A stretch of DNA of 64,000 bases from Sphingomonas echinoides ATCC 14820. Lineage in GTDB: Bacteria > Pseudomonadota > Alphaproteobacteria > Sphingomonadales > Sphingomonadaceae. Location: NCBI RefSeq assembly GCF_000241465.1, contig NZ_JH584235.1, positions 1,185,486-1,249,485 of the forward strand, read 5' to 3'. Both the position numbers and the translations under genes were made by a program. The notes below the pieces were generated by a model. The model made no database searches. It was not told the DNA's origin and saw nothing but the letters and a program-made list of their open reading frames with translations. This document shows, piece by piece, positions 1 to 64,000 of this stretch; positions within the stretch are counted from its first letter, which is position 1; each line of letters starts with the position of its first letter.

Positions 1-413
1 TCGTGGAAGCGCTGCATCTCCTCGGGCGTGCGGAACCGCCGCACGTCGAGCAGGCCGCCCGACACCTCCATCACCCGCCGCGTCTTGCGCTTCAGGCCGG
101 AGCGCGTGTTGCCCGACAGCGCGGCCTGATAGGCGTCGAACCCGATGCCGAGATCGGCATAGTGCCGCGTATAGCGTTGCCGCACCTGCGCGATCATGCC
201 CGGTGCCGCAGCCATCACGGCCTCGAGCTGCACCGCAGGCAAGGAGGTGACGAGATAGCCATGCGCCCGCGCGGAAAGCGGCGGCAATGTGGGCGCTTCC
301 CCGTCCAGCACCTGCCCCAGCGACAAAGGCACGCGCACCAAATGCCGCTCCACGGCGGCCAAGGTCCGCGCGCCGATTTGGAACCGCAAGGGTAGCGGCT
401 CCGCCCTGTTCAT
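1..413 (-). CDS. GNAT-type acyltransferase, CelD/BcsL-like (partial)
   Basis: This gene runs leftward off the window edge; about 137 N-terminal codons are visible. The ATG at 413 overlaps the stop of the deacetylase gene as ATGA, so the two are translationally coupled. The visible protein contains SGNTRSGLKRKTRR, a basic stretch typical of the GNAT-like fold in CelD/BcsL and FemAB-type proteins of exopolysaccharide loci. Coupling to a polysaccharide deacetylase and a nearby glycosyltransferase suggests polysaccharide modification. That role is inference, because the catalytic half lies outside the window. Confidence 0.7.
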   Translation of the reverse strand, partial: MNRAEPLPLRFQIGARTLAAVERHLVRVPLSLGQVLDGEAPTLPPLSARAHGYLVTSLPAVQLEAVMAAAPGMIAQVRQRYTRHYADLGIGFDAYQAALSGNTRSGLKRKTRRVMEVSGGLLDVRRFRTPEEMQRFH

Positions 414-1366
414 GCGGCCCGTTCCGCGACCATGTTGGACCATAATTGCTCGGCCTGACGCCAGCGCGTGCGCAGCGGATCGGGGCCAAGCGGAACGTCA
501 TATTGCCCGAGCCGCAACGCCGGACGGTCGGCGAAATGCACCGTCGGCATTTCGGTGGCGCGTTCGGCAAGCAGCGCGCACAACGCCTCGAAGCGGCGGA
601 CATGCACCGCATTGGGCCGCGTGCCCGCGCGGTTGGCGAGTTCGAAACCGTGGCTGACGATCGTCACCGCCGCATGGCGCTGATCGCGCGCATGGTCGAG
701 CGCGGCGCGCATTTCGCCTGCCGACAGCGCGCAGATCTGGAAATTGCGGAAGGCTCCCGCTTTCTCCTCGATCAGCGTCACCGGCACCTCGATCATCCCG
801 CGATGCGCGAGCGGCGCGATTTGCGCGCTCGGCAGGTCGATCGCGCTCGGCCAGGGGTGTTCGCTGCCATTGTGGCTCGAATCATAGACGAAGCCGAGTT
901 CGACGAGCGCGGTCAGCGTATCGGCATTGGCGCTATACGATCCGCCGCGAAACGCGATCGGGTGCGGCGCGCCGGTCGCGACGAGCAACTCGGTTGCGCC
1001 GCGAATCAAGTCGCGTTGTTCGGCAAGACTATATTCGACCAGCTCGAATCGCGCCGCCCGCGCGCCCTTGTCGCCCGCCACCGCAGCGGTCCAATTCGGA
1101 TGCAGATGCAGTTGCACCTCCTGCCCGGCCGCGAGGATCGTTTCCACGATCGCCCGGACGGGCGCGAGGCCAAAGGTCAATGCCGGCATTGGATCGACGA
1201 AGAAGCACGCCTTCAACCCATGCCGTGCGAGTACGTCCAGTTGATACGACACCCCGACGCCCGCCGGTTCCAGCGACCGCGCGAAAATCTCGGCCCCGAC
1301 CAGCCCGTCGGCGTGGTGGCGCCACATCAATTCCGTGTCGACGGTCAGGAAAACAGGAGAGGTCAT
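410..1366 (-). CDS. Polysaccharide deacetylase family protein
   Basis: A 318-residue protein of the NodB-like deacetylase superfamily, which removes N- or O-acetyl groups from polysaccharides using a metal ion. Visible motifs are TVDTE at residues 8-12 (first catalytic motif, D-rich), HLHPNW near 87-92 (metal-binding histidines) and a late SHGFEL segment. There is no obvious signal peptide, so it may act in the cytoplasm or on lipid-linked glycans. It overlaps the downstream GNAT-like gene by 4 nt (ATGA). The exact substrate cannot be read from the sequence. Confidence 0.8.
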   Translation of the reverse strand: MTSPVFLTVDTELMWRHHADGLVGAEIFARSLEPAGVGVSYQLDVLARHGLKACFFVDPMPALTFGLAPVRAIVETILAAGQEVQLHLHPNWTAAVAGDKGARAARFELVEYSLAEQRDLIRGATELLVATGAPHPIAFRGGSYSANADTLTALVELGFVYDSSHNGSEHPWPSAIDLPSAQIAPLAHRGMIEVPVTLIEEKAGAFRNFQICALSAGEMRAALDHARDQRHAAVTIVSHGFELANRAGTRPNAVHVRRFEALCALLAERATEMPTVHFADRPALRLGQYDVPLGPDPLRTRWRQAEQLWSNMVAERAA

Positions 1367-1436
1367 CCCGTCGGCACGTAAAGCGACGGGATGAAGATTT
1401 CACCAACCCAACAAACATTGCGCCAGCGCTAAGACA

Positions 1437-2840
1437 TCAGTCTCCGGTCAGGATCCGATCGACCAATTGCTTCACCGTCGGCACAAACCCGTTGGAATAA
1501 AACGGATCGCGCTTGAACTGATACGCACCGTGGCCGGCAAACATCAGATTCTGTTCGACATCGCCGCCATGCGCAATGTCCTGCAGCGTCTTCTGGATGC
1601 AGAAGCTGCGCGGATCGGCCAGGCGTCCGGTCGAATTGGTCTCGGTGTCCGACCAGGACGAGAACGCGCACTGGCTGAGGCAGCCCATGCAATCCGCCTG
1701 ATCCTTGCGGATCACGCCCTTGTCCTCGGGCGTGACGAAGACCAGCGTGTTGTCAGGCGTCTTCAGCGCATCGGTAAAGCCCTCGCCGAACCACTGGCGC
1801 GCGCGCAGCAGGTCGTTGCGCGTCACCCAGAAGTTCTTGCCCTTCACGCCCACGTCGAGCTGGAAGACATGGTCGCCGGCACTTTGCGTCGAAAAGGCGA
1901 TCTGCCGTTCCGAGCGCGCCTGCAAATGCCGCAGGAACGGGTTGAGCACCGCACTCGAATAAAAACCGGTCGGGGAGAAGCGGTGCAGCAGCACTTCGCC
2001 TTCCTCGATATGGGTCAACCGCGCCTTCCACGCATCGGGAATCGGGCTCTCTTGAGTCAGCAGCGGCCGCGTACCGAATTGGAAGGCGATCGTGCCGAGC
2101 TCGGGATTGTCGATCCAGTCGGACCAGTCGCGTAAGTACCACACGCCGCCCGCCATCACGATCGGCACGCTGTCGGCAATGCCACCCTCACGCATCGTCT
2201 CGCGCAGCGCCTTGACGCGCGGATACGGGTCCTGCGGGACGAGCGGGTCTTCCGCATTGGATAGGCCGTTATGGCCGCCCGCCAGCCACGGATCCTCATA
2301 CACCACCGCCGACAGCCATTCCGCCGCCTTGGAATAAGCGCGCTTCCACAGCGCGCGGAAGGCGCGGCCCGAGCTGACGATCGGCAGATAACTGACTTCG
2401 TAAGACGCCGCGATCTCGCTCAATTTATAGGGCATGCCGGCACCACAGGTGACCCCGGCAACCATCCCGCGCGTGCGTTCCAGCACGCCGTGCAGGATGC
2501 GCTGCGCCCCGCCCATTTCCCACAGCACATTGATGTTGATCGCGCCCTTGCCACCGGCAATGTCGAACGCGCGGCGCACTTGCTGCACCGCCCCCTCGAT
2601 CGCATATTCGATCAACTCCTCATGCCGGTCGCGGCGGGTGAGCGCCTTATAGACTTGCGGGATGATCTTGCCGTCGGGATCATAACTGTCGGCATTGACG
2701 GCCGAAACCGTGCCGATACCGCCCGCCGCCGCCCAGGCCCCCGCGCTCGCGTGGTTGGTCGCAGCGACGCCCTTGCCACCCTCGACCAGGGGCCAGACCT
2801 CGCGGCCGCCATAGACGATGGGCTTCAAACCTTTGAACAA
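1437..2840 (-). CDS. Nitronate monooxygenase-like flavin-dependent oxidoreductase
   Basis: A 467-residue protein of the FMN-binding 2-nitropropane dioxygenase/nitronate monooxygenase TIM-barrel family, with glycine-rich segments such as ATNHASAGAWAAAGGIGT near the N-terminus and the IVMAGGVW segment. It is about 100 residues longer than classical nitronate monooxygenases. The C-terminal part carries CMGCLSQC at residues 384-391 plus a later cysteine, suggesting an extra metal or Fe-S site. The start is TTG at 2840, chosen because GGAGG lies 8 nt upstream and no ATG fits the conserved N-terminus. Substrate unknown. Confidence 0.8.
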   Translation of the reverse strand: MFKGLKPIVYGGREVWPLVEGGKGVAATNHASAGAWAAAGGIGTVSAVNADSYDPDGKIIPQVYKALTRRDRHEELIEYAIEGAVQQVRRAFDIAGGKGAININVLWEMGGAQRILHGVLERTRGMVAGVTCGAGMPYKLSEIAASYEVSYLPIVSSGRAFRALWKRAYSKAAEWLSAVVYEDPWLAGGHNGLSNAEDPLVPQDPYPRVKALRETMREGGIADSVPIVMAGGVWYLRDWSDWIDNPELGTIAFQFGTRPLLTQESPIPDAWKARLTHIEEGEVLLHRFSPTGFYSSAVLNPFLRHLQARSERQIAFSTQSAGDHVFQLDVGVKGKNFWVTRNDLLRARQWFGEGFTDALKTPDNTLVFVTPEDKGVIRKDQADCMGCLSQCAFSSWSDTETNSTGRLADPRSFCIQKTLQDIAHGGDVEQNLMFAGHGAYQFKRDPFYSNGFVPTVKQLVDRILTGD

Positions 2841-2907
2841 CGTGACGGCCTCCGACTTAAACTACGTTCGATATACGCTTTGGATGCACTGACGGGCAAA
2901 TCGTCAA

Positions 2908-4047
2908 TTAGACGAAGGCCTCCGGCCGCCCGATCACCGCGCCATATAAGGCGGCGTACCGAGCGATCATGGTGGCCTCGTCATACTCCGCCACCGCCTT
3001 GCGTCGGTTGAGCTCGCCAAGCCAGCGCCGCCCCTCCGGATCCGATTTAGCGAGGGCTTCCAGCGCATCGCGGATCAACACCTCATGCCCGCGCTTCTCG
3101 ATGAAGCTGGCATTGTCGGGCACGACCATGCGCAGCACGTCGCCGACCGGGGTGGAGACAATCGGTAGCCCCGCCGCCATCCCCTCGATCACGCAGATCG
3201 GGAATTGTTCGGACTTGGACGACAGCGCGAGGATGTCGAAATGCCCGATATATTCATGCGGGCGCGGCAGGAAACCGGGCAGCACCAACTGGTCCTGCAT
3301 CCCCATCCGCTCGGCGGTGTCGAGAATGGCCTGCCGCTCAGGCCCCTCGCCGACGATCACCAGCCGCACGCGCGACGACATGCCGCCGACCGCGCGCACC
3401 AGCATCGGCAAGTCCTTGACCTCGCGCAGCCCAGCGACGCTGCCGATCACGATCTCGCCCGGCTTGCGCTTGAAGCCGGGGATCGCGTTGGGCTTGGGCT
3501 TTTGCGCATAGAGCGCGGTGTTGATGCCATTGGCGATCCGGTGGACGCGCTCGCGCGGCTGTTTCCACGTTTTCAGCGCAATGTCTTCCAGCGTCTCGGA
3601 GGGCACCACCAGCGCCGCCGCCTTGGTCAGCGCGAAGCGGCGATAGAGGTTGCGCGTCGGCTTCAACCCCTCGGCTTCGTCGGCGTTGAAGCCGTCCTCA
3701 TGATGCACCAGCGGCGGCACCCCGACGGACGACACGCGCCGCGCCATCGCCCCGTCGATCGCGCCCCAATTGTAGGTCAGCACCAAATCGAAGCGGCGCA
3801 TATAGGCCGCGATCGCTTCATAACGCTTGACCGAGGGACCACCCGTCAACGGCGGCGGGTTCTGCGCGATCTCATAGTCGATGCCCGTGGCGATCGCATC
3901 GCGCGCGCCATACTGGCCGTCCATGCTCGACACGATCGTGTGCCGCGCACGGTCGCCAAAGGCGTTCATCAGGCGCACTGCGCGCGCCTCCTTCCCGCCC
4001 AGCGAAAAGGTGGAGTGCAGATGCAGAATGTTGACCGGACGCGCCAT
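2908..4047 (-). CDS. Glycosyltransferase family 4 protein
   Basis: A 379-residue retaining glycosyltransferase with two Rossmann-like domains (GT-B fold). The N-terminus has the acceptor-side loop HLHSTFSLGGKEAR. The C-terminal domain has VGEGPERQ and the E-x7-E type donor-site segment SEQFPICVIEGMAAG. ATG at 4047 is preferred; an upstream TTG at 4068 would add seven residues. Together with the deacetylase and GNAT gene it points to exopolysaccharide or capsule assembly, but the sugar is not identifiable. The 207 bases upstream hold only a small hairpin (near 4152-4171) and nothing else I recognise. Confidence 0.85.
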   Translation of the reverse strand: MARPVNILHLHSTFSLGGKEARAVRLMNAFGDRARHTIVSSMDGQYGARDAIATGIDYEIAQNPPPLTGGPSVKRYEAIAAYMRRFDLVLTYNWGAIDGAMARRVSSVGVPPLVHHEDGFNADEAEGLKPTRNLYRRFALTKAAALVVPSETLEDIALKTWKQPRERVHRIANGINTALYAQKPKPNAIPGFKRKPGEIVIGSVAGLREVKDLPMLVRAVGGMSSRVRLVIVGEGPERQAILDTAERMGMQDQLVLPGFLPRPHEYIGHFDILALSSKSEQFPICVIEGMAAGLPIVSTPVGDVLRMVVPDNASFIEKRGHEVLIRDALEALAKSDPEGRRWLGELNRRKAVAEYDEATMIARYAALYGAVIGRPEAFV

Positions 4048-4275
4048 TTGGCCGCGCGTTAGCGACAAATGACGCCCGCGTCATCTCCCCCCTCTTGAAA
4101 GCCCGCACGACGATCCATATTGTTGGGGTGCGGACCGGGCCCCTCTGGCGAGGGCTGAATAAGCCCTCGTGATGTCGGACCGCATCGAGCTCGCTCGGTG
4201 CAGGACGGCCCATGACACCGTCCCCCGCCCCGAAACAGCCCGATCGATTTCACCATCGACGAAGAGGCTGCTGCC

Positions 4276-4455
4276 ATGACCAAAATGATCGACCGCCTGA
4301 CCGCCCTCCACCGCGCGATCGACGCCGCCGTTGCGCGCGAGCGCGCACGCCTTACCCCCGATCCCTTGCACATCGCCGCGCTGAAGAAGCGCCGTCTCGC
4401 GATCAAGGACCACCTTCACCGCGCGCGCACCCGGCGCGCGACCGCTACCGCATAA
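4276..4455 (+). CDS. YdcH/DUF465 family small protein
   Basis: A 59-residue, highly charged helical protein. It fits the YdcH (DUF465) family in size and pattern: an N-terminal helix with HRAIDAAVARE, a loop with PDPLHIAALKKRRLAIKD, and a basic tail. Function in the family is unknown. It lies 13 nt before the Bax inhibitor-1 homologue and is probably co-transcribed with it. The tail (RARTRRATATA) is unusually basic. Confidence 0.8.
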   Translation: MTKMIDRLTALHRAIDAAVARERARLTPDPLHIAALKKRRLAIKDHLHRARTRRATATA

Positions 4456-4468
4456 AGGACCCACACCC

Positions 4469-5176
4469 GTGCAACCCAATGTCTATCGCACTATCCCCAA
4501 TACCGTCGCCGCGCGCGACGAGGGGCTTCGCCGCTACATGCTCGGCATTTATCGCAACATGGGGATCGGCCTGGCGCTGACCGGGCTGGTCGCGATGGGC
4601 GTGGCCTCGACGCCCGCGCTGGTGGCGCTGATCTTCGGTACGCCGCTCAAATGGGTGGCGATGTTCGCGCCGCTCGCCTTCGTGATGTTCTTCTCGTTCC
4701 GCATCGACCGGATGACCACCTCGGGTGCCCGCACCGCCTTCTTCGCCTTCGCCGCCGTAATGGGCGTGTCGATGGCGAGCATCTTCCTGGTCTTTACCGG
4801 CACCAGCATCGCCCAGGCGTTCTTCACCGCCGCCGCGCTGTTCGCCGGCATGAGCCTGTGGGGCTACACCACCGGGCGGGACCTGACCAAAATGTCGACC
4901 TTCCTGATGGTCGGCCTGATCGGCGTGATCGGCGCGAGCCTGGTCAATCTGTTCATCGGCTCGTCGGTGTTGCAGACGGTCGTGTCGGTCGCCGGCGTCG
5001 TCGTGTTCACCGGGCTCACCGCCTGGGACACGCAGCGCCTGAAGAGCGAATATTTCGCATATGCAGGGACCCAAGCCGCCGAAAAGCTGGCGATCATGGG
5101 AGCGCTGTCGCTGTACCTGAACGTCATCAACCTGTTCCAGCTGCTGCTGGGCCTGATGGGCCAGCGCGAGGAATAA
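4469..5176 (+). CDS. Bax inhibitor-1/YccA family membrane protein
   Basis: A 235-residue protein of the BI-1 (UPF0005) family with about seven hydrophobic segments between residues 28 and 230. Family members are pH-sensitive calcium leak channels or interact with the FtsH protease, but bacterial roles are poorly defined. The late segment LTAWDTQRLK is a conserved BI-1 hallmark carrying the aspartate of the proposed pH sensor. Translation starts at GTG 4469. A palindromic repeat/terminator follows the stop. Confidence 0.9.
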   Translation: MQPNVYRTIPNTVAARDEGLRRYMLGIYRNMGIGLALTGLVAMGVASTPALVALIFGTPLKWVAMFAPLAFVMFFSFRIDRMTTSGARTAFFAFAAVMGVSMASIFLVFTGTSIAQAFFTAAALFAGMSLWGYTTGRDLTKMSTFLMVGLIGVIGASLVNLFIGSSVLQTVVSVAGVVVFTGLTAWDTQRLKSEYFAYAGTQAAEKLAIMGALSLYLNVINLFQLLLGLMGQREE

Positions 5177-5183
5177 ACCCTTA

Positions 5184-5209
5184 CCCCCTCCCGCTACTGC
5201 GGGAGGGGG
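5184..5209. repeat. Palindromic repeat between convergent genes (possible terminator)
   Basis: Perfect 11-bp inverted repeat with a TACT loop; arms at 5184-5194 and 5199-5209 (CCCCCTCCCGC and its complement). It lies between the convergent BI-1 and GH130 genes and could end both transcripts. The core CCCTCCCGC/GCGGGAGGG is the same as in the two hairpins inside the DUF934 gene (13556-13577 and 13636-13657), which marks it as one copy of a dispersed element. Confidence 0.75.
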
Positions 5210-5213
5210 GCGT

Positions 5214-6329
5214 TCAGGCGAAGGCCGATTTCGGGATATGCGTGATGCGGCACGCGAGATCGGCCTCGCCGCTGGCGATGACATAGTGGTCGCCCGCATC
5301 GACGATACCCGTCGTGAACACGACATTGTCGATATACATCAGCTCTTTGATCGGGTCGGTCAGCGCCGGATTGGCTTCGATCAGCGGATCGTGGCTGGTG
5401 CGCAGCACGACGCTTGGGTCATCCTGGTCCAGCAGCGACCAATAAGTGCGGTAGACCCCGACCACGCCCGACGGCTCGACCCCGTGCCACAAAGTGAGCC
5501 AGCCCTCGGGCGTCGCGATCGGCGGGGCACCGCCGCCCATCCGCGCAGTCGCCATTGTCGCGGCGTGCGGGCGGATGCCGGGCTTGTCATACGGCTTCCA
5601 ATGCAGCGCATCGGGCGAACTGGCGAGGTTGATCGAGGGCCCGGCACGCCATTCGCTGCCCGGCGGATAGGCGAAATACAAATCGCCCAAGGGCCGCGTC
5701 TGCGCCCAATACTTACCGTCGATCAGCCCCTCGAAGATGAGCATGTCCTTATTCTGGTGATCGAGCACGATCCCCTCCAGCGTCCAGTCGAGCGCAGTGT
5801 CGGAGGTGTAAAGCGTGGTCGAATGCCGCTCCGGGCTGACCGAGCAGGTCGTCATGAAATAGCGATCACCAACCTTGCTGATCCGCGCATCCTCGACGCC
5901 ATAGCATTGATAGGACGCGCGCGGCGTGACCGCCTTGTCGTAATGCACGGCCTCGATGCGGGTGCCGTCGGGATTGAGTTCGACTGGCAGCAACCAAGAT
6001 AGCGAGGTCAGCGCCATTACCCTCCACCCGCCACCGCGCATCATGAACTTTCGCGGGTCGGAGGTATCAACGAAATCGAGCGGCCAGGCATCGAGACAAT
6101 AGCCGCCATCGAACCAGCGCAAGGCGTTGATATGCTGCTCTGCCATCGGCGTGCGCAGCGCCTCCGCCACGCGCACCATCAGCAACAGATTGCCATTGGG
6201 TAGGCGCGTCATGCCGGGGTTGAACGCGCCGAGCACATAAGTCTCGGCATCGACCTTGCCCGCCAGCGGCGACTGCGCGAGGTCGACATCGGCGGGCGCG
6301 AAGATCAGCGCATCATGGGAAAAGGTCAT
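5214..6329 (-). CDS. GH130-family glycoside phosphorylase/hydrolase-like protein
   Basis: A 371-residue protein with a five-bladed beta-propeller pattern. It matches glycoside hydrolase family 130, whose members phosphorolyse or hydrolyse beta-mannosides. Family signatures are AFNPGMTRLPNGNLLLMVR near residue 33, CYGVEDARIS with the catalytic aspartate region, and FEGLIDGKYW. No signal peptide is seen, so it is probably cytoplasmic. It converges on the BI-1 gene across a palindromic repeat. The substrate (for example mannosyl-glucose or mannan fragments) cannot be fixed from the sequence. Confidence 0.8.
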   Translation of the reverse strand: MTFSHDALIFAPADVDLAQSPLAGKVDAETYVLGAFNPGMTRLPNGNLLLMVRVAEALRTPMAEQHINALRWFDGGYCLDAWPLDFVDTSDPRKFMMRGGGWRVMALTSLSWLLPVELNPDGTRIEAVHYDKAVTPRASYQCYGVEDARISKVGDRYFMTTCSVSPERHSTTLYTSDTALDWTLEGIVLDHQNKDMLIFEGLIDGKYWAQTRPLGDLYFAYPPGSEWRAGPSINLASSPDALHWKPYDKPGIRPHAATMATARMGGGAPPIATPEGWLTLWHGVEPSGVVGVYRTYWSLLDQDDPSVVLRTSHDPLIEANPALTDPIKELMYIDNVVFTTGIVDAGDHYVIASGEADLACRITHIPKSAFA

Positions 6330-6386
6330 CGAAAATCCTGCCTTGGCTGCGTCATGGCCATGCGACCGCCACAGGACGCAGACGCC

Positions 6387-7262
6387 TCACGTCGCTGCCG
6401 GTTCCGCTGCGATGCGGGCGAGCAGCCGGTCGATCCCGGCCACAGCGGCAGGCTCATTCAGCGTCGGCGCGTGGCCGATGTCCGGCAGCGTCACCAGTTC
6501 GGCCTGGTCGAGCGCCGCTTTCATCCGCTCCGCCGTCGCCGCCGCGAGGATATCCGACTTGCCACCGCGCACGATCAGCGTCGGCACAGTCTTGAGGCGA
6601 TCAAGCGCACGCCACATATCGGGGCCTGCTTCATTGCCTGGAACCCGAAACGGCTCGGCAATCTTCATGTCGTAATCGAGCACGATCCGCCCGGCACTGT
6701 TGAGCCGGTACAGCCGCTTGGCCATCGCCAGCCAGTCCTCCAACTGGTAGGTCGGAAACACGTCGCCATTGGCCTCGGCAACCGCGCGCGCAGCGTGGAC
6801 CCAGGTCGGCCAGGTGTTGGATTTGCCGACATAGCTGCGAATCCGCGATAGGCCTTCAGCGCTGATTTCCGGGCCGACATCATTCAACACCGCACCCGCC
6901 AGCGTCTCGCGCGCCGTGCCCGCCAGCAACATCGTCACGATCCCGCCAAGCGACGTTCCGATCGCGATATAGCGGGGGACGGCCAGTTCGCCGAGCAGTC
7001 CCTCTATATCCTGCACATAGGTGAGCGGGACATAGCTCATCGGATCCTTGGCATAGCCGCTCTCGCCGCGTCCGCGCAGATCGACCGCGATCACCCGCCA
7101 CTGCGGCGACAGCCGCCGCGCGAGCTCGTCATAATCGCGCGCATTGCGCGTCAGGCCGGGCAAACACAGGATCGGCGGGCGATCGGCCGACCCCGGATAA
7201 TCGCGATAATGCAGCCGCACTCCGTCATTCGACCACCAATATCGATTTTCATAAGGCGACAT
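6387..7262 (-). CDS. Alpha/beta hydrolase
   Basis: A 291-residue alpha/beta-hydrolase-fold enzyme. Visible features are the oxyanion region LCLPGLTRNARDYDELARRL, the nucleophile elbow GTSLGG and a late GHAPTLNEP carrying the catalytic histidine; DLRGRGESGYAKDP is typical of the family. ATG 7262 is chosen over upstream in-frame starts because AGGA lies 8 nt before it and residues from there match the family N-terminus. It is divergent from selO with about 50 nt between the genes. Substrate unknown. Confidence 0.85.
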   Translation of the reverse strand: MSPYENRYWWSNDGVRLHYRDYPGSADRPPILCLPGLTRNARDYDELARRLSPQWRVIAVDLRGRGESGYAKDPMSYVPLTYVQDIEGLLGELAVPRYIAIGTSLGGIVTMLLAGTARETLAGAVLNDVGPEISAEGLSRIRSYVGKSNTWPTWVHAARAVAEANGDVFPTYQLEDWLAMAKRLYRLNSAGRIVLDYDMKIAEPFRVPGNEAGPDMWRALDRLKTVPTLIVRGGKSDILAAATAERMKAALDQAELVTLPDIGHAPTLNEPAAVAGIDRLLARIAAEPAAT

Positions 7263-7312
7263 GGTCAGATCCTGGGGTTGCGTCCTGCGGTCGGCACCCT
7301 CCATATCCACGC

Positions 7313-8671
7313 ATGAGCATCACCCCGCAAGCATATGCGCCGCAAAGCGCGATCCTCGAACTGGGGGATGCCTTTTACGATCCCGTCGCCGCCGCCGACT
7401 TCCCCGAAACGCGACTGCGCTTCCGCAACGATCGCGCGGCGCGGGAGGTCGGGCTTGATGCGATGGGGGACGACGAATGGCTGCGGCATTTCGGGCGTTT
7501 CGCACCCCTGCCGGGCAACCTCGCCGAGCCGCTGGCCCTGCGCTATCACGGCCACCAATTCCGCGTGTATAATCCCGAGATTGGCGACGGGCGCGGCTTT
7601 CTGTTCGCCCAGATGCGCGACTCGCGCGGGCGGCTGATGGACCTTGCCACCAAGGGATCAGGCACGACCCCGTGGAGCCGCTTCGGCGACGGGCGGCTGA
7701 CGCTCAAAGGCGGCGTGCGCGAAGTGCTCGCCACCGAAATGCTGGAGGCATTGGGCGTCGAAACCTCGCGCAGCTTCTCGCTGATCGAAACCGGCGAGGC
7801 GCTGGAACGCGGTGACGAGCCCTCACCCACGCGTTCGGCGGTGCTGGTGCGGCTGAGCCACGGCCATATCCGCATCGGCACGTTCCAGCGCATCGCCTAT
7901 CTGCGCGATGCCGAGAACATGACGCGGCTGGTCGAATATGTCCTGCGCAACCTCTATGACGAGGCACCCGGCGAGAACGCCGCCGAGCGGTTGCTCGATC
8001 TCGTGGTGGGTCGCGCCGCCACTTTGGCCGCGAGCTATATGGCGGCAGGGTTCGTCCACGGCGTGCTCAATTCGGACAACATCAATGTCACCGGCGAAAG
8101 CTTCGATTACGGCCCGTGGCGATTCGCGCCGACCTGGGACCCGAGCTTCACCGCCGCCTATTTTGACCATGCCGGGCTTTATGCCTTTGGTCGCCAGCCC
8201 GAAGCGATCCATTGGGACGTGATGCAGCTCGCGGTCAGCCTGCGCACGATCAGCGCGGCCGAACCGCTGATCGCTGTGCTGGAAAGCTTCCCTGAGCGCT
8301 ATCAGCTGGCTGTATCCCGCGCGATTTTGTGGCGGCTGGGCGTCACGCCACGCGACCCGCAGCAGGACCGTGCGCTGGTGCAGACGATCGAACGCGCGCT
8401 GCGCACCAGCGAGCGCGGTATCGACCGCTTCTTCTTCGAAACATTCGGCGGCATAGCGCCCGAAGGCGAGACCTTTGCCGAAGTGCGCGCTGCGCTTGCG
8501 CCGTACGATGCCCGCAAGCCGCGCGACCATCGTTATTGGCAGGGCGAACCCTGTTCGATGCTGATCGACGAGGTCGAGGCGATCTGGGCGGCGATCGATC
8601 AGCAGGACGATTGGCAGCCTTTCCACGCCAAGATCGCGCGCATCCGCGAGATGGGCGACGCGTTGACGTAA
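7313..8671 (+). CDS. selO: Protein adenylyltransferase SelO (YdiU/UPF0061)
   Basis: A 452-residue pseudokinase-fold enzyme that transfers AMP to proteins during redox stress. Recognisable elements are YHGHQFRVYNPEIGDGRG, KGSGTTPWSRFGDGRLTLKG (nucleotide binding, inverted relative to kinases) and GFVHGVLNSDNINV followed by DYGPW, which carries the catalytic aspartate and metal site. It is somewhat shorter than the 470-490 residues usual for SelO. The C-terminal end lacks a cysteine or selenocysteine position, so the redox switch known from other SelO proteins seems absent here. Confidence 0.92.
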   Translation: MSITPQAYAPQSAILELGDAFYDPVAAADFPETRLRFRNDRAAREVGLDAMGDDEWLRHFGRFAPLPGNLAEPLALRYHGHQFRVYNPEIGDGRGFLFAQMRDSRGRLMDLATKGSGTTPWSRFGDGRLTLKGGVREVLATEMLEALGVETSRSFSLIETGEALERGDEPSPTRSAVLVRLSHGHIRIGTFQRIAYLRDAENMTRLVEYVLRNLYDEAPGENAAERLLDLVVGRAATLAASYMAAGFVHGVLNSDNINVTGESFDYGPWRFAPTWDPSFTAAYFDHAGLYAFGRQPEAIHWDVMQLAVSLRTISAAEPLIAVLESFPERYQLAVSRAILWRLGVTPRDPQQDRALVQTIERALRTSERGIDRFFFETFGGIAPEGETFAEVRAALAPYDARKPRDHRYWQGEPCSMLIDEVEAIWAAIDQQDDWQPFHAKIARIREMGDALT

Positions 8672-8739
8672 CCCATTGTGAGCGAACCGCCGCAAGCGGT
8701 GTGGATTCGCGTACGATTCTGGGGCAGAGAAGCTGATAA

Positions 8740-10152
8740 ATGTCTTCTGAACTTCTTTCCTTCGAACCCGCGACCGGTGCCACTTTGTGGCGTGGCGCGA
8801 TTGGCGATGTCGATGCCGAGGTTGCTACCGCCCGGGCGAGCTGGGCAAGCTGGGCGGCACAGCCCCTCGCCTATCGCATCGAGGCGTTGCGCCGTGTCGC
8901 CAATGTCGTGCGCGCGCGCGCCGATGCCTTTGCCGATCTGATCGCACGCGAAACCGGCAAACCGCTGTGGGAAGCGCGCACCGAAGTCGAAACCGTGATC
9001 GCCAAGGTCGACATTTCCGTGACCGCCTATGCCGAGCGCACGCCCCAGCGGCGGCTCGATTCGCAAATGGGCGGGCGCATGGCGTTGCGGCACAAGCCAC
9101 ATGGCGTGCTCGCGGTGCTCGGGCCCTATAATTTCCCGGCGCATTTGCCCAACGGCCACATCGTGCCCGCCCTGCTCGCCGGCAATGCGGTGGTGTTCAA
9201 GCCGTCCGAAAAGACCCCGGCCTCGGGCGCATTTCTGGTCGACTGTTTCCATGCCGGCGGCGTGCCCGAGGGGTGCATCCGCTTGCTGATCGGGGGTACC
9301 AACGAAGGCAAGGCGCTTGCCGCGCATGATGGCATTGATGGTCTGCTGTTCACCGGATCGGCGCATACCGGGATCGCGCTCAACCGCGCGTTTGCGACAC
9401 GGCCCGAGAAGATCCTCGCGCTCGAAATGGGTGGCAACAACCCGATCGTGGTGTGGGATTCGCCCGATTTGCCTTCCGCGGCGATCATCATCGTCCAGTC
9501 GGCCTTCACCAGCGCAGGCCAGCGTTGCACCGCCGCGCGCCGCCTGATCGTCGATGAAAAGCTGTACGAACCGCTGATGGCGGAAGTGACCAAGCTGGTC
9601 AGCCGCATCATCGTCGACGAGCCCCACGCCACCCCCTCCCCCTTCATGGGGCCGGTGATCGACAATGAGAGCGCGGATTTGCTCAGCGAGAGTTTTCTCG
9701 AGCTGATGATGCGCGGCGGTCGCCCGATCCGACATCTGGAGCGCCCGATCGCGGATCGCCCGTTCCTGCGCCCGGCCTTGATCGACACGACCGAGATGAA
9801 CGATCGCCCCGACATCGAGTTGTTCGGCCCGATCCTGCAAGTCATCCGCAAATCGAGCTTCGAGGATGCGATCACCGAAGCGAACAATACGCGCTATGGC
9901 TTGTCGGCGTCGCTGCTCAGCCAGAATCCGGCATTGTACGATCAATTCTGGGCCAATGCCCGGGCTGGGATCGTCAATTGGAACAAGCCGACCAACGGGG
10001 CTTCCTCCGCCGCGCCGTTCGGGGGCATCGGTTGGTCGGGCAACCACCGCCCGAGTGCGTATTACGCAGCGGACTATTGCGCCTATCCCGTCGTCTCGAG
10101 CGAGGCCGATCAGGCGCGCGCATCGATCGGCGTCGGCTTGCGCGACGCATAA
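8740..10152 (+). CDS. astD: Succinylglutamate-semialdehyde dehydrogenase
   Basis: A 470-residue NAD-dependent aldehyde dehydrogenase matching AstD, the enzyme of the arginine succinyltransferase pathway that oxidises N-succinylglutamate semialdehyde to succinylglutamate. Visible are GPYNFPAHLPNGHIVPALL (cofactor and oxyanion region), LFTGSAHTG, the general-base region LEMGGNNP and the catalytic cysteine in SAGQRCTAARR. No other ast genes are in the window, so the pathway must be completed elsewhere. It lies 68 nt after selO on the same strand. Confidence 0.88.
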   Translation: MSSELLSFEPATGATLWRGAIGDVDAEVATARASWASWAAQPLAYRIEALRRVANVVRARADAFADLIARETGKPLWEARTEVETVIAKVDISVTAYAERTPQRRLDSQMGGRMALRHKPHGVLAVLGPYNFPAHLPNGHIVPALLAGNAVVFKPSEKTPASGAFLVDCFHAGGVPEGCIRLLIGGTNEGKALAAHDGIDGLLFTGSAHTGIALNRAFATRPEKILALEMGGNNPIVVWDSPDLPSAAIIIVQSAFTSAGQRCTAARRLIVDEKLYEPLMAEVTKLVSRIIVDEPHATPSPFMGPVIDNESADLLSESFLELMMRGGRPIRHLERPIADRPFLRPALIDTTEMNDRPDIELFGPILQVIRKSSFEDAITEANNTRYGLSASLLSQNPALYDQFWANARAGIVNWNKPTNGASSAAPFGGIGWSGNHRPSAYYAADYCAYPVVSSEADQARASIGVGLRDA

Positions 10153-10241
10153 CGCGGCCGACGGTCGCGCCATCGCGGGTTGAGCCCAACCGTTGATCGC
10201 AAAATCAGGAACTTACGCGCGGGCTGGGCTTTTGCCTGTTC

Positions 10242-10418
10242 GTGAAAAACGCTGACTCTGCCGACTGCAAATCGCCCCGCGCCCGCAAGCTGAAAACCGA
10301 ATCGGACAATTGCCTCGCCATCGCGATCCGTGAACGCGACAGCGAGGTGGCCGCCTTGCTGATCGACGAAGCCGCCAAATTGGCGCGTCGATCGAAGGAA
10401 CTGGCGACAAAGGGATGA
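10242..10418 (+). CDS. Small hypothetical protein (58 aa)
   Basis: A GTG-started frame encoding 58 residues with a plausible amphipathic helix (IRERDSEVAALLIDEAAKLA) and a KATKG-like basic end. Composition looks protein-like rather than random GC-rich frame, and it fills an otherwise empty 350-base gap between astD and cobA. No family is recognised and the ribosome binding site is weak, so the call is tentative. Confidence 0.45.
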   Translation: MKNADSADCKSPRARKLKTESDNCLAIAIRERDSEVAALLIDEAAKLARRSKELATKG

Positions 10419-10510
10419 TCGCCTAGCGCGATAGTAGGGAAAAGCTCTCCTACCCCGCCCCCAAGCAACCTTGAATTGCCCAAGCGTTCGGTGCAGCCCA
10501 TCTGACAACG

Positions 10511-11299
10511 ATGGCAACGCTTCTCGATCCCACTGCGCGCGGGCGCGTCATTCTCGTCGGTGCGGGCCCGGGCGACCCGGGATTGCTGACGGTCCGCGCG
10601 GTCGCGGCGCTCGAAAGCGCGGATGTCGTCGTGCATGACGGGTTGATCGACCCCCGCGTGCTCGACCTTGCCCCAGCGACTGCGCAGCGCATCTCCGTGG
10701 CGAAGCGGCGGGCGCGGCACACTTTGCCGCAGGACGCGATCAATGCCCTTATCGTCGCGCATGTGAAGACGGGTGCGATCGTGGTGCGGTTGAAAGGCGG
10801 CGACCCGTTCATTTTTGGGCGTGGCGGCGAAGAGGTCGAGGCGGTGCGGGCTGCTGGCCTTCCTGTCGAGGTTATCCCCGGCGTGTCGGCAGCGCTTGGC
10901 TGCGCGGCCGAGGCGATGCTGCCGCTGACGCACCGCGACCATTCGAGCGCGGTCAGCTTCGTCGCCGGGCAGTGCAAGGGGCTGGCCGATCAGGATTGGT
11001 CGGGGCTGGCGGGCAAGGGCCGTACGCTCGTCATCTATATGGGCGTGGCCACCGCCGCCGACATCGCGGACAAATTGATGCGCGATGGCGTCGCGCCGGA
11101 AATGCCGGTCGCGGTGCTCGAACGCGGCACGCTCGCCGGCCACCGCGCGATCCGCACGCTGCTCGCCGATCTGGGTTCGATGGTCGAGCGCGAGAACGTC
11201 GCGTCCCCGGCGATTATCGTCGTGGGCGAAGTCGTCGATCTGTCCGATGCTGAGGACAAATTGGGCCGCTGGGCCCGCATTGCGGAGTCTGTTGCTTGA
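10511..11299 (+). CDS. cobA: Uroporphyrinogen-III C-methyltransferase (SUMT)
   Basis: A 262-residue S-adenosylmethionine-dependent methyltransferase that converts uroporphyrinogen III to precorrin-2, the precursor of siroheme and cobalamin. Signatures are VGAGPGDPGLLT (residues 16-27), VVRLKGGDPFIFGRGGEE and the GVSAALGCAAE segment. It opens the sulfate-assimilation cluster, so its likely job here is siroheme for CysI. The stop overlaps the next start by 4 nt. There is no fused CysG dehydrogenase/chelatase domain. Confidence 0.93.
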   Translation: MATLLDPTARGRVILVGAGPGDPGLLTVRAVAALESADVVVHDGLIDPRVLDLAPATAQRISVAKRRARHTLPQDAINALIVAHVKTGAIVVRLKGGDPFIFGRGGEEVEAVRAAGLPVEVIPGVSAALGCAAEAMLPLTHRDHSSAVSFVAGQCKGLADQDWSGLAGKGRTLVIYMGVATAADIADKLMRDGVAPEMPVAVLERGTLAGHRAIRTLLADLGSMVERENVASPAIIVVGEVVDLSDAEDKLGRWARIAESVA

Positions 11300-11592
11300 A
11301 ACTGCTGACCGGAAACGATTTGCCCACGGGGGATGTGCTGTGGTGGACGGGCTCGACCTGGTCGCGCCATGTTGAGGACGCAGGCGATGTCGGCGACCGG
11401 GGCGAAAGCATCGCCCGCGTTGAGGAAGGCGCGCGCCGTGTCAACGGTGCCTATGTGATCGACGCCACCGCCACGCCCGAAGGCCCCCGCCCTGCCCATA
11501 TCAAGGACCGCGTCCGTGCTTTGGGGCCAACCGTGCGCCCTGATCTGACCTTGAAGCCTGCCGACCCCGCTGCGGGAAGCTGGGTCATATGA
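11296..11592 (+). CDS. DUF2849 domain-containing protein
   Basis: A 98-residue protein of the DUF2849 family, regularly found between SUMT and the sulfite reductase gene in alphaproteobacteria. Its start overlaps the cobA stop (ATGA), showing translational coupling. The N-terminus (TGNDLPTGDVLWWTG) is typical of the family. Function unknown; association suggests an accessory role in assimilatory sulfite reduction. Confidence 0.85.
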   Translation: MKLLTGNDLPTGDVLWWTGSTWSRHVEDAGDVGDRGESIARVEEGARRVNGAYVIDATATPEGPRPAHIKDRVRALGPTVRPDLTLKPADPAAGSWVI

Positions 11593-11600
11593 TCTTTTGG

Positions 11601-11819
11601 CACGCGAAGGCGCGAAGGCGCGAAGATGGTTTGGTTCGCGCGGAGGCGCGGAGACGCGGAGGGGCAACGGTCGCTGCACACTCCCGCGTCAGCGGGCAAC
11701 GTCGCGTCTGCCGCGCGCAATTTATAGAGCCGCTGCGCGGCACGCGGCCTCTCTCCGCGTCTCCGCGCCTCCGCGCGAAGCAAACGTCTTCTTTCTTCGC
11801 GCCTTCGCGTCTTCGCGTG
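11601..11819. repeat. Nested inverted repeat between DUF2849 and cysI
   Basis: Two pairs of complementary arms are nested. The outer pair is 11601-11626 with 11794-11819 (25 of 26 bases complementary). The inner pair is 11635-11661 with 11753-11779 (27 of 27). Each arm is built of 8-base units, GCGAAGGC in the outer and GCGGAGRC in the inner. The central spacer is about 91 bases, and a further unpaired inner-type copy lies at about 11829-11853, ending a few bases before the cysI start. The RNA could fold into one very long hairpin in the cluster transcript. Confidence 0.85.
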
Positions 11820-11856
11820 AATCCGTCCTTCTCCCCGCGTCTCCGCGAGAATCACA

Positions 11857-13545
11857 ATGTATAAATACGACCAATACGACCAGCAGATCGTCGACGCGCG
11901 CGTCGAGGAGTTTCGCGATCAGGTGAAGCGTCGCCTCGCGGGGCAGATCACCGAGGACCAGTTCAAGCCGCTGCGGCTGATGAACGGCCTGTATCTGCAG
12001 CTCCACGCCTATATGCTGCGCGTCGCCATTCCCTACGGCACGCTCGACAGCCGCCAGATGCGGATGCTGGCGACGATCGCGCGCAAATACGATCGCGGCT
12101 ACGGCCATTTCACTACGCGCCAGAACATCCAGTATAATTGGATCAAGCTGTCCGACGCGCCCGACATCCTTGCCGATCTGGCGACGGTCGAGATGCACGC
12201 GATCCAGACCAGCGGCAATTGCATCCGCAATATCTCGTCCGACCAATATGCCGGGGCTGCCGCCGACGAAGTCGCCGATCCGCGCATCTGGGCGGAATTG
12301 CTGCGGCAGTGGAGCACCTTCCACCCCGAATTCAGCTACCTGCCGCGCAAGTTCAAGATCGCGGTGATCGGCGCCGAGGAAGACCGTGCGGCGATGCGGC
12401 TGCACGATATCGGCATTCAATTGGTGAAACGTGACGGCGTGCTCGGCGGGCGGATCTATGTCGGCGGCGGCATGGGCCGCACGCCGATGATCGCGCCTGA
12501 GATCAAGGACTTCGTCACCGCCGACGATTTGCTGAGCTATGTCGAGGCGTGCCTGCGCGTGTACAATCGCTATGGCCGCCGCGACAATATCTACAAGGCG
12601 CGGATCAAGATCCTGATCCATGAAATCGGTGCCGACGACTATCGCCGCCAGGTCGAGGAAGAGTTCGCGCACGTCAAATCGCTCGGGCTCGATCCGCCCA
12701 AGGCGGAGTTCGAACGCATCACCGCGATGTTTGCACCGCCGTCCTTCGTCGCCGCCGACACCCCGGCCACCCCGTTCGTGTCGAGCGAAGTCGAGACACC
12801 TGCCTCCGCGACCGGCGTCTCGACTGCGCTCGAAGCGAACGGGGATTTCCAAGCATGGCGCGCGCAAAACACCGCCGCGCACAAGCAACCCGGCTATGCG
12901 ATCGTAACGATCAGCCTGAAGCCGACCGGTGGCATCCCGGGCGACGCCACTGCCGAGCAGATCGACCTGATGGCCGATCTCGCCGAACGCTACAGCTTTG
13001 ACGAACTGCGCGTGACGCACGCGCAGAACATCGTGCTGCCGCACGTGCGCAAGGCGGACCTGTACGCGGTGTGGCAAGCGCTCGACGCGGCGGGTCTGGC
13101 ACCTGCCAATCTCGACCTGATCAGCGATATCATCGCCTGCCCCGGTCTCGATTATTGCAGCCTTGCCAATGCGCGCTCTATTCCGGTCGCACAGAAGATC
13201 GCGACGCGCTTCGCCGATCAGAATCGCCAGCGCGATCTGGGCGAGTTGAAGCTCAAGATCAGCGGCTGCATCAATGCCTGCGGGCATCACCATGCCGGGC
13301 ACATCGGCATCCTCGGCGTCGACAAGAAGGGCACCGAAAATTACCAATTGCTGCTCGGCGGATCGGGCGCGGAGGATACCAGCCTCGCCAAGATCACCGG
13401 CCCCGGCTTTGACGAGGACGGTATCGTCGATGCAGTCGAAACCGTGACCAACGTCTATCTCGCCAAACGCGCGGAGGGCGAGCGCTTCCTCGACACCTAT
13501 CGCCGCGTCGGCATGGAACCCTTTAAGGAGGCGCTTTATGGATAA
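11857..13545 (+). CDS. cysI: Nitrite/sulfite reductase hemoprotein (assimilatory sulfite reductase)
   Basis: A 562-residue siroheme/4Fe-4S protein that reduces sulfite to sulfide by six electrons. The N-terminal ferrite-like half contains HFTTRQNIQYNW and a siroheme-contact TSGNCIRNISSD. The cluster ligands are C428 and C434 (CPGLDYC) and C471 and C475 (GCINAC). No cysJ flavoprotein is adjacent, so ferredoxin or another donor is likely. Residues about 305-329 are encoded by an in-frame palindromic repeat placed in the linker between the two halves. The stop overlaps the DUF934 start by 8 nt. Confidence 0.92.
   Translation: MYKYDQYDQQIVDARVEEFRDQVKRRLAGQITEDQFKPLRLMNGLYLQLHAYMLRVAIPYGTLDSRQMRMLATIARKYDRGYGHFTTRQNIQYNWIKLSDAPDILADLATVEMHAIQTSGNCIRNISSDQYAGAAADEVADPRIWAELLRQWSTFHPEFSYLPRKFKIAVIGAEEDRAAMRLHDIGIQLVKRDGVLGGRIYVGGGMGRTPMIAPEIKDFVTADDLLSYVEACLRVYNRYGRRDNIYKARIKILIHEIGADDYRRQVEEEFAHVKSLGLDPPKAEFERITAMFAPPSFVAADTPATPFVSSEVETPASATGVSTALEANGDFQAWRAQNTAAHKQPGYAIVTISLKPTGGIPGDATAEQIDLMADLAERYSFDELRVTHAQNIVLPHVRKADLYAVWQALDAAGLAPANLDLISDIIACPGLDYCSLANARSIPVAQKIATRFADQNRQRDLGELKLKISGCINACGHHHAGHIGILGVDKKGTENYQLLLGGSGAEDTSLAKITGPGFDEDGIVDAVETVTNVYLAKRAEGERFLDTYRRVGMEPFKEALYG
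12770..12844. repeat. Palindromic repeat in frame within cysI
   Basis: Arms 12770-12800 and 12814-12844 are complementary at 27 of 31 positions, with a 13-base spacer. The arms contain the core GTCGAGCGAAGTCGAGACACC split as GTCGAGCGAAG and TCGAGACACC, which resembles dispersed repeats of sphingomonad genomes (from memory). In the cysI frame it encodes about 25 residues including SSEVETP and GVSTALEANG, between the two half-domains. Confidence 0.8.
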
Positions 13546-14062
13546 GTGCAATACTCCCCTCCCGCTTGCGGGAGGGGCTGGGGGAGGGCCGGTCGCGGAC
13601 GCTCCTGCAAATCCAGCCGATAGCCCCTCCCCTAACCCCTCCCGCAAGCGGGAGGGGGACAGGACCGAAGGAGACGAGCCCGCCGTCACGCTCGACGCAT
13701 TCTTGGACTCGCAGACCAACGCCACCGCCGTTCGCCTCGAAGCGGGCGACGATGCGCGCGCGCTGCTGCCCTATCTCGACCGGATCGCGCTGGTCGAAGT
13801 GAGCTTTCCAACTTTCCGCGATGGCCGTGGCTATTCCGCCGCGCGCGTGTTGCGCGAGGCGGGCTATACCGGCGAATTGCGCGCACAGGGCGATGTGCTG
13901 GTTGACCAGATGCCGTTGATGAAGCGCTGCGGCTTTGACAGCTTCGCGCCCCAAGCCGAGATCGATCCCGCCACGCTCGAGGCCGCGCTCACGCGCTACG
14001 AGAATGTCTATCAAAAGGCCGCTGACGGGCGCGTGCCGGTCTGGGCGCTGCGGCATGGCTAG
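13538..14062 (+). CDS. DUF934 domain-containing protein with repeat-encoded N-terminus
   Basis: A 174-residue protein of the DUF934 family, which accompanies cysI and cysH in many proteobacteria and is probably an accessory factor of sulfite reductase. The conserved body starts near residue 48 (AVTLDAFLD) and includes VEVSFPTFRDGRGYSAARVL and GDVLVDQMPLMKRCGFDSF. The ATG at 13538 overlaps the cysI stop. Codons about 7-40 come from a palindromic element, yet the frame stays open and no ATG or GTG start follows before the conserved body. The stop overlaps the cysH ATG. Confidence 0.88.
   Translation: MDKCNTPLPLAGGAGGGPVADAPANPADSPSPNPSRKREGDRTEGDEPAVTLDAFLDSQTNATAVRLEAGDDARALLPYLDRIALVEVSFPTFRDGRGYSAARVLREAGYTGELRAQGDVLVDQMPLMKRCGFDSFAPQAEIDPATLEAALTRYENVYQKAADGRVPVWALRHG
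13556..13657. repeat. Double-hairpin palindromic element in frame within the DUF934 gene
   Basis: Two perfect 22-base hairpins, 13556-13577 (TT loop) and 13636-13657 (AA loop), each built on CCCCTCCCGC. They form the ends of a larger imperfect inverted repeat running from 13556-13589 to 13623-13657. The core is shared with the intergenic copy at 5184-5209. In the host frame it encodes proline/glycine-rich sequence (TPLPLAGGAGGGP, later SPNPSRKREGD). Confidence 0.88.
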
Positions 14063-14810
14063 TAGTGCCCGCACGCTCGACCTGATCGACGTCACGCCCT
14101 TTTCCGCCGCTGATGCAGCAGCAATGGAGGCGCGTTTCGCCGGGGTGGGCACCAGCGAGATGCTGGGCGAACTGTTGACCGGTGAGCTCAAAGGGCGCGT
14201 CGCGGCGGTTTCGTCATTTGGCGCGGAAAGCGCGGTGCTGCTCCACCTAATCGCGCAGATCGACCGCGATATTCCGGTGATATTCCTCAACACGCAGAAG
14301 ATTTTCGGTGAGACGCTCGCCTATCGCGACCAACTGTCCGAGCAGCTTGGCTTCACCGACCTGCGCGTGTTCCGGCCCGATCCTCGCTTGCTCGCGGCCA
14401 AGGACGGCACGGGTTTGCGCTGGAATTATGATCCCGATGGCTGCTGCGACCTGCGCAAGGTCGAGCCGCTCCGCCGCGCGCTCAGCCCGTTCGATGCGTG
14501 GATTTCCGGACGCAAGGGCTTCCAGGCGGGCACGCGCAAGGCGATGCCACGCTTCGAGGAAGACGAAGGTCGCCTGAAGCTCAACCCGCTGGCGAATTGG
14601 GACAAAGCGCGGCTCGACGCCTATTTCGCCGAACACCAATTGCCGCGCCACCCGCTCGAGGCCGAGGGCTATCCCTCGATCGGCTGCGCGCCGTGCACGA
14701 GCAAGGTGCTTCCCGGCGAAGATCCGCGCGCCGGGCGTTGGCGCGGCTGGCAAAAGGTGGAATGCGGCATCCACGTGCCCGAAAAGCCGGGCGAGGAGCC
14801 GGTGTTTTAA
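14055..14810 (+). CDS. cysH: Assimilatory adenylylsulfate/phosphoadenylylsulfate reductase
   Basis: A 251-residue enzyme that reduces activated sulfate (APS or PAPS) to sulfite with thioredoxin. C130-C131 and C211-C214 form the CC...CxxC iron-sulfur motif (CCDLRKVEPL and GCAPCT), which favours the APS-type enzyme. The catalytic cysteine is C237 in ECGIH. SSFGAESAV near residue 56 is the nucleotide-binding loop. ATG 14055 overlaps the DUF934 stop. The cluster cobA-DUF2849-cysI-DUF934-cysH covers siroheme synthesis and the last two reductions of sulfate assimilation. Confidence 0.93.
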   Translation: MASSARTLDLIDVTPFSAADAAAMEARFAGVGTSEMLGELLTGELKGRVAAVSSFGAESAVLLHLIAQIDRDIPVIFLNTQKIFGETLAYRDQLSEQLGFTDLRVFRPDPRLLAAKDGTGLRWNYDPDGCCDLRKVEPLRRALSPFDAWISGRKGFQAGTRKAMPRFEEDEGRLKLNPLANWDKARLDAYFAEHQLPRHPLEAEGYPSIGCAPCTSKVLPGEDPRAGRWRGWQKVECGIHVPEKPGEEPVF

Positions 14811-14838
14811 ACAGGACGACGTCGTCTTACCCCATGAT

Positions 14839-14866
14839 CGTCATTCCCGCCTGCGCGGGAATGACG
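14839..14866. repeat. Palindromic repeat after cysH
   Basis: Perfect 12-bp inverted repeat with a CTGC loop; arms 14839-14850 (CGTCATTCCCGC) and 14855-14866. This is a very common dispersed proteobacterial palindrome. It sits between the convergent cysH and pfam10118 hydrolase genes and may act as a transcription end, although no T-tract follows. Confidence 0.75.
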
Positions 14867-14927
14867 GCTGAAGGCTGGAGGTCTGCCCGTTGAAAAGTTC
14901 AGGGCAAACCAAGGTATCGTCGGCCGC

Positions 14928-15788
14928 TCAGGCCGCAACCACCGCCCGCGGCAAGACCGCCGCGGCATAGTCGCTCTCCGCCAGAGCGATCAGCGCGCGG
15001 TCATCATGCTTCCATGGATGAAAACCGGGCAGGAAGAAAGCGAGCCACGCCCCAAGGATTTTCCGCGCCATGCCCGGCTGCCCGAGCGCATACCACAGGA
15101 TCCCGAAATGCGCCCGGGCACCGGTAATCCCGTCCTGCCGCAGCAGGTCTAGCATACCCTTATACCGCCCGGCGAAAAACTTCTGCGTCGTGCCGATCAT
15201 GACCAGCGCCTTGATCTTCCAGCGCTGCCACCGCGACCAGTCGCGCGTCGCGTGGAGCCAAGTGTCATAGGCGACGCCCTTATGCTCAATCTCCTCGGCG
15301 GCGTGCCAGCGCCACAATGCCGCCGCCTGTTCATCCCCGCCTGCCAGATGACGCGGATCGGCGATCAATTGATGCGCGAGCATCGCGGTGAAATGCTCCA
15401 AAGCCATCGTCGCGGCCAAGCTGGCGATCGGCGGATGCCCCTTGGTCAGCGCCAGGGCCTCGTCGATATGCCGCTCAAGCAATGTCACGTCATACCCCTG
15501 ATCGGTGACATGGCGGTTGAAGGCGACATGTTCGCGCGTGTGGATCACTTCCTGCTTGATGAAAGCCTGAATTTCGGCGTGCAGGCGCGGCGGCGTACCT
15601 TCGCGAAAAGCGCGCACGCTTTCGATGAAAAACCCCTCCCCCTTGGGAAAGGTTACCGACAGCGCATTGTAAAAGGCGGTCGCGAACGGATCGTTGTTGA
15701 GCCACCACCGCCGCATCGCCATGCCGCGCCCGAAGCGCAAATCACGCGGCGTAATCGACAGATCTGCAGGACTTGTTGCTTTCGCCAC
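14928..15788 (-). CDS. Metal-dependent hydrolase (pfam10118)
   Basis: A 286-residue protein of the predicted metal-dependent hydrolase family pfam10118. Histidine and glutamate pairs spaced as in a di-metal helical bundle are visible: FIKQEVIHTREHVAFNRHV, ALEHFTAMLAHQL and WHAAEEIEHKGVAYD. Translation starts at GTG 15788, supported by GGAG upstream. It is divergent from a TetR gene with only 56 nt between them, so that regulator probably controls it. Substrate unknown; relatives are often near lipid genes. Confidence 0.82.
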   Translation of the reverse strand: MAKATSPADLSITPRDLRFGRGMAMRRWWLNNDPFATAFYNALSVTFPKGEGFFIESVRAFREGTPPRLHAEIQAFIKQEVIHTREHVAFNRHVTDQGYDVTLLERHIDEALALTKGHPPIASLAATMALEHFTAMLAHQLIADPRHLAGGDEQAAALWRWHAAEEIEHKGVAYDTWLHATRDWSRWQRWKIKALVMIGTTQKFFAGRYKGMLDLLRQDGITGARAHFGILWYALGQPGMARKILGAWLAFFLPGFHPWKHDDRALIALAESDYAAAVLPRAVVAA

Positions 15789-15844
15789 AAAAAACTCCGT
15801 ACAGCGTGGAAGAACAGGTCTGAAACTATGAGCTACTTACACTC

Positions 15845-16426
15845 GTGTCAATAGTGCGCAAACGGCTTACCCCGGAAGAATCACGGGACGCCGCGATCGA
15901 CGCTGCCCGTGCGCTGCTGGTCGAACAAGGTCCGCAAGCGGTTACGCTCAAAGCAGTGGCGGCGCGGATCGGGCGAACGCATGCCAATTTGCTGCATCAT
16001 TTCGGCTCGGCGGCGGATTTGCAAAAGGCGCTGATCACGCATCTCGCGGATTCGATCACCGCGCAGATTGGCGCTGCGGCCAAGCGCGCGCGCGTCGGCG
16101 ATGCTGATCCACGCGAAGTGGTTGACCTTACCTTCGACGCCTTCGCTCACGGCGCAGGCGCGATGGCCACCTGGATGATCCTGTCGGGCAATCACGATGC
16201 GCTCGATCCCGTGCTCAACGCGATCCACCGCCTGGTCGACGAACTCGCCGAGGACGCGGATTCGGGAAAGCTGATCTATGAGGACACGCTCCAACTCGTG
16301 CTGATGGCGATGGGCGATGCGTTGCTCGGCAAGGCGATGGCGAGCGCTTTGGGCTTGCCGCCGGAGGCCGCGCGGACCATCGCGACGCGCGCTTTGATCG
16401 CCTCGCGCAGCGTGCTGCCAGCCTGA
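15845..16426 (+). CDS. TetR family transcriptional regulator
   Basis: A 193-residue regulator with an N-terminal TetR helix-turn-helix: AARALLVEQGPQAVTLKAVA followed by IGRTHANLLHHFGSAADL. The rest is the helical ligand-binding domain. GTG 15845 is taken; a second GTG at 15854 would remove three residues. It is divergently placed to the pfam10118 hydrolase, the usual layout for a local repressor and its target. Confidence 0.85.
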   Translation: MSIVRKRLTPEESRDAAIDAARALLVEQGPQAVTLKAVAARIGRTHANLLHHFGSAADLQKALITHLADSITAQIGAAAKRARVGDADPREVVDLTFDAFAHGAGAMATWMILSGNHDALDPVLNAIHRLVDELAEDADSGKLIYEDTLQLVLMAMGDALLGKAMASALGLPPEAARTIATRALIASRSVLPA

Positions 16427-16461
16427 CTGGCTAAAATCGCAATTTCCGCTAAAGAGCGGTC

Positions 16462-17505
16462 ATGCATTTTCTTGACCAAGCAAAGATCTTCGTCCGATCG
16501 GGCGCGGGCGGCCCCGGTGCCGTCAGTTTCCGGCGTGAGAAGTTCATCGAATATGGCGGCCCTGACGGCGGCAATGGCGGCAAGGGTGGCGACATCGTGT
16601 TCGAGGCCGTTGCCGGTCTCAACACGCTGATCGACTTCCGCTACACCCAGCATTTCCGTGCCCCGCGCGGGCATGGCGGGTCGGGCTCGAACCGCACCGG
16701 TGCCGGTGGCGACGACCTCATCATCCGCGTCCCCGTCGGCACCCAGGTGCTGAGCGAGGACAAGGAAGAAGTGCTGGCGGATTTTACCGTTCCCGGCGAG
16801 CGCATCGTGTTCCTGCGCGGCGGCGATGGCGGTCGCGGCAACGCCACCTACAAGACCTCGACAAACCGCGCCCCGCGCCAGCACGGCACGGGCTGGCCCT
16901 ATCAGGAAATGTGGGTGTGGCTGCGGCTGAAGCTGCTCGCCGATGCGGGCCTGGTGGGCCTCCCCAATGCCGGCAAATCGACCTTCATCAACGCGGTGAC
17001 CAATGCCCAGGCCAAGGTCGGTGCCTATCCCTTCACCACGGTGCGTCCGCAATTGGGCGTGGTCAGCCGCCACAATCGCGAATTCGTCGTCGCCGATATC
17101 CCCGGCCTGATCGAGGGCGCGGCGGACGGTGCCGGGATCGGCGACCGTTTCCTCGGCCATATCGAACGCTGCAAGGTGTTGCTCCACCTGGTCGATGCGA
17201 CCGAGGATAACCCTGTGGAAAACTACCGGATCGTCCGTGCAGAACTCGATGCTTATGGCGCGGGGCTTGTGGATAAACCGCAGGTGATCGGGCTCAACAA
17301 GATCGACGCGCTCGATCCCGCCGACGTGAAGAAGCTCGTCACCAAGCTCAAGCGCGCGAGCAAGGCGGACGTCCTGCCAATGTCGGGCGCGGGCGGCGCG
17401 GGGATCGACGCGGTGGTCGACCGGCTGATCGAAGTGATCGGCCCGGCTGAAGGTGCCCCCGCGCGCGACGACGATACGCCGCCGGGCGAATGGTCGCCTG
17501 TTTGA
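16462..17505 (+). CDS. obgE: GTPase ObgE/CgtA
   Basis: A 347-residue essential GTPase involved in late 50S ribosome assembly and stress control. The glycine-rich Obg fold fills the N-terminus (GGPDGGNGGKGGDIVFEA, GGDGGRGNATYKTSTNRAP). The G domain has the P-loop GLPNAGKST, switch I TTVRPQLG, DIPGLIEGAADGAGIG (G3) and NKID (G4). The C-terminal OCT domain is absent, as usual in alphaproteobacteria. Usually followed directly by proB; here a Uma2 gene intervenes. Confidence 0.95.
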   Translation: MHFLDQAKIFVRSGAGGPGAVSFRREKFIEYGGPDGGNGGKGGDIVFEAVAGLNTLIDFRYTQHFRAPRGHGGSGSNRTGAGGDDLIIRVPVGTQVLSEDKEEVLADFTVPGERIVFLRGGDGGRGNATYKTSTNRAPRQHGTGWPYQEMWVWLRLKLLADAGLVGLPNAGKSTFINAVTNAQAKVGAYPFTTVRPQLGVVSRHNREFVVADIPGLIEGAADGAGIGDRFLGHIERCKVLLHLVDATEDNPVENYRIVRAELDAYGAGLVDKPQVIGLNKIDALDPADVKKLVTKLKRASKADVLPMSGAGGAGIDAVVDRLIEVIGPAEGAPARDDDTPPGEWSPV

Positions 17506-17549
17506 GGATCGTCCTTGGTGGGTTGCCGCTGAGGTGATATTATCGGGCG

Positions 17550-18110
17550 ATGCGACACGATCCCGTTTATCGTCCGATCACGGCTGACGAATTCCTCGAA
17601 ATGGATTTCGGCACCGACAAGCGGTTCGAACTGCATCGCGGCGTAATCTATATGATGGCGGGCGGCAGCGAACCGCACGCCTGGGTGCAAGGCAACATCT
17701 TCTCCTGGCTTCGCGCTCGATTGCGCGGCACAGGATGCCGACCCTATGGCCCGGACATGGCGATGCGGATCAGCGATATCGACATCCGCTATCCCGATAT
17801 CAGCATCTATTGCGACCAGCCACCACGCGATGCCCTGACGCAAGCAAAGTTGCTCGATAACCCGACCGTCGTGATCGAAATCCTCTCGCCGACCACCGCG
17901 ATGTTTGACCAAGGCACGAAGCTCGAAGAATATCAGGCGTTACCGAGCGTTCGGACGATCGCGTTCGTCGATACGTCGAACGAAATGTGCCGCACGATCG
18001 AGCGCACCGACAAAGGCTGGTTCGATCAGACGTTTTCAGGCGAGCGGGGCATTCCGGTGCCGTCGCTCGACCTCACCATCCCTCACGCCGAGATTTTCGC
18101 GCGCGACTGA
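17550..18110 (+). CDS. Uma2 family endonuclease-fold protein (DUF820)
   Basis: A 186-residue protein of the Uma2/DUF820 family, a PD-(D/E)xK restriction-endonuclease-like fold of unknown biological role. The active-site pattern is visible: RYPDISIY, then VVIEILSPTT and a lysine in GTKLEEYQ. It lies between obgE and proB with 44 and 49 nt gaps on the same strand. Such genes are abundant in cyanobacteria and patchy in proteobacteria, so horizontal acquisition is plausible but not shown by composition. Confidence 0.85.
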   Translation: MRHDPVYRPITADEFLEMDFGTDKRFELHRGVIYMMAGGSEPHAWVQGNIFSWLRARLRGTGCRPYGPDMAMRISDIDIRYPDISIYCDQPPRDALTQAKLLDNPTVVIEILSPTTAMFDQGTKLEEYQALPSVRTIAFVDTSNEMCRTIERTDKGWFDQTFSGERGIPVPSLDLTIPHAEIFARD

Positions 18111-18159
18111 AGCCACGCGACGGTTGGCGTGGGCGGTTACGCGCGCTAACGCGGTCACA

Positions 18160-19278
18160 ATGTCCGCCTTCTCCCCCGCCTCCACGCCACGGCTGATCGT
18201 CAAGGTCGGGTCCTCGCTGCTCGTCGCGCCCGATGGCACGGTGCGGCGGGCATGGCTGGCGAGCCTCGTGGCCGATATCGCGGCGCGTGCGCGGTTGGGG
18301 CAGGAAATTGCGGTGGTGTCCTCGGGCGCGATCGCGCTCGGCGCGCGGCGGTTGAAGCTGCCCAAGGGCGGCCGCGCGAGCCTTGAAGACGCACAGGCCG
18401 CCGCCGCCACCGGGCAGATCGCCCTGTCGGGCGTCTGGGCCGAACTGCTCGCCGCCGAGGGGCTGACTGCGGCGCAAATGCTGGTCACGCTCGACGATCT
18501 CGAAGATCGCCGCCGCTATCTCAACGCCGCGGCGACGCTTGGGCGGCTGCTGTCGCTGGGTGTGGTGCCGGTGATCAACGAGAATGACAGCGTTGCGACC
18601 GAAGAAATCCGCTTCGGCGACAATGACCGGCTCGCCGCACGGGTCGCGCAGGCGGCGGGCGCGCAAGGCGTGATCCTGCTCTCGGACGTGGCCGGACTGT
18701 ACGACGCCAACCCCAATACAAACCCCGGAGCCACACTGATCGCGCGCGTCGAGCGAATCGATGCACGGATCGAGTCGATGGCCGATGGCGGATCGGGATC
18801 GGGCATGGGATCGGGCGGGATGGTGTCGAAGATCGCCGCCGCGCGCATCGCCACCGCCGCCGGGGCGCAGCTCGCGATCGTGTCGGGCCATGCCGAGCAT
18901 CCGCTCGCCACCTTCGATACAACCGCGCGGGGCACGGTGTTCGCTGCCGAACGCACCGCGCCTGCGCGCAAAGCATGGCTCGCGGGCGGGCTCACCGCCA
19001 AAGGCGAGATCGTGATCGACGCAGGTGCCGCGCGCGCGCTGGCCGACGGCAAGAGCTTGCTCGCCGCCGGGGCGACCCGCGTTTCGGGCAGCTTCGCGCG
19101 GGGCGATCTGCTGGCGGTGATCGGGCCGGACGGGCGCACGCTGGCGCGGGGCCTCAGCGAATATGATGCCGCCGACGCCGCCGCAATCACCGGCAAGCGC
19201 AGCGACGAACATGCCGCGATCCTGGGCTATGCGCCGCGCGCCGCGCTGATCCACCGCAACCATATGGCGCTGGTGTGA
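18160..19278 (+). CDS. proB: Glutamate 5-kinase
   Basis: A 372-residue enzyme for the first step of proline synthesis, phosphorylating glutamate. The amino-acid-kinase domain (about residues 10-260) shows IVKVGSSLLVAPDG, SSGAIALGARRL, NENDSVATEEIRFGDNDRLAA and GSGMGSGGMVSKI. A PUA domain follows (about 275-355). The ATG at 18160 is chosen because an upstream in-frame extension would run through the Uma2 gene. proA is not in the window. Confidence 0.93.
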   Translation: MSAFSPASTPRLIVKVGSSLLVAPDGTVRRAWLASLVADIAARARLGQEIAVVSSGAIALGARRLKLPKGGRASLEDAQAAAATGQIALSGVWAELLAAEGLTAAQMLVTLDDLEDRRRYLNAAATLGRLLSLGVVPVINENDSVATEEIRFGDNDRLAARVAQAAGAQGVILLSDVAGLYDANPNTNPGATLIARVERIDARIESMADGGSGSGMGSGGMVSKIAAARIATAAGAQLAIVSGHAEHPLATFDTTARGTVFAAERTAPARKAWLAGGLTAKGEIVIDAGAARALADGKSLLAAGATRVSGSFARGDLLAVIGPDGRTLARGLSEYDAADAAAITGKRSDEHAAILGYAPRAALIHRNHMALV

Positions 19279-19300
19279 TCCGCGCGAAGGAAGCACAACG

Positions 19301-20206
19301 ATGAGCGTACTCGCCATCACCGGCGGCACCGGCTTCGTCGGATCGCGGCTGATCGATCTCGCGCTCGCGGCCGGGCATGAGGTGCGCGCGCTTACCCGTC
19401 GTCCGCAACCCGCGCGGGCTGGCGTCGTGTGGATCGAGGGCGCACTCGACACGCCCGAAGCGCTCGGTCGGCTGATGACCGGCGCGGACGCGGTGATCCA
19501 CGTCGCCGGTGTCGTCAGCGCGCCCGATCGCGCCGGATTTGTGGCGGGGAATATCACGGGTACGCAAGCGGTCGTCGACGCCGCCGAGCGCGCGAGTGCC
19601 CGCCGCTTCATCCATGTTTCGTCGCTGGCGGCGCGCGAACCGGACCTGTCCCTGTATGGCTGGTCCAAAGATGAAGCCGAGCAAGTCGTCACCAAGTCGA
19701 GCCTCAATTGGGCGATGGTGCGGCCACCCGCCATCTATGGCCCCGGCGACATGGAAATGCGCGACCTGTTCCGCATGGCCAGGATGGGGATCGCGCTGCT
19801 TCCTCCGGCGGGCCGCGTATCGCTGATCGAGGTCGGCGATGTCGCGGCGCTGTTGCTCGCGCTTGCCGAGGCAGGCCCGTCCCACGAAATCTACGAACCG
19901 GACGATGGCCAACCGGACGGCTGGAGTTACGCCGAATTGGCCCGCGCGGTTGGTGTCGCGGTCGGCCACAAGGTGCTGCCGGTGGCGCTGCCCAAGGCGA
20001 TCCTGTCGCTTGCCGCCCATATCGACCAGATGTTCCGCGGGAAGGGCGCAAAGCTGACCGCCGATCGCGTCGGCTATCTCTGCCATCCGGACTGGACCGC
20101 CTCCCCCACCAAGCGCCCAGATCCGGCGATGTGGGTGCCGCAGGTGCCGACACCCCAAGGGCTTGCGGAAACGGCGGCATGGTATCGCGCGAACGGCTTG
20201 TTATAG
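19301..20206 (+). CDS. NAD-dependent epimerase/dehydratase family protein, CerR-like (ceramide reductase candidate)
   Basis: A 301-residue extended short-chain dehydrogenase with the dinucleotide-binding ITGGTGFVGSRLID at the N-terminus, a YGWSK active-site-like YxxxK and RPPAIYGPGD. It resembles the NDUFA9-like group. Family knowledge: in Caulobacter a reductase of this type (CerR) sits with spt and an acyl carrier protein and reduces oxidised ceramide. The same arrangement here, immediately upstream of acp and spt, supports the call by context. The reaction is inferred, not proven. Confidence 0.72.
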   Translation: MSVLAITGGTGFVGSRLIDLALAAGHEVRALTRRPQPARAGVVWIEGALDTPEALGRLMTGADAVIHVAGVVSAPDRAGFVAGNITGTQAVVDAAERASARRFIHVSSLAAREPDLSLYGWSKDEAEQVVTKSSLNWAMVRPPAIYGPGDMEMRDLFRMARMGIALLPPAGRVSLIEVGDVAALLLALAEAGPSHEIYEPDDGQPDGWSYAELARAVGVAVGHKVLPVALPKAILSLAAHIDQMFRGKGAKLTADRVGYLCHPDWTASPTKRPDPAMWVPQVPTPQGLAETAAWYRANGLL

Positions 20207-20266
20207 GCGTGCTATAAAGCCGCCGCATTTTGGCGGCACAGCGCTACAACACTTCAAGGACTGACC

Positions 20267-20509
20267 ATGAGCGACCGCCAGGCCATTTACGATACCGTCA
20301 CCGCACAGATCGCACCTTTCAACAAAAAGGGCGTCACGCTGAGCGATGCGACGACCTTTCAGGGCGATCTCGAATGGGACAGCCTGACCGTGATGGATTT
20401 CGTCGCGGCGATCGAGGATGAGTTCGACATCATCATCACGATGAACATGCAGGCGGAAATCGAAACCGTCGGCCAATTGGTCGATGCCGTCGCGAAGCTG
20501 AAGGGCTGA
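20267..20509 (+). CDS. Acyl carrier protein of the sphingolipid cluster
   Basis: An 80-residue acyl carrier protein with the phosphopantetheine attachment site DSLTVMDF (serine 39). It ends 4 nt before the serine palmitoyltransferase gene and presumably hands long-chain acyl groups to it. Family knowledge: sphingolipid-producing alphaproteobacteria carry such a dedicated ACP (AcpR) beside spt. The protein differs from housekeeping AcpP around the DSL motif. Confidence 0.88.
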   Translation: MSDRQAIYDTVTAQIAPFNKKGVTLSDATTFQGDLEWDSLTVMDFVAAIEDEFDIIITMNMQAEIETVGQLVDAVAKLKG

Positions 20510-20513
20510 TCCG

Positions 20514-21776
20514 ATGACCGATGCCGGCCTTGTGACCGAAAGCCTCCCCGCCGATCCCGCTACGATCGCGCCCGAGCGCGACCTGATGTCGAAGTTCGAC
20601 GCGCTGATCGCCGAACGCCAGGCGCTGATCGACACCGGCGTGACCGATCCCTTCGCGATCGTGATGCAGCAGGTGAAATCCCCGACCGAGGCCGTCATCG
20701 CTGGGCGCGACACCATCCTGCTCGGCACTTACAATTATATGGGGATGACCTTCGACCCCGACGTGATCGCCGCCGGCCACGCAGCGCTCGACCAGTTTGG
20801 CTCCGGCACCAATGGCAGCCGCATGCTCAACGGCACCTTCCGCGACCATATCGAGGTCGAGGATGCGCTGCGCGACTTTTACGGCGTATCGGGCGCGATC
20901 GTGTTTTCGACCGGATACATGGCCAATCTCGGCATGATCTCGACGCTCGCCGGCAAGGGCGAATATGTCATCCTCGACGCCGACAGCCATGCCTCGATCT
21001 ATGATGGCTGCCAGCAGGGCAATGCCGAGATCGTCCGCTTTCGCCACAACAGCGTGGAGGATCTCGACAAGCGGCTCGGTCGCCTGCCCAAGGAGCCGGG
21101 CAAGTTGGTCGTGCTGGAGGGCGTCTATTCGATGCTCGGCGACATTGCGCCGCTGAAGGAAATGGTCGCCGTCGCCAAGAAGCATGGTGCGATGGTGCTG
21201 AGCGACGAAGCGCATTCGATGGGCTTTTACGGCCCTAATGGCCGCGGCGTGTATGAGGAACAGGGCTGCGAAGCCGATGTCGATTTCGTGGTCGGCACCT
21301 TCTCCAAATCGGTCGGCACGGTTGGCGGCTTCTGCATTTCCAACCATCCGAAGTTCGAGGCGATCCGCCTCGCTTGCCGTCCCTATATCTTCACCGCCTC
21401 GCTGCCGCCGTCGGTCGTCGCCACCGCCGCCGCCTCGATCCGCAAGCTCAAGCACGCCCACAAGAAGCGCCAGCAATTGTGGGAGAATGCGCGATCGCTG
21501 CATGGTGGGCTGAAGGCATTGGGCTTCAAGCTCGGCACCGAAAACCCCGACAGCGCGATCATCGCGATCATCCTCAACGACCAGGAACAGGCCGTGGCGA
21601 TGTGGCAGGCGCTGCTCGACGGCGGGCTGTACGTCAACATGGCGCGCCCACCGGCGACGCCTGCTGGCACCTATCTGCTGCGCTGCTCGCTCTGCGCCGA
21701 ACATACGCCCGCGCAGATCGCCACGGTGCTGACGATGTTCGCCGCTGCAGGCCGTGCCACCGGTGCGATCGGCTGA
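20514..21776 (+). CDS. spt: Serine palmitoyltransferase
   Basis: A 420-residue PLP-dependent alpha-oxoamine synthase that condenses L-serine with palmitoyl thioester to 3-ketodihydrosphingosine, the first step of sphingolipid synthesis. Length and sequence match the soluble homodimeric Sphingomonas enzyme closely. The PLP lysine is K265 in GTFSKSVGTVGGF; LDADSHASIYDGC and LSDEAHSMGFYGPNGRG carry cofactor-stacking histidine and aspartate. It forms a unit with the CerR-like and ACP genes and identifies the organism as a sphingolipid producer. Confidence 0.96.
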   Translation: MTDAGLVTESLPADPATIAPERDLMSKFDALIAERQALIDTGVTDPFAIVMQQVKSPTEAVIAGRDTILLGTYNYMGMTFDPDVIAAGHAALDQFGSGTNGSRMLNGTFRDHIEVEDALRDFYGVSGAIVFSTGYMANLGMISTLAGKGEYVILDADSHASIYDGCQQGNAEIVRFRHNSVEDLDKRLGRLPKEPGKLVVLEGVYSMLGDIAPLKEMVAVAKKHGAMVLSDEAHSMGFYGPNGRGVYEEQGCEADVDFVVGTFSKSVGTVGGFCISNHPKFEAIRLACRPYIFTASLPPSVVATAAASIRKLKHAHKKRQQLWENARSLHGGLKALGFKLGTENPDSAIIAIILNDQEQAVAMWQALLDGGLYVNMARPPATPAGTYLLRCSLCAEHTPAQIATVLTMFAAAGRATGAIG

Positions 21777-21826
21777 CCTGCCTCCACCGCCTGTTCAATA
21801 ATGTTCCCTTGGGCTAAATAGCTGAC

Positions 21827-23782
21827 ATGAGCGGGACAGTGGCCGAGGCAACCGAAGCGGATGCGCCTGGCGCAGCCTGGCGCACCGTCACCTTGGTCGT
21901 GGTGGCGGTGCTGGGGGCGCTGGTGCTGGTTGCGCTCAACCTGACGCTTGCAGAAGCGAATCGGCAGCGCGACCGCGCGCTGAAATTGCAGACGCACAGT
22001 TACGAGGTGATGATCCTCTCGGCCAATCTGGCCGGGACGATGGCGCATGCCGAGGCGGCGCTGGGCCGCTATGTCATCAGCGCCGATACCACGCTGGGCC
22101 AGGCCTATTCGGCCGACTGGCAATTGGCCGGGCAGCAATTGGCGCGGCTCGACCAGATCACGCACGACAATCGCGAACAGCAGGTGCTGCTGAAGCAGTT
22201 GCGCCAGGCCTTCGAAGCGCGGCGCGAGGAATTGTCGCTCACCGCGCGCAGCACGCTTTATGGCAAGAACGCCCAGGCGCTCGCACTGTTCTACAAGACC
22301 CGCGAATCGCCGTCGCTGACCAAAATCGACACCTTGCTCGACCAGATCGGAACGCAGGAACGCACCCTGCTGGCCAGTCGCACGGGCGACGCGATGAGTT
22401 CGGTCGCGCGCTCAAGCGCCATTGCCAGCGCCTTGTCGGTGTTCGGCGTCTTGCTCGTGCTCGGGGCGATTGCGCTTGGCTGGCTGACGGTCACGGCACT
22501 TGGCCAACGCGCGTCCGCCCGCGCCGAAGCCGAGGCCGAGCGCGACCGCGCGGTCGAGCTGGAAGCGGCGGTCGCCCGCGCATCCGCTGTGCTGCTGGCG
22601 CAGGAAAGCAAGTTGCGCCAGGTCCAGAAGATGGAGGCGGTCGGCCAGTTGACCGGAGGCATCGCGCACGATTTCAACAATATGCTGGCGGTCGTTCTGG
22701 GCGGTCTCGAACTCGCCAAGCGGCAGATCGACGGTGATCCCGCCGCCGCGCGCCGCCATATCGACAATGCTGCCGACGGTGCCAATCGCGCCGCCGCGCT
22801 GACCCGGCAATTGCTCGCCTTCTCGCGCGAAGAAGCGCTGCGGTCAGAGCCGCTCGAGCCGGTCGCGCTGGTCAAGGGCATGTCCGACTTGCTCGACCGC
22901 ACGCTCGGCGACGGCATCAAGGTTACGGTCAACGCCGCCAATGACGCAGCATGGCTGGTGCGGTCGGATCGGCACCAGCTTGAAAACGCCGTCCTGAACC
23001 TCGCCGTCAATGCCCGCGACGCGATGAACGGGCGCGGCCAGTTGACCATTACCGCTGCCGCCGAAACGTTGGCCGAAGGTGCGGTCGGCACGTGCCGCGC
23101 CGGGGAATATGTCGCGCTGAGTGTTACCGACACCGGCTGCGGCATGACGCCGGAGCTGCTGGAGCGCGTATTCGAACCCTTCTTCACCACCAAGCCCGCC
23201 GGCAAGGGCACCGGCCTCGGCCTCAGCCAGGTCTTCGCCTTTGTCCGCCAGGCCGAGGGCGAGGTTGGACTGCGTTCGGAGGTCGGGCGGGGCACCACGG
23301 TTACGATCTATCTTCCGCGCTATGCGGACGGCACCGTTGCTGAGCCGCATTCCGAAAATGCCGCGATCGACCTGCCCGACACCCCGACGCTGGACATCCT
23401 TGTCGTGGAGGATGATCCGCGCGTTCTGACCGCGACGATCGGTGCCCTGCGCGAACTCGGGCATCGCCCCGTTGCCTGCAGCGATCCGCTTGCGGCTCCG
23501 GCGGCGCTCGATCAGCTCGCGCATGTCGACCTGCTGATGTCCGACGTGCTGATGCCGGGGCAAACCGGCCCCGAAATGGTCGCGGCGCTCCAGCATCGCC
23601 ACACCGATATGGCGGTGCTGTTCGTCACCGGTTATGCTGGCGAAGCCGGTGGTGAGGTCGAATTTGGCGGCCATCACGTCCTGCGCAAACCCTTTACCCT
23701 GGCCGGGCTCGAACGGGCGATTGCCGCAGCGCTGGACGCGCGATCGGCACGCGCCGCGCCCACCGCAGTCGCCGCCGAATGA
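21827..23782 (+). CDS. Hybrid sensor histidine kinase with C-terminal receiver
   Basis: A 651-residue membrane kinase. Two membrane segments (about 19-42 and 203-228) flank a helical extracytoplasmic region resembling CHASE3. A coiled coil leads into HisKA with H281 in GGIAHDFNN, then a HATPase domain with [10 protein letters not shown] (N box), DTGCGM and [11 protein letters not shown]. The receiver has its phospho-acceptor D573 in MSDVLMPG and a late KPF lysine. No separate response regulator is adjacent. Ligand and target are unknown; the neighbours suggest envelope lipid status, which is speculation. Confidence 0.9.
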
Positions 23783-23872
23783 TTTCGTAGCTGACGGACG
23801 GCACACACACCGATATAGCCGCATCATGCGGGTTCCCCCTCCCCTCCGGCCAGAGGCCAGCTTCCTCCCATC

Positions 23873-25084
23873 ATGAAGTCCATCGACCGCTACATGGCCC
23901 GACTGATCGCGGTGCCGCTGTTCTCGACACTGGTCATCTTCGCGATGTTGCTGGTGCTCGACCGCATGTTGCGCCTGTTCGACTTCGTGGCGACCGAGGG
24001 CGGCCCGGTCAGCGTGGTATGGCGGATGCTCGCCAATCTGCTGCCCGAATATGTCGGGCTCGGCATTCCAGTCGGGCTGCTGCTCGGCACGCTGCTCGCC
24101 TTCCGCAAGCTGGCGACGTCCTCCGAGCTCGACGTGATGCGCGCCGTCGGCATGAGCTATCCGCGGATGCTGCGCGTGCCGTATATGTATGCGATCACGC
24201 TCGGCCTGCTCAACTTTGCGATCGTCGGCTTTGTGCAGCCCGATGCGCGCTACAATTACGAAAAGTTGCGCTTCGAATTGCGCACCGGCGCGCTGGGTGC
24301 GTCGATCAAAGTCGGGGAATTCACCCATTTCGGCAACAACATGACGCTCCGGATCGAGCAGAGCCATGACAATGGCCGCAAGCTCTCGGGCATCTTCCTG
24401 CGGCGCGACGACGGCAAGGGTGGCTCGATTGCCGTGACTGCCGCCAGCGGACAATTCTTCGCGATCGACAATCCCGACGAAATCATTTTCCGCCTGAACG
24501 ATGGTACGCTGATCCGCACCGAAGCGGGCGTTGCGTCGCCGCGTGTGCTGCGCTTCACCGCGTTCAGCTTGCCAATCTCCCTGCCCAAGACCGAGAACTT
24601 CCGCATCCGCGGGGGCCAAAATCTGGAGCGGACCTTACCCGAACTGGTTCGCGTCGGCACCGATCACGGGGCGACCAAGGAGGAACGCGACACCAGCCGC
24701 GCCGCCTTCAACTTCCGCACCGCCGAGGTGCTCTCGATCCTGGTGCTGCCGCTGCTTGCGCTCGCACTCGGCATCCCCCCCAAACGCTCGACATCGGCGC
24801 TCGGCGTGTTCCTCGCGATCATCATGATCGTCGCCTATCACAAGGTGAACGAATATGCGCAGGCGGTGGGCGGCCTCGGCAAGATCGATCCGGTGCTGGC
24901 GATCTGGATTCCGTTCACTGTCTTTACCGGGCTGACGCTCTGGATGTTCTACACCATTGCCTTCGTCCCCGGCGGGCAACCGATCGGCGCGCTGGAGCGG
25001 GTCTTCTCCAAGCTCGGCAAGGCGATTGGCAAATTGATGCCCGGACGGCGCGACGCCAACCGATCCAAGGAAGCGGCGGCATGA
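23873..25084 (+). CDS. lptF: LptF permease of the Lpt transport complex
   Basis: A 403-residue YjgP/YjgQ family inner-membrane protein. It has N-terminal membrane segments (DRYMARLIAVPLFSTLVIFA), a periplasmic beta-jellyroll (about residues 130-265) and C-terminal membrane segments. With LptG and LptB it forms the ABC exporter that moves lipopolysaccharide to the outer membrane. Sphingomonads use glycosphingolipids in place of classical LPS, so the cargo here may be glycosphingolipid (inference). The stop overlaps lptG by 4 nt. Confidence 0.92.
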   Translation: MKSIDRYMARLIAVPLFSTLVIFAMLLVLDRMLRLFDFVATEGGPVSVVWRMLANLLPEYVGLGIPVGLLLGTLLAFRKLATSSELDVMRAVGMSYPRMLRVPYMYAITLGLLNFAIVGFVQPDARYNYEKLRFELRTGALGASIKVGEFTHFGNNMTLRIEQSHDNGRKLSGIFLRRDDGKGGSIAVTAASGQFFAIDNPDEIIFRLNDGTLIRTEAGVASPRVLRFTAFSLPISLPKTENFRIRGGQNLERTLPELVRVGTDHGATKEERDTSRAAFNFRTAEVLSILVLPLLALALGIPPKRSTSALGVFLAIIMIVAYHKVNEYAQAVGGLGKIDPVLAIWIPFTVFTGLTLWMFYTIAFVPGGQPIGALERVFSKLGKAIGKLMPGRRDANRSKEAAA

Positions 25085-26178
25085 CCGCACTCGACCTTTT
25101 CCCCTCGCGCACCGTCGCGCTCTACATGGGCAAGATGTTCCTCACGCGCACCTTCGCTGTGCTGATGATGCTGGTGCTGGTGTTGCAGGCGCTCGACCTG
25201 CTGACCGAATCGGGCCACATTCTGGCGCATGCGGGCAATGGCCAGCCCGAGATCCTGCGCTATCTGTCGCTGCGCATCCCCGAAATCATTGCGCAATTCC
25301 TGCCCTTCTCGGTGTTGCTGGGCACGATCATCACGCTGTCCACGCTCAACCAGAATAGCGAAGTGATCGCGCTGAAGGCATCGGGCATGTCGGCACATCA
25401 AGTGCTCGCCCCGCTGTTGATCGCCAGCCTGGGCGTCGCCTTCATTTCCTTCACCTTCAACGACCGTATCGTCAGCCGCGCGACCGCCACGCTCGATCAA
25501 TGGCAGAAGGTCGAATATGGCCCGGTGCCGGTAGACCGGGGCGACCGCACCAACGTGTGGGTGCGCGACGGCGACGATCTGCTGCAAGTCGATCAAGTGC
25601 GGGGACGCGGCGATGCGACACGCCTGTCGGGCATTACGCTGTTTGATCGCACCGGCGGCAATCTGGTCGGCATCATTACCGCCAAGACCGGCGTGCGGGT
25701 CGCGGGCGGCTGGAAAGTCAGCCCGGCAACACATTTTGACGTTGCGAGCGGAAAGTTGGCGAAGGTCGGAACCGTGGTGATTGGCCGCGATGTGCGGCCC
25801 GATCAATTTGCGCTGTCGAACATCGATGCCAATGGGCTGTCGTTCGGCGCGCTGCGCGATACCATCGCTGATCTGAAGGCCGGTGGTCGCCCGACCAAGG
25901 CGCTGGAGGGCGCGATGTGGCATAAGCTGGCGGGGCCGTTGTCCTCGGTGCTGATGCCGCTGCTGGGTGCCGTTGCAGCGTTCGGTCTGGCGCGATCGGG
26001 CAAGCTGTTCGTCCGCGCGGTGATCGGGATGATGCTCGGCTTCCTCTATTTCGTCGCCGACAATTTTGCATTGGCGATGGGCAATCTTGGGGCCTACCCC
26101 CCGTTTCTCGCGGCCTGGGCCCCTTTCCTGCTGTTCTTCATGATCGGCGAAGCGGTGTTGATCCGCACCGAGGAATAG
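25081..26178 (+). CDS. lptG: LptG permease of the Lpt transport complex
   Basis: A 365-residue partner of LptF in the same YjgP/YjgQ family, with six membrane segments around a periplasmic jellyroll. SGMSAHQVLAPLLIAS is a typical cytoplasmic coupling-helix region. ATGA overlap with lptF shows coupled translation. Placed about 4 kb after the serine palmitoyltransferase cluster. Confidence 0.92.
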   Translation: MTALDLFPSRTVALYMGKMFLTRTFAVLMMLVLVLQALDLLTESGHILAHAGNGQPEILRYLSLRIPEIIAQFLPFSVLLGTIITLSTLNQNSEVIALKASGMSAHQVLAPLLIASLGVAFISFTFNDRIVSRATATLDQWQKVEYGPVPVDRGDRTNVWVRDGDDLLQVDQVRGRGDATRLSGITLFDRTGGNLVGIITAKTGVRVAGGWKVSPATHFDVASGKLAKVGTVVIGRDVRPDQFALSNIDANGLSFGALRDTIADLKAGGRPTKALEGAMWHKLAGPLSSVLMPLLGAVAAFGLARSGKLFVRAVIGMMLGFLYFVADNFALAMGNLGAYPPFLAAWAPFLLFFMIGEAVLIRTEE

Positions 26179-26274
26179 CCTCGATAAAACGAGCGATCGT
26201 CGTATTTAATTCTCGCTCACCGAAACCCGTTGCGCTTTCAGGCCGTTAGATCCCCGCACAAGGCGAGGATGATC

Positions 26275-28353
26275 ATGACCAAGGACACTGCCCTGAACGC
26301 CGGCACTGGCGGCGAAACCCATCAGGTGACGGATGACGAACATCCGGTACTCACCACCAACCACGGCATCCCGATCAGCGACAATCAGAATCAGTTGAAG
26401 GCGGGTGCAAGCGGCCCGGTGCTTTTGGAAGACGAGATTTTCCGCGAGAAAATCAACCATTTCGACCATGAGCGCATTCCCGAACGCATCGTCCACGCCC
26501 GCGGCAGCGCAGCGCATGGCTATTTCGAATGCACCGACAGCCTGGCCGACATCACCTGCGCCGACCTGTTCCAGAAAAAGGGCCAGCGCACCGAAGTGTT
26601 CGCGCGCTTTTCCACGGTCGCCGGGGGCGCGGGATCGGTCGACACGCCGCGCGACGTGCGCGGCTTCGCGGTCAAATTCTATACCCGCGAGGGCAATTGG
26701 GATCTGGTCGGCAACAACATCCCCGTGTTCTTCATCCAGGACGCGATCAAATTCCCCGACCTGATCCATTCCGTGAAGATGGAGGCCGATCGTGGTTTCC
26801 CGCAGGCGGCGTCCGCGCATGACACCTTCTGGGATTTCATCTCGCTGATGCCCGAGGCGACGCATATGGCGCTGTGGGCGATGTCGGACCGCACGCTGCC
26901 GCGCACCCTTGCCAATATGGAGGGGTTCGGCATCCACACCTTCCGCTTCATCTCGGCCGAGGGGAAGAGCACTTTCGTCAAATTCCACTGGAAGCCCAAA
27001 GCCGGGCTTGCCTCGACGATCTGGGACGAGACTGTGAAGATCGCCGGTGCCGACCCCGATTTCCACCGTCGCGACCTGTTCGAGCGGATCGGCCGCGGCG
27101 ATTATCCCGAATGGGAATTGGGCTTGCAATTGTTCGACGAGGATTTCGCCAGCAGCCAGCCGTACGACGTGCTCGACGCGACCAAGATCATCCCCGAGGA
27201 AGTGCTGCCGGTGCGCATCGTCGGCAAGATGGTGCTAGACCGCTATCCCGACAATTTCTTCGCCGAAACCGAGCAAGTCGCCTTCGTGCCGAGCCATGTC
27301 GTCCCGGGCATCGGCTTCTCCAACGATCCGCTGCTGCAGGGGCGCCTGTTCAGCTACACCGACACGCAATTGTCGCGCCTCGGTTCGGTCAACTTCCACC
27401 AATTGCCGATCAACGCGGCCAAGGGGCGCGAAGGCTGCCCGTTCCTGAACCAGCAGCGCGATGGACACATGCAAATGCAAGTGCCCAAGGGCCGGGCGAA
27501 TTATGAGCCGAACAGCCTTGCCAAAGCGGGCGAGCCGGGTGGCGCGCGCGAGGACCCGGAAAACGGGTATAAGACCTTCCCCGCGGACGAAGACGGGCAG
27601 AAGCTGCGGATCCGGCCGGAAAGCTTTGCCGACCATTACAGCCAGGCGCGGCTGTTCTTCCGCTCGATGGACCCGGCCGAGCAAGCCCATATCGCCTCGG
27701 CCTTCGTGTTCGAACTTTCAAAGGTATCGATCGAGCATATCCGCATCGCGATGATGGCGAATCTGCGCAACGTTGATGAGGATCTCGCGCAGCGCGTCGC
27801 CGACGGCCTAGGCATGAAACTGCCCAAGGCGTCCGCCACAGCGGCACCGGTGCTCGACATGGATCCCTCGCCTGCGCTCCGCATCATTCGCGGGCCGCTG
27901 GAGAAGGCGACGCTCGAAGGGCGGACGGTCGGCATTTTGTTCGCCGATGGCAGCGATGCGGGCGAACTCGACACGGTGACCAAGGCGGTGAAGGCCGCAG
28001 GTGGGCACCCGCTGACCATCGCGCCCAAGGTCGGCGCGGTAAAACTGTCGGACGGCAGCACGGTGAAGGCTGATGCGCAATTGGCCGGACAGCCATCCGT
28101 GACGGTCGATGCCTGCGCGGTGGTGCTGTCCAAGGAGGGCTGCGCGATGCTGCTGAAGGAAGCGGCGGCGGTGCAATGGGTGATGGACGCGTTCGGGCAC
28201 CTCAAGGCGATTGGCGCAAGTGCCGCGGCGCAACCGTTGCTCGACAAGGCCGGCGTCGAAGCGGATGAAGGCGTGACCGATCTCGACGGCTTCGTCGAGG
28301 CGGCCAAGCGCCGCTATTGGGACCGCGAACCCAAGGTGCGCACGCTCGCCTAA
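26275..28353 (+). CDS. katE: Catalase HPII, large-subunit monofunctional haem catalase
   Basis: A 692-residue clade 2 catalase that dismutates hydrogen peroxide. Haem and active-site segments are [16 protein letters not shown] (distal histidine), [36 protein letters not shown] (asparagine) and the proximal-tyrosine region RLFSYTDTQ. The extra C-terminal flavodoxin-like domain (about 545-690) is typical of HPII. ATG 26275 is preferred over 26269 and 26230 because GCGAGG lies at proper distance. A strong terminator follows. Confidence 0.94.
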
Positions 28354-28370
28354 TCAATGGGAAAACGAAA

Positions 28371-28413
28371 AACGGCTGCGGCGAGGAGACCCTCGCCGCA
28401 GCCGTTTTGTTGT
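28371..28413. terminator. Bidirectional rho-independent terminator after katE
   Basis: A 16-bp perfect stem (28371-28386 with 28391-28406) with an AGAC loop, a T-rich tail TTTGTTGT on the right and an A-rich stretch on the left. It can end both katE and the convergent desaturase transcript. Confidence 0.9.
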
Positions 28414-28450
28414 CCGGCGCAGGGTGCGCGCCGTGAATGTCCGGGGCGGG

Positions 28451-29563
28451 TTAAGCGCGCCGCCCCATCGTGCTGCGCACCAGTCGCGCAACCAGACCGG
28501 GCAGCCCCGCATAATTCGCCTTATGATACGGCGAATCAGCACCCAGCGCGACGACCAGCCGACGATGCGCCTCCAACAGGTGATGATACGGCACGCCCGG
28601 CAGCAAATGATGCAGCGCGTGGAAGCGCAAGCCGACCGGTGCCCACAAGAGCGGCAGCGTGGCCGGCGGCGGCACGTTGACCGAATCGAGATATTGCGCA
28701 GTGACGGTCATCACTTCCCCGTCATTGTCCCACAGATGCGCGACCAGCGTGCGGATCTGGTTGAGGACATAGACGCCCGAAGTGATCGCCAGCAGGATCG
28801 CGAATTTGCCGAGCGGAAACACCCCAGTAGCGACCAGCGCGACCAGCGTGATCGCCCAGACGCTGCATCCAGCCTCCAGCCACCGCCACTGCACGGCCGC
28901 CGCGCCCTCGGGCATGCGGCGCCGGAAGGCAGGATTGATCGACAAGGACGAGTAGCGCTCGATCAGCACGCGGCGCATGCCAGGTATCACCAGCGACAGC
29001 GGCGTCAGCACCGCATAGCGCACCAGCAACGCAACCGGTGCCAGCATCGAGGTCAGGATGAACACGGGCAGCGTCCACGGCTTCATCGAGGCGAGCGGCA
29101 GATATTCCGGGTCGTCGATCGTGCCGTAGCGCGTGCGCGCGTGATGCAGATTGTGGACGCCTTCATACATGAACGAGGGCACCAGCAACGGAACGCCCGC
29201 AATGAGGTTCCAGCCCAAGCGGAAGCCCGGCAGCGCGGTATGCCGGATGTGCGTCACTTCGTGAATGAAGCTGCCCGCGCGATACAGCGCCAGCACCGCA
29301 ACCACACCCGCCACGATCGCCCATCCGATCGATTCGACGCTCAGCGCGACCGCAAGCGCGCCATAGCCGATCGCGGACGAGACCAGCAGGTCGGTCCAAT
29401 AGATCGCCGGGTTGGGCGCGTTCAAATCGCGAGTCAGTTCCGCCGCAGTACGCAGCATCGCCTTGTCATCGGCAATCGTCGACAATCGCACGCGCGGTGC
29501 GATGTCAGCGGGCACCGCAGCGTCGCGCTGCAGGGAAAGCGAAGTGTTCATGGAGTGCGCCAT
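28451..29563 (-). CDS. Membrane fatty acid desaturase family protein
   Basis: A 370-residue di-iron membrane enzyme. Three histidine boxes are visible: HEVTHIRH, HNLHHAR and HALHHLLPG, the last typical of acyl-lipid desaturases or hydroxylases. Several hydrophobic pairs lie between the boxes. The ATG at 29563 is taken; 29551 is possible. Its divergent neighbour is the candidate ceramide synthase, so a sphingolipid or fatty-acyl substrate is conceivable, but desaturation versus hydroxylation cannot be decided. Confidence 0.82.
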   Translation of the reverse strand: MAHSMNTSLSLQRDAAVPADIAPRVRLSTIADDKAMLRTAAELTRDLNAPNPAIYWTDLLVSSAIGYGALAVALSVESIGWAIVAGVVAVLALYRAGSFIHEVTHIRHTALPGFRLGWNLIAGVPLLVPSFMYEGVHNLHHARTRYGTIDDPEYLPLASMKPWTLPVFILTSMLAPVALLVRYAVLTPLSLVIPGMRRVLIERYSSLSINPAFRRRMPEGAAAVQWRWLEAGCSVWAITLVALVATGVFPLGKFAILLAITSGVYVLNQIRTLVAHLWDNDGEVMTVTAQYLDSVNVPPPATLPLLWAPVGLRFHALHHLLPGVPYHHLLEAHRRLVVALGADSPYHKANYAGLPGLVARLVRSTMGRRA

Positions 29564-29673
29564 TGCAGGAAGATAGTGGCTAGATGGTGGCAGCAACAGG
29601 GGGGCAGTGGCACGCTTGACACCAGCCGCTGCACGCGAGACTGCTCGCTCGCTTTCCTTGAGGTGACCTGCCC

Positions 29674-30831
29674 GTGGCCAACGCTCCGCTTTCCATTCGC
29701 CCGATCGACAGCAAAGCCGATCGTAAGCGCTTCGTCGACCTGCCCTTCCGCTTATACGCCAACGATCCCAATTGGGTGCCGCCCCTGAAGGGCGAAGCGC
29801 TCGGGCTGATCACCCCCGCCAAGAATGGCTGGTTCAGCCATGCCAAGGCGCAACTGTTCCTGGCCGAGCGCGACGGCAAGGTTGTCGGCCGCATTTCCGC
29901 GCATATCGACACGCTGGCGCTGGAGATGGACCCGGCCAAGGGCTTCGGCCCCGGCTGCGGCCAGTTCGGCCTGCTCGATGCCGAGGATGGCGATATCGCA
30001 AAAGCGCTGATCGCCACTGCTGAGGAATGGCTGCGCGACCAGGGGATGACGCGCGTGCTGGGCCCGATCAGCATGTCGATCTGGGAAGAGCCCGGTCTGC
30101 TGGTCGAGGGGTTCGATCACCCGCCGACGATCATGATGGGCCATGCCAAGCCCGAATATCGCGGCTGGATCGAGGCGGCAGGCTATACCCAGGCCAAGGA
30201 ATTGCTGACCTATGAGCTTGATATCACCAAGCCGTTTTCGCCGCTGCTGCAGCGAATCATCGCCTCGGGTGAGAAAAACCCGCGCATCCGTATCCGCAAC
30301 GTCGACAAGACCAAGTTCGACGAAGAAGCCGCCATCATCCTGACGATCCTGAACGATGCCTGGTCGGACAATTGGGGTTTCGTGCCGTTAACGCCGCCCG
30401 AGATCAAGGACGTTGGCGTCAAGCTGAAGCCGATCGTATTCAACGACTTGATCCGCATCGCGGAAGTCGACGGCAAGCCGGTCGCCTTCATGATCACACT
30501 GCCCGATCTCAACGAGGCGATCATGCCCTTGCGCGGCAATTTGCTGCCCTTCGGCTGGGCAAAGCTGCTGCTGTGGCTGCGTCGGCCGCGCGTAAAAACG
30601 ATGCGCGTGCCGCTGATGGGGGTGCTGAAAGAACTGCAATCCTCGCGCCTGGCAAGTCAGCTCGCCTTCATGATGATCGAATATATCAAGCAGGCGTCGG
30701 TCGCCAATTATGGTGCCACGCGCGGCGAGATCGGCTGGATCCTGGAAGACAATCAAGGCATGCGCTCGATCGCCGAAGCGATCGAATGCACCATCAACAA
30801 GCGTTACTGGATCTACGGCAAGACGCTGTAG
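29674..30831 (+). CDS. GNAT-fold N-acyltransferase family protein; candidate bacterial ceramide synthase
   Basis: A 385-residue protein with a GNAT-type acyl-CoA N-acyltransferase fold. Characteristic segments are LPFRLYANDPNWVPPL near the N-terminus, FLAERDGKVVGRISA (core beta strand) and a late GWILEDNQGMRSIAEAI. Proteins of this type have been annotated as dATP pyrophosphohydrolase or hypothetical. Family knowledge: the bacterial ceramide synthase of Caulobacter is an acyl-CoA N-acyltransferase-superfamily protein encoded near spt. Proximity to the sphingolipid genes (about 8 kb) makes this a reasonable candidate; not certain. Confidence 0.6.
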   Translation: MANAPLSIRPIDSKADRKRFVDLPFRLYANDPNWVPPLKGEALGLITPAKNGWFSHAKAQLFLAERDGKVVGRISAHIDTLALEMDPAKGFGPGCGQFGLLDAEDGDIAKALIATAEEWLRDQGMTRVLGPISMSIWEEPGLLVEGFDHPPTIMMGHAKPEYRGWIEAAGYTQAKELLTYELDITKPFSPLLQRIIASGEKNPRIRIRNVDKTKFDEEAAIILTILNDAWSDNWGFVPLTPPEIKDVGVKLKPIVFNDLIRIAEVDGKPVAFMITLPDLNEAIMPLRGNLLPFGWAKLLLWLRRPRVKTMRVPLMGVLKELQSSRLASQLAFMMIEYIKQASVANYGATRGEIGWILEDNQGMRSIAEAIECTINKRYWIYGKTL

Positions 30832-30853
30832 CGCCCGTACCTGCCGCCGGGTT

Positions 30854-30881
30854 GCGGTGCCGCGCAGGGTCGCGGCACCGC
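30854..30881. terminator. Hairpin between convergent genes
   Basis: An 11-bp stem (GCGGTGCCGCG with its complement, 30854-30864 and 30871-30881) with a CAGGGT loop. It has no T-tract, so intrinsic termination is weak or factor-assisted. It lies between the N-acyltransferase and the small exported protein. Confidence 0.6.
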
Positions 30882-30894
30882 CCTCCCGATGTGC

Positions 30895-31149
30895 TCACTG
30901 CTTGGCAAGCGGGTCGAAACCGTCTTGGCTGATCCAGTCCTGCCGCGTCTTGCAAATTTTATGCGACAGGTGCGATCCGGTCACGGTATCGACCACGCAG
31001 TATTTCTGCGCGGTCTTTTCGCTCGGTGCACGCTGGGTCGATCCCACTGGCTGGCTTTCGGCAGCAACGGGCTTGGCATCGCGTGCCACGACGGGCGATG
31101 CGGTGACGCTCAGCAAGGCGCTCGAGGCAATCAGGAAAAGGTTGGTCAT
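30895..31149 (-). CDS. Small exported protein
   Basis: An 84-residue protein with a signal peptide (MTNLFLIASSALLSVTASP, likely cut after VVA) and a conserved-looking C-terminal part KYCVVDTVTGSHLSHKICK. Its two cysteines probably form a disulfide in the periplasm. The pattern recalls short exported proteins I associate with sphingomonads. No function known. The 180 bases upstream show nothing else I recognise. Confidence 0.72.
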   Translation of the reverse strand: MTNLFLIASSALLSVTASPVVARDAKPVAAESQPVGSTQRAPSEKTAQKYCVVDTVTGSHLSHKICKTRQDWISQDGFDPLAKQ

Positions 31150-31331
31150 GGTCGGTCCTCCGCTAGATCGGCGGGTTCCGGTGGTCGGCCCGCAACCGTG
31201 TTAGTGCATTACTCATGCCAAACACTGAAAGGGCCTATTTTCAGAGACTTATCGATATTCTTGAACCGGAAATGAATAGCAATGCCCGCCAACTTTCGGC
31301 AACTCGTCCGATTTGATGGGATGGGCCTGGG

Positions 31332-32132
31332 TCAGAAGCGCCGCGAAATCCCGACATAAAGTTCCATGTCCGGTGCCGCGCGATTGAGCCCGGCGACCGC
31401 GCCCACGTCGAATTGCAGATCCTTCCTCGCCTTCCACGCGAGTGAAGCGGATCCGAGCACTTGTGTGGTCTTTTCCTCGGGATCCTCGTCGCGTAGCACC
31501 TGACTATCCAGCGTGACGGTCAGGTGATGCGCCAACTTCACGCCGACACCGAAGACCTCCGAATACGCGATATGGCGACCATGGCCGCTGAGATTGACGG
31601 CGGCATCCAGCTCGCTGGTGGTGACCAGATTGACGGTTTTGCTGAGATCTAAGGTTGCGGGGACGATGACGCCCGCGCCCCAATCACCCGCCCCCACCGG
31701 CGCGCGGCCAACCGGCATGCTGAAGAAGGGCTGCACCGCAATCGAGGCCCCATTGCCGTCGGGATGCAGCAGGTTCGCCTTGAAACCCAGCGTCGCATCG
31801 CCAACCCGCCCGGCGTTTTCGACAGCCTGCGTCGCCTTGTCGCGGGTGCGGACATGGCCATAGGGCGTCCAGCCGAATTGCGCCTCGATCGTATCGGTGA
31901 CGCCGACGCGCACGAACGTGTCCCCCAGCAGCACCGTATCGGTGCGCCGATCGGGCTGATTGTCCAGCGTCCAGTCGGTGATCGCGGTTTCGACCGAGAC
32001 GTGCTTCGGCGCGATCGTGCATGCGGTCGTGCCCAGGCTTGGCCGGGTCGGGCAATAGCTTCGGTCCTCGGCATGTGCCACGCCCGGCACCAGCATCGCG
32101 ATGGCCGCCAATCCCCCGTAGCGTAGCGTCAT
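31332..32132 (-). CDS. Outer-membrane beta-barrel protein, phenol-degradation MetA-like (pfam13557)
   Basis: A 266-residue exported protein. The signal peptide is MTLRYGGLAAIAMLVPGVAHA. The mature part alternates hydrophobic residues in about ten strand-like segments (for example VRVGVTDTIEAQFGWTPYG, LTVTLDSQVL) and ends with aromatic F, the outer-membrane barrel pattern. It fits the transporter-like family pfam13557. ATG 32132 is chosen because the signal peptide begins there. Substrate unknown. Confidence 0.72.
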   Translation of the reverse strand: MTLRYGGLAAIAMLVPGVAHAEDRSYCPTRPSLGTTACTIAPKHVSVETAITDWTLDNQPDRRTDTVLLGDTFVRVGVTDTIEAQFGWTPYGHVRTRDKATQAVENAGRVGDATLGFKANLLHPDGNGASIAVQPFFSMPVGRAPVGAGDWGAGVIVPATLDLSKTVNLVTTSELDAAVNLSGHGRHIAYSEVFGVGVKLAHHLTVTLDSQVLRDEDPEEKTTQVLGSASLAWKARKDLQFDVGAVAGLNRAAPDMELYVGISRRF

Positions 32133-32173
32133 GCAGCATCCTCCGCACGACCTCCGTGCGGGCCGTTGCGGGT

Positions 32174-32944
32174 CTAACGCAGTTCTACCCAAGTGGGTGC
32201 ATGGTCGCTTGCTTTTTCACGCCCGCGATAGGCCTTGTCGACGCTGGCATCGATCAGACGGTCGGCCGCAACCGGGCTCAGCAGCAGGTGATCGATTCGG
32301 AAACCCGCGTCGCGCTGCCACGCGCCCGCCTGATAGTCCCAGAAGGTCCACACGCCCCCACCGGGATGCCGCGTGCGCAATGCATCGGTCCAGCCCTGCG
32401 CGAGCAATGCCCGGAAGCCCGCCCGGCTTTCGGGCTGCATCAACGCATCGTCCTGCATTGCCCGCACCGAATAGGTGTCGTCATCATTGGGAATAACGTT
32501 GTAGTCGCCCGCCAGCACGACCGGCGTTTCCTCCGCCAGCAAGTCGCGCGCGCGCGCCGCCAGCCGATCGATCCAGCGCAGTTTATAGTCGAATTTGGGC
32601 CCTGGCTGGGGATTGCCATTGGGCAGATAGAGCGACGCAATCGTCACGCCATTCACCTCGGTTTCGAGATAGCGGCTGTGATCGTCCTCGGTCTCGCCCG
32701 CCAGGCCGCGCTGCCGCTCGATCGGGTCCTGCCCCTTGGCGAGCACCGCCACGCCGTTCCAGCTCTTCTGCCCATGCCACACCGCGCCATATCCGGCGGC
32801 GCGGATATCGGCCTCGGGAAAGGTCTCGTCGCTGGTCTTGAGCTCCTGCAGGCACACCACATCGGGCTGCTGTTCGGCAAGATACTCCAGCAGGCGCGGC
32901 AGGCGCGCCTTGATGCCATTGATATTGTAGGTAACGATCTTCAC
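32174..32944 (-). CDS. xthA: Exodeoxyribonuclease III
   Basis: A 256-residue AP endonuclease/3'-5' exonuclease of base-excision repair. The catalytic residues are in VTYNINGIKARLPRLLEYL, LQELKTSD, GDYNVIPNDDD and SDHAPTWVEL. Translation begins at GTG 32944. It lies 30 nt downstream of erpA. Confidence 0.94.
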   Translation of the reverse strand: MKIVTYNINGIKARLPRLLEYLAEQQPDVVCLQELKTSDETFPEADIRAAGYGAVWHGQKSWNGVAVLAKGQDPIERQRGLAGETEDDHSRYLETEVNGVTIASLYLPNGNPQPGPKFDYKLRWIDRLAARARDLLAEETPVVLAGDYNVIPNDDDTYSVRAMQDDALMQPESRAGFRALLAQGWTDALRTRHPGGGVWTFWDYQAGAWQRDAGFRIDHLLLSPVAADRLIDASVDKAYRGREKASDHAPTWVELR

Positions 32945-32974
32945 GCAGCAGCGCCCCTTTGTCCGGGGCGGACG

Positions 32975-33316
32975 TTACACCGAGAAGCTGGAACCGCAAC
33001 CGCAACCCGACGCGGCATTGGGGTTGGTCACCTTGAAAGCAGCACCGCCGAGTTCCTCGACATAGTCCACCGCCGATCCGCGCACGAGATCAAGGCTGAT
33101 CGAATCGACCACCAGCCGGACGCCGTCCTGCTCGGCAATCGCATCATCGGCGTCGACCGATTCGGCAAAACCGAATTTATACTGGAAGCCCGAGCATCCG
33201 CCGCCATCAACCGACAGGCGCAAAATGGCGGGCTTGCCCTGTTTCGCCGCAATCGTCGCAACGCGTGCGGCGGCGGACGGGGTCAAGATGATGTCGGGGG
33301 CGAGGATAGCATCCAT
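32975..33316 (-). CDS. erpA: A-type iron-sulfur cluster insertion protein ErpA
   Basis: A 113-residue A-type carrier that delivers Fe-S clusters to apoproteins. Cluster cysteines are in GGGCSGFQYKFG and the C-terminal SGCGCGSSF. ATG 33316 is preferred to a TTG two codons upstream. Often next to dgt in alphaproteobacteria, but dgt is 22 kb away here. Confidence 0.92.
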   Translation of the reverse strand: MDAILAPDIILTPSAAARVATIAAKQGKPAILRLSVDGGGCSGFQYKFGFAESVDADDAIAEQDGVRLVVDSISLDLVRGSAVDYVEELGGAAFKVTNPNAASGCGCGSSFSV

Positions 33317-33378
33317 GCGCAAGAGATAGGCGCTCGTGCCGGGATCGGCAACCGCGCGCCGCCCAACGTTTTGCGCGA

Positions 33379-34572
33379 TCAGTCCGCCGCAGCCGGGCCG
33401 CCCACCGCCACCGGGATCGTGTGGATCGAGCGATCCTGCGCCGCGAGCAGATAATCGGCGGTTTGCAGGAACGGCACCGGGTTCACCGCATGGCCATCGA
33501 TCCGCACTTCATAATGCAGATGCGGCCCGGTCGAACGCCCGGTCGAGCCCATCAACGCGATCAACTGCCCACGATGCACGCGCGTGCCTGCCTCGACCAG
33601 GATCTTGGACAGATGGCCGTAGCGGGTCTGGATCCCCTTGCCATGGTCGAGTTCGACGAGATTGCCATAGCCGCCCGAACGCTCGGCGCGATCGACCATA
33701 CCATCGGCAGTCGCGTAGACCGGCGTGCCGACCGGACCTGGGATATCGACACCGGCATGCATTGCGGCGGTCCCGCGGAACGGATCGGACCGGATGCCGT
33801 AATTGCTGGTGAACGCCAGATGCTCGACCGGCTGCGCCGACGGGATCGCGATGACGCCATGCTCCAGCGTATCCAGCTTCTTCCAGGTCATGAACAGCGA
33901 GCGGAACTGGGTGTCGGCGCGCAAATCGGCCTCTGCCGCTGCGCTATCGGCCGCTTCGAACGGGCCGCCCATGGCGGGCTGGCGCGGCATCAGGCGTTCC
34001 GGTGCCAGACCAAGGCTGCGGACATGCGCGACGGCGCGGACAAAACGCTGCTCGGCAACACGCTGCGCGCGCGCGGCGACCGCAACTTGCTGCTGCTCGA
34101 CCTTCTTGAGCGGTGCGACCACATCAGCGGCCAAAGCGTCGGCCTTGGGATCGATCGTCGGCGTCGGCTGCGACAGCGCGGCGACGTCCCCCTTGCCGGA
34201 AACGACCGCAACCAGCAGCGCCTGGCGCTGTTCGACGCGCTTGGCGTGTGCCTGCGCGGCGGCTTTGATCGAGGCAACATCGGCCTGCATCTTGCGAACG
34301 CGGACCTGCATCTGGGCGACCTTGGCTTCGGGCGACAGCGGTGCACCGACGATGCCCGTCATCGCGACCGCGCCAACGGCGGCCTGCGCCACGCCATAGG
34401 CGGAGAAGCACAGCGTAACGCCGGCAACGCCCGCCATCGTGGCCTGCGCACGCGCGCCGAGGCTGAAGCGCTTCAGGTCGCGCCCATCATGAAAGATAAA
34501 GTCGCGGGTCTTGAAATAGGCCTTGAGGCGCGACACCAGCCGCACGCCAGACGCAATCGAAATTGAGTTCAT
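33379..34572 (-). CDS. M23 family metallopeptidase (LytM/peptidoglycan hydrolase)
   Basis: A 397-residue envelope protein with one N-terminal membrane segment (about residues 33-60), a central coiled coil (about 75-200) and a C-terminal M23 domain. Zinc-site motifs are HAGVDIPGPVGTPVYA and GPHLHYEVRIDG, with GRSTGPHLHYE complete, so it is probably active on peptide cross-links of peptidoglycan. ATG 34572 is supported by CGGGG upstream; longer starts would add an unlikely basic leader. Confidence 0.88.
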   Translation of the reverse strand: MNSISIASGVRLVSRLKAYFKTRDFIFHDGRDLKRFSLGARAQATMAGVAGVTLCFSAYGVAQAAVGAVAMTGIVGAPLSPEAKVAQMQVRVRKMQADVASIKAAAQAHAKRVEQRQALLVAVVSGKGDVAALSQPTPTIDPKADALAADVVAPLKKVEQQQVAVAARAQRVAEQRFVRAVAHVRSLGLAPERLMPRQPAMGGPFEAADSAAAEADLRADTQFRSLFMTWKKLDTLEHGVIAIPSAQPVEHLAFTSNYGIRSDPFRGTAAMHAGVDIPGPVGTPVYATADGMVDRAERSGGYGNLVELDHGKGIQTRYGHLSKILVEAGTRVHRGQLIALMGSTGRSTGPHLHYEVRIDGHAVNPVPFLQTADYLLAAQDRSIHTIPVAVGGPAAAD

Positions 34573-34795
34573 GTGACCCCGGCGACCTATTTTTATGCGA
34601 ATGCCGGAAAACGCCAGCGCCCGCCCCTCTATCGCCCGCATACAGCCCCCCTGCATCCGGACGGCCAGTGTGTGACGGAGTTTGTGACACTCGGGCAAGG
34701 CCTTCCGCGACAGGTCACGTTGAAGCGGCTGATCGTTGCGCCGAGTCGTTGGGCAAATCGTTAAGGCTATCCGTAAAGCCCGCGAATCGAATCGG

Positions 34796-35266
34796 TCACC
34801 CGAGCGCGCGAACCGCCTCGAGCACGTCTACGACATGCCCGGGCACCTTCACCTTGCGCCAATCGCGCACCAGAATGCCCGCCGCATCGAACAGGAAGGT
34901 CGAGCGATCGATGCCCATATAGGTCTTGCCGTACAGCTTCTTTTCGACCCACACGCCGAACGCCTGCATCGCCGCATCGGTATCGTCGGTGGCAAGCGGC
35001 ACCGTCAGATCATATTTGTCGATGAACTTCTGGTGCTTGGCCGGCGTGTCGCGCGAAACGCCGAGAACGGCGGCTCCCAGCGCCTGGAACTCCGCATAAT
35101 GGCTGCTGAAATCCTGCGCTTCGCGCGTGCAGCCCGAGGTGTCGTCCTTGGGGTAAAAATACAGGACGAAAATCTTTCCGACATAGTCGCGCAGGTTGAG
35201 GCGATCTCCGGTCGGGGTGGCAAGGTCAATTGCGGGAAGCGCCCCGCCTTCTTCGATGATCGTCAC
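34796..35266 (-). CDS. bcp: Thioredoxin-dependent thiol peroxidase (peroxiredoxin, BCP type)
   Basis: A 156-residue peroxiredoxin that reduces hydroperoxides with thioredoxin. The peroxidatic cysteine is in FYPKDDTSGCTREAQDF; the usual resolving cysteine five residues further is absent, making it a 1-Cys-like or atypical form. GVSRDTPAKHQKF is typical. Start overlaps the glnE stop (ATGA). Confidence 0.9.
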   Translation of the reverse strand: MTIIEEGGALPAIDLATPTGDRLNLRDYVGKIFVLYFYPKDDTSGCTREAQDFSSHYAEFQALGAAVLGVSRDTPAKHQKFIDKYDLTVPLATDDTDAAMQAFGVWVEKKLYGKTYMGIDRSTFLFDAAGILVRDWRKVKVPGHVVDVLEAVRALG

Positions 35267-37932
35267 GGTCGCGCACCCTCCACATCCGCCAGCCAGGTTG
35301 CAACCTCCTGCCGAGTCCGATCGAGCGATGCAAGAACGTCGGCCCAGTCCGCCAGCCCCAGCGCCCGCGCGACCAGAGTCTGTGTCGCTGGCCGCGGCGG
35401 CTGGGCATCGGGCGCAACCAGCCGCAACGTGACCAGCAGCCGCGTCAGGAAATCCTGCGCGGCGAGCATTTCAGGCGGGGCCCGTCCTGCAGCGACCAAC
35501 GCCGCGATCGCGCTGCGCAAATTGGGATCGAGGCCAAGGCCGCTCTCAAGTTGCACCATATGGACGGCGAATTCGAGGTCGACCAAACCGCCCGGCAGCA
35601 GCTTTGCATCAAGCGGCCCGAGCGGCGGCTTATGCGCCGCCATTTCGGCGCGCATCGCGATCGCATCGGCCACGACGTTGCGCACCGGACGATCGCCGCG
35701 CAGCACGTCGCCGATCACCGTGTCGACGGCGGCGCGCGCAGCGGGCGATCCGAACACCGGCCGTGCCCGGGCCAGCGCCATATGCTCCCACGTCCACGCG
35801 CTTTCGCGCTGATAGCGTGCAAAACCTTCCAACGAGACGCTGAGCGGACCCTGCGTGCCCGATGGCCGCAAGCGGGTGTCGATCTCATACAGTGGTCCCG
35901 AAGCAGTCGGCACCGAGAGCGCGGCGCTGATACGCTGCGCCAGCCGGTTGTAATAGAGCACCGCCCCGAGCGGCTTGGGTCCGTCGGATTCGGCCAGATG
36001 ATCGCCGGTGAAGAGATAGATGAGGTCAAGGTCAGAGGCATGGGTCAGTGCGCCCCCGCCCATCCGCCCAAGCGCCAGAATGATCAGCTCGCTGCCGGGC
36101 ACGGTACCATGGCTGCCCGAAAACTCGGTGATCGTCGCCTCGGCCAGCACCTCGATCGCCGCCTCCGCCACACGCGCATAGCCCGCCGAAACCACGAGTG
36201 GATCCGACGCACCCGACACGATTTGCGTGCCCAGGGCGAAGCGCTTCTCGCCGACGACGCGTCGCACATGATCGAGCCGTGCCTGATAATCCGCCCCCGC
36301 CGCCATTTCGCGAGCGAGCGTCGCCGTATCGGCCACCGGATCGAGTGCGGTTGCGTCGATCAGTCCGTCGAACAGTTCCGGCCGCCGTGCCAATTCTTCG
36401 GCCAGCGTCTCGGCATGGCTGAGAATCAACCCCAGCAACCGCGCCAGTGCAGGCCGCGCCTCCAGCAGGCGGAAGAAATTGACCGCGCTCGACAGCCGCG
36501 CCAGCATCCTGTCCAGCCGAACGATCGCGCCTTGCGGGTCGGGTGCCTTGCCCAGCGCGGCAACCAGGCCGGGCAAAACCGCCTCGAGCGCCGACCGCGC
36601 CGCCGGGCTGCGCAAAGCCGGATAGGTGCCGCTCCGCCACTGCTCGATGCGTTGCGTTGCCACGTCCGCATCGCCAAAACCGGCCAGGCTTAGCTGGGAC
36701 GCAAGATGGTCGCGGTCGAAAGACAGCGAATCGCTGTCTTCCGGGTCCAGCGCATCATAGCTTGCCGCCGTCGCCCGGACATGTGGCCGCAACAGCTCCA
36801 GCACCGCGTCGGCATTTTCCAATCCGTGCAGCTTCGCAACACCGTCGAGCGCGTCGCCCGTCGGCAGATGGTGCGTCTGCCGATCATCGACCATTTGCAC
36901 GCGGTGCTCGATCGTCCGGAACAGTGTGTAGGCGCGCACCAGCGCCGCTGCTTCTTCCGCATCAACCCAGCCTGCCGTCGCCAGCGCCTCCAACGCATCC
37001 CGCGTGGCCGGTACGCGCAGCGCGGGGTCGCGCCCGCCATGGATCAACTGGTGAATTTGCGCGAAAAATTCGACCTCGCGAATACCGCCACGGCCGCGTT
37101 TCAGGTCAAATCCCGGGCCGAACGCTTGCCCCCGCGCGTGATGATCGCGGATTCGGCGCGAGATGCCGCGAATTTCGCCGATCGCCCCAAAATCGAGCGC
37201 GCGCCGCCACACGAACGGCTTCACCGCTTCGAGAAAGCGCGTGCCGAGTGCGATATCGCCAGCCGCAGCACGGGCGCGGATGAACGCCGCGCGTTCCCAC
37301 GGCAGCGCGAGAGATTCATAATATGACAGCGCCGCATCGACCGACAAGGCGATCGGCGTCACCTCGGGCGACGGGCGCAAGCGCAAATCGACGCGCAGGA
37401 CGTAGCCATCGCCATCGCGCGCCTGCAGGATTTCCACCACGCGCTTGCCGATGCGAACGGCCGCTTCTTCCGGTGCTTCGCGCGGGCGGCACGGGAGGGT
37501 AACGGGGTCGAACAGGAAGATCGGGTCGATGTCCGACGAATAGTTGAGCTCGCGGCTGCCCTGCTTGCCCAGCGCGATCGCCACAAAACCTTGCGGGGCG
37601 GCATCGGGGGTCCGTTCCGCGATGGCGGTGACAATTGCGGCATCGAGCGCGCGATCGGCGAAATCGGACAGGGCATGCGTCACTGCCGTTAGATCGTCCA
37701 GTCCGGCCAGATCGCCAATCGCAACCCGAAGCGCCAGCCGCCGCCGCTCGAGCCTGAGGCGTCGCGGCATCGCCATATCCGTCAGATCGCGCGCCAGCGT
37801 CTCAAGCGCCGGGAGCGCTCCCTTTTCCAAGATCGCAGCCATCTCGGGCTCGCGCTGCAACACGACACTCAGGAACGGCGACCATCGGCGCGCACGCGTC
37901 ACGGCATCGATGATAGGCGAGTCGAAAACCAT
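35263..37932 (-). CDS. glnE: Bifunctional glutamine synthetase adenylyltransferase/deadenylase
   Basis: An 889-residue enzyme that adds or removes AMP on glutamine synthetase in response to PII. It has two nucleotidyltransferase domains: the N-terminal one with GKQGSRELNYSSDIDPIFLF (deadenylation) and the C-terminal one with GRMGGGALTHASDLDLIYLF (adenylylation), each followed by a helical domain. ATG 37932 is chosen; an extension to 38001 would add unrelated residues. Overlaps bcp by 4 nt. Confidence 0.94.
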   Translation of the reverse strand: MVFDSPIIDAVTRARRWSPFLSVVLQREPEMAAILEKGALPALETLARDLTDMAMPRRLRLERRRLALRVAIGDLAGLDDLTAVTHALSDFADRALDAAIVTAIAERTPDAAPQGFVAIALGKQGSRELNYSSDIDPIFLFDPVTLPCRPREAPEEAAVRIGKRVVEILQARDGDGYVLRVDLRLRPSPEVTPIALSVDAALSYYESLALPWERAAFIRARAAAGDIALGTRFLEAVKPFVWRRALDFGAIGEIRGISRRIRDHHARGQAFGPGFDLKRGRGGIREVEFFAQIHQLIHGGRDPALRVPATRDALEALATAGWVDAEEAAALVRAYTLFRTIEHRVQMVDDRQTHHLPTGDALDGVAKLHGLENADAVLELLRPHVRATAASYDALDPEDSDSLSFDRDHLASQLSLAGFGDADVATQRIEQWRSGTYPALRSPAARSALEAVLPGLVAALGKAPDPQGAIVRLDRMLARLSSAVNFFRLLEARPALARLLGLILSHAETLAEELARRPELFDGLIDATALDPVADTATLAREMAAGADYQARLDHVRRVVGEKRFALGTQIVSGASDPLVVSAGYARVAEAAIEVLAEATITEFSGSHGTVPGSELIILALGRMGGGALTHASDLDLIYLFTGDHLAESDGPKPLGAVLYYNRLAQRISAALSVPTASGPLYEIDTRLRPSGTQGPLSVSLEGFARYQRESAWTWEHMALARARPVFGSPAARAAVDTVIGDVLRGDRPVRNVVADAIAMRAEMAAHKPPLGPLDAKLLPGGLVDLEFAVHMVQLESGLGLDPNLRSAIAALVAAGRAPPEMLAAQDFLTRLLVTLRLVAPDAQPPRPATQTLVARALGLADWADVLASLDRTRQEVATWLADVEGARP

Positions 37933-38014
37933 ATCTTTCCTGTATCGCCATGATTTCAGGCCGATATGGCACAATAGACAAGCAACAAAAGGGGGCATCA
38001 TCCGTTATTGACTT

Positions 38015-38209
38015 ATGTCAATGTTCGATAGCCCTTATCAGCAGCAGCAGCAGAGTGATCGGCTCTATGTGGTCGCTGCTCCGTCACGCTCAGACGTGTT
38101 GAGGGTCACGCTTCATGCTGCCTACGCCACGCCGGACGCAGATGCGGGCTTCTCGGACCTGCTGCAGGCGCTCGACCGCGTTTCGATCGCACCGAAAATC
38201 GTGAAATAG
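38015..38209 (+). CDS. Small hypothetical protein (64 aa)
   Basis: A 64-residue protein beginning MSMFDSPYQQQQQSD, with a polyglutamine stretch and a C-terminal helix. It is divergent from glnE and convergent with ecfG, separated from ecfG by 6 nt. No family recognised. ATG 38021 is an alternative start. Composition is protein-like. Confidence 0.55.
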   Translation: MSMFDSPYQQQQQSDRLYVVAAPSRSDVLRVTLHAAYATPDADAGFSDLLQALDRVSIAPKIVK

Positions 38210-38215
38210 TGGTTC

Positions 38216-38860
38216 TCAGCCGCGATCGCGGCTGAGTTCGTCCACTTCCCCCATGATGGTATCCAGCGCGGTCATGCCCGGCTCGTTGGTATGCGTGCGA
38301 CGCGACGCCAGCGTATTGTCGCTCATCACCGCCTCCAATGCGACGCGCCCGCGTGCGACACGGCTCTTGATCGTACCGACGGCAACACCGCAAATCTCTG
38401 CGGCCTCCTCATAAGCAAAGCCGCCGGCACCCACCAAGATCAGCGCTTCGCGCTGTGGCTGCGGCAAATGCAGCAAGGCACGCTGCATATCGCCCAGTTC
38501 GACGTGCTTATCCTGGCTGGCTGGCGCGGCAAGGATACGATCCGCCACCAGATCGTCCCACTCGCCTTTGAAACGCGCGCGACGCATCTGGCTGAGATAG
38601 AGGTTGCGCAGGATGATGAAGGTCCATGCCCGCATGTTGGTCCCGGCCTGGAAGCGCAACCGCGCCGCCCACGCCTTCATTAGCGTTTCCTGCACGAGAT
38701 CGTCGGCAAGGTCGCGATTTCCCGAAAGCGAGCGCCCAAAGGCGCGCAAATGCGGAATGACCTGGGCCAATTGCGTCTTGAACTCGGCGTCGGAAAGCGA
38801 AACGTGCTCGACGACCTCGGGCACGGTTTCGTCTTCGTCCTGGTCGATCGCGTCGGTCAT
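38216..38860 (-). CDS. ecfG: ECF sigma factor EcfG of the general stress response
   Basis: A 214-residue ECF15-type sigma factor. Region 2 includes DLADDLVQETLMKAWAARLR and region 4 ends in AEICGVAVGTIKSRVARGR. Family knowledge: EcfG is held by NepR and released by phosphorylated PhyR, and reads GGAAC-N16/17-GTT promoters. Such a motif lies at 39122-39147 upstream of its probable cotranscribed neighbour. ATG 38860 gives the conserved length. Confidence 0.9.
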   Translation of the reverse strand: MTDAIDQDEDETVPEVVEHVSLSDAEFKTQLAQVIPHLRAFGRSLSGNRDLADDLVQETLMKAWAARLRFQAGTNMRAWTFIILRNLYLSQMRRARFKGEWDDLVADRILAAPASQDKHVELGDMQRALLHLPQPQREALILVGAGGFAYEEAAEICGVAVGTIKSRVARGRVALEAVMSDNTLASRRTHTNEPGMTALDTIMGEVDELSRDRG

Positions 38861-38938
38861 GAAATATAGTCTCGCGTAGCGGAACACAGATGGGCCCGAC
38901 AGACAGCGAAGTCCATCACGCCAGCGGCATCGAAAAAT

Positions 38939-39079
38939 TCAGCGGTAAAAAATCAGCAGCGCGGCAAGCGCGACCACAGTGAGCGTCAGCGAGATGGCGA
39001 GGACGTAGCGTGTAACATGCGGAGTCGCGCCAGCGCGGGCGTCTTGCGCACTTACTTCTATCTTTTCGTCGTCGGCCAT
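38939..39079 (-). CDS. Single-pass small membrane protein between phyR and ecfG
   Basis: A 46-residue protein with a charged N-terminus (MADDEKIEVSAQDARAG) and one hydrophobic helix (RYVLAISLTLTVVALAALL). It lies between phyR and ecfG on the same strand and directly behind an EcfG-type promoter, so it is probably made with EcfG. No family recognised. Confidence 0.7.
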   Translation of the reverse strand: MADDEKIEVSAQDARAGATPHVTRYVLAISLTLTVVALAALLIFYR

Positions 39080-39121
39080 GCGCGCCCCCGTGTCGTTGTG
39101 GCTCCGTATCGTATGGAACCC

Positions 39122-39147
39122 AACCCACGGGGGCACGAATCGGTTCC
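39122..39147 (-). promoter_or_regulatory. EcfG-type promoter before the small membrane protein and ecfG
   Basis: On the minus strand GGAAC (39147-39143) is followed by 17 nt and GGTT (39125-39122), fitting GGAAC-N16/17-xGTT. It ends about 43 nt before the small membrane protein start and would make ecfG autoregulated. Confidence 0.6.
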
Positions 39148-39148
39148 C

Positions 39149-39955
39149 TTAAGCGGCGGGAACCGTCGCCTGGTCGAAGAACAAAGCCTGCGCGATCGCC
39201 GCTTTCACGGTCGAGCGCTGGAACGGCTTGGTAATCAAGAAGGTCGGCTCAGGGCGTTCGCCCGTCAACAACCGCTCGGGAAAAGCAGTGATGAAAATAA
39301 CCGGCACTTCAAACTCGGCAAGGATATCCTTGACCGCGTCGATTCCCGAGCTGTCGTCAGCCAATTGAATATCGGCGAGCACCAGGCCGGGGCGATCCTC
39401 CATCGCCAGCGCGACCGCTTCGTCGCGCGTGACGGCAACACCAGTCACTTCATGGCCAAGGTCACGAACGATCGTCTCGATATCCATCGCGATGATCGGC
39501 TCGTCCTCAATGATCAGCACGCGAGCACGCGTCTGCTTTTCGATTTCGCTCAGCGCTTCGGCGACCAGTGCCTCAACTTCGCTGGTGTCGACATCGATCA
39601 GATAAGCGGCGTCTTCGGGGGTGAACCCTTCCATCGCGGTGAGCAACAAAGCCTGGCGCGACAACGGCGTCATCCGCGCGAGGCGTGCACGAGCGATCGC
39701 TTCCTGGCTGTCACCGTCACCCGCGCTCATATTTTCCGGGCTCTCATCGTAATTGGTCGAGTTCCAGATGGCGTGGAACATCCGATAGAGGCCCAGGCGT
39801 GGATCGACCTCGCGCGGGAATTCCTCGGGTGCGGCGACGATCGCTTCCAGCGTGGCGCGCACATAACGATCGCCATGCGATTGGCTGCCCGTCAGGGCGC
39901 GCGCATAGCGGCGCAGGAACGGAAGATGGGGGGCAAGTTGCTGTCCTAGCGACAT
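39149..39955 (-). CDS. phyR: General stress response regulator PhyR
   Basis: A 268-residue anti-anti-sigma regulator. Residues 1-125 form the EcfG-like output domain (LAPHLPFLRRYARALTGSQ, GFTPEDAAYLIDVDTSE). Residues about 135-258 form the receiver with the phospho-acceptor in LADIQLADDSSGIDAV and the PVIFITAFPERLL segment. When phosphorylated it binds NepR and frees EcfG. ATG 39955 is taken. No EcfG motif was seen upstream on its strand. Confidence 0.93.
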   Translation of the reverse strand: MSLGQQLAPHLPFLRRYARALTGSQSHGDRYVRATLEAIVAAPEEFPREVDPRLGLYRMFHAIWNSTNYDESPENMSAGDGDSQEAIARARLARMTPLSRQALLLTAMEGFTPEDAAYLIDVDTSEVEALVAEALSEIEKQTRARVLIIEDEPIIAMDIETIVRDLGHEVTGVAVTRDEAVALAMEDRPGLVLADIQLADDSSGIDAVKDILAEFEVPVIFITAFPERLLTGERPEPTFLITKPFQRSTVKAAIAQALFFDQATVPAA

Positions 39956-40067
39956 GACTGTCGGAGTCTCCCTGAGATAATCTCGAAGGGCCTTGTGGAA
40001 GCGGCCCCCCGCATATGCAACGCGTTTTGTTGCTCCGACGGCATCGGAGTTAATTCGCATTGGGCAT

Positions 40068-40125
40068 GGAACCATCGACGCGCAATTTGGTTTCATGCTG
40101 GAACTCGGACCGATGCAATCTGTTT
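40068..40125 (+). promoter_or_regulatory. Tandem EcfG-type promoters before nepR
   Basis: Two copies of GGAAC-N17-GTTT on the plus strand: GGAAC 40068-40072 with GTTT 40090-40093, and GGAAC 40100-40104 with GTTT 40122-40125. They are 32 nt apart and lie upstream of nepR. Both match the general stress response consensus. Confidence 0.75.
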
Positions 40126-40217
40126 TTCCGGGTTTAGCGTATCATATGGTTCATGCCGGATTGTTACGGCAGCATTTTAACTCTATCCGGCACATCCGGG
40201 TTTTCAGGGGGACGGCA

Positions 40218-40394
40218 TTGCGTTCGGGCGACGAATCTTCAAAAAAGCCGGGTGCGGCACGCGCGGCCGATTCTGGCGCGAAGGTTCAAAGCAAGGACCG
40301 CGACATGGGCGCGGCTTTGCGCACCGTATATCAACGCACGGTGGAGGAAGCGATTCCGCCGGAGATGTTGGACCTTCTCGGAAAATTGGACTGA
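40218..40394 (+). CDS. nepR: Anti-sigma factor NepR
   Basis: A 58-residue protein. The C-terminal DMGAALRTVYQRTVEEAIP followed by PEMLDLLGKLD is the NepR core that sandwiches EcfG and PhyR. The start is taken as TTG 40218, with AGGGGGA 5 nt upstream; the longer ATG-started frame from 39993 would include the tandem promoters and is rejected. It ends 7 nt before the PhyP-like kinase. Confidence 0.88.
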   Translation: MRSGDESSKKPGAARAADSGAKVQSKDRDMGAALRTVYQRTVEEAIPPEMLDLLGKLD

Positions 40395-40401
40395 TTTACA
40401 G

Positions 40402-41988
40402 ATGACGGATATCGCCGGGGATACCGCCCCTGCGCGTCCGGGAGGCGGTCTGGTCGATCGCATCCCGACGGGTGCGAAAATTTTCCTGATTCTCAGTGCC
40501 GCGCTACTGCCGCTCGCGATCATCGCCTTCTTTGCGACGTTGCGCACCGCCGAACTGGCCGACGAAGCGACACAGGCCCAACTCCGCGTCACCACCACCG
40601 AAAGCGCCCGCAAGCTCGCGATCGAGCTGGTCGGCGACATGACGGCGCTGCGCGTGTCGCTGAACGCGCTTGAGGCAGACCCCGGCGATGCGCCGAGTTG
40701 CGCCCGCGCGCAGGGCGTGTTCGCGCCGCAAATCGCCGCTGGCACGCGTTTCATGATCATGGATGCGCGCGGTCATGTTATTTGCGGCGAGCAACTGCCG
40801 GTGGTGCCTTGGTCTGCGCCAACCCGTCCCGACAAGACGGTTGTGGCCCGGGTCTATCCAGGGCGCGGGCTGACCCTCGCTACTACCAGCGCCTCCGGGC
40901 GAACGCGCGCCGCCGCCTTTTTTCCGGTCGACGTTCTGGCCGCCACCGCCGCGCCGAGCGGCTATGCCATGCCCTATGAAGCGCGGCTGGTGCTGGGCGA
41001 CGACGCGCTGGTCTTGTCCGACCTGCCGCCGCAAGCCCCGCTGGAACGGCGCGCAGGCTTGAGCATGCCAGTCGGGCTTGGGGAGATCGCGCTGACCACG
41101 CGTATGCGCAGCGCGCCGATCACCTCGCCTGTTCTGGTGTCGCTGATCCTGCCGATCATCATGTGGGCGGCGGCGGCGGGCATTGGGTGGTTTGTGGTGG
41201 ATCGCCTGCTGATCCGCGCCTTGCGGCAATTGCGGTCGCGCGTCGCCAATTTCGTGCCCGGCGAAGAAATCGATCCCGGCGCAATGCATGCGCTTCCTGC
41301 GCAGGAAATCCGCGAATTGGGAGAGACCTTCCGCGCGATCAGCCGAACCGTCGCCGAGCATGAAGCCGGGCTGGCCGAGGGCCTGGTCCGCCAGACGAAG
41401 CTCACGCGCGAAGTCCATCACCGCGTCAAAAACAATCTTCAGGTCATTTCCAGCCTGATCAATTTCCACGCCCGCGCCGCGCGGAGCGCAGAGGCAACGC
41501 AAGCCTATGCCTCGATCCAGCGGCGCGTGGATGCGCTCGCCGTCGTCCACCGCAACCATTTTGCCGAACTCGAGGAAAATCGCGGGCTGTCGCTCCGCTC
41601 GGTTATCGGCGAACTGGCCTCCAACCTCCGCGCCACCGCGCCGGACGATTCCCCGATCGGCGTTACGCTCGATATCGCGCCCTATCTGGCCAATCAGGAT
41701 GTCGCGATTGCGATCGCGTTCCTGCTGACCGAGATCGTCGAATTGGCGATGACCGTCAGCCCGACGGCGCAAGTGCGGATCTCGATCAGTGCCGGCCCCA
41801 CCGAGGATCGCGCCATATTGAGAGTCAATTCGCCCGCTCTGGTCGATGATGACACCATGCGGGCGCTGGTGGCCGAACGCTATGGTCGAGTGATCGAAGG
41901 GCTGGCGCGGCAATTGCGGTCGAAGCTGCACTACGATCCGCTGGTCGGCGCTTATGAGATCGCGGTTGCGGTGACCGGGCGCGATTGA
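40402..41988 (+). CDS. phyP: HisKA_2/HWE-type sensor kinase-like protein, PhyP-like
   Basis: A 528-residue membrane protein in an operon with nepR. It has two membrane segments (about 19-42 and 235-260) around an extracytoplasmic domain, a HAMP-like helix, and a HisKA_2 dimerisation domain with HHRVKNNLQVISSL (H339/H340). The ATPase domain looks degenerate: LLTEIVELAM replaces the N-box pattern ELVTNAL, and no DNGxG or GLG loop is seen. Sphingomonas PhyP, at a similar locus, acts as a PhyR phosphatase, so the call rests on context and domain state. Confidence 0.8.
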   Translation: MTDIAGDTAPARPGGGLVDRIPTGAKIFLILSAALLPLAIIAFFATLRTAELADEATQAQLRVTTTESARKLAIELVGDMTALRVSLNALEADPGDAPSCARAQGVFAPQIAAGTRFMIMDARGHVICGEQLPVVPWSAPTRPDKTVVARVYPGRGLTLATTSASGRTRAAAFFPVDVLAATAAPSGYAMPYEARLVLGDDALVLSDLPPQAPLERRAGLSMPVGLGEIALTTRMRSAPITSPVLVSLILPIIMWAAAAGIGWFVVDRLLIRALRQLRSRVANFVPGEEIDPGAMHALPAQEIRELGETFRAISRTVAEHEAGLAEGLVRQTKLTREVHHRVKNNLQVISSLINFHARAARSAEATQAYASIQRRVDALAVVHRNHFAELEENRGLSLRSVIGELASNLRATAPDDSPIGVTLDIAPYLANQDVAIAIAFLLTEIVELAMTVSPTAQVRISISAGPTEDRAILRVNSPALVDDDTMRALVAERYGRVIEGLARQLRSKLHYDPLVGAYEIAVAVTGRD

Positions 41989-42028
41989 CCTTCGCGCCAT
42001 AAAAAAAACGCGCGCCTGGATTTTTTTC

Positions 42029-42054
42029 GGAACCGAAGCGCGAGACGCCCGTTT
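42029..42054 (+). promoter_or_regulatory. EcfG-type promoter for a small RNA
   Basis: GGAAC 42029-42033, 17-nt spacer, GTTT 42051-42054. It has an A8 and a T7 tract just upstream (42001-42027). The predicted start is near 42060 at the foot of a hairpin. Confidence 0.75.
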
Positions 42055-42059
42055 TTAGG

Positions 42060-42165
42060 TTCGGATAGTGATTTTATGCCCCCCCGCTCTCGCTATCCAA
42101 GACACGGGCCTGGCCGCGCTTCCTTCCCCCCCCCCCGGTAGCGCGTCCAGGCCCTAGCTTTTTTA
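42060..42165 (+). ncRNA. Candidate EcfG-dependent C-rich small RNA (GsrN-like)
   Basis: About 105 nt between an EcfG-type promoter and a T-tract, with no coding frame. Hairpin 1 pairs 42063-42070 with 42091-42098 around a 20-nt loop containing a C7 run (42079-42085). Hairpin 2 pairs 42106-42120 with 42140-42154 (14 of 15) around a 19-nt loop containing C11 (42126-42136) and is followed by T6 (42159-42164), an intrinsic terminator. Caulobacter GsrN is a sigma-T-dependent sRNA that uses a C-rich loop to bind mRNA leaders; promoter, layout and location next to nepR-phyP match that description. Sequence homology is not claimed. Confidence 0.68.
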
Positions 42166-42275
42166 TCGCTTGCTCCTGACCGCACGGCTTAGCGCGACCG
42201 TGTGGAACCAAGCGTAGCCCCAAACATTGGGAGCGAGGCATCCGGGCTACCCCGGACAGTCTTCAGGAGAGTATC

Positions 42276-42410
42276 ATGCGCAAGATCACCACGATCGCTA
42301 TCGCCGCCACTGCGTTGCTGCTTGGCGCGTGCAACACTGTCGAAGGTGTTGGCAAAGATGTGAAATCGGCAGGCGACACCGTCGCCAAAACGGCTGACAG
42401 CGCCAAATAA
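42276..42410 (+). CDS. Entericidin A/B family lipoprotein
   Basis: A 44-residue lipoprotein with signal MRKITTIAIAATALLLGA and lipobox LLGAC, then a short hydrophilic tail with repeated K/D/A residues. Size and tail fit the EcnA/EcnB family, small envelope lipoproteins often induced by stress. AGGAG lies 7 nt before ATG. It follows the small-RNA terminator in the general stress response region; an imperfect EcfG-like site (GGAAC 42214-42218) is not convincing. Confidence 0.85.
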   Translation: MRKITTIAIAATALLLGACNTVEGVGKDVKSAGDTVAKTADSAK

Positions 42411-42429
42411 GCCCATCACTGGGATGTTG

Positions 42430-42460
42430 AAGGCCGCCCCCGATGATGCGGGGCGGCCTT
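42430..42460. terminator. Terminator between entericidin and tatC
   Basis: Perfect 11-bp stem, 42430-42440 with 42450-42460, and a 9-nt loop; TT follows on the plus strand. It separates two convergent transcripts. Confidence 0.8.
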
Positions 42461-42467
42461 TTGCCGA

Positions 42468-43247
42468 TCAGCTTTCGACCAGCTCGGTCGCAGCGTTTTT
42501 CACCCGTCGACGCTCGGTGAACCAGATCGCGATCAGCGCGAGTTCGTAGAGCCCGACCAGGGGCACGGCGAGCATGATCATCGACCCGGCATCGGGCGGT
42601 GCCAGCACCAGCGCCACGGCAAAGCAGCCAACGATCGCATAGCGCCGTCCGCTCACCAACTGCTTACGCGTCACCAGACCCGCGCGCTCGACGAGCATCA
42701 GCAGGATCGGCAACAGGAAGGCGAGCCCGAAGGCGAACAGGAATTGCATCACGAAATCGAGATAGGAGGCGACCGAGGTCATCGCCTCCTGCTGTACCCC
42801 GCCGAGATTCCCCTGGAAGCTGTAGAAAAACCGCAGCGCCGAGGGGATGGCGATGAAATAGGCCATCGTCGCGCCCGTGATGAACAGCACCGGGGTCGCC
42901 CACAGGAAGGGGAGCAAAGCCCGCTTTTCTTTCATGTACAGGCCCGGCGACACGAACGCCCAGAGCTGCATCGCGATCACCGGAAAGGCGATCATCAACG
43001 CCGCGAACAGCGCCACTTTCAACTGAACGAAAAAGCCGTCGAAAACCCCGACAGTGACGAGCTTGGTCTGCCCCGCCAGCAGCAGCGGATGCACCAGCAC
43101 CGTGAAAATTTCGCGCGAAAAAATGTAGGTGCCGATGAAGACGAGCAGCACCGACACGAGGCAGAAGAACAGCCGTTTGCGCAATTCCACCAGATGATCG
43201 AGCAGCGGGGCCCGGCTCGCTTCGAGGTCGTCAATCGGAACGTTCAC
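42468..43247 (-). CDS. tatC: Twin-arginine translocase subunit TatC
   Basis: A 259-residue six-helix membrane protein that recognises twin-arginine signal peptides. LLDHLVELRKRLFFCL near the N-terminus carries the conserved signal-binding glutamate, and the following helices are clear. Translation starts at GTG 43247, overlapping the tatB stop (GTGA). Last gene of a leftward run beginning at argS. Confidence 0.94.
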   Translation of the reverse strand: MNVPIDDLEASRAPLLDHLVELRKRLFFCLVSVLLVFIGTYIFSREIFTVLVHPLLLAGQTKLVTVGVFDGFFVQLKVALFAALMIAFPVIAMQLWAFVSPGLYMKEKRALLPFLWATPVLFITGATMAYFIAIPSALRFFYSFQGNLGGVQQEAMTSVASYLDFVMQFLFAFGLAFLLPILLMLVERAGLVTRKQLVSGRRYAIVGCFAVALVLAPPDAGSMIMLAVPLVGLYELALIAIWFTERRRVKNAATELVES

Positions 43248-43654
43248 GGATGCGCCTTGGGCTCGGGGTCGTTCGGCGGGGTCATCGGCGGTGCGATGGC
43301 GGCGGCGGCGCTATGCACCACGGGCGGCTCGACCATTACCGGCGGTGCCTCGCCGTCATGCTGCTCATCCGCCGCCACTGCGGGCGTATCCGCCATCGGC
43401 AGCATCTGGATGGGCTCAGTGGGATGTTCGCGCATGATCCGCGCGTTTTCCGCCGCCCACTTCTTTTCCATTTCCGCCAATTCGGCCTCGCGCACCATAG
43501 TGTCGAAGCCCGAGCGGAACTGATTGGCGACGCCGCGCACACGCCCGACCCATTGCCCCGCGATCCGCATCGCCTTGGGCAAATCCTTGGGCGGGATGAC
43601 GAGCAGGGCCACGACCCCGAGCAGGATCACCTCGGAGGATGCGACATCGAACAT
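43244..43654 (-). CDS. tatB: Twin-arginine translocase subunit TatB
   Basis: A 136-residue single-span protein with an N-terminal helix (EVILLGVVALLVIPPKDLP), an amphipathic helix and a long acidic/proline-rich tail. It forms the receptor complex with TatC. Located 17 nt after tatA. Confidence 0.9.
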   Translation of the reverse strand: MFDVASSEVILLGVVALLVIPPKDLPKAMRIAGQWVGRVRGVANQFRSGFDTMVREAELAEMEKKWAAENARIMREHPTEPIQMLPMADTPAVAADEQHDGEAPPVMVEPPVVHSAAAAIAPPMTPPNDPEPKAHP

Positions 43655-43671
43655 GGCAACGCGGCGCTAAA

Positions 43672-43908
43672 TCAGATTTCGGTTTCGCGGATGCGATTGC
43701 CGTCGCGGTCAAAGACCGGCTCTGCTGCCTTCTTGGCTTCGATCCGGCTCGGCTCGCGTGCGGGTTCGTCGTCTTCGGCCATGCCCTTCTTGAACGACTT
43801 GATGCCCTTGGCAACGTCGCCCATCATGTTCGAGAACCGGCCGCCGCCCAGGACGAGGATCGCGATCCCGCCGAAGATCAGCCAGTGTACAAAACTCAAA
43901 CCACCCAT
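43672..43908 (-). CDS. tatA: Twin-arginine translocase subunit TatA
   Basis: A 78-residue pore-forming subunit: HWLIFGGIAILVLGGGRFSN membrane helix with the FG hinge, amphipathic helix (GDVAKGIKSFKKGM), and an acidic tail. Confidence 0.92.
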   Translation of the reverse strand: MGGLSFVHWLIFGGIAILVLGGGRFSNMMGDVAKGIKSFKKGMAEDDEPAREPSRIEAKKAAEPVFDRDGNRIRETEI

Positions 43909-43934
43909 GATCGATCTCCTGAATTCCCTCCTAT

Positions 43935-44522
43935 CTAGTCCTCCTCGTCCGAAACTTCCACCTCTCCAGTGGTATCGGCGCGTTCGAAGGCGAGATCGAC
44001 CGGATCGAGCAAGCCTGCGGCGCGCAAATCGTCGATCCCGGGCAAGTCCCGCCTGCTGGCGAGACCGAAATGCGCAAGGAAGCCCGGCGTCGTCGCGTAC
44101 AGCAACGGTCGCCCCGGCACCTCGCGCCGCCCGGCGGGGCGAATCCAGCCCGCCTCCATCAGCACGTCGAGCGTTCCCTTGGAGATGGCCACGCCGCGAA
44201 TGGCCTCGATTTCGGCGCGAGTCGTCGGCTCGTGATAGGCGATGATCGCCAGCGTCTCGATTCCCGCGCGACTGAGCTTGCGTGGCTCTTCATGCGTGCG
44301 ACGCAGCAAATGCGCCATGTCGGCGGCAGTCTGGAAATGCCAGCGCTCGCCGCGCTGCACCAGTTCGATGCCGCGCCCGGCATAATCGGCCTGAAGCGTG
44401 CGGAGCGCAGGGCGCACCTCCGCGCCCTCCAACTGCGCGCGGATCGCATCGACGGTCATCGGTTCGGTCGCGGCGAACAGTACCGCCTCCACCGCGCGGA
44501 CCAACGGGTCGGGCGCGCTCAT
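43935..44522 (-). CDS. scpB: Segregation and condensation protein B
   Basis: A 195-residue winged-helix partner of ScpA and SMC in chromosome condensation. ALRTLQADYAGRGIELVQRG and ETLAIIAYHEPTTRAEIEAI are family hallmarks. The start overlaps the scpA stop by 4 nt. Confidence 0.93.
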   Translation of the reverse strand: MSAPDPLVRAVEAVLFAATEPMTVDAIRAQLEGAEVRPALRTLQADYAGRGIELVQRGERWHFQTAADMAHLLRRTHEEPRKLSRAGIETLAIIAYHEPTTRAEIEAIRGVAISKGTLDVLMEAGWIRPAGRREVPGRPLLYATTPGFLAHFGLASRRDLPGIDDLRAAGLLDPVDLAFERADTTGEVEVSDEED

Positions 44523-45250
44523 GCCAGCGCCCGGATATAGAGCGGCGCGAAGGGCGATTGCTGGCGGAGTTCGATCTTGCCTTGCTTGGCCAGTTCGAGC
44601 GCCGCCAGGAAGCTGGAGGCGAGCGCCGATTTGCGGAAGGTCCCACGTGCTTGCTCAGGCAGGAAGCTTTCGATCGTCGCCCAATCGACGCGCGTGCCGA
44701 CCAACGCCGACACCCGCTCCAGCGCGGTCTCCAGCGTCATCACCGCACGGTGCGCCACGACATGCAGCACCGGGCGGGTGCGTGCACTGATGACGCCGTA
44801 AGCCGCGATCAGATCGTAGATTTCGGCCTGCCACAGCGCCTTGCGCTGCGTGCGCAACCCCTCGGGTGCCCCGCGCAGAAACACATCGCGCCCGACCCGG
44901 TCGCGCGCCACCAGCCGCGCGCCAGCCTCGCGCATCGCGCTCAGCCGTTCGAGCCGCAGTTGCAGCCGCAGCGCCAATTCCTCGGGCGACGGCTCGATTT
45001 CGGGATCGCGCGGCAGCAGCAGGCCCGATTTGAGATAGGCAAGCCACGCCGCCATCACCAGATAATCGGCGGCCAGCTCCAGCTTGATCGCGCGCGCCTG
45101 CTCAACGAAGCGCAGATATTGATCGACCAGCGCCAGAATCGAAATGGCTTTCAGATCCACCTTCTGGTTGCGCGCAAGCGCCAGCAGCACGTCGAGCGGG
45201 CCTTCCCACCCTTCCAAATCAAGCGTGAGGGTTGCGGAATCTTCGGTCAT
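44519..45250 (-). CDS. scpA: Segregation and condensation protein A
   Basis: A 243-residue kleisin that bridges the SMC heads. EGPLDVLLALARNQKVDL is the family N-terminus (SMC neck binding). Its ATG overlaps the nagZ stop by one base (TAATG). Upstream nagZ ends with a palindromic repeat 17 nt from this start. Confidence 0.93.
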   Translation of the reverse strand: MTEDSATLTLDLEGWEGPLDVLLALARNQKVDLKAISILALVDQYLRFVEQARAIKLELAADYLVMAAWLAYLKSGLLLPRDPEIEPSPEELALRLQLRLERLSAMREAGARLVARDRVGRDVFLRGAPEGLRTQRKALWQAEIYDLIAAYGVISARTRPVLHVVAHRAVMTLETALERVSALVGTRVDWATIESFLPEQARGTFRKSALASSFLAALELAKQGKIELRQQSPFAPLYIRALA

Positions 45251-46299
45251 TACCCGAAGCCTAGCAAATCCTCCCCGGGCCGGGGAGGATTGTACGTCAG
45301 CGCTAATAGGGCATCGCGCTTGGCAATCAACGCTGCCATGTCACCCGCAGGCCGGACGCCCGCAACCGTCGCCATCGCGCGATCGAGCCGCGCGCGCGAT
45401 ACCGCCGACATCGGGTCGAGCCGGTCGATAATGGCCTCCATCTCATCCATCCGTCCCCAACAATCGAGCACCAGGTCGCACCCGGCCGCGATCGCCCCGG
45501 CGGCTTTATCGCCCGCCGTGCCCGACAGCGCCTTCATGTCGATGTCATCTGTCATCAACAGTCCGTCAAACCCGATTCGCTGCCGGATGATCTGCTCGAC
45601 CACTACCGGCGAAAGCGTCGCCGGGCGTTCGGCGTCCCAGGCTTCGAACACGATATGCGAGGTCATCCCCATCGGAGCGTCGTTCAACCGGGCGAACGGC
45701 TCCAGATCGACCGCCAATTCGGCATCGGAAGCGGTGACCGTCGGGAGGTGGTAATGCGTGTCGAGCTTGGCGCGGCCATGCCCCGGCATATGCTTGACCA
45801 CGCCGACCACGCCGCCACGCTGCAACCCCTGCAGGATCGCGCGCCCCAAAGCGGCGACGCGCATCGGCTCCGACCCGAGCGCGCGGATCGTGATCGCCTC
45901 GGTCGTGTCGGGCTGCATCACGTCGAGCAAGGGCATACAATCGACGTTGATGCCAACCTCGGCCAGCATCAGCGCAATCGCCTCGGCATTGGCGTTGGCC
46001 GCCTCGATCGCGGAAATGGGCGCAATGTCGTACAAAGCGCCGAACGCTGGCCCGGCGGGAAAGCTCGGCCATTCGGGCGGCCCCATCCGCGCGACGCGCC
46101 CCCCCTCCTGATCAATCAGGATCGGAACGTCGTCGCGGCCCGACAGGTCGCGCAGGCTATCGGTCAGCGCCCGCACTTGCGCGCGCGTCTCGATGTTGCG
46201 CTTGAACAGAATATACCCAGCCGGGTCAGCGCGCGTGAAAAAGGCGCGCTCGGCGGGGGTCAGGGCAAGGCCGGAAAGGCCGAAGATGACGGGCTTCAT
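45250..46299 (-). CDS. nagZ: Beta-N-acetylhexosaminidase NagZ with repeat-encoded C-terminus
   Basis: A 349-residue GH3 enzyme that removes GlcNAc from muropeptides during cell-wall recycling. KHMPGHGRAKLDTHYHLP is the catalytic loop with the acid/base histidine; FDGLLMTDDIDMKAL contains the nucleophile aspartate. The last ~13 residues (NPPRPGEDLLGFG) are largely encoded by a palindrome (45267-45291). The stop overlaps scpA. Confidence 0.93.
   Translation of the reverse strand: MKPVIFGLSGLALTPAERAFFTRADPAGYILFKRNIETRAQVRALTDSLRDLSGRDDVPILIDQEGGRVARMGPPEWPSFPAGPAFGALYDIAPISAIEAANANAEAIALMLAEVGINVDCMPLLDVMQPDTTEAITIRALGSEPMRVAALGRAILQGLQRGGVVGVVKHMPGHGRAKLDTHYHLPTVTASDAELAVDLEPFARLNDAPMGMTSHIVFEAWDAERPATLSPVVVEQIIRQRIGFDGLLMTDDIDMKALSGTAGDKAAGAIAAGCDLVLDCWGRMDEMEAIIDRLDPMSAVSRARLDRAMATVAGVRPAGDMAALIAKRDALLALTYNPPRPGEDLLGFG
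45267..45291. repeat. Palindromic repeat at the 3' end of nagZ
   Basis: Perfect 12-bp arms AATCCTCCCCGG (45267-45278) and complement (45280-45291) around one G. It lies in the nagZ frame and encodes NPPRPGED. Confidence 0.82.
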
Positions 46300-46379
46300 T
46301 CCCGTTGCCTACAAGCCCGGTGCCGGCCTGAGTAGCCCCTACCGGCGCAACCGGTCAAAAAGCGGAACAGCGGGGTGCC

Positions 46380-47057
46380 TCAATCGTGGGGTACGAAGCA
46401 CGCCTGTCCCGCCGCCGCCAGCTTGCCGCACAGGCTGCTCGCCTGCCCCGCGCTGCCCGCATTCACGCGCAAACGATACACCGTCTTGCCGTTGACCTGC
46501 GCCGCCTGCACCGATTTCCCAAGCGGCGCGAGATAGGCGTAGCTCTTCGAAATCTTGCCCCAGGCGGCATTCGCCTCGGCTTCATCGGGGAAGGAGCCGA
46601 GCTGGACCAATGCTCCGCCCGACGACGCGCCCTTGGCCGACGGGATTGCGGTGACGGCCTTGTCCGATCCGGTGACAACCGGGGCCGGCGCGACCTTTTT
46701 ACCCTCGACCGGTTTCTCCGGCAGTGCCTTCATGTCGATCGACGCATTGGCGGTTCCGGCACCATTGCTGGTGGCGATCGCGGTATCGCCCTCGCCTTCG
46801 ACCTTGAGCCCACCGGGATCATCCGGCTTGACCTTATAGTCGCCCGCCTGGGCGGTGATCAGCGCGCCATTGCCGTCAACGCTCTGGTGCTTCTTATAAT
46901 ATTGGTAGCCGAGGATCGCCGCCGCAACGATCGCCAGCGCGACCACGACCAGCAGGATGATCCGCACGATCGACGGGCCATCGTCATAATCGTCTTCGAC
47001 CGTCTCCAGCCAGGGGAGCCGATCCTCATCGCGGACATCGAATTCGCCGGTCGCCAT
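46380..47057 (-). CDS. SPOR domain membrane protein
   Basis: A 225-residue bitopic protein: cytoplasmic N-terminus (MATGEFDVRDEDRLPWLE), one membrane helix (about 32-53), linker, and C-terminal SPOR domain (about 145-222) that binds denuded septal peptidoglycan. Ends with a cysteine-containing strand (CFVPHD). ATG overlaps the argS stop by one base. Confidence 0.87.
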   Translation of the reverse strand: MATGEFDVRDEDRLPWLETVEDDYDDGPSIVRIILLVVVALAIVAAAILGYQYYKKHQSVDGNGALITAQAGDYKVKPDDPGGLKVEGEGDTAIATSNGAGTANASIDMKALPEKPVEGKKVAPAPVVTGSDKAVTAIPSAKGASSGGALVQLGSFPDEAEANAAWGKISKSYAYLAPLGKSVQAAQVNGKTVYRLRVNAGSAGQASSLCGKLAAAGQACFVPHD

Positions 47058-48781
47058 CAGTTCATCTCCTGGACCGCCTGGACCCCCATGATCCCCAACC
47101 CGTTGCGGATAATCTGCCCGATCGCGTCGGCCAAGAAAAGCCGTGCGCATGTCATGGCAGGATTGTCCGGCAGCAGGAAGCGGCGGTCGGGCCGGTCGTT
47201 TCCGACGTTCCACAAAGCGTGGAGCGAGGCTGCCAAGTCATAGAGATAAAAGGCAATCCGGTGCGGTTCGCGTGCCGCCGCTGCCGTATCGACGATGCGC
47301 GGGAACTGCGCGGCGAACTTCACCAGCGCCAGGTCTTCCGTATCAAGTTGGGACAGGTCGACCGAATCGCACACAATCCCCGCCTCCGCCGCACGCCGGT
47401 GCAGCGATGCGACGCGCGCATGGGCGTAATTGACGTAGAAAACGGGATTGTCCTTCGAGGCTTCCACCACCTTGGCAAAATCGAAGTCCATCTGCGCATC
47501 GGCCTTGCGCGTCAGCATGGTGAAGCGGACGACATCCTTGCCGACTTCACGCACGACATCGGCCAGCGTGACGAAATTGCCCGCGCGCTTGGACATTTTG
47601 ATCGGCTCGCCATTCCGCATCAGCCGCACCATCTGGACGAGCTTGACGTCGAAACGCGTCTTGCCGCCGGTCAGCGCCTGCACCGCCGCGACGATGCGCT
47701 TGACCGTACCGGCATGGTCGGCACCCCAAATGTCGATCAGCGCGTCCGCCGTCTGCGCCTTCTGGTAATGGTAAGCGAGATCGGCGCCGAAATAGGTCCA
47801 TTGCCCGTTCGACTTCTTGATCGGCCGATCCTGATCATCGCCAAATTGCGTCGAGCGGAACAGCGGCAGCACGACCGGCTCCCAATCGTCCAGTTCCTGG
47901 CCCTTCGGCGCTTCGAGCAGACCATCGTAGATCAGCCCCCGCGCGCGCAGGTCATGCTCGGCGGCTTCGGGTTTGCCCGCCGCCTGCAATTCCGCCTCGG
48001 ACGAGAACAGGTCGTGATGGATGCCGAGCAAGGCAAGGTCGGCCTTGATGAGTTCCAGCATCGCCGCGACGGCGCGCGTGCGGAACAACACCAGCCAGTC
48101 ACCCTCGGGCTTGCCGACATAGGCATCGCCAAATTCGGCAGCCAACGCCTGGCCGACCGGAATCAGATAATCACCCGGATACAGGCCCTCGGGGATTTCG
48201 ATCGTCGCGCCCAGTGCCTCCAAATACCGCATGTGAACCGAGCGCGCGAGCACATCGACCTGCCCACCGGCATCGTTGACATAATATTCGCGGATCACCT
48301 TGTGCCCGGAAAATTCGAGCAGGCTCGCCAGCGCATCGCCCACCACCGCGCCGCGGCAATGCCCCATGTGCATTGGCCCGGTCGGATTGGCCGAGACATA
48401 TTCGACGTTCACCGTAAGGCCCGCGCCGCGCGACGAGCGCCCATAATCGTCGCCCGCATCGCGGATCGCGGACAATTCGGCGCGCCAGGTGTCGTCGGTC
48501 AGCGTCATGTTGATGAAGCCCGGGCCCGCCACGGCGACGCTCGCCACCTCGTCCAGCTCGCCCAGCTTCGCCGCGATCTTGTCGGCCAGCGCGCGCGGAT
48601 TGGTGGCGGCGGGCTTGGCCAGCACCATCGCGGCATTGGTCGCCAGATCGCCATGCGTGGTATCGCGCGGCGGCTCGACCGTGACATTGGCGCGGCTCAG
48701 CCCGCTCGGCAAATCACCGCTGGCTTCAAGGGCATCGAGCACCGCATCGATATGCGCGGCGAAACGGGTGTACAGGGTCAT
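47057..48781 (-). CDS. argS: Arginyl-tRNA synthetase
   Basis: A 574-residue class I synthetase. The HIGH signature appears as HMGHCRGAVVGD in SANPTGPMHMGH, and the KMSK-like loop as KMSKRAGNFVTL. The N-terminal Add1 domain and C-terminal DALR anticodon-binding domain are present. ATG 48781 gives the family start. It heads the leftward run argS-SPOR-nagZ-scpA-scpB-tatABC. Confidence 0.95.
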   Translation of the reverse strand: MTLYTRFAAHIDAVLDALEASGDLPSGLSRANVTVEPPRDTTHGDLATNAAMVLAKPAATNPRALADKIAAKLGELDEVASVAVAGPGFINMTLTDDTWRAELSAIRDAGDDYGRSSRGAGLTVNVEYVSANPTGPMHMGHCRGAVVGDALASLLEFSGHKVIREYYVNDAGGQVDVLARSVHMRYLEALGATIEIPEGLYPGDYLIPVGQALAAEFGDAYVGKPEGDWLVLFRTRAVAAMLELIKADLALLGIHHDLFSSEAELQAAGKPEAAEHDLRARGLIYDGLLEAPKGQELDDWEPVVLPLFRSTQFGDDQDRPIKKSNGQWTYFGADLAYHYQKAQTADALIDIWGADHAGTVKRIVAAVQALTGGKTRFDVKLVQMVRLMRNGEPIKMSKRAGNFVTLADVVREVGKDVVRFTMLTRKADAQMDFDFAKVVEASKDNPVFYVNYAHARVASLHRRAAEAGIVCDSVDLSQLDTEDLALVKFAAQFPRIVDTAAAAREPHRIAFYLYDLAASLHALWNVGNDRPDRRFLLPDNPAMTCARLFLADAIGQIIRNGLGIMGVQAVQEMN

Positions 48782-49010
48782 GGCAAGTCCGGTCATGTAA
48801 GCGAGCGCGGGCCTTAGCCGAGTTCGCCCCGCTGGGCAAAACATGGCTGGCGGGCAACCCGCCTTTACCCGGCATACCGATGCCCTCGTGATTTCGATTT
48901 CCTGAGGCGACACACCGCGTTATGCTGATTTTCGTCTTGGAATGGCGTTGTGTTTTTCTTTCCAATCCCCCGCGATGATAAGCGTCCCCGCGTTCCGCCC
49001 GAGGCCTGCC

Positions 49011-50765
49011 ATGCGACTGTTGCGATTGCTTCTGCCAGCGATGGCGGTGTTGGCTCCCGTTCCCGCCATGGCGGCCTGCGAAGCCAGCAAGATCGTCGAT
49101 TTCCCCGTCACCATGGCGGGACCGGAGCCGATGGTGGAGGCCAAGTTCGGCAATAAAGCGGCACGCTTCATCCTCGACAGCGGGGCGTTCTACAGCACCC
49201 TTTCTGCCGCCAGCGCAGCGGAGTTCGGCCTGCGCGTCACCCCCGCCCCGCTCTGGTTTCGCCCCAAAGGCATTGGTGGCGACACCTCAGCAGGGGTTGC
49301 CGTCGCCACGAACTTTTCGCTTGCGGGCGTCACCATCCCGAAAATCGATTTCGTCGTTGGCGGCAGCGATACCGGCACCACCGGCTTGATCGGGCAGAAC
49401 ATTCTGGGCCTGGCCGATGTCGAATATGATCTGCCGCACGGCGTCGTCCGCTTGATCAAGACGCAGGGCTGCCGCGCCAGCAATCTCGCTTATTGGGCGG
49501 GTACCAAGCCGGTGACGATCGTTTCGCTTGAAACCGAACCCGACAGCCGGTTCAAGCCGCACACGATTGGCACGGTCCTGATCAATGGCATGAAAGTGCG
49601 CGCGATGTTCGACAGCGGCGCGCAAAGCTCGATGCTGTCGCTGGCGATGGCGAAGCGTCTCGGCGTCACTCCCGAAACGCCCGGGGTGGTTGCGGTGGGG
49701 TCAAGCCACGGCCTGGGCCAGCATTCGGTGCCGGCTTGGCGAGCGACGTTCGACACGATCGACATTGGCGGCGAGGCGATCCGCCACCCCAAAATTCGGA
49801 TCGCGCAAGTGGATCTGGGCCATGCCGACATGCTGATCGGGGTCGATTTCTTCCTCACCCATCGCATGTTTGTTTCGAACACACTGCGCCGACTTTTCAT
49901 TACCTATGAAGGCGGCCCTGTTTTCGGCCTGTCGCCCAAGACCGTGTTTTCTGCCGACGGCACCGCGCTCGACTTGACCAACAAGGCCGCCGAGCCAACC
50001 ACTGCAGACGAATATAGTCGGCGCGGCGCGGTCTACGCCTCCAATCGACACTTCCCCGAGGCGTTGGCGGACTTCGACAAGGCCTGCGCACTGGCACCGA
50101 CCGAGGCGCGCTATTTCTACCAGCGCGCGTTGGCGCATCTCGCCAGTCTGCAATTCGACAAGGCCGTGGCTGATCTCGACAAGACCATCACCCTTGATCC
50201 AACCCTGGTGGACGCACGGCTGACGCGCGCCTCGATGCGGATGCGGCGCGGCAATCAGGCCGGTGCCAATGACGATGTCCAGGCGGCCGATGCCGCGCTT
50301 GCGCCGTCGTCGGAGAAGCGCCTGACCGTGGCGAGCTTCTTCAACGATCTCGATCGTCCTGACGACGCGCTGCGCAACTATGACCTGTGGCTAAAGAGTC
50401 ATCCTGAGGACAGTGCGCGCGGCAGCGCCTTCAACGGCCGCTGCTGGGCCCGGGGACTGCTCAATCGCGACCTCGACAAGGCGCTGGCGGACTGCAACGC
50501 CGCGATCAGGGCCGATCCCAAGCGCTCCACCTTTCTCGACAGCCGCGCTCTGGTGCGGCTGCGGCGTGGCGAGCTGCAACAGGCACTGGCGGATTATGAT
50601 GCCGCGCTGGCGCTCGCGCCGCGCACCGCATGGTCGCTCTATATGCGCGGAGTGACCAACAAGCGGGCTGGCAACGCCGCCCAGGCAGCGGCCGATCGCA
50701 CGGCGGCGCTCAGCATCAATCCCAAGGTCGCAGAGCGAGCGCGCAAGATCGGCTTCGACGACTAG
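49011..50765 (+). CDS. Exported protein with two retropepsin-like aspartyl protease domains and TPR repeats
   Basis: A 584-residue exported protein. After a signal peptide (MRLLRLLLPAMAVLAPVPAMA) come two retropepsin-like domains, each with the active-site triad: FILDSGAFYSTL (about residue 60) and AMFDSGAQSSML (about 200). TPR units follow from about 345 to 580 (for example YSRRGAVYASNRHFPEALAD). ATG 49011 is supported by GAGG upstream. Two catalytic aspartates in one chain could form an internal pseudo-dimer. Substrate unknown. Confidence 0.8.
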   Translation: MRLLRLLLPAMAVLAPVPAMAACEASKIVDFPVTMAGPEPMVEAKFGNKAARFILDSGAFYSTLSAASAAEFGLRVTPAPLWFRPKGIGGDTSAGVAVATNFSLAGVTIPKIDFVVGGSDTGTTGLIGQNILGLADVEYDLPHGVVRLIKTQGCRASNLAYWAGTKPVTIVSLETEPDSRFKPHTIGTVLINGMKVRAMFDSGAQSSMLSLAMAKRLGVTPETPGVVAVGSSHGLGQHSVPAWRATFDTIDIGGEAIRHPKIRIAQVDLGHADMLIGVDFFLTHRMFVSNTLRRLFITYEGGPVFGLSPKTVFSADGTALDLTNKAAEPTTADEYSRRGAVYASNRHFPEALADFDKACALAPTEARYFYQRALAHLASLQFDKAVADLDKTITLDPTLVDARLTRASMRMRRGNQAGANDDVQAADAALAPSSEKRLTVASFFNDLDRPDDALRNYDLWLKSHPEDSARGSAFNGRCWARGLLNRDLDKALADCNAAIRADPKRSTFLDSRALVRLRRGELQQALADYDAALALAPRTAWSLYMRGVTNKRAGNAAQAAADRTAALSINPKVAERARKIGFDD

Positions 50766-50779
50766 GCGAAGCGCCCGCG

Positions 50780-51178
50780 CTACGCCTTCATCATCGCGCC
50801 TGCCATGCGGAGAAAGGCTTGCTGCATCTGGGTGCCAAGCGCCTTTTCGACGCGCGCGTCGGCCAGTGCCCGGCTCATCGCTTCCACCCACTGCGCTGCC
50901 GTCTCGGGGGTAATTCCCATCGCGCGGTGCATCGACATGATGCAGGTGCCCGGCCGCGCATCGAACCAGTCGCGCGGCCCACCGAGCCAAGCGGAGAGAA
51001 ACTGCGTCAGCGACACGCGCATCGGGAACAGATCCTCCTCGTGCATTGCCCGCAAGGGGGCGTAGCGCGGATCGTCCTGCATCAGATCGTAGAAGCGTTC
51101 GACCACCGTTCGCACGCCCTCGGTGCCGCCAATCCGCTCGAACAAAGAGGGTGCGGTCGCTTCGGCAGTGGCAGTCAT
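50780..51178 (-). CDS. Truncated haemoglobin (group II-like)
   Basis: A 132-residue 2-on-2 globin. LFERIGGTEGVRTVVERFYD and SAWLGGPRDWF are typical, and a histidine in IMSMHRAMGI is the likely proximal ligand. AAQWVEAM carries the group II G8 tryptophan. It probably binds oxygen or NO in oxidative-stress physiology. Confidence 0.85.
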   Translation of the reverse strand: MTATAEATAPSLFERIGGTEGVRTVVERFYDLMQDDPRYAPLRAMHEEDLFPMRVSLTQFLSAWLGGPRDWFDARPGTCIMSMHRAMGITPETAAQWVEAMSRALADARVEKALGTQMQQAFLRMAGAMMKA

Positions 51179-51206
51179 GTCTGAGGCTCCGGTCGGCAGT
51201 GGGGTG

Positions 51207-52388
51207 TCATTGCTGCATCAGCCGCCGCGTGATCGCCGCCCGCACCATCGGCAGGCGCGCGGCCGCACGCAGCGCAAGCGGACGCGCCACCCGCGCGACC
51301 GGCCCGTCATCCGTATAGAGCCGTACCAGCAGGTTGGTAGAGGCATAGAGCGGCGCGCTCGCCAGCCGATGCGCCGCCTGATAGCGGCGCAGCAGCATGT
51401 TTGCGGCAATGTCCTGTCCGTTCTGCGCGGCCTGGGCGATCAACTCCGCGAGTTTCGCAGCCCCCTGCAACCCCAGGTTGAAGCCATGCGCCGTCACCGG
51501 ATGCATCCCGACCGCCGCGTCGCCAATCAAGGCTGCGCGCCGGGTGACGAAGCGGTGGGCATAGGTCGTCGTGAGTGGATAGACATGCGGCCCTTCAAGC
51601 ACCTGCATCGGCCCGAGACGCGCCCGGAAACGGCGCGTGAATTCGTTACCCAGCGCGGTGCAATCCAGCGCCGCCAACGCGTCGATCGCGGCTGACGGCA
51701 AGGTCAGCACCGCCGAGGATGTGCGACCGTCCGCAAGCGGCAGCATCGCGATCGTCTGGCCATGGCCGAACCATTCGGTGGCGCCGCCGCGATGCGCCGC
51801 CGCGTGGGCGACACGCGCAACCAGCATCGACCGGCCCAACGGGTTGATCTGCGCGCCGATTTCCAATTGCTGCCGCACGAAGGAAAAGCGCGAATCCGCG
51901 CCGACCAGCAACCGCGCCGACAGCGAGCGCCCGTCATCCAGCGTCACCGTCGCGCAGTCCAGGTCGGTCCGCACGCCCCGGATAGACGCGCCCGCCAGCA
52001 CCGTCAGACCGGCCTGCCCGTCGATCGCCTCGAACAGCGCGCGCCGGATCTGCTGGTTGGACACGAGCGAGCCGAGCCGGTCGCCCGGATTGGGTCCAGC
52101 AAAGGACAAGGCGAAGGATTGCCCACCATTCAGCACACGCGCTTCGCGGAGCGGCGCGATCTCGGCCGGGTCGAGACGTTGCCAGGCACCCAGCCGCTGC
52201 AGCGTCGCGATCGAGCGGTGGGTCAGCGCAATCTCGCGACCGTCGCACGGCGGTGCCGCCAGTGTCTCCGCCGGGGCCCGATCGATGATGCCGATACGCA
52301 GGCGCGTACCGGCCAGCGCGCGTGCCAGCGCAAGCCCGGCGGGGCCCGCACCCGCAATGAGGACGTCATAAGGTTGCGACAGGGTCAT
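51207..52388 (-). CDS. UbiH/UbiM-like FAD-dependent ubiquinone hydroxylase
   Basis: A 393-residue FAD monooxygenase. The N-terminal dinucleotide-binding loop is DVLIAGAGPAGLALARALAG and the second FAD motif is RRAALIGDAAVGMHPVTAHG. It belongs to the UbiH/Coq6 group that hydroxylates ubiquinone precursors; whether it corresponds to UbiM, UbiH or UbiF function is open. ATG 52388 is chosen at the FAD motif. Confidence 0.83.
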   Translation of the reverse strand: MTLSQPYDVLIAGAGPAGLALARALAGTRLRIGIIDRAPAETLAAPPCDGREIALTHRSIATLQRLGAWQRLDPAEIAPLREARVLNGGQSFALSFAGPNPGDRLGSLVSNQQIRRALFEAIDGQAGLTVLAGASIRGVRTDLDCATVTLDDGRSLSARLLVGADSRFSFVRQQLEIGAQINPLGRSMLVARVAHAAAHRGGATEWFGHGQTIAMLPLADGRTSSAVLTLPSAAIDALAALDCTALGNEFTRRFRARLGPMQVLEGPHVYPLTTTYAHRFVTRRAALIGDAAVGMHPVTAHGFNLGLQGAAKLAELIAQAAQNGQDIAANMLLRRYQAAHRLASAPLYASTNLLVRLYTDDGPVARVARPLALRAAARLPMVRAAITRRLMQQ

Positions 52389-52449
52389 CGCGTGGCTTTC
52401 GCCCGGGATCGCCCGGCGCGCTTTGCGCGAGATCAAGCGCCCCGCAAAA

Positions 52450-53598
52450 TCACACCAGCCCGCGCACCGCCGCGACACGCTTCGATTCCGGGAACAGCGC
52501 CGCCATCGTCCGCGCCGGGTCGACCCCGAAATGCCCGGCGACCGCGCCACCGATAAAGGCGTCGAGCTGCAGCGTGGGCTTCAAATCGCGCGCTTCGAAC
52601 AAGGCCGCCGGGCTCAACCCCGGCCAATCCGCCAGCACCCGCCCACCGCGCACGCCGCCGCCGATCAGCATTGCTGCGGTGCCCGTTCCGTGATCGGTGC
52701 CGCCAGTGCCGTTGACCGCCACCGTCCGGCCGAATTCGGTCGCCACCAGCACCATCGTGTCGTTCCACAGCGGCCCCAGCCCGGTTTGCAAGGCGGCGAT
52801 CATCGCATCCAGCCCCTTGAGCTGCCCCGCCAGGCGCTGACGCTGCTGGGTATGGGTATCCCAGCCGCCGGTCTCGATCATCGCGATGCGCGCGCCGTCG
52901 GCCGGGGCGAGCAAGCGCGCGGCGAGCGCGCCCGTCGCGGCGGCATTGGCCCCGCCGCCACCCGCCAGATCGCTGGTCAATTGCCGCGTGTTCATCGCTT
53001 CGCTCCACAAAGCGTGGAGTTGGCTGTCGCCCTGGTACAGCATCGTCACGCGCTGCATCAGATCGTCGGAGGCCTGTGGCAGACCCGACGGCGCATAAGA
53101 GGACACATCATGCGGTCCGCGCAGCGCCAGCGGCACTGTCGCCGAAACCGCAATCGCCTTCGCTTCGGTCGGCGGCAACACGCCGAGCAGCCGGTTGAGC
53201 CAGCCATCCTTGACTTGATAGGCGCTGGTTCCGCCGCTCTCGAGCACGTTTTGCCCGTCGAAATGCGACCGGTCGCGATAGGGCGATGCAACTGCGTGCG
53301 CGAACAGCGCCTGCTTCTTGGTATAAAGCCCGCCCAGCACCGACAATTCCGGATGCAACGCAAACATCGAATCGAGCTTCGCGGCGGTCGCGAAATCCGC
53401 GGCGAGATCGCCGCGCGCGCCGACAAAGGCCGGGTCGCCGACAGGCGCGACGATCCCGAGACCATCGGCAGCGCCGCGCTGGATGATGAAGACAAAGCGC
53501 TTGTCGGTCTCGGCCTTGGCAAACGCCATGCGCGGCGGCAAGGCGAGCGCAAGGGCTCCTGCGGCACTCGCGCCGATGAACGAACGACGATCGTACAT
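52450..53598 (-). CDS. DUF1501 domain protein, Tat-exported
   Basis: A 382-residue protein with twin-arginine signal DRRSFIGASAAGALALALP. The body fits DUF1501, a sulfatase/alkaline-phosphatase-fold family: IETGGWDTHTQQRQRL and DHGTGTAAMLIGG contain putative metal ligands. It lies 4 nt after the DUF1800 gene, the usual pair. Function unknown. Confidence 0.85.
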   Translation of the reverse strand: MYDRRSFIGASAAGALALALPPRMAFAKAETDKRFVFIIQRGAADGLGIVAPVGDPAFVGARGDLAADFATAAKLDSMFALHPELSVLGGLYTKKQALFAHAVASPYRDRSHFDGQNVLESGGTSAYQVKDGWLNRLLGVLPPTEAKAIAVSATVPLALRGPHDVSSYAPSGLPQASDDLMQRVTMLYQGDSQLHALWSEAMNTRQLTSDLAGGGGANAAATGALAARLLAPADGARIAMIETGGWDTHTQQRQRLAGQLKGLDAMIAALQTGLGPLWNDTMVLVATEFGRTVAVNGTGGTDHGTGTAAMLIGGGVRGGRVLADWPGLSPAALFEARDLKPTLQLDAFIGGAVAGHFGVDPARTMAALFPESKRVAAVRGLV

Positions 53599-53602
53599 GC
53601 TC

Positions 53603-55132
53603 TTATCTCCGCATGAATTCGGGGGCGACGAGCAGCAGGGCCACCGCCTGTGCCGGACTTTCGCAATTGGCGAGCGCTGTCTGCGTGGCCGGGCTGACCG
53701 ACCCCGGCAACAGCTTCGGTGCCAGCGCGCGGGCATCGATATTGCCGGCCCGCGCGGCGAAACGCTCGGCGGCCTCGACCCGGCGCAACACCGCATCGGG
53801 CCCGGCCCAGCTTCCCGCAATGTCATCAAAGCCGATCGGCTGTCCCGGCTTCCACGTCGGCTGGCCAAGCTGGTTGAGCAACCCGACGATGACCTGGGGG
53901 TCCGCGACCTTGACGTTCAACGCGCGCATCGAGGAAATCGTCCATTCCCACGGCGTCTTGAACTTCACCGGCTGTTCAACCCACGCCTCTGGCGAAGCGA
54001 TCAGCGCGCGGTACAGCGTTGGCAAATCGCCGCCCGAGGTGAGGAAAGCCGTTTGCAAACGCTCGACCATCGCGGGCGGCGGTGTATCGCCCGCGAAATG
54101 CCGCGCCAGCTTGGTCGCAATATGCGTGGCGGTCGCCGGGGCAATGGCGACGTCGAACAACACCGCGCGCGCTTGCTCGACCCCGCCCGCCGGATAGCGT
54201 TTGCCCATGATCATGCGATCGCCGGGTTCGTGCAAGGGCGCGGCAAACACGAAATCGCCCGGCAATCCGTCGGTGCCAGCGGCAGCCGACCCTGGCCCGC
54301 GCCCGATGCCGGCAACCGTCCACCCCGTCATCGCGCGGGCAAATTCGGTGACGTCGGCTTGCGTATAGCCGGTGCGCACGCCGAGTGTGTGGAGTTCCAG
54401 AATTTCGCGCGCGAGATTTTCATTGAGGCCAACCTTGCGGTTGCCGCGCGCGGCAATCTTCAGCCCGAGCGGCGAGGTCGGGCCGACCGACACCGCCTGG
54501 TCGAGATAGAGCAACATCGCCGGATGCTGCTCCACAGCGAGCAGCATATCGCGGAAGCTCCCCAGCACATGCGGCCGGATCGCCTCAAACTCCAATGTGC
54601 CCGACAGGCCAATCACTTCGAGCTTGTCGGCCGAAACGGCAAAGTGATTCGCCCAGAAATGCACCAGCCGTTCGACAAAGGGCGTTTCCGTCACCAACGC
54701 ATTGGTCGCACGCGCGCCAACCGCACCGGCGTAATCGCCGCGACCGGTGCGCTGCGCAAATTGCCGGGCCTGGCGCATCGCATCGTCTTTTCCGGGCGGC
54801 GGCACAGCCCCCGGCACCGGGGTTCGTGGCTGCACCGGCTGCGCCCCCATTTGGAGACCGACGGGGGCCGCACCCGGCATCGCCACGGCGGCGGCAGCGG
54901 GCGGCGCGGCCGGTTTGGCCCCTTGCTGCGCGCGCAATGCACGCTGCTGTCGGAAATAGTCTGCCAGCTCGGCGGAGACGCCTGCGCTCGTCGGCGCGCT
55001 GGCGATCACATCCGGCACAGGATCATATTTCGCAAACTGACCGGTCAGCCAACCGAGCGGATCAGTCGGTACGGGTTGGTCTCCTCGGGCACCCAAACCG
55101 AAGCGGTTGAGAGCTATGCTCGCCTTGGTCAT
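53603..55132 (-). CDS. DUF1800 domain protein
   Basis: A 509-residue protein of the DUF1800 family: ALNRFGLGARGD at the N-terminus, HFWANHFAVSADK, LNENLAREILELHTLGV and YTQADVTEFARAMTGW are conserved. Always found with DUF1501 proteins; the role is unknown, possibly in envelope or extracellular processing. ATG 55132 is preferred over TTG 55135. Confidence 0.85.
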   Translation of the reverse strand: MTKASIALNRFGLGARGDQPVPTDPLGWLTGQFAKYDPVPDVIASAPTSAGVSAELADYFRQQRALRAQQGAKPAAPPAAAAVAMPGAAPVGLQMGAQPVQPRTPVPGAVPPPGKDDAMRQARQFAQRTGRGDYAGAVGARATNALVTETPFVERLVHFWANHFAVSADKLEVIGLSGTLEFEAIRPHVLGSFRDMLLAVEQHPAMLLYLDQAVSVGPTSPLGLKIAARGNRKVGLNENLAREILELHTLGVRTGYTQADVTEFARAMTGWTVAGIGRGPGSAAAGTDGLPGDFVFAAPLHEPGDRMIMGKRYPAGGVEQARAVLFDVAIAPATATHIATKLARHFAGDTPPPAMVERLQTAFLTSGGDLPTLYRALIASPEAWVEQPVKFKTPWEWTISSMRALNVKVADPQVIVGLLNQLGQPTWKPGQPIGFDDIAGSWAGPDAVLRRVEAAERFAARAGNIDARALAPKLLPGSVSPATQTALANCESPAQAVALLLVAPEFMRR

Positions 55133-55346
55133 CAACTGTCGTCCTTACGAATCGGCACGCTGTCTATGGACCGTAGATGTCGCAGAATTGTGCCCGAAAC
55201 GGCCTATGCGTTCGTTTGTTGCAACTGCGTGCGCGTCGTTTGCGCTTGGGCACTTTGCTGCACTGCAATATAAATCAGCGCGACAGCAGGACATCCACCC
55301 GGAGGGGATGCGCGATCGGCCTTAACTCCCCAGGAAAGGAACGATC

Positions 55347-55634
55347 ATGTTCAAGACTCTCTTCGCCGCCACGGCTCTGCTCGCCGCCGCTTCGCCTGCC
55401 TTTGCCGATGATGCCGCGCAGCGCACCTTCACGCGCGATGGTGACACCTACACCTACACCACGGTGAACAAGGGCAAATATGTCGTCATCAGCGGTCGCG
55501 CTGCCTCGGGCGGCACGTTCCAGCTCCAGGTGCGTGGCGACCATATCACCGGCTTCTCGCGCGGCGTGCCGGTTTCCTTCACCGTTCCCAACGCCCAGGC
55601 GAAGCTGACCAAGACCGACATCGCCCTCCGCTAA
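55347..55634 (+). CDS. Small exported hypothetical protein (95 aa)
   Basis: A 95-residue protein with signal peptide MFKTLFAATALLAAASPAFA and a predicted all-beta mature part. GGAAAGG lies upstream. The 210-base upstream region contains GAAAC-N17-GTTG (near 55192), one mismatch from an EcfG promoter, which is only suggestive. No family recognised. Confidence 0.7.
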   Translation: MFKTLFAATALLAAASPAFADDAAQRTFTRDGDTYTYTTVNKGKYVVISGRAASGGTFQLQVRGDHITGFSRGVPVSFTVPNAQAKLTKTDIALR

Positions 55635-55702
55635 ACGGTGGATCGCATTGCGAGGCGCGTCGCCGGTATCGGCCGGGGACGCGCTTCGCTTGTCGGCCGG
55701 CG

Positions 55703-56872
55703 CTAAAAGCCCTCCGGCAAGTCGATCGGCCCCACTGCCGCACGATAGCGGGCAACCGCGTAGCGGTCGGTCATGCCGGCAATAAAATCGGCGATGTGCC
55801 GACTGCGCCCCGGTTCGTCCTGCGGCATCCGCGCACTCCAATCCCCCGGCATCTGCGTCGGGTCCGCGCGATAGGCGGCGAACAGCCCCGTCACGATCCC
55901 CTCCGCAGCCCGTGCCGCCTCCAATTGGCGCGGATGGTGGTAGAGATTGGCGTACATGAAGCGCTTTAGCGCGCGTTCGGCATCGCGCATTTCGTCCGAA
56001 AAGCCGACCAGACACCACCCCGCCGCACGCACATCGGCAAGGTCGCCAATCCCGGTCAGCCGCGAACGGGTTTCTGCGATCAGATCATTGACCATCGCGC
56101 CAATTTGCGAGCGGATCAATTCCCCGACCAGCCGCCCCGGCGCGATGCCGGGGAAGCGGGCGCAGACATCGGCCCAGCCACGCGCCACCACCGGCACCTC
56201 CAGCAATTGGTCGAGCGTCAGCAACCCGGCGCGCAAGCCGTCATCGATATCGTGATTGTCATAGGCGATATCGTCGGCGATCGCGGCGACCTGCGCCTCC
56301 AGGCTCGGCCAGCGCGTCAGTTCCAGCGGAAATGCGGCATCGCACTCGGCCAGCGCCCAGCCGGGATTGGCGATCGGCCCATTATGTTTGGCCAGCCCCT
56401 CCAGCGTTTCCCACGTCAGGTTAAGCCCATTCCAGCGCGGATAGGGGCTGTCGATCATCATCAACGCGCGCAACGTGTTGCCATTATGGTCAAACCCGCC
56501 CTGCCCCGCCAGCGCGGCTTGCAGCGCATCCTCCCCGGCATGCCCGAACGGCGGGTGCCCGATATCATGCGCAAGCGCGAGCGCTTCAGTCAGATCCTCG
56601 TTCAGCCCGAGCGCCCGCGCGATCGTCCGCGCGATCTGCGCAACCTCCAGGCTGTGGGTCAGGCGGACACGGAAATGGTCGCCATCAGGGGCCAGGAACA
56701 CCTGCGTCTTGTGCCGCAAGCGCCGAAAGCTGATCGAATGGATGATCCGGTCGCGATCGCGCTGGAACGCGTCGCGTGGGCCGCGCGCACTACGCCCCTC
56801 GCCGCTCGGCTCGGGGTGGAGCCGACCGCGACTGCGCTCGGGGTGCGAGGCCCATGGCGCAAGCGTCGTCAT
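55703..56872 (-). CDS. dgt: Deoxyguanosinetriphosphate triphosphohydrolase-like protein
   Basis: A 389-residue HD-domain dNTP triphosphohydrolase. [18 protein letters not shown] and [18 protein letters not shown] are the HD metal site; [20 protein letters not shown] is conserved. It lies 16 nt after the TPR/SPOR gene. In many alphaproteobacteria dgt sits between erpA and argS; here it has been separated from both. Confidence 0.9.
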
Positions 56873-56888
56873 GCTACCCAACACCTTC

Positions 56889-58919
56889 TCATTTCGCGGG
56901 GAGTTTGGAGATCTTCTGGCCCGCTTCGCTCACAAAGACGAATCCCGATATGTCGTCCTTGGCGAGATCGTTGACGAAGCGCTGCGCCTCGTCCTCCGAT
57001 TTGAAGGGCCCGGTCAGCAATCGGTTGGTCGCGCGCAGCGGCGTGGTCCAGGCACTTTTGCCGCCAAACGCCTTGGTCGCCTTGGCCCGGATCTTGGTCC
57101 ATTGCTTGGGCAAATCCCCAACATTGGCACCCCCTGCCACCTGCACCCAGACGCGCGCCGGTTCCAGGAATTTGGGGTCCTTCTTCTTTTTCTCTTCCGC
57201 TGCCTTTTTGTCGGCGGCGGCCTTCTTTGCATCGGCGATCTTTTTGTCCGCAGCGGCTTTCTTGTCGGCAAGCGCCTTCTTCTCCGCCGCCGCTTTCTTG
57301 TCGGCGGCGCGTCTGTCTGCGGCCTGCTTTTCGGCGGCCTGCTTATCCGCAGCCATCTGTCGTTCGCGGTCGGCTGCGGGCTGGGGCTCGACCACCGGCT
57401 GCGCAACCGGCACTTGGCGAGCGGGCGCTGGCGCGGCAGCGGGTGCAGGTGCCTCGCTCTGAGTCTCCGTCCCGGGCACCTTGATCTCCGAAATGATCGC
57501 CGCGAGGATCGATTCCTCGCTGCGCACCGGGGTTGGTGCCGGACGGGCGGGCGTCGGCGTGATGGTCTGTGTGGGTGCCTGCGCAGCGACTGGCGCGATT
57601 GCCGCAGGGGCGGATTGCTGCGGTACTGCGGCCGGAGGCGCAGCGAAACGTGCCCCATCAGCCTGCGATGCTGTCGGCATAGCCGCTCTATTCGCCTGAG
57701 CGACCGGATTGGTCGCCACGGCGGGGGCCGTCCCCGTTTTCGACACCGGCGATTGCGGCTGCTGCGGCTGCGGCGGCGCGGTTCTGACGGGCACACCCCC
57801 TTGCGCTGCCGTCGCGGGCGGCGCGCTGACCGTTGAATGCAGCAGCGTGGTCGCGGGCGGGGTAACCGGTAGGCGCGCCGTGTTTGAGGCCAGAACCGCA
57901 GTGGAGGATGCGGGCGGGGCAGCATAAGCCGGGGGCACCAGCTGTGCTGGGGGCGTCGGCGCGGCTATCGCCGCCACGGCTACCTCGCTCCGCCCCTGAT
58001 CCTTGTGGGCCTTGCGCGCCTTGCGCCGTTCTTCCCGAGCGTCGGCCGCGACGACCGGCTTCGCCACCGCCGCGACCGCGACCGGCGCGGTCGGATCGGG
58101 GCCAAGCGCCGCCAACGGTGGCACCATGCGGGCGTCGGCCAAACGCTCAGGGCTGGGGCGGACTTCGCCGAAATGCACCGCGAACGCACGATCCGCCGGG
58201 CGCAATCCCGGCAAAATTTCAAAGAAGGGCTGCAGCCCCTGCGCCATGCCGGCCGGCATCATGCTGGTTGCGATCTTCTCCGCACCAGCCTTGTCGCCCG
58301 CCATTGCGAGGATGAAGGCACGCGCGCGCCACGCGCCACGATCGCTCTTGCGCAGGAGCGGCTCGATTTGCGCCAGCGCAAGCTCACGCTTGCCGGAAAT
58401 CCCCAGCGACAGGGCATAGCGCCGCTGGGTTTCCTCATTGGCCCCCGCCTTCAGCGCCAGTCGATACTCGCGCTGGGCGCGCTCCTGCTCGCCGACCAGA
58501 TCATAGGCCAGGCCTCGATCGGCGGCAAAGGTCCGCGCGTCTCCGCCAAGCGCTTCCGCCTCGGCAAAGTGGCGCAAGGCATCGCCGGGACGCTCGGCCG
58601 CGACGAGCAGCGCCCCCTCCCCGGCTTTGACGCGCGCGTTACGAGGATCGATCCGCTCGGCGCGTGCAAAGAAAGCGGCGGCGGCGGTATCGTCGTCGAG
58701 CTTCAGCGCCAGTTCCCCGGCGCGGACCAACGCTTGCAGATTGTTAGGGTCGGCGGCCAGCGCGCGGATCTCGCTCGCAAGCAAATCGGCATCGGACAGT
58801 GGCTGAACGGTGGTGGGATAGGAGGTGGTTGGATAGGGCGACGCCGGGGCGGTTTGCGCGTGCGCCGCCGTTCCGCACGCGGCCAGCGCGATCATCGAAC
58901 TGGCAAGACGAATGCGCAT
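56889..58919 (-). CDS. TPR and SPOR domain exported protein
   Basis: A 676-residue exported protein. Signal peptide [24 protein letters not shown] repeats about 40-230; a long Ala/Pro-rich linker; a Lys/Ala-rich coiled stretch (about 530-600, [13 protein letters not shown] units); and a C-terminal SPOR domain (about 600-676) that should bind septal peptidoglycan. ATG 58919 fits the signal peptide. Probably a cell-division accessory factor, near ftsZ. Confidence 0.82.
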
Positions 58920-59133
58920 CCCGTTTCCTAGATCACAAGGGCTTTCCTCCACCCGCTTTTTGCGGGTGAAGAGAGGAACCCATAAGAGCGCCGCCTGGTG
59001 TTACGCGGAGGCCCGGCCGGTCGGCGTAGAAAGAATCTCCCCCCCACCGTAACGCGCTCTAGACCCGTTCACGCTGCAACCGGCAATGTCGCACACCACT
59101 GGCTGCGACAGACCGACACGCACGGTCGGCAAG

Positions 59134-59155
59134 CGGCACCCGCGAACGGGTGCCG
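59134..59155 (-). terminator. ftsZ terminator with UUCG loop
   Basis: Perfect 9-bp stem (59134-59142 with 59147-59155). Read on the minus strand the loop is UUCG, a very stable tetraloop. No T-tract follows, so termination is likely assisted. Confidence 0.6.
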
Positions 59156-59167
59156 TGCGGACGCTGC

Positions 59168-60637
59168 TTATTGGTTGTTCTGGCGGTGCAGGAAGCGCGG
59201 AATGTCCAGCGCGTCCTTGTCGGGCGACGGCTCTTCGTCGCGCGCGACGCCGCGCGACACGCTCGACATCCGCTCGAACAAGGTGCCGCCCAGCTTTACG
59301 CGCGGTGCAGGCGCAACGGGTTCTGGCGCGACGAGCGGCGCTTCCTCGGCGGCAGCAGCACCCGGCGACAACCACCGGCGGCGAGTCGGGGCTTCGGTTG
59401 GCGTATCGTCCGCCGCAGCGGCGGCGGGCGCATCAAAGTCGTCCCCAAAGGTTCGCACCGGTGCCGCAACCGGCTCAGGCGCGACGGCAGCTTCGCTGCC
59501 AAGCACCAGTTCGTCATCGTGCGATGCTACCGGTTCGGGGGCCGCGACCGTCGGGGCGGCCGGGGCGATTTCCGCCTCGGGTGCCGCCAAAGGTGCCGGC
59601 TCTTCGGCCTTTTTCGGAGCTGCGAAGCTGAACGCCCGCGAGGTCGGAGCCGGAGCGGCGACCGGACGCGCCTCCGCCTCAATCCCGGTCGCGACGACCG
59701 AGACGCGGATCTTACCCTCGAGTTCGGGATTGAACGCCGAACCCCAGATGATGTTCGCGTCTTCATCGACCAATTCGCGAATGTGGTTCGCGGCTTCATC
59801 GACTTCGAGCAGGCGCATGTCGTCGCCGCCGGTGATCGAGACGATGACGCCCTTGGCACCCTTCATCGAAACGCCGTCGAGCAGCGGGTTGGCGATCGCC
59901 TTCGACGCCGCCTCGATCGCGCGATTGTCGCCCGAGGCTTCGCCCGTGCCCATCATCGCCTTGCCCATTTCCTGCATCACCGACCGCACGTCGGCGAAAT
60001 CGAGGTTGATGAGGCCGGGCATGACCATCAGATCGGTGATGCCGCGCACGCCCTGCTGGAGGACTTCGTCCGCCATCTGGAACGCTTCCTTGAAGGTCGT
60101 GTTCGCGTTCGCGACCAGAAACAGGTTCTGGTTGGGGATGACGATCAGCGTATCGACATACTTCTGCAGTTCCTCGATGCCCGCTTCGGCGCTCTTCGCG
60201 CGGCGTGTGCCTTCGAAAGCGAACGGCTTGGTCACGACGCCAACGGTCAGAATGCCCATATCGCGCGCCGCCTTGGCGATGACCGGGGCCGCACCGGTGC
60301 CGGTGCCGCCGCCCATGCCGGCCGCGATGAAGCACATATGCGCGCCTTCGAGCATCTTGGTGACTTGCTCGATGGTTTCTTCCGCCGCCGCGCGACCGAT
60401 TTCGGGGCGGCTGCCGGCGCCCAGGCCTTGCGTGATCTTCGCGCCAAGCTGGATCTTGTGGCTGGCGGTCGATTGCTTCAGCGCCTGCGAGTCCGTGTTC
60501 GCGACAAGGAAATCGACGCCCTGCACATCGGCGCGCATCATGTTGGCGATGGCGTTGCCGCCAGCGCCGCCGACGCCGATTACGGCGATGCGGGGGCTCA
60601 GTTCGTCAACTTCGGGTGGCAAAAATTCGATGCTCAT
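59168..60637 (-). CDS. ftsZ: Cell division protein FtsZ
   Basis: A 489-residue tubulin homologue that polymerises into the division ring. GGGTGTG is at residues 109-115. The GTPase core spans about 15-315; a long alanine/proline linker follows; the C-terminal [10 protein letters not shown] binds FtsA/ZipA-type partners. ATG 60637 is chosen at the conserved N-terminus. Confidence 0.96.
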
Positions 60638-60749
60638 AGTTCGTCTCCACCGTGCGCCCACACCCCGGCGCGAAAAATCTGCTTAAACCTGTTCTGCACC
60701 ATCGCTTGCGGTCGTTCCAGCGCGAACAGCTAAATCCTGTCGTAATTCT

Positions 60750-62012
60750 TTAATAATTTGCCCGGGCCGCCGCCAGCAAACGGCGGAACAGCGCGAATCC
60801 CTTCGGGCGATGCACCAACTGCTGCTTGCTCGACAAGGCGCGCAGGTCAACCGGGTCCGCCGCCGCATAGAAAGCCAGCCCCGCAAGCGTGGTAAACGCC
60901 GGCGTCGCGTGCGCCTCGGGCAGGCCGGTGAGGCCACGTGGCCGCCCGATCCGGACCGAACGCCCCAGCGCCTGCTGCGCGTAATCGGCGATGCCCTTCA
61001 GTTCGGCACCACCACCGGTCAGCACGACTTGCCGCCCGACCGGGCCTTCGAACTTCAGCTCGGCCAGCGCCTTGCCGACTTCGCCGATCAAATTGTCGAG
61101 CCGCTGGCGGATGACCGCGATCAGTTGCGCCTTGGTAATGCGCGTGCCGTCGCTGGCATCCTCCTCGGCCGAAATCGGCGCGACGTCGATCATCTCATGA
61201 TTGTCGCGTGGGCTTGCATTGGCCGAGCCGTGGACGCACTTCATCCGCTCGGCCTGCGCGCGGCGCGTGCCGAAAGCAGAGGCGATGTCGTCGGTAATGT
61301 CCTGCGCGCCGATCGGGATCGACAGCAGCCCGACCAGCATGCCACCTGCAAACAGGGAAACGTTGGTGATCCCCGCCCCCAGTTCGACCAGCGCCACGCC
61401 CAGTTCGCGCTCTTCATCGCTGAGACACGCCATGCCCGTCGCCACTGGCGACGCGATGATCGACTTTACCTCCAGATGCGCGTTTGCCACGCACAGCCCG
61501 AGATTGCGCACAGGAGATCCATCGGCAGCGACGACATGGATATGGACACCGAGCCGATCGGCATGGAGCCCGAGCGGCCGCTTCACGCCGGTCAGCCCGT
61601 CGAGCGTATAGAGTGCGGGCTGCGCGTGCAGCACCATGCGGCCTGCCGGATCGATCGAATCCCGCCCGGCTTGCAGCAGCGCATCAATATCGGATTGCTC
61701 GACACGGTGGCCGCCCAGCTCGAACTCGATCGAGGCGACATCGGACACCAGCCCACCCGCCGAGAAGCTGACCCAGACATTCTCGATATTGGTGCCGGCA
61801 ATGCGTTCGGCCTGCTCGACCGCTTCGCGCACCGCGACTTCGGTCGCGGCGGCGTCGGCGATATAGCCGCGCTTGACGCCCTTGCTCTCGCGCTGGCCTG
61901 TGCCGAGCACGATCAGTTCGCCGCCATCGCCCTTCTGCGCGATCATCGCCGACACCTTGGAGGAGCCGATGTCGAGTGCGGTGATCAAACCTTCCGGTGC
62001 TGTCTTCGCCAT
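60750..62012 (-). CDS. ftsA: Cell division protein FtsA
   Basis: A 420-residue actin-like membrane tether for FtsZ. TALDIGSSKVSAMIA is phosphate loop 1, VELGAGITNVSLF phosphate loop 2, and LTGGGAELKGIADYA the adenosine loop. The C-terminus ends with a basic amphipathic membrane-binding helix (GFALFRRLLAAAR). Confidence 0.95.
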   Translation of the reverse strand: MAKTAPEGLITALDIGSSKVSAMIAQKGDGGELIVLGTGQRESKGVKRGYIADAAATEVAVREAVEQAERIAGTNIENVWVSFSAGGLVSDVASIEFELGGHRVEQSDIDALLQAGRDSIDPAGRMVLHAQPALYTLDGLTGVKRPLGLHADRLGVHIHVVAADGSPVRNLGLCVANAHLEVKSIIASPVATGMACLSDEERELGVALVELGAGITNVSLFAGGMLVGLLSIPIGAQDITDDIASAFGTRRAQAERMKCVHGSANASPRDNHEMIDVAPISAEEDASDGTRITKAQLIAVIRQRLDNLIGEVGKALAELKFEGPVGRQVVLTGGGAELKGIADYAQQALGRSVRIGRPRGLTGLPEAHATPAFTTLAGLAFYAAADPVDLRALSSKQQLVHRPKGFALFRRLLAAARANY

Positions 62013-62045
62013 TACGCCATACCCCTATTGCCGGGCCTCGATACC

Positions 62046-63008
62046 CTATCCCTCACCGGCTGGCCCCGATTGTTTCGCTTCGATTCGCACTGGCTGCGTT
62101 GCCGCCCCGGTTGCCCCCGCAAGCGGCGCCGCAGGATCGGTGATCGCGCGGTTCGTTACCGTCCCCGGCTTGCGCGCGACCAGCCGTGTCGGATCGCGCA
62201 TGTCGAAGCCGAGCCAGCCTTTGCCGAGCAGCGGCTTGACGCCGTCCAGCTCGGCAAATTTGACCAAAGCCTTGCCCGCCGCGACATCGCCCTCGGGCAG
62301 CGCCAGCGTCTCGCCGGTCTCAAAGGTCAGCGTCCAGCGCCGGTTGCCGACCCAAGTCGCCGCCTTCACTTGCCCGCGCAGCGCCGGTGCCACATCCAGC
62401 AACTGGCGATAGGCCGCTTCCTGTTCATTGGCATGCGCGCCGATGACGAGCGGCAAATCCGGCATCGCCTGCGGGTCGACCGGCTCCAGCCAGGTGCCGT
62501 TCGCCGCGATCAGCGCCAATTGCCCGTCTTTCTGCCAGATCGCGCTCGGTTCACGCTCGACGACATGCACGATCAGCGTATCGGGCAAGCGCCGCGAGAC
62601 GTGCGCATCCTCGATCCAGCCGCTATGCGCGACCAGATCCTGGCGGATCTTCTCCAGACTGACCAGCGGCATCGCCATTGACGGCTGGTTGGCCGCAATC
62701 TTGTAGATGACATTATGGTCCATCCGGTTGAGCCCGGTGATCTGGATATTGGTAACGCGGAAGCCCGCTTCGCCAATCGCCTCGCCCAGCGCCGAGCCAA
62801 CTGCACCCGGCACCCCGAAATAGGAGGCCGTCGCCAGCCCGACCGCACCGACCACGCCCATGATCGTCCAGGTCGCGATTCGGCGCAGCGTCGCCTCGCT
62901 CACCGGCAGCATCGCGATCACCCGGTCGATCGTCGAGACCTTGGGCGGGGGACGCCGCTTGGGCTGCACCGGGCGGCGCGCGGTGCCGCGCTTGATCGTG
63001 GCGCTCAT
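62046..63008 (-). CDS. ftsQ: Cell division protein FtsQ
   Basis: A 320-residue bitopic division protein: basic cytoplasmic N-terminus, one membrane helix (about residues 48-68), POTRA domain (about 82-152) and beta domain. It overlaps ddlB by 4 nt (ATGA). Confidence 0.93.
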   Translation of the reverse strand: MSATIKRGTARRPVQPKRRPPPKVSTIDRVIAMLPVSEATLRRIATWTIMGVVGAVGLATASYFGVPGAVGSALGEAIGEAGFRVTNIQITGLNRMDHNVIYKIAANQPSMAMPLVSLEKIRQDLVAHSGWIEDAHVSRRLPDTLIVHVVEREPSAIWQKDGQLALIAANGTWLEPVDPQAMPDLPLVIGAHANEQEAAYRQLLDVAPALRGQVKAATWVGNRRWTLTFETGETLALPEGDVAAGKALVKFAELDGVKPLLGKGWLGFDMRDPTRLVARKPGTVTNRAITDPAAPLAGATGAATQPVRIEAKQSGPAGEG

Positions 63009-63997
63009 GCCGCCACCGCCTTCACCGCTTCGTCGAGCAGGATCTGCACCAGCGCCGGATAGGAAATGCCGCAATGCCGGGCCTGTTCAGGCAGCAAGCT
63101 GAGCGGCGTCATGCCCGGCTGGGTGTTGACCTCGAGCAGGAACAGCCCGTCCACGCCCAATTGGTCATCCCAGCGAAAATCCGACCGCGACGCGCCCTTG
63201 CAGCCGAGCAAGCGATGCGCATCGAGCGCAATCCGCTTACACGCCGCCGCAATTTCATCGGGCACGTCGGCCGGGAAGACATGTTCGGTCAGGCCGTCGG
63301 TATATTTGGCGTCATAATCGTACCAGCCGTTCTTGGGCTTGAGCTCGGTGACGCCGAGCGCTTCGCCGCCGAGCACCGCCGTGGTCAGCTCGCGCCCGCG
63401 AATATAGGGCTCGGCGAGCAGTTCCTCGAATTCCAACCACGGCCCCGGCGTGCTGCGGGAGATCGGATTGCCGTAATTGCCTTCATTGGTGACGATCGCG
63501 ACGCCGACCGAGGAGCCTTCATTGACGGGCTTGAGTACATAAGGCCGCGGCAGCGGGTCGCCCGCATACAGCGTCTCGCTTTTCACGATCCGCCCGCCCG
63601 GCATCGGAATGCCGCCGGGCACCAGCAGCAGCTTGGTCAATTGCTTGTCGATCGCGATGACCGAGGTGGCGAGGCCGGAATGGGTGTAGGGCAGCCCCAT
63701 CAAATCGAGCATCCCCTGCACCGATCCGTCTTCGCCCGGCGTGCCGTGCAGCGCGTTGAACACGATGTCGGGCGCGGCTTCGGCGAGCTTGATCGCGACA
63801 TCGCGCGCCATATCGATCGCGGTGACGCGGTGTCCGAGCGATTCCAGCGCCTTAATAACATCGGCCCCGGTCATCAGCGACACGTCGCGCTCGGCCGACC
63901 AGCCGCCCATCAGGACTGCGACGTGGAGACGCACGAAAGCCCTCTCCCCTTCAGGGGAGAGGGTTGGGAGAGGGGCTGTATCGGGAAAAACGCTCAT
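63005..63997 (-). CDS. ddlB: D-alanine--D-alanine ligase with repeat-encoded N-terminus
   Basis: A 330-residue ATP-grasp ligase that makes D-Ala-D-Ala for peptidoglycan. Conserved body begins near residue 24 (LHVAVLMGGWSAERDVS), with VKPVNEGSSVGV and LLEVNTQPGMTPLS. ATG 63997 lies in ATGA, consistent with overlap with an upstream gene (probably murB). Codons about 9-21 come from a palindromic repeat (63940-63977). An alternative GTG start at 63934 would place the repeat upstream of the gene. Confidence 0.92.
   Translation of the reverse strand: MSVFPDTAPLPTLSPEGERAFVRLHVAVLMGGWSAERDVSLMTGADVIKALESLGHRVTAIDMARDVAIKLAEAAPDIVFNALHGTPGEDGSVQGMLDLMGLPYTHSGLATSVIAIDKQLTKLLLVPGGIPMPGGRIVKSETLYAGDPLPRPYVLKPVNEGSSVGVAIVTNEGNYGNPISRSTPGPWLEFEELLAEPYIRGRELTTAVLGGEALGVTELKPKNGWYDYDAKYTDGLTEHVFPADVPDEIAAACKRIALDAHRLLGCKGASRSDFRWDDQLGVDGLFLLEVNTQPGMTPLSLLPEQARHCGISYPALVQILLDEAVKAVAA
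63940..63977. repeat. Palindromic repeat at the 5' end of ddlB
   Basis: Perfect 10-bp hairpin CCCTCTCCCC/TTCA/GGGGAGAGGG (63940-63963), continued by TTGGGAGAGGGGCT. In the ddlB frame it encodes TAPLPTLSPEGERAF, characteristic of translated dispersed repeats. Confidence 0.78.
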
Positions 63998-64000
63998 GAC

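What the first reader, a model, noticed from the sequence alone, without database searches (positions are those of the whole stretch)
42029..42165. EcfG-dependent C-rich hairpin RNA downstream of nepR-phyP, a candidate GsrN-type sRNA
GGAAC-N17-GTTT at 42029-42054 is followed at the expected start by a hairpin with a C7-containing loop, then an intrinsic terminator hairpin whose 19-nt loop contains C11 and whose tail is T6. There is no reading frame. Seen: promoter, both stems, T-tract, C runs. Known: Caulobacter GsrN is a sigma-T-controlled sRNA that uses a C-rich loop on target leaders such as katG. Inference: this is a functional analogue or orthologue. The long C tract may also slip, giving length variation.
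Basis: partly seen in the sequence, partly recalled or inferred. Interest (0 to 1): 0.85.

Follow-up and report, generated by a model that had tools for sequence, protein, structure and literature searches.

The report
Sphingomonad stress RNA with C-rich loops
Next to the general stress-response genes of a Sphingomonas bacterium lies a conserved stretch of DNA that is predicted to be switched on by the stress sigma factor EcfG and to make a roughly 105-letter regulatory RNA whose two C-rich loops would likely grip G-rich messenger RNAs, as the known Caulobacter RNA GsrN does.

Summary
GGAAC-N17-GTT (42029-42053) is followed by two hairpins with C7 and C11 in their loops, then T6. The element recurs in 59 of 60 same-genus genomes. 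A covariance model finds it in further genera: 102 of 296 order genomes at E<=0.01, the weakest partly noise. In 34 divergent members 22 of 23 pairs show compensatory changes, and 97.5% of cells pair against 81.6% shuffled. The promoter motif, outside the model, precedes 32 of 33 model-found copies, against 20 of 3299 random 60-mers. This is a real, structure-constrained, predicted EcfG-driven RNA family without an Rfam match. It would work most like GsrN and, like R. etli ReC64, lies downstream of the stress-response kinase gene. Orthology to GsrN is undecided: no GsrN sequence could be fetched. The katG target is not supported (0 of 25 start regions with G5). New: two C-rich loops, C tracts of varying length (6-8 and 6-14 in 87 members), and linkage to an entericidin-like gene whose attenuated leader it may be in two genera. 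Transcription and targets are untested.

The parts
42007..42026 (+). A/T-rich stretch just upstream of the -35 element (UP-element-like; that name is recalled)
   Evidence: the 20 nt at -22 to -3 of GGAAC are 61.6% A+T in 96 unique members, against 35.9% for their loci
42029..42053 (+). predicted EcfG promoter, GGAAC-N16-CGTT
   Evidence: a GGAAC/T-N14-18-GTT motif upstream of 32 of 33 model-found copies
42058..42167 (+). predicted small RNA (start near 42059-42063 inferred from promoter spacing; end inferred from the T-tract)
   Evidence: fold z -5.3; one clear copy in its genome
42063..42098 (+). hairpin 1, with an exposed C7 (42079-42085) in a nearly invariant loop
   Evidence: 8 of 9 pairs with two-sided changes across 34 members; C run unpaired with mean probability 0.88 over 42 sequences
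42106..42154 (+). hairpin 2 (intrinsic-terminator stem) with C11 (42126-42136) in its loop
   Evidence: 14 of 14 pairs with two-sided changes; C run unpaired with mean probability 0.99
42159..42164 (+). T6 tail of the predicted terminator
   Evidence: T-tract quality varies among 34 members
38216..38887 (-). ecfG sigma factor
   Evidence: Pfam Sigma70_r4_2 and Sigma70_r2; EcfG assignment from locus context
39149..40096 (-). phyR (open frame; the likely start is the internal ATG used)
   Evidence: Pfam PhyR_sigma2, PhyR_sigma-like, Response_reg
40218..40394 (+). nepR (start uncertain)
   Evidence: Pfam NepR 26.1 bits, cut-off 25.7
40402..41988 (+). phyP/phyT-like histidine kinase
   Evidence: Pfam HisKA_2 and HWE_HK
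42204..42228 (+). second EcfG-like motif, GGAAC-N16-CATT, before the lipoprotein gene
   Evidence: read; a similar, loosely defined motif precedes 68 of 82 downstream lipoprotein genes in relatives
42276..42410 (+). entericidin-like lipoprotein gene
   Evidence: Pfam Entericidin 29.2 bits, cut-off 23.3; a small lipoprotein frame lies downstream in 82 of 99 unique members (three doubtful frames dropped)

Best explanation
This is a conserved intergenic element of the window's bacterial family, predicted to be transcribed by EcfG RNA polymerase into a roughly 105-nt small RNA that would likely act in trans by pairing its two exposed C-rich loops with G-rich stretches of messenger RNAs during stress. 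Shown: the promoter sequence, the two hairpins, their covariation, the C tracts unpaired in the folding model, their conservation, and the position beside the stress-response genes (or, elsewhere, only beside the entericidin and tat genes). Inferred: release from NepR under stress frees EcfG, which starts transcription about 7-10 nt past GTT; hairpin 2 ends the transcript; the loops act as seeds, as the C-rich loop of GsrN does on katG in Caulobacter. Unknown: the targets and whether they are activated or repressed.
For: A promoter motif at 32 of 33 model-found copies against 20 of 3299 random 60-mers; leaving out five copies already seen earlier (L094, L098, L103, L104 and the window's own L114) it is 27 of 28. 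Compensatory changes in 22 of 23 pairs, 0 of 500 shuffles as high, and paired cells fall from 97.5% to at most 45.8% when the strands are slid. 26 G-U against 3 A-C cells place the RNA on the + strand. C tracts unpaired in folding, loop 1 nearly invariant. Conserved in 59 of 60 same-genus genomes. Precedents: GsrN, sigma-T-controlled and acting through a C-rich loop (PMC5869019, passages and sections 7, 11, 17, 29 read); R. etli ReC64, EcfG1-dependent, downstream of the kinase gene tcrY at the phyR locus, start mapped by 5' RACE (PMC3892343, passages).
Against: No transcript data; two sphingomonad EcfG papers mention no such RNA under the terms I searched (S. melonis PMC6599016, S. granuli PMC7083833). 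No target found: 0 of 25 katG start regions with G5; the G5-G6 site in the phyR leader is at the same place in only 7 of 43 loci; 51 gene starts of the window pair with loop 1 no better than random DNA (means -16.81 and -16.83 kcal/mol). T-tracts are poor in many members. Only 29 of 79 genera in the order sample have a hit at E<=0.01, some of them noise. Model R1 was built from motif-bearing sequences, though the motif is not in the model.
Confidence: 0.72

Rival explanations
1. The element is mainly a cis-acting, attenuated 5' leader of the entericidin-like gene: hairpin 2 would stop most transcripts and read-through would make the lipoprotein.
For: A small lipoprotein frame lies downstream on the same strand in 82 of 99 unique members. 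In seven loci of two genera (L126, L127, L128, L131; L133, L205, L220) its start is 24-33 nt past hairpin 2 with no promoter motif between. The entericidin/tatC linkage is wider than the linkage to ecfG/phyR: in 20 fetched regions (19 from other genera, 1 Sphingomonas contig end; some cut short by contig ends) tatC is near in 18, entericidin in 16, ecfG/phyR in 7.
Against: In 68 of 82 members the gene has its own EcfG-like motif (loose pattern, chance rate not measured). The window, which that script missed, has one too (42204-42228). A leader does not need a nearly invariant C-rich loop in hairpin 1. Both may hold in different lineages.
Confidence: 0.15
2. It is a true orthologue of GsrN: one ancestral EcfG-dependent C-loop RNA inherited by Caulobacterales, Rhizobiales and Sphingomonadales.
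For: Same predicted promoter class, length (about 100 nt), 5' C-rich loop and stress-gene neighbourhood. The GsrN loop inferred as the complement of its printed, predicted target sites (AAGUCGGGGGGCG, GUCGGGGGGCGUC) shares GCCCCCC(C)G with loop 1 here. ReC64 lies downstream of the kinase gene too.
Against: With model R2, 14 of 337 class genomes hit at E<=0.1; beyond the own genus the best are G455 (9.3e-6) and G619 (7.1e-5), both without GGAAC in the upstream stretch shown, and three same-family genomes had no hit. The inferred GsrN core behind an EcfG motif: 5 of 337 genomes, none convincing. The eLife authors saw no gsrN-like gene in Erythrobacter litoralis. katG is not a shared target as far as tested.
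Confidence: 0.25
3. It encodes a small protein starting at ATG 42076.
For: ATG or TTG precedes the C run in 47 and 36 of 87 unique members.
Against: C-run lengths vary by single bases and shift the frame; frame lengths among members shown range from 9 to 84 aa; other members have ACG, TCG or TAG there. Base-pair covariation explains the conservation.
Confidence: 0.03
4. It is only the transcription terminator of phyP, with chance C-rich loops.
For: Other terminator-like hairpins with C-rich loops and no EcfG motif occur in this order (e.g. L209, L213, L214).
Against: It has its own promoter motif in 32 of 33 copies and a conserved hairpin 1, and it persists beside entericidin and tatC in loci with no phyP match in the fetched stretch.
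Confidence: 0.05

Closest known systems
GsrN (Caulobacter crescentus, ccna_R0081; PMC5869019, passages and sections 7, 11, 17 and 29 read)
   Same: EcfG-class promoter, about 100 nt, exposed C-rich 5' loop; homologues in relatives typically near ecfG/nepR/phyR (C. crescentus itself is an exception)
   Different: Here the terminator loop is C-rich as well; C tracts vary in length; no G-tract in the katG start regions scored; an entericidin gene is linked; homology to GsrN not shown
ReC64 (Rhizobium etli; PMC3892343, passages read)
RepG (Helicobacter pylori; PMC8295292, start of abstract in a search listing only)
   Same: An RNA that targets a homopolymeric G stretch in an mRNA leader
   Different: Unrelated organism; there the variable tract is the G-repeat in the mRNA, here the C tract of the RNA itself varies between species

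Membership tests
GsrN | EcfG (sigma-T)-type promoter | tested here: met
   Sequence only: GGAAC-N16-CGTT in the window; a motif at 32 of 33 model-found copies. Dependence on EcfG untested.
GsrN | Exposed cytosine-rich 5' loop | tested here: met
   C6-8 in loop 1 of 87 unique members; a few divergent members left out of that tally have shorter runs (e.g. C4 in L125 and L133); unpaired probability 0.88 over 42 sequences
GsrN | Proximity to the GSR locus (positional criterion used outside Caulobacteraceae in PMC5869019) | tested here: met
   Within 320 nt after the kinase match in 36 of 60 named loci, further downstream in one (L089), not in the 23 Sphingobium or Sphingobium-like loci. In 20 further regions ecfG/phyR lie within the fetched stretch in only 7.
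GsrN | Sequence or structure homology to Caulobacteraceae gsrN | tested here: inconclusive
   No GsrN sequence obtained; no convincing hit outside the window's family in 337 class genomes whose names are hidden
[quoted passage not shown]
   0 of 25 katG start regions (-120 to +30, starts guessed) with G5 or longer; 5 of 30 loci not scorable. One locus, L225, has a G5 at -143; mRNA 5' ends further upstream were not covered.
GsrN | Cleavage into a stable 51-54 nt 5' isoform; stabilisation of the full-length form by Hfq | not testable with these tools
   Needs Northern blots or RNA-seq
Rfam families (release 15) | Match at gathering score | tested here: not met
   No match at this locus nor in seven loci with divergent members; only sub-threshold hits

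The most novel reading that the evidence does not exclude
An undescribed, family-wide stress RNA with two separate C-tract loops, one of them in its own terminator, whose tract lengths slip between species and so retune pairing with G-tract messages, and which in some lineages is at the same time the attenuated leader of a stress lipoprotein gene.
Probability: 0.35. Interest if true: 0.8.

Novelty: new variant of a known kind. Interest (0 to 1): 0.6.

Why it matters
GsrN gave the alphaproteobacterial general stress response a post-transcriptional arm; the 2018 survey of its relatives covered Caulobacteraceae and Rhizobiales and saw no gsrN-like gene in Erythrobacter litoralis, its outgroup. 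A conserved, covarying, predicted EcfG-driven RNA in sphingomonads would extend that arm to a third order and supply an alignment and a model for testing whether these RNAs share descent. The varying C tracts would make evolutionary tuning of RNA-RNA pairing testable by swapping species variants.

Tried and rejected
katG as target: 33 of 41 genomes had a hit, 30 loci were fetched, 25 could be scored, 0 had a G5 run at -120 to +30 (one search took wrong frames in several loci and was redone; one search shows one G5 at -143 in L225). phyR leader as conserved target: a G5-G6 site at the same place in 7 of 43 loci; 8 more have a G5 run elsewhere in the 160 nt. The window's own catalase-like gene (named by eye): no G5 run in the 100 nt before its likely start. 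Pairing screen of 51 gene starts in the window: no excess over random DNA. A GsrN copy: an EcfG motif followed by GCCCCCC matched 56 of 337 class genomes, with reversed-pattern control matches in a comparable number by eye, not counted; the inferred GsrN core matched 5 of 337. Seven 18-19.5-kb stretches around nepR in five other-family genomes: no C5 run behind the stricter motif, no R2 match at E<=1; a looser motif listed 14 stretches with C4, one of them with C5 (L182), none resembling this RNA by eye. Zymomonas Zms RNAs as expression evidence: ten coordinate pairs read, none could be tied to this place, and I could not name the AT-rich genomes G257 and G296. Weak model hits: of the 20 regions (19 order hits with E from 1.2e-10 to 5.1e-3, and class hit G455), 5 have the motif and entericidin or tat neighbours, 15 lack the motif; L134 was likewise dropped. 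The second own-genome pattern hit (L257) reads as coding by eye and was dropped.

Rows dropped before counts: one search tallied 87 unique of 123 loci (28 missed by its regular expression, the window and several divergent members with shorter C runs among them; the rest duplicates). One search located 110 of 123 (the window among the 13 missed), 99 unique, 85 with a downstream small frame; I dropped three (L016, L093, L096) as not lipoproteins, hence 82. Alignment A1 took 42 of 66 extracted sequences after thinning. The tallies printed include noise loci; the tallies cited here are.

Full report
What is there. The sequence shows GGAAC-N17-GTT at 42029-42053, equally GGAAC-N16-CGTT, then stem 1 (42063-42071 with 42090-42098) around a loop with C7, stem 2 (42106-42113 with 42147-42154, continued by an inner stem) around a loop with C11, then T6 at 42159-42164. 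Folding gives -44.8 kcal/mol, z -5.3, 0 of 200 shuffles as good. The promoter motif occurs twice in the window against 0.34 expected; the other copy is inside an open frame that reads as coding. The locus holds ecfG, phyR, nepR and an HWE/HisKA_2 kinase on one side, an entericidin-like lipoprotein gene and tatC on the other. The closest named locus by the kinase is from Sphingomonas sp. Ant H11, 98% identical in its best segment; records of the window's own genome may be left out of that list.

It is conserved as an RNA. A DNA search finds it in 59 of 60 same-genus genomes (E at most 2.3e-4; G007, 84% complete, has none) and convincingly in none of the 39 genomes of other families in that sample (best E 0.0048). 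Of 60 named loci found by the kinase, 36 carry the element behind the promoter motif within 320 nt of the kinase match, one further downstream (L089), and the 23 Sphingobium or Sphingobium-like loci do not. Model R1 from 42 sequences reached other genera of the same family. Thirty-four divergent members aligned to the model give 22 of 23 pairs with changes on both sides, 97.5% of cells paired against a shuffled mean of 81.6%, 0 of 500 shuffles as high on any of the five measures, and at most 45.8% when the partner strand is slid. That alignment was fitted to the model, which leans towards the structure; RNAalifold on the unfitted MAFFT alignment of the 42 gave the same two helices, with 14 of 23 pairs compensated in at least one sequence. 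Of cells departing from Watson-Crick pairs, 26 are G-U, 3 A-C and 16 other, which places the RNA on the + strand.

It is tied to an EcfG promoter. The models start near the inferred transcription start and contain no promoter, yet 32 of 33 model-found copies carry GGAAC/T-N14-18-GTT just upstream, against 20 of 3299 random 60-mers from fetched loci; without five copies already seen earlier it is 27 of 28. R1 was built from motif-bearing sequences, so this test speaks for the new hits only. In 20 regions fetched around further hits the motif is present in 17. Spacing before GTT is 17 nt in 80 and 18 nt in 7 of 87 unique members. The 20 nt upstream are 61.6% A+T where the loci average 35.9% (96 unique members).

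Extent. Model R2 gives 102 of 296 order genomes and 29 of 79 genera at E<=0.01. Of 19 of those hits inspected with E from 1.2e-10 to 5.1e-3, 5 have both the motif and entericidin or tat neighbours and 14 lack the motif, so the true count is lower than 102. In 337 genomes across the class 14 hit at E<=0.1; only the two of the own genus are clear. The best outsiders, G455 (9.3e-6) and G619 (7.1e-5), show C-rich hairpins but no GGAAC upstream, and three same-family genomes have no hit. Genome names are hidden, so I cannot say which orders were sampled.

C tracts. In 87 unique members loop 1 has C6 in 9, C7 in 75 and C8 in 3; loop 2 has 6 to 14; some divergent members outside that tally have shorter first runs. 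Four closely related loci (L056-L059) have C7, C7, C8 and C6 in loop 1. In folding models both tracts are unpaired (means 0.88 and 0.99 over 42 sequences). The single-base length changes shift any reading frame, and frames starting before the C run differ in length and start codon among members.

Neighbour. A small lipoprotein frame follows on the same strand in 82 of 99 unique members, in 68 of them behind a further GGAAC/T...(A/G)TT motif (a loose pattern whose chance rate I did not measure). In seven loci of two genera it starts 24-33 nt past hairpin 2 with no such motif. In the 20 regions tatC is near in 18, entericidin in 16, ecfG/phyR in 7, some regions being cut short by contig ends. 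So outside Sphingomonas the element is more widely linked to entericidin than to the stress regulators, and in some lineages it may be an attenuated leader.

How it would work. Stress would free EcfG from NepR; EcfG would transcribe the RNA; the C-rich loops would pair with G-tracts in mRNAs. For GsrN this is experimental: compensatory mutations showed that its C-rich loop pairs with the first 7 nt of katG mRNA and raises KatG (PMC5869019, section read). ReC64 of R. etli shows an EcfG-driven RNA downstream of the kinase gene, with a mapped start (PMC3892343, passages). For the sphingomonad RNA the pairing step is inference. Tests for targets were negative or local: katG 0 of 25, phyR 7 of 43, 51 window gene starts no better than random DNA.

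Membership and novelty. Promoter type, C-rich 5' loop and position agree with GsrN; katG pairing does not, as far as tested; homology is undecided. There is no Rfam match. In the literature held, a search for GsrN found 64 papers, 30 listed; the eLife paper is the one listed that studies this RNA, two other listed papers on Caulobacter hold the word twice each, and 'sphingomon' does not occur in the eLife main text. Searches on EcfG, Sphingomonas and small RNA terms (lists capped in the last three, seen as titles and starts of abstracts) showed no report of this RNA in sphingomonads, and term searches in two sphingomonad EcfG papers found none. Many subscription papers are not held. I therefore call it a new variant of a known kind: a GsrN-like stress RNA with two C-rich loops.

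Noticed in passing
window 4127-4187 (+): terC RNA (RF03067), 65.3 bits, the only Rfam match at gathering score in the window.
   Followed up: no
L126, L127, L128, L131, L133, L205, L220: The entericidin-like gene starts 24-33 nt past the RNA's terminator with no promoter motif between, so the RNA may be its leader there.
   Followed up: partly
L223:6660-6761 (G455, another family of the class): Two hairpins with C-rich loops resembling this RNA (R2 E 9.3e-6) but no GGAAC motif just upstream and no match to the eight window proteins tried in 13 kb.
   Followed up: partly
L134, L209, L216, L221: Terminator-like hairpins with C-rich loops shortly after what reads, by eye, as a gene ending in LDLVGKI or LDLVGKL; possibly a separate recurring 3' element.
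   Followed up: no
window 40005-40010 (-), and L032-L036, L064: A G5-G6 site at the same place in the phyR leader of these close relatives, complementary to loop 1; a local candidate target.
   Followed up: partly
G162:C2:266131-266211, G194:C1:175417-175504, G230:C2:69402-69484, G247:C1:752083-752201, G340:C1:940673-940786: Second, weak model matches in genomes that also have a strong one.
   Followed up: no
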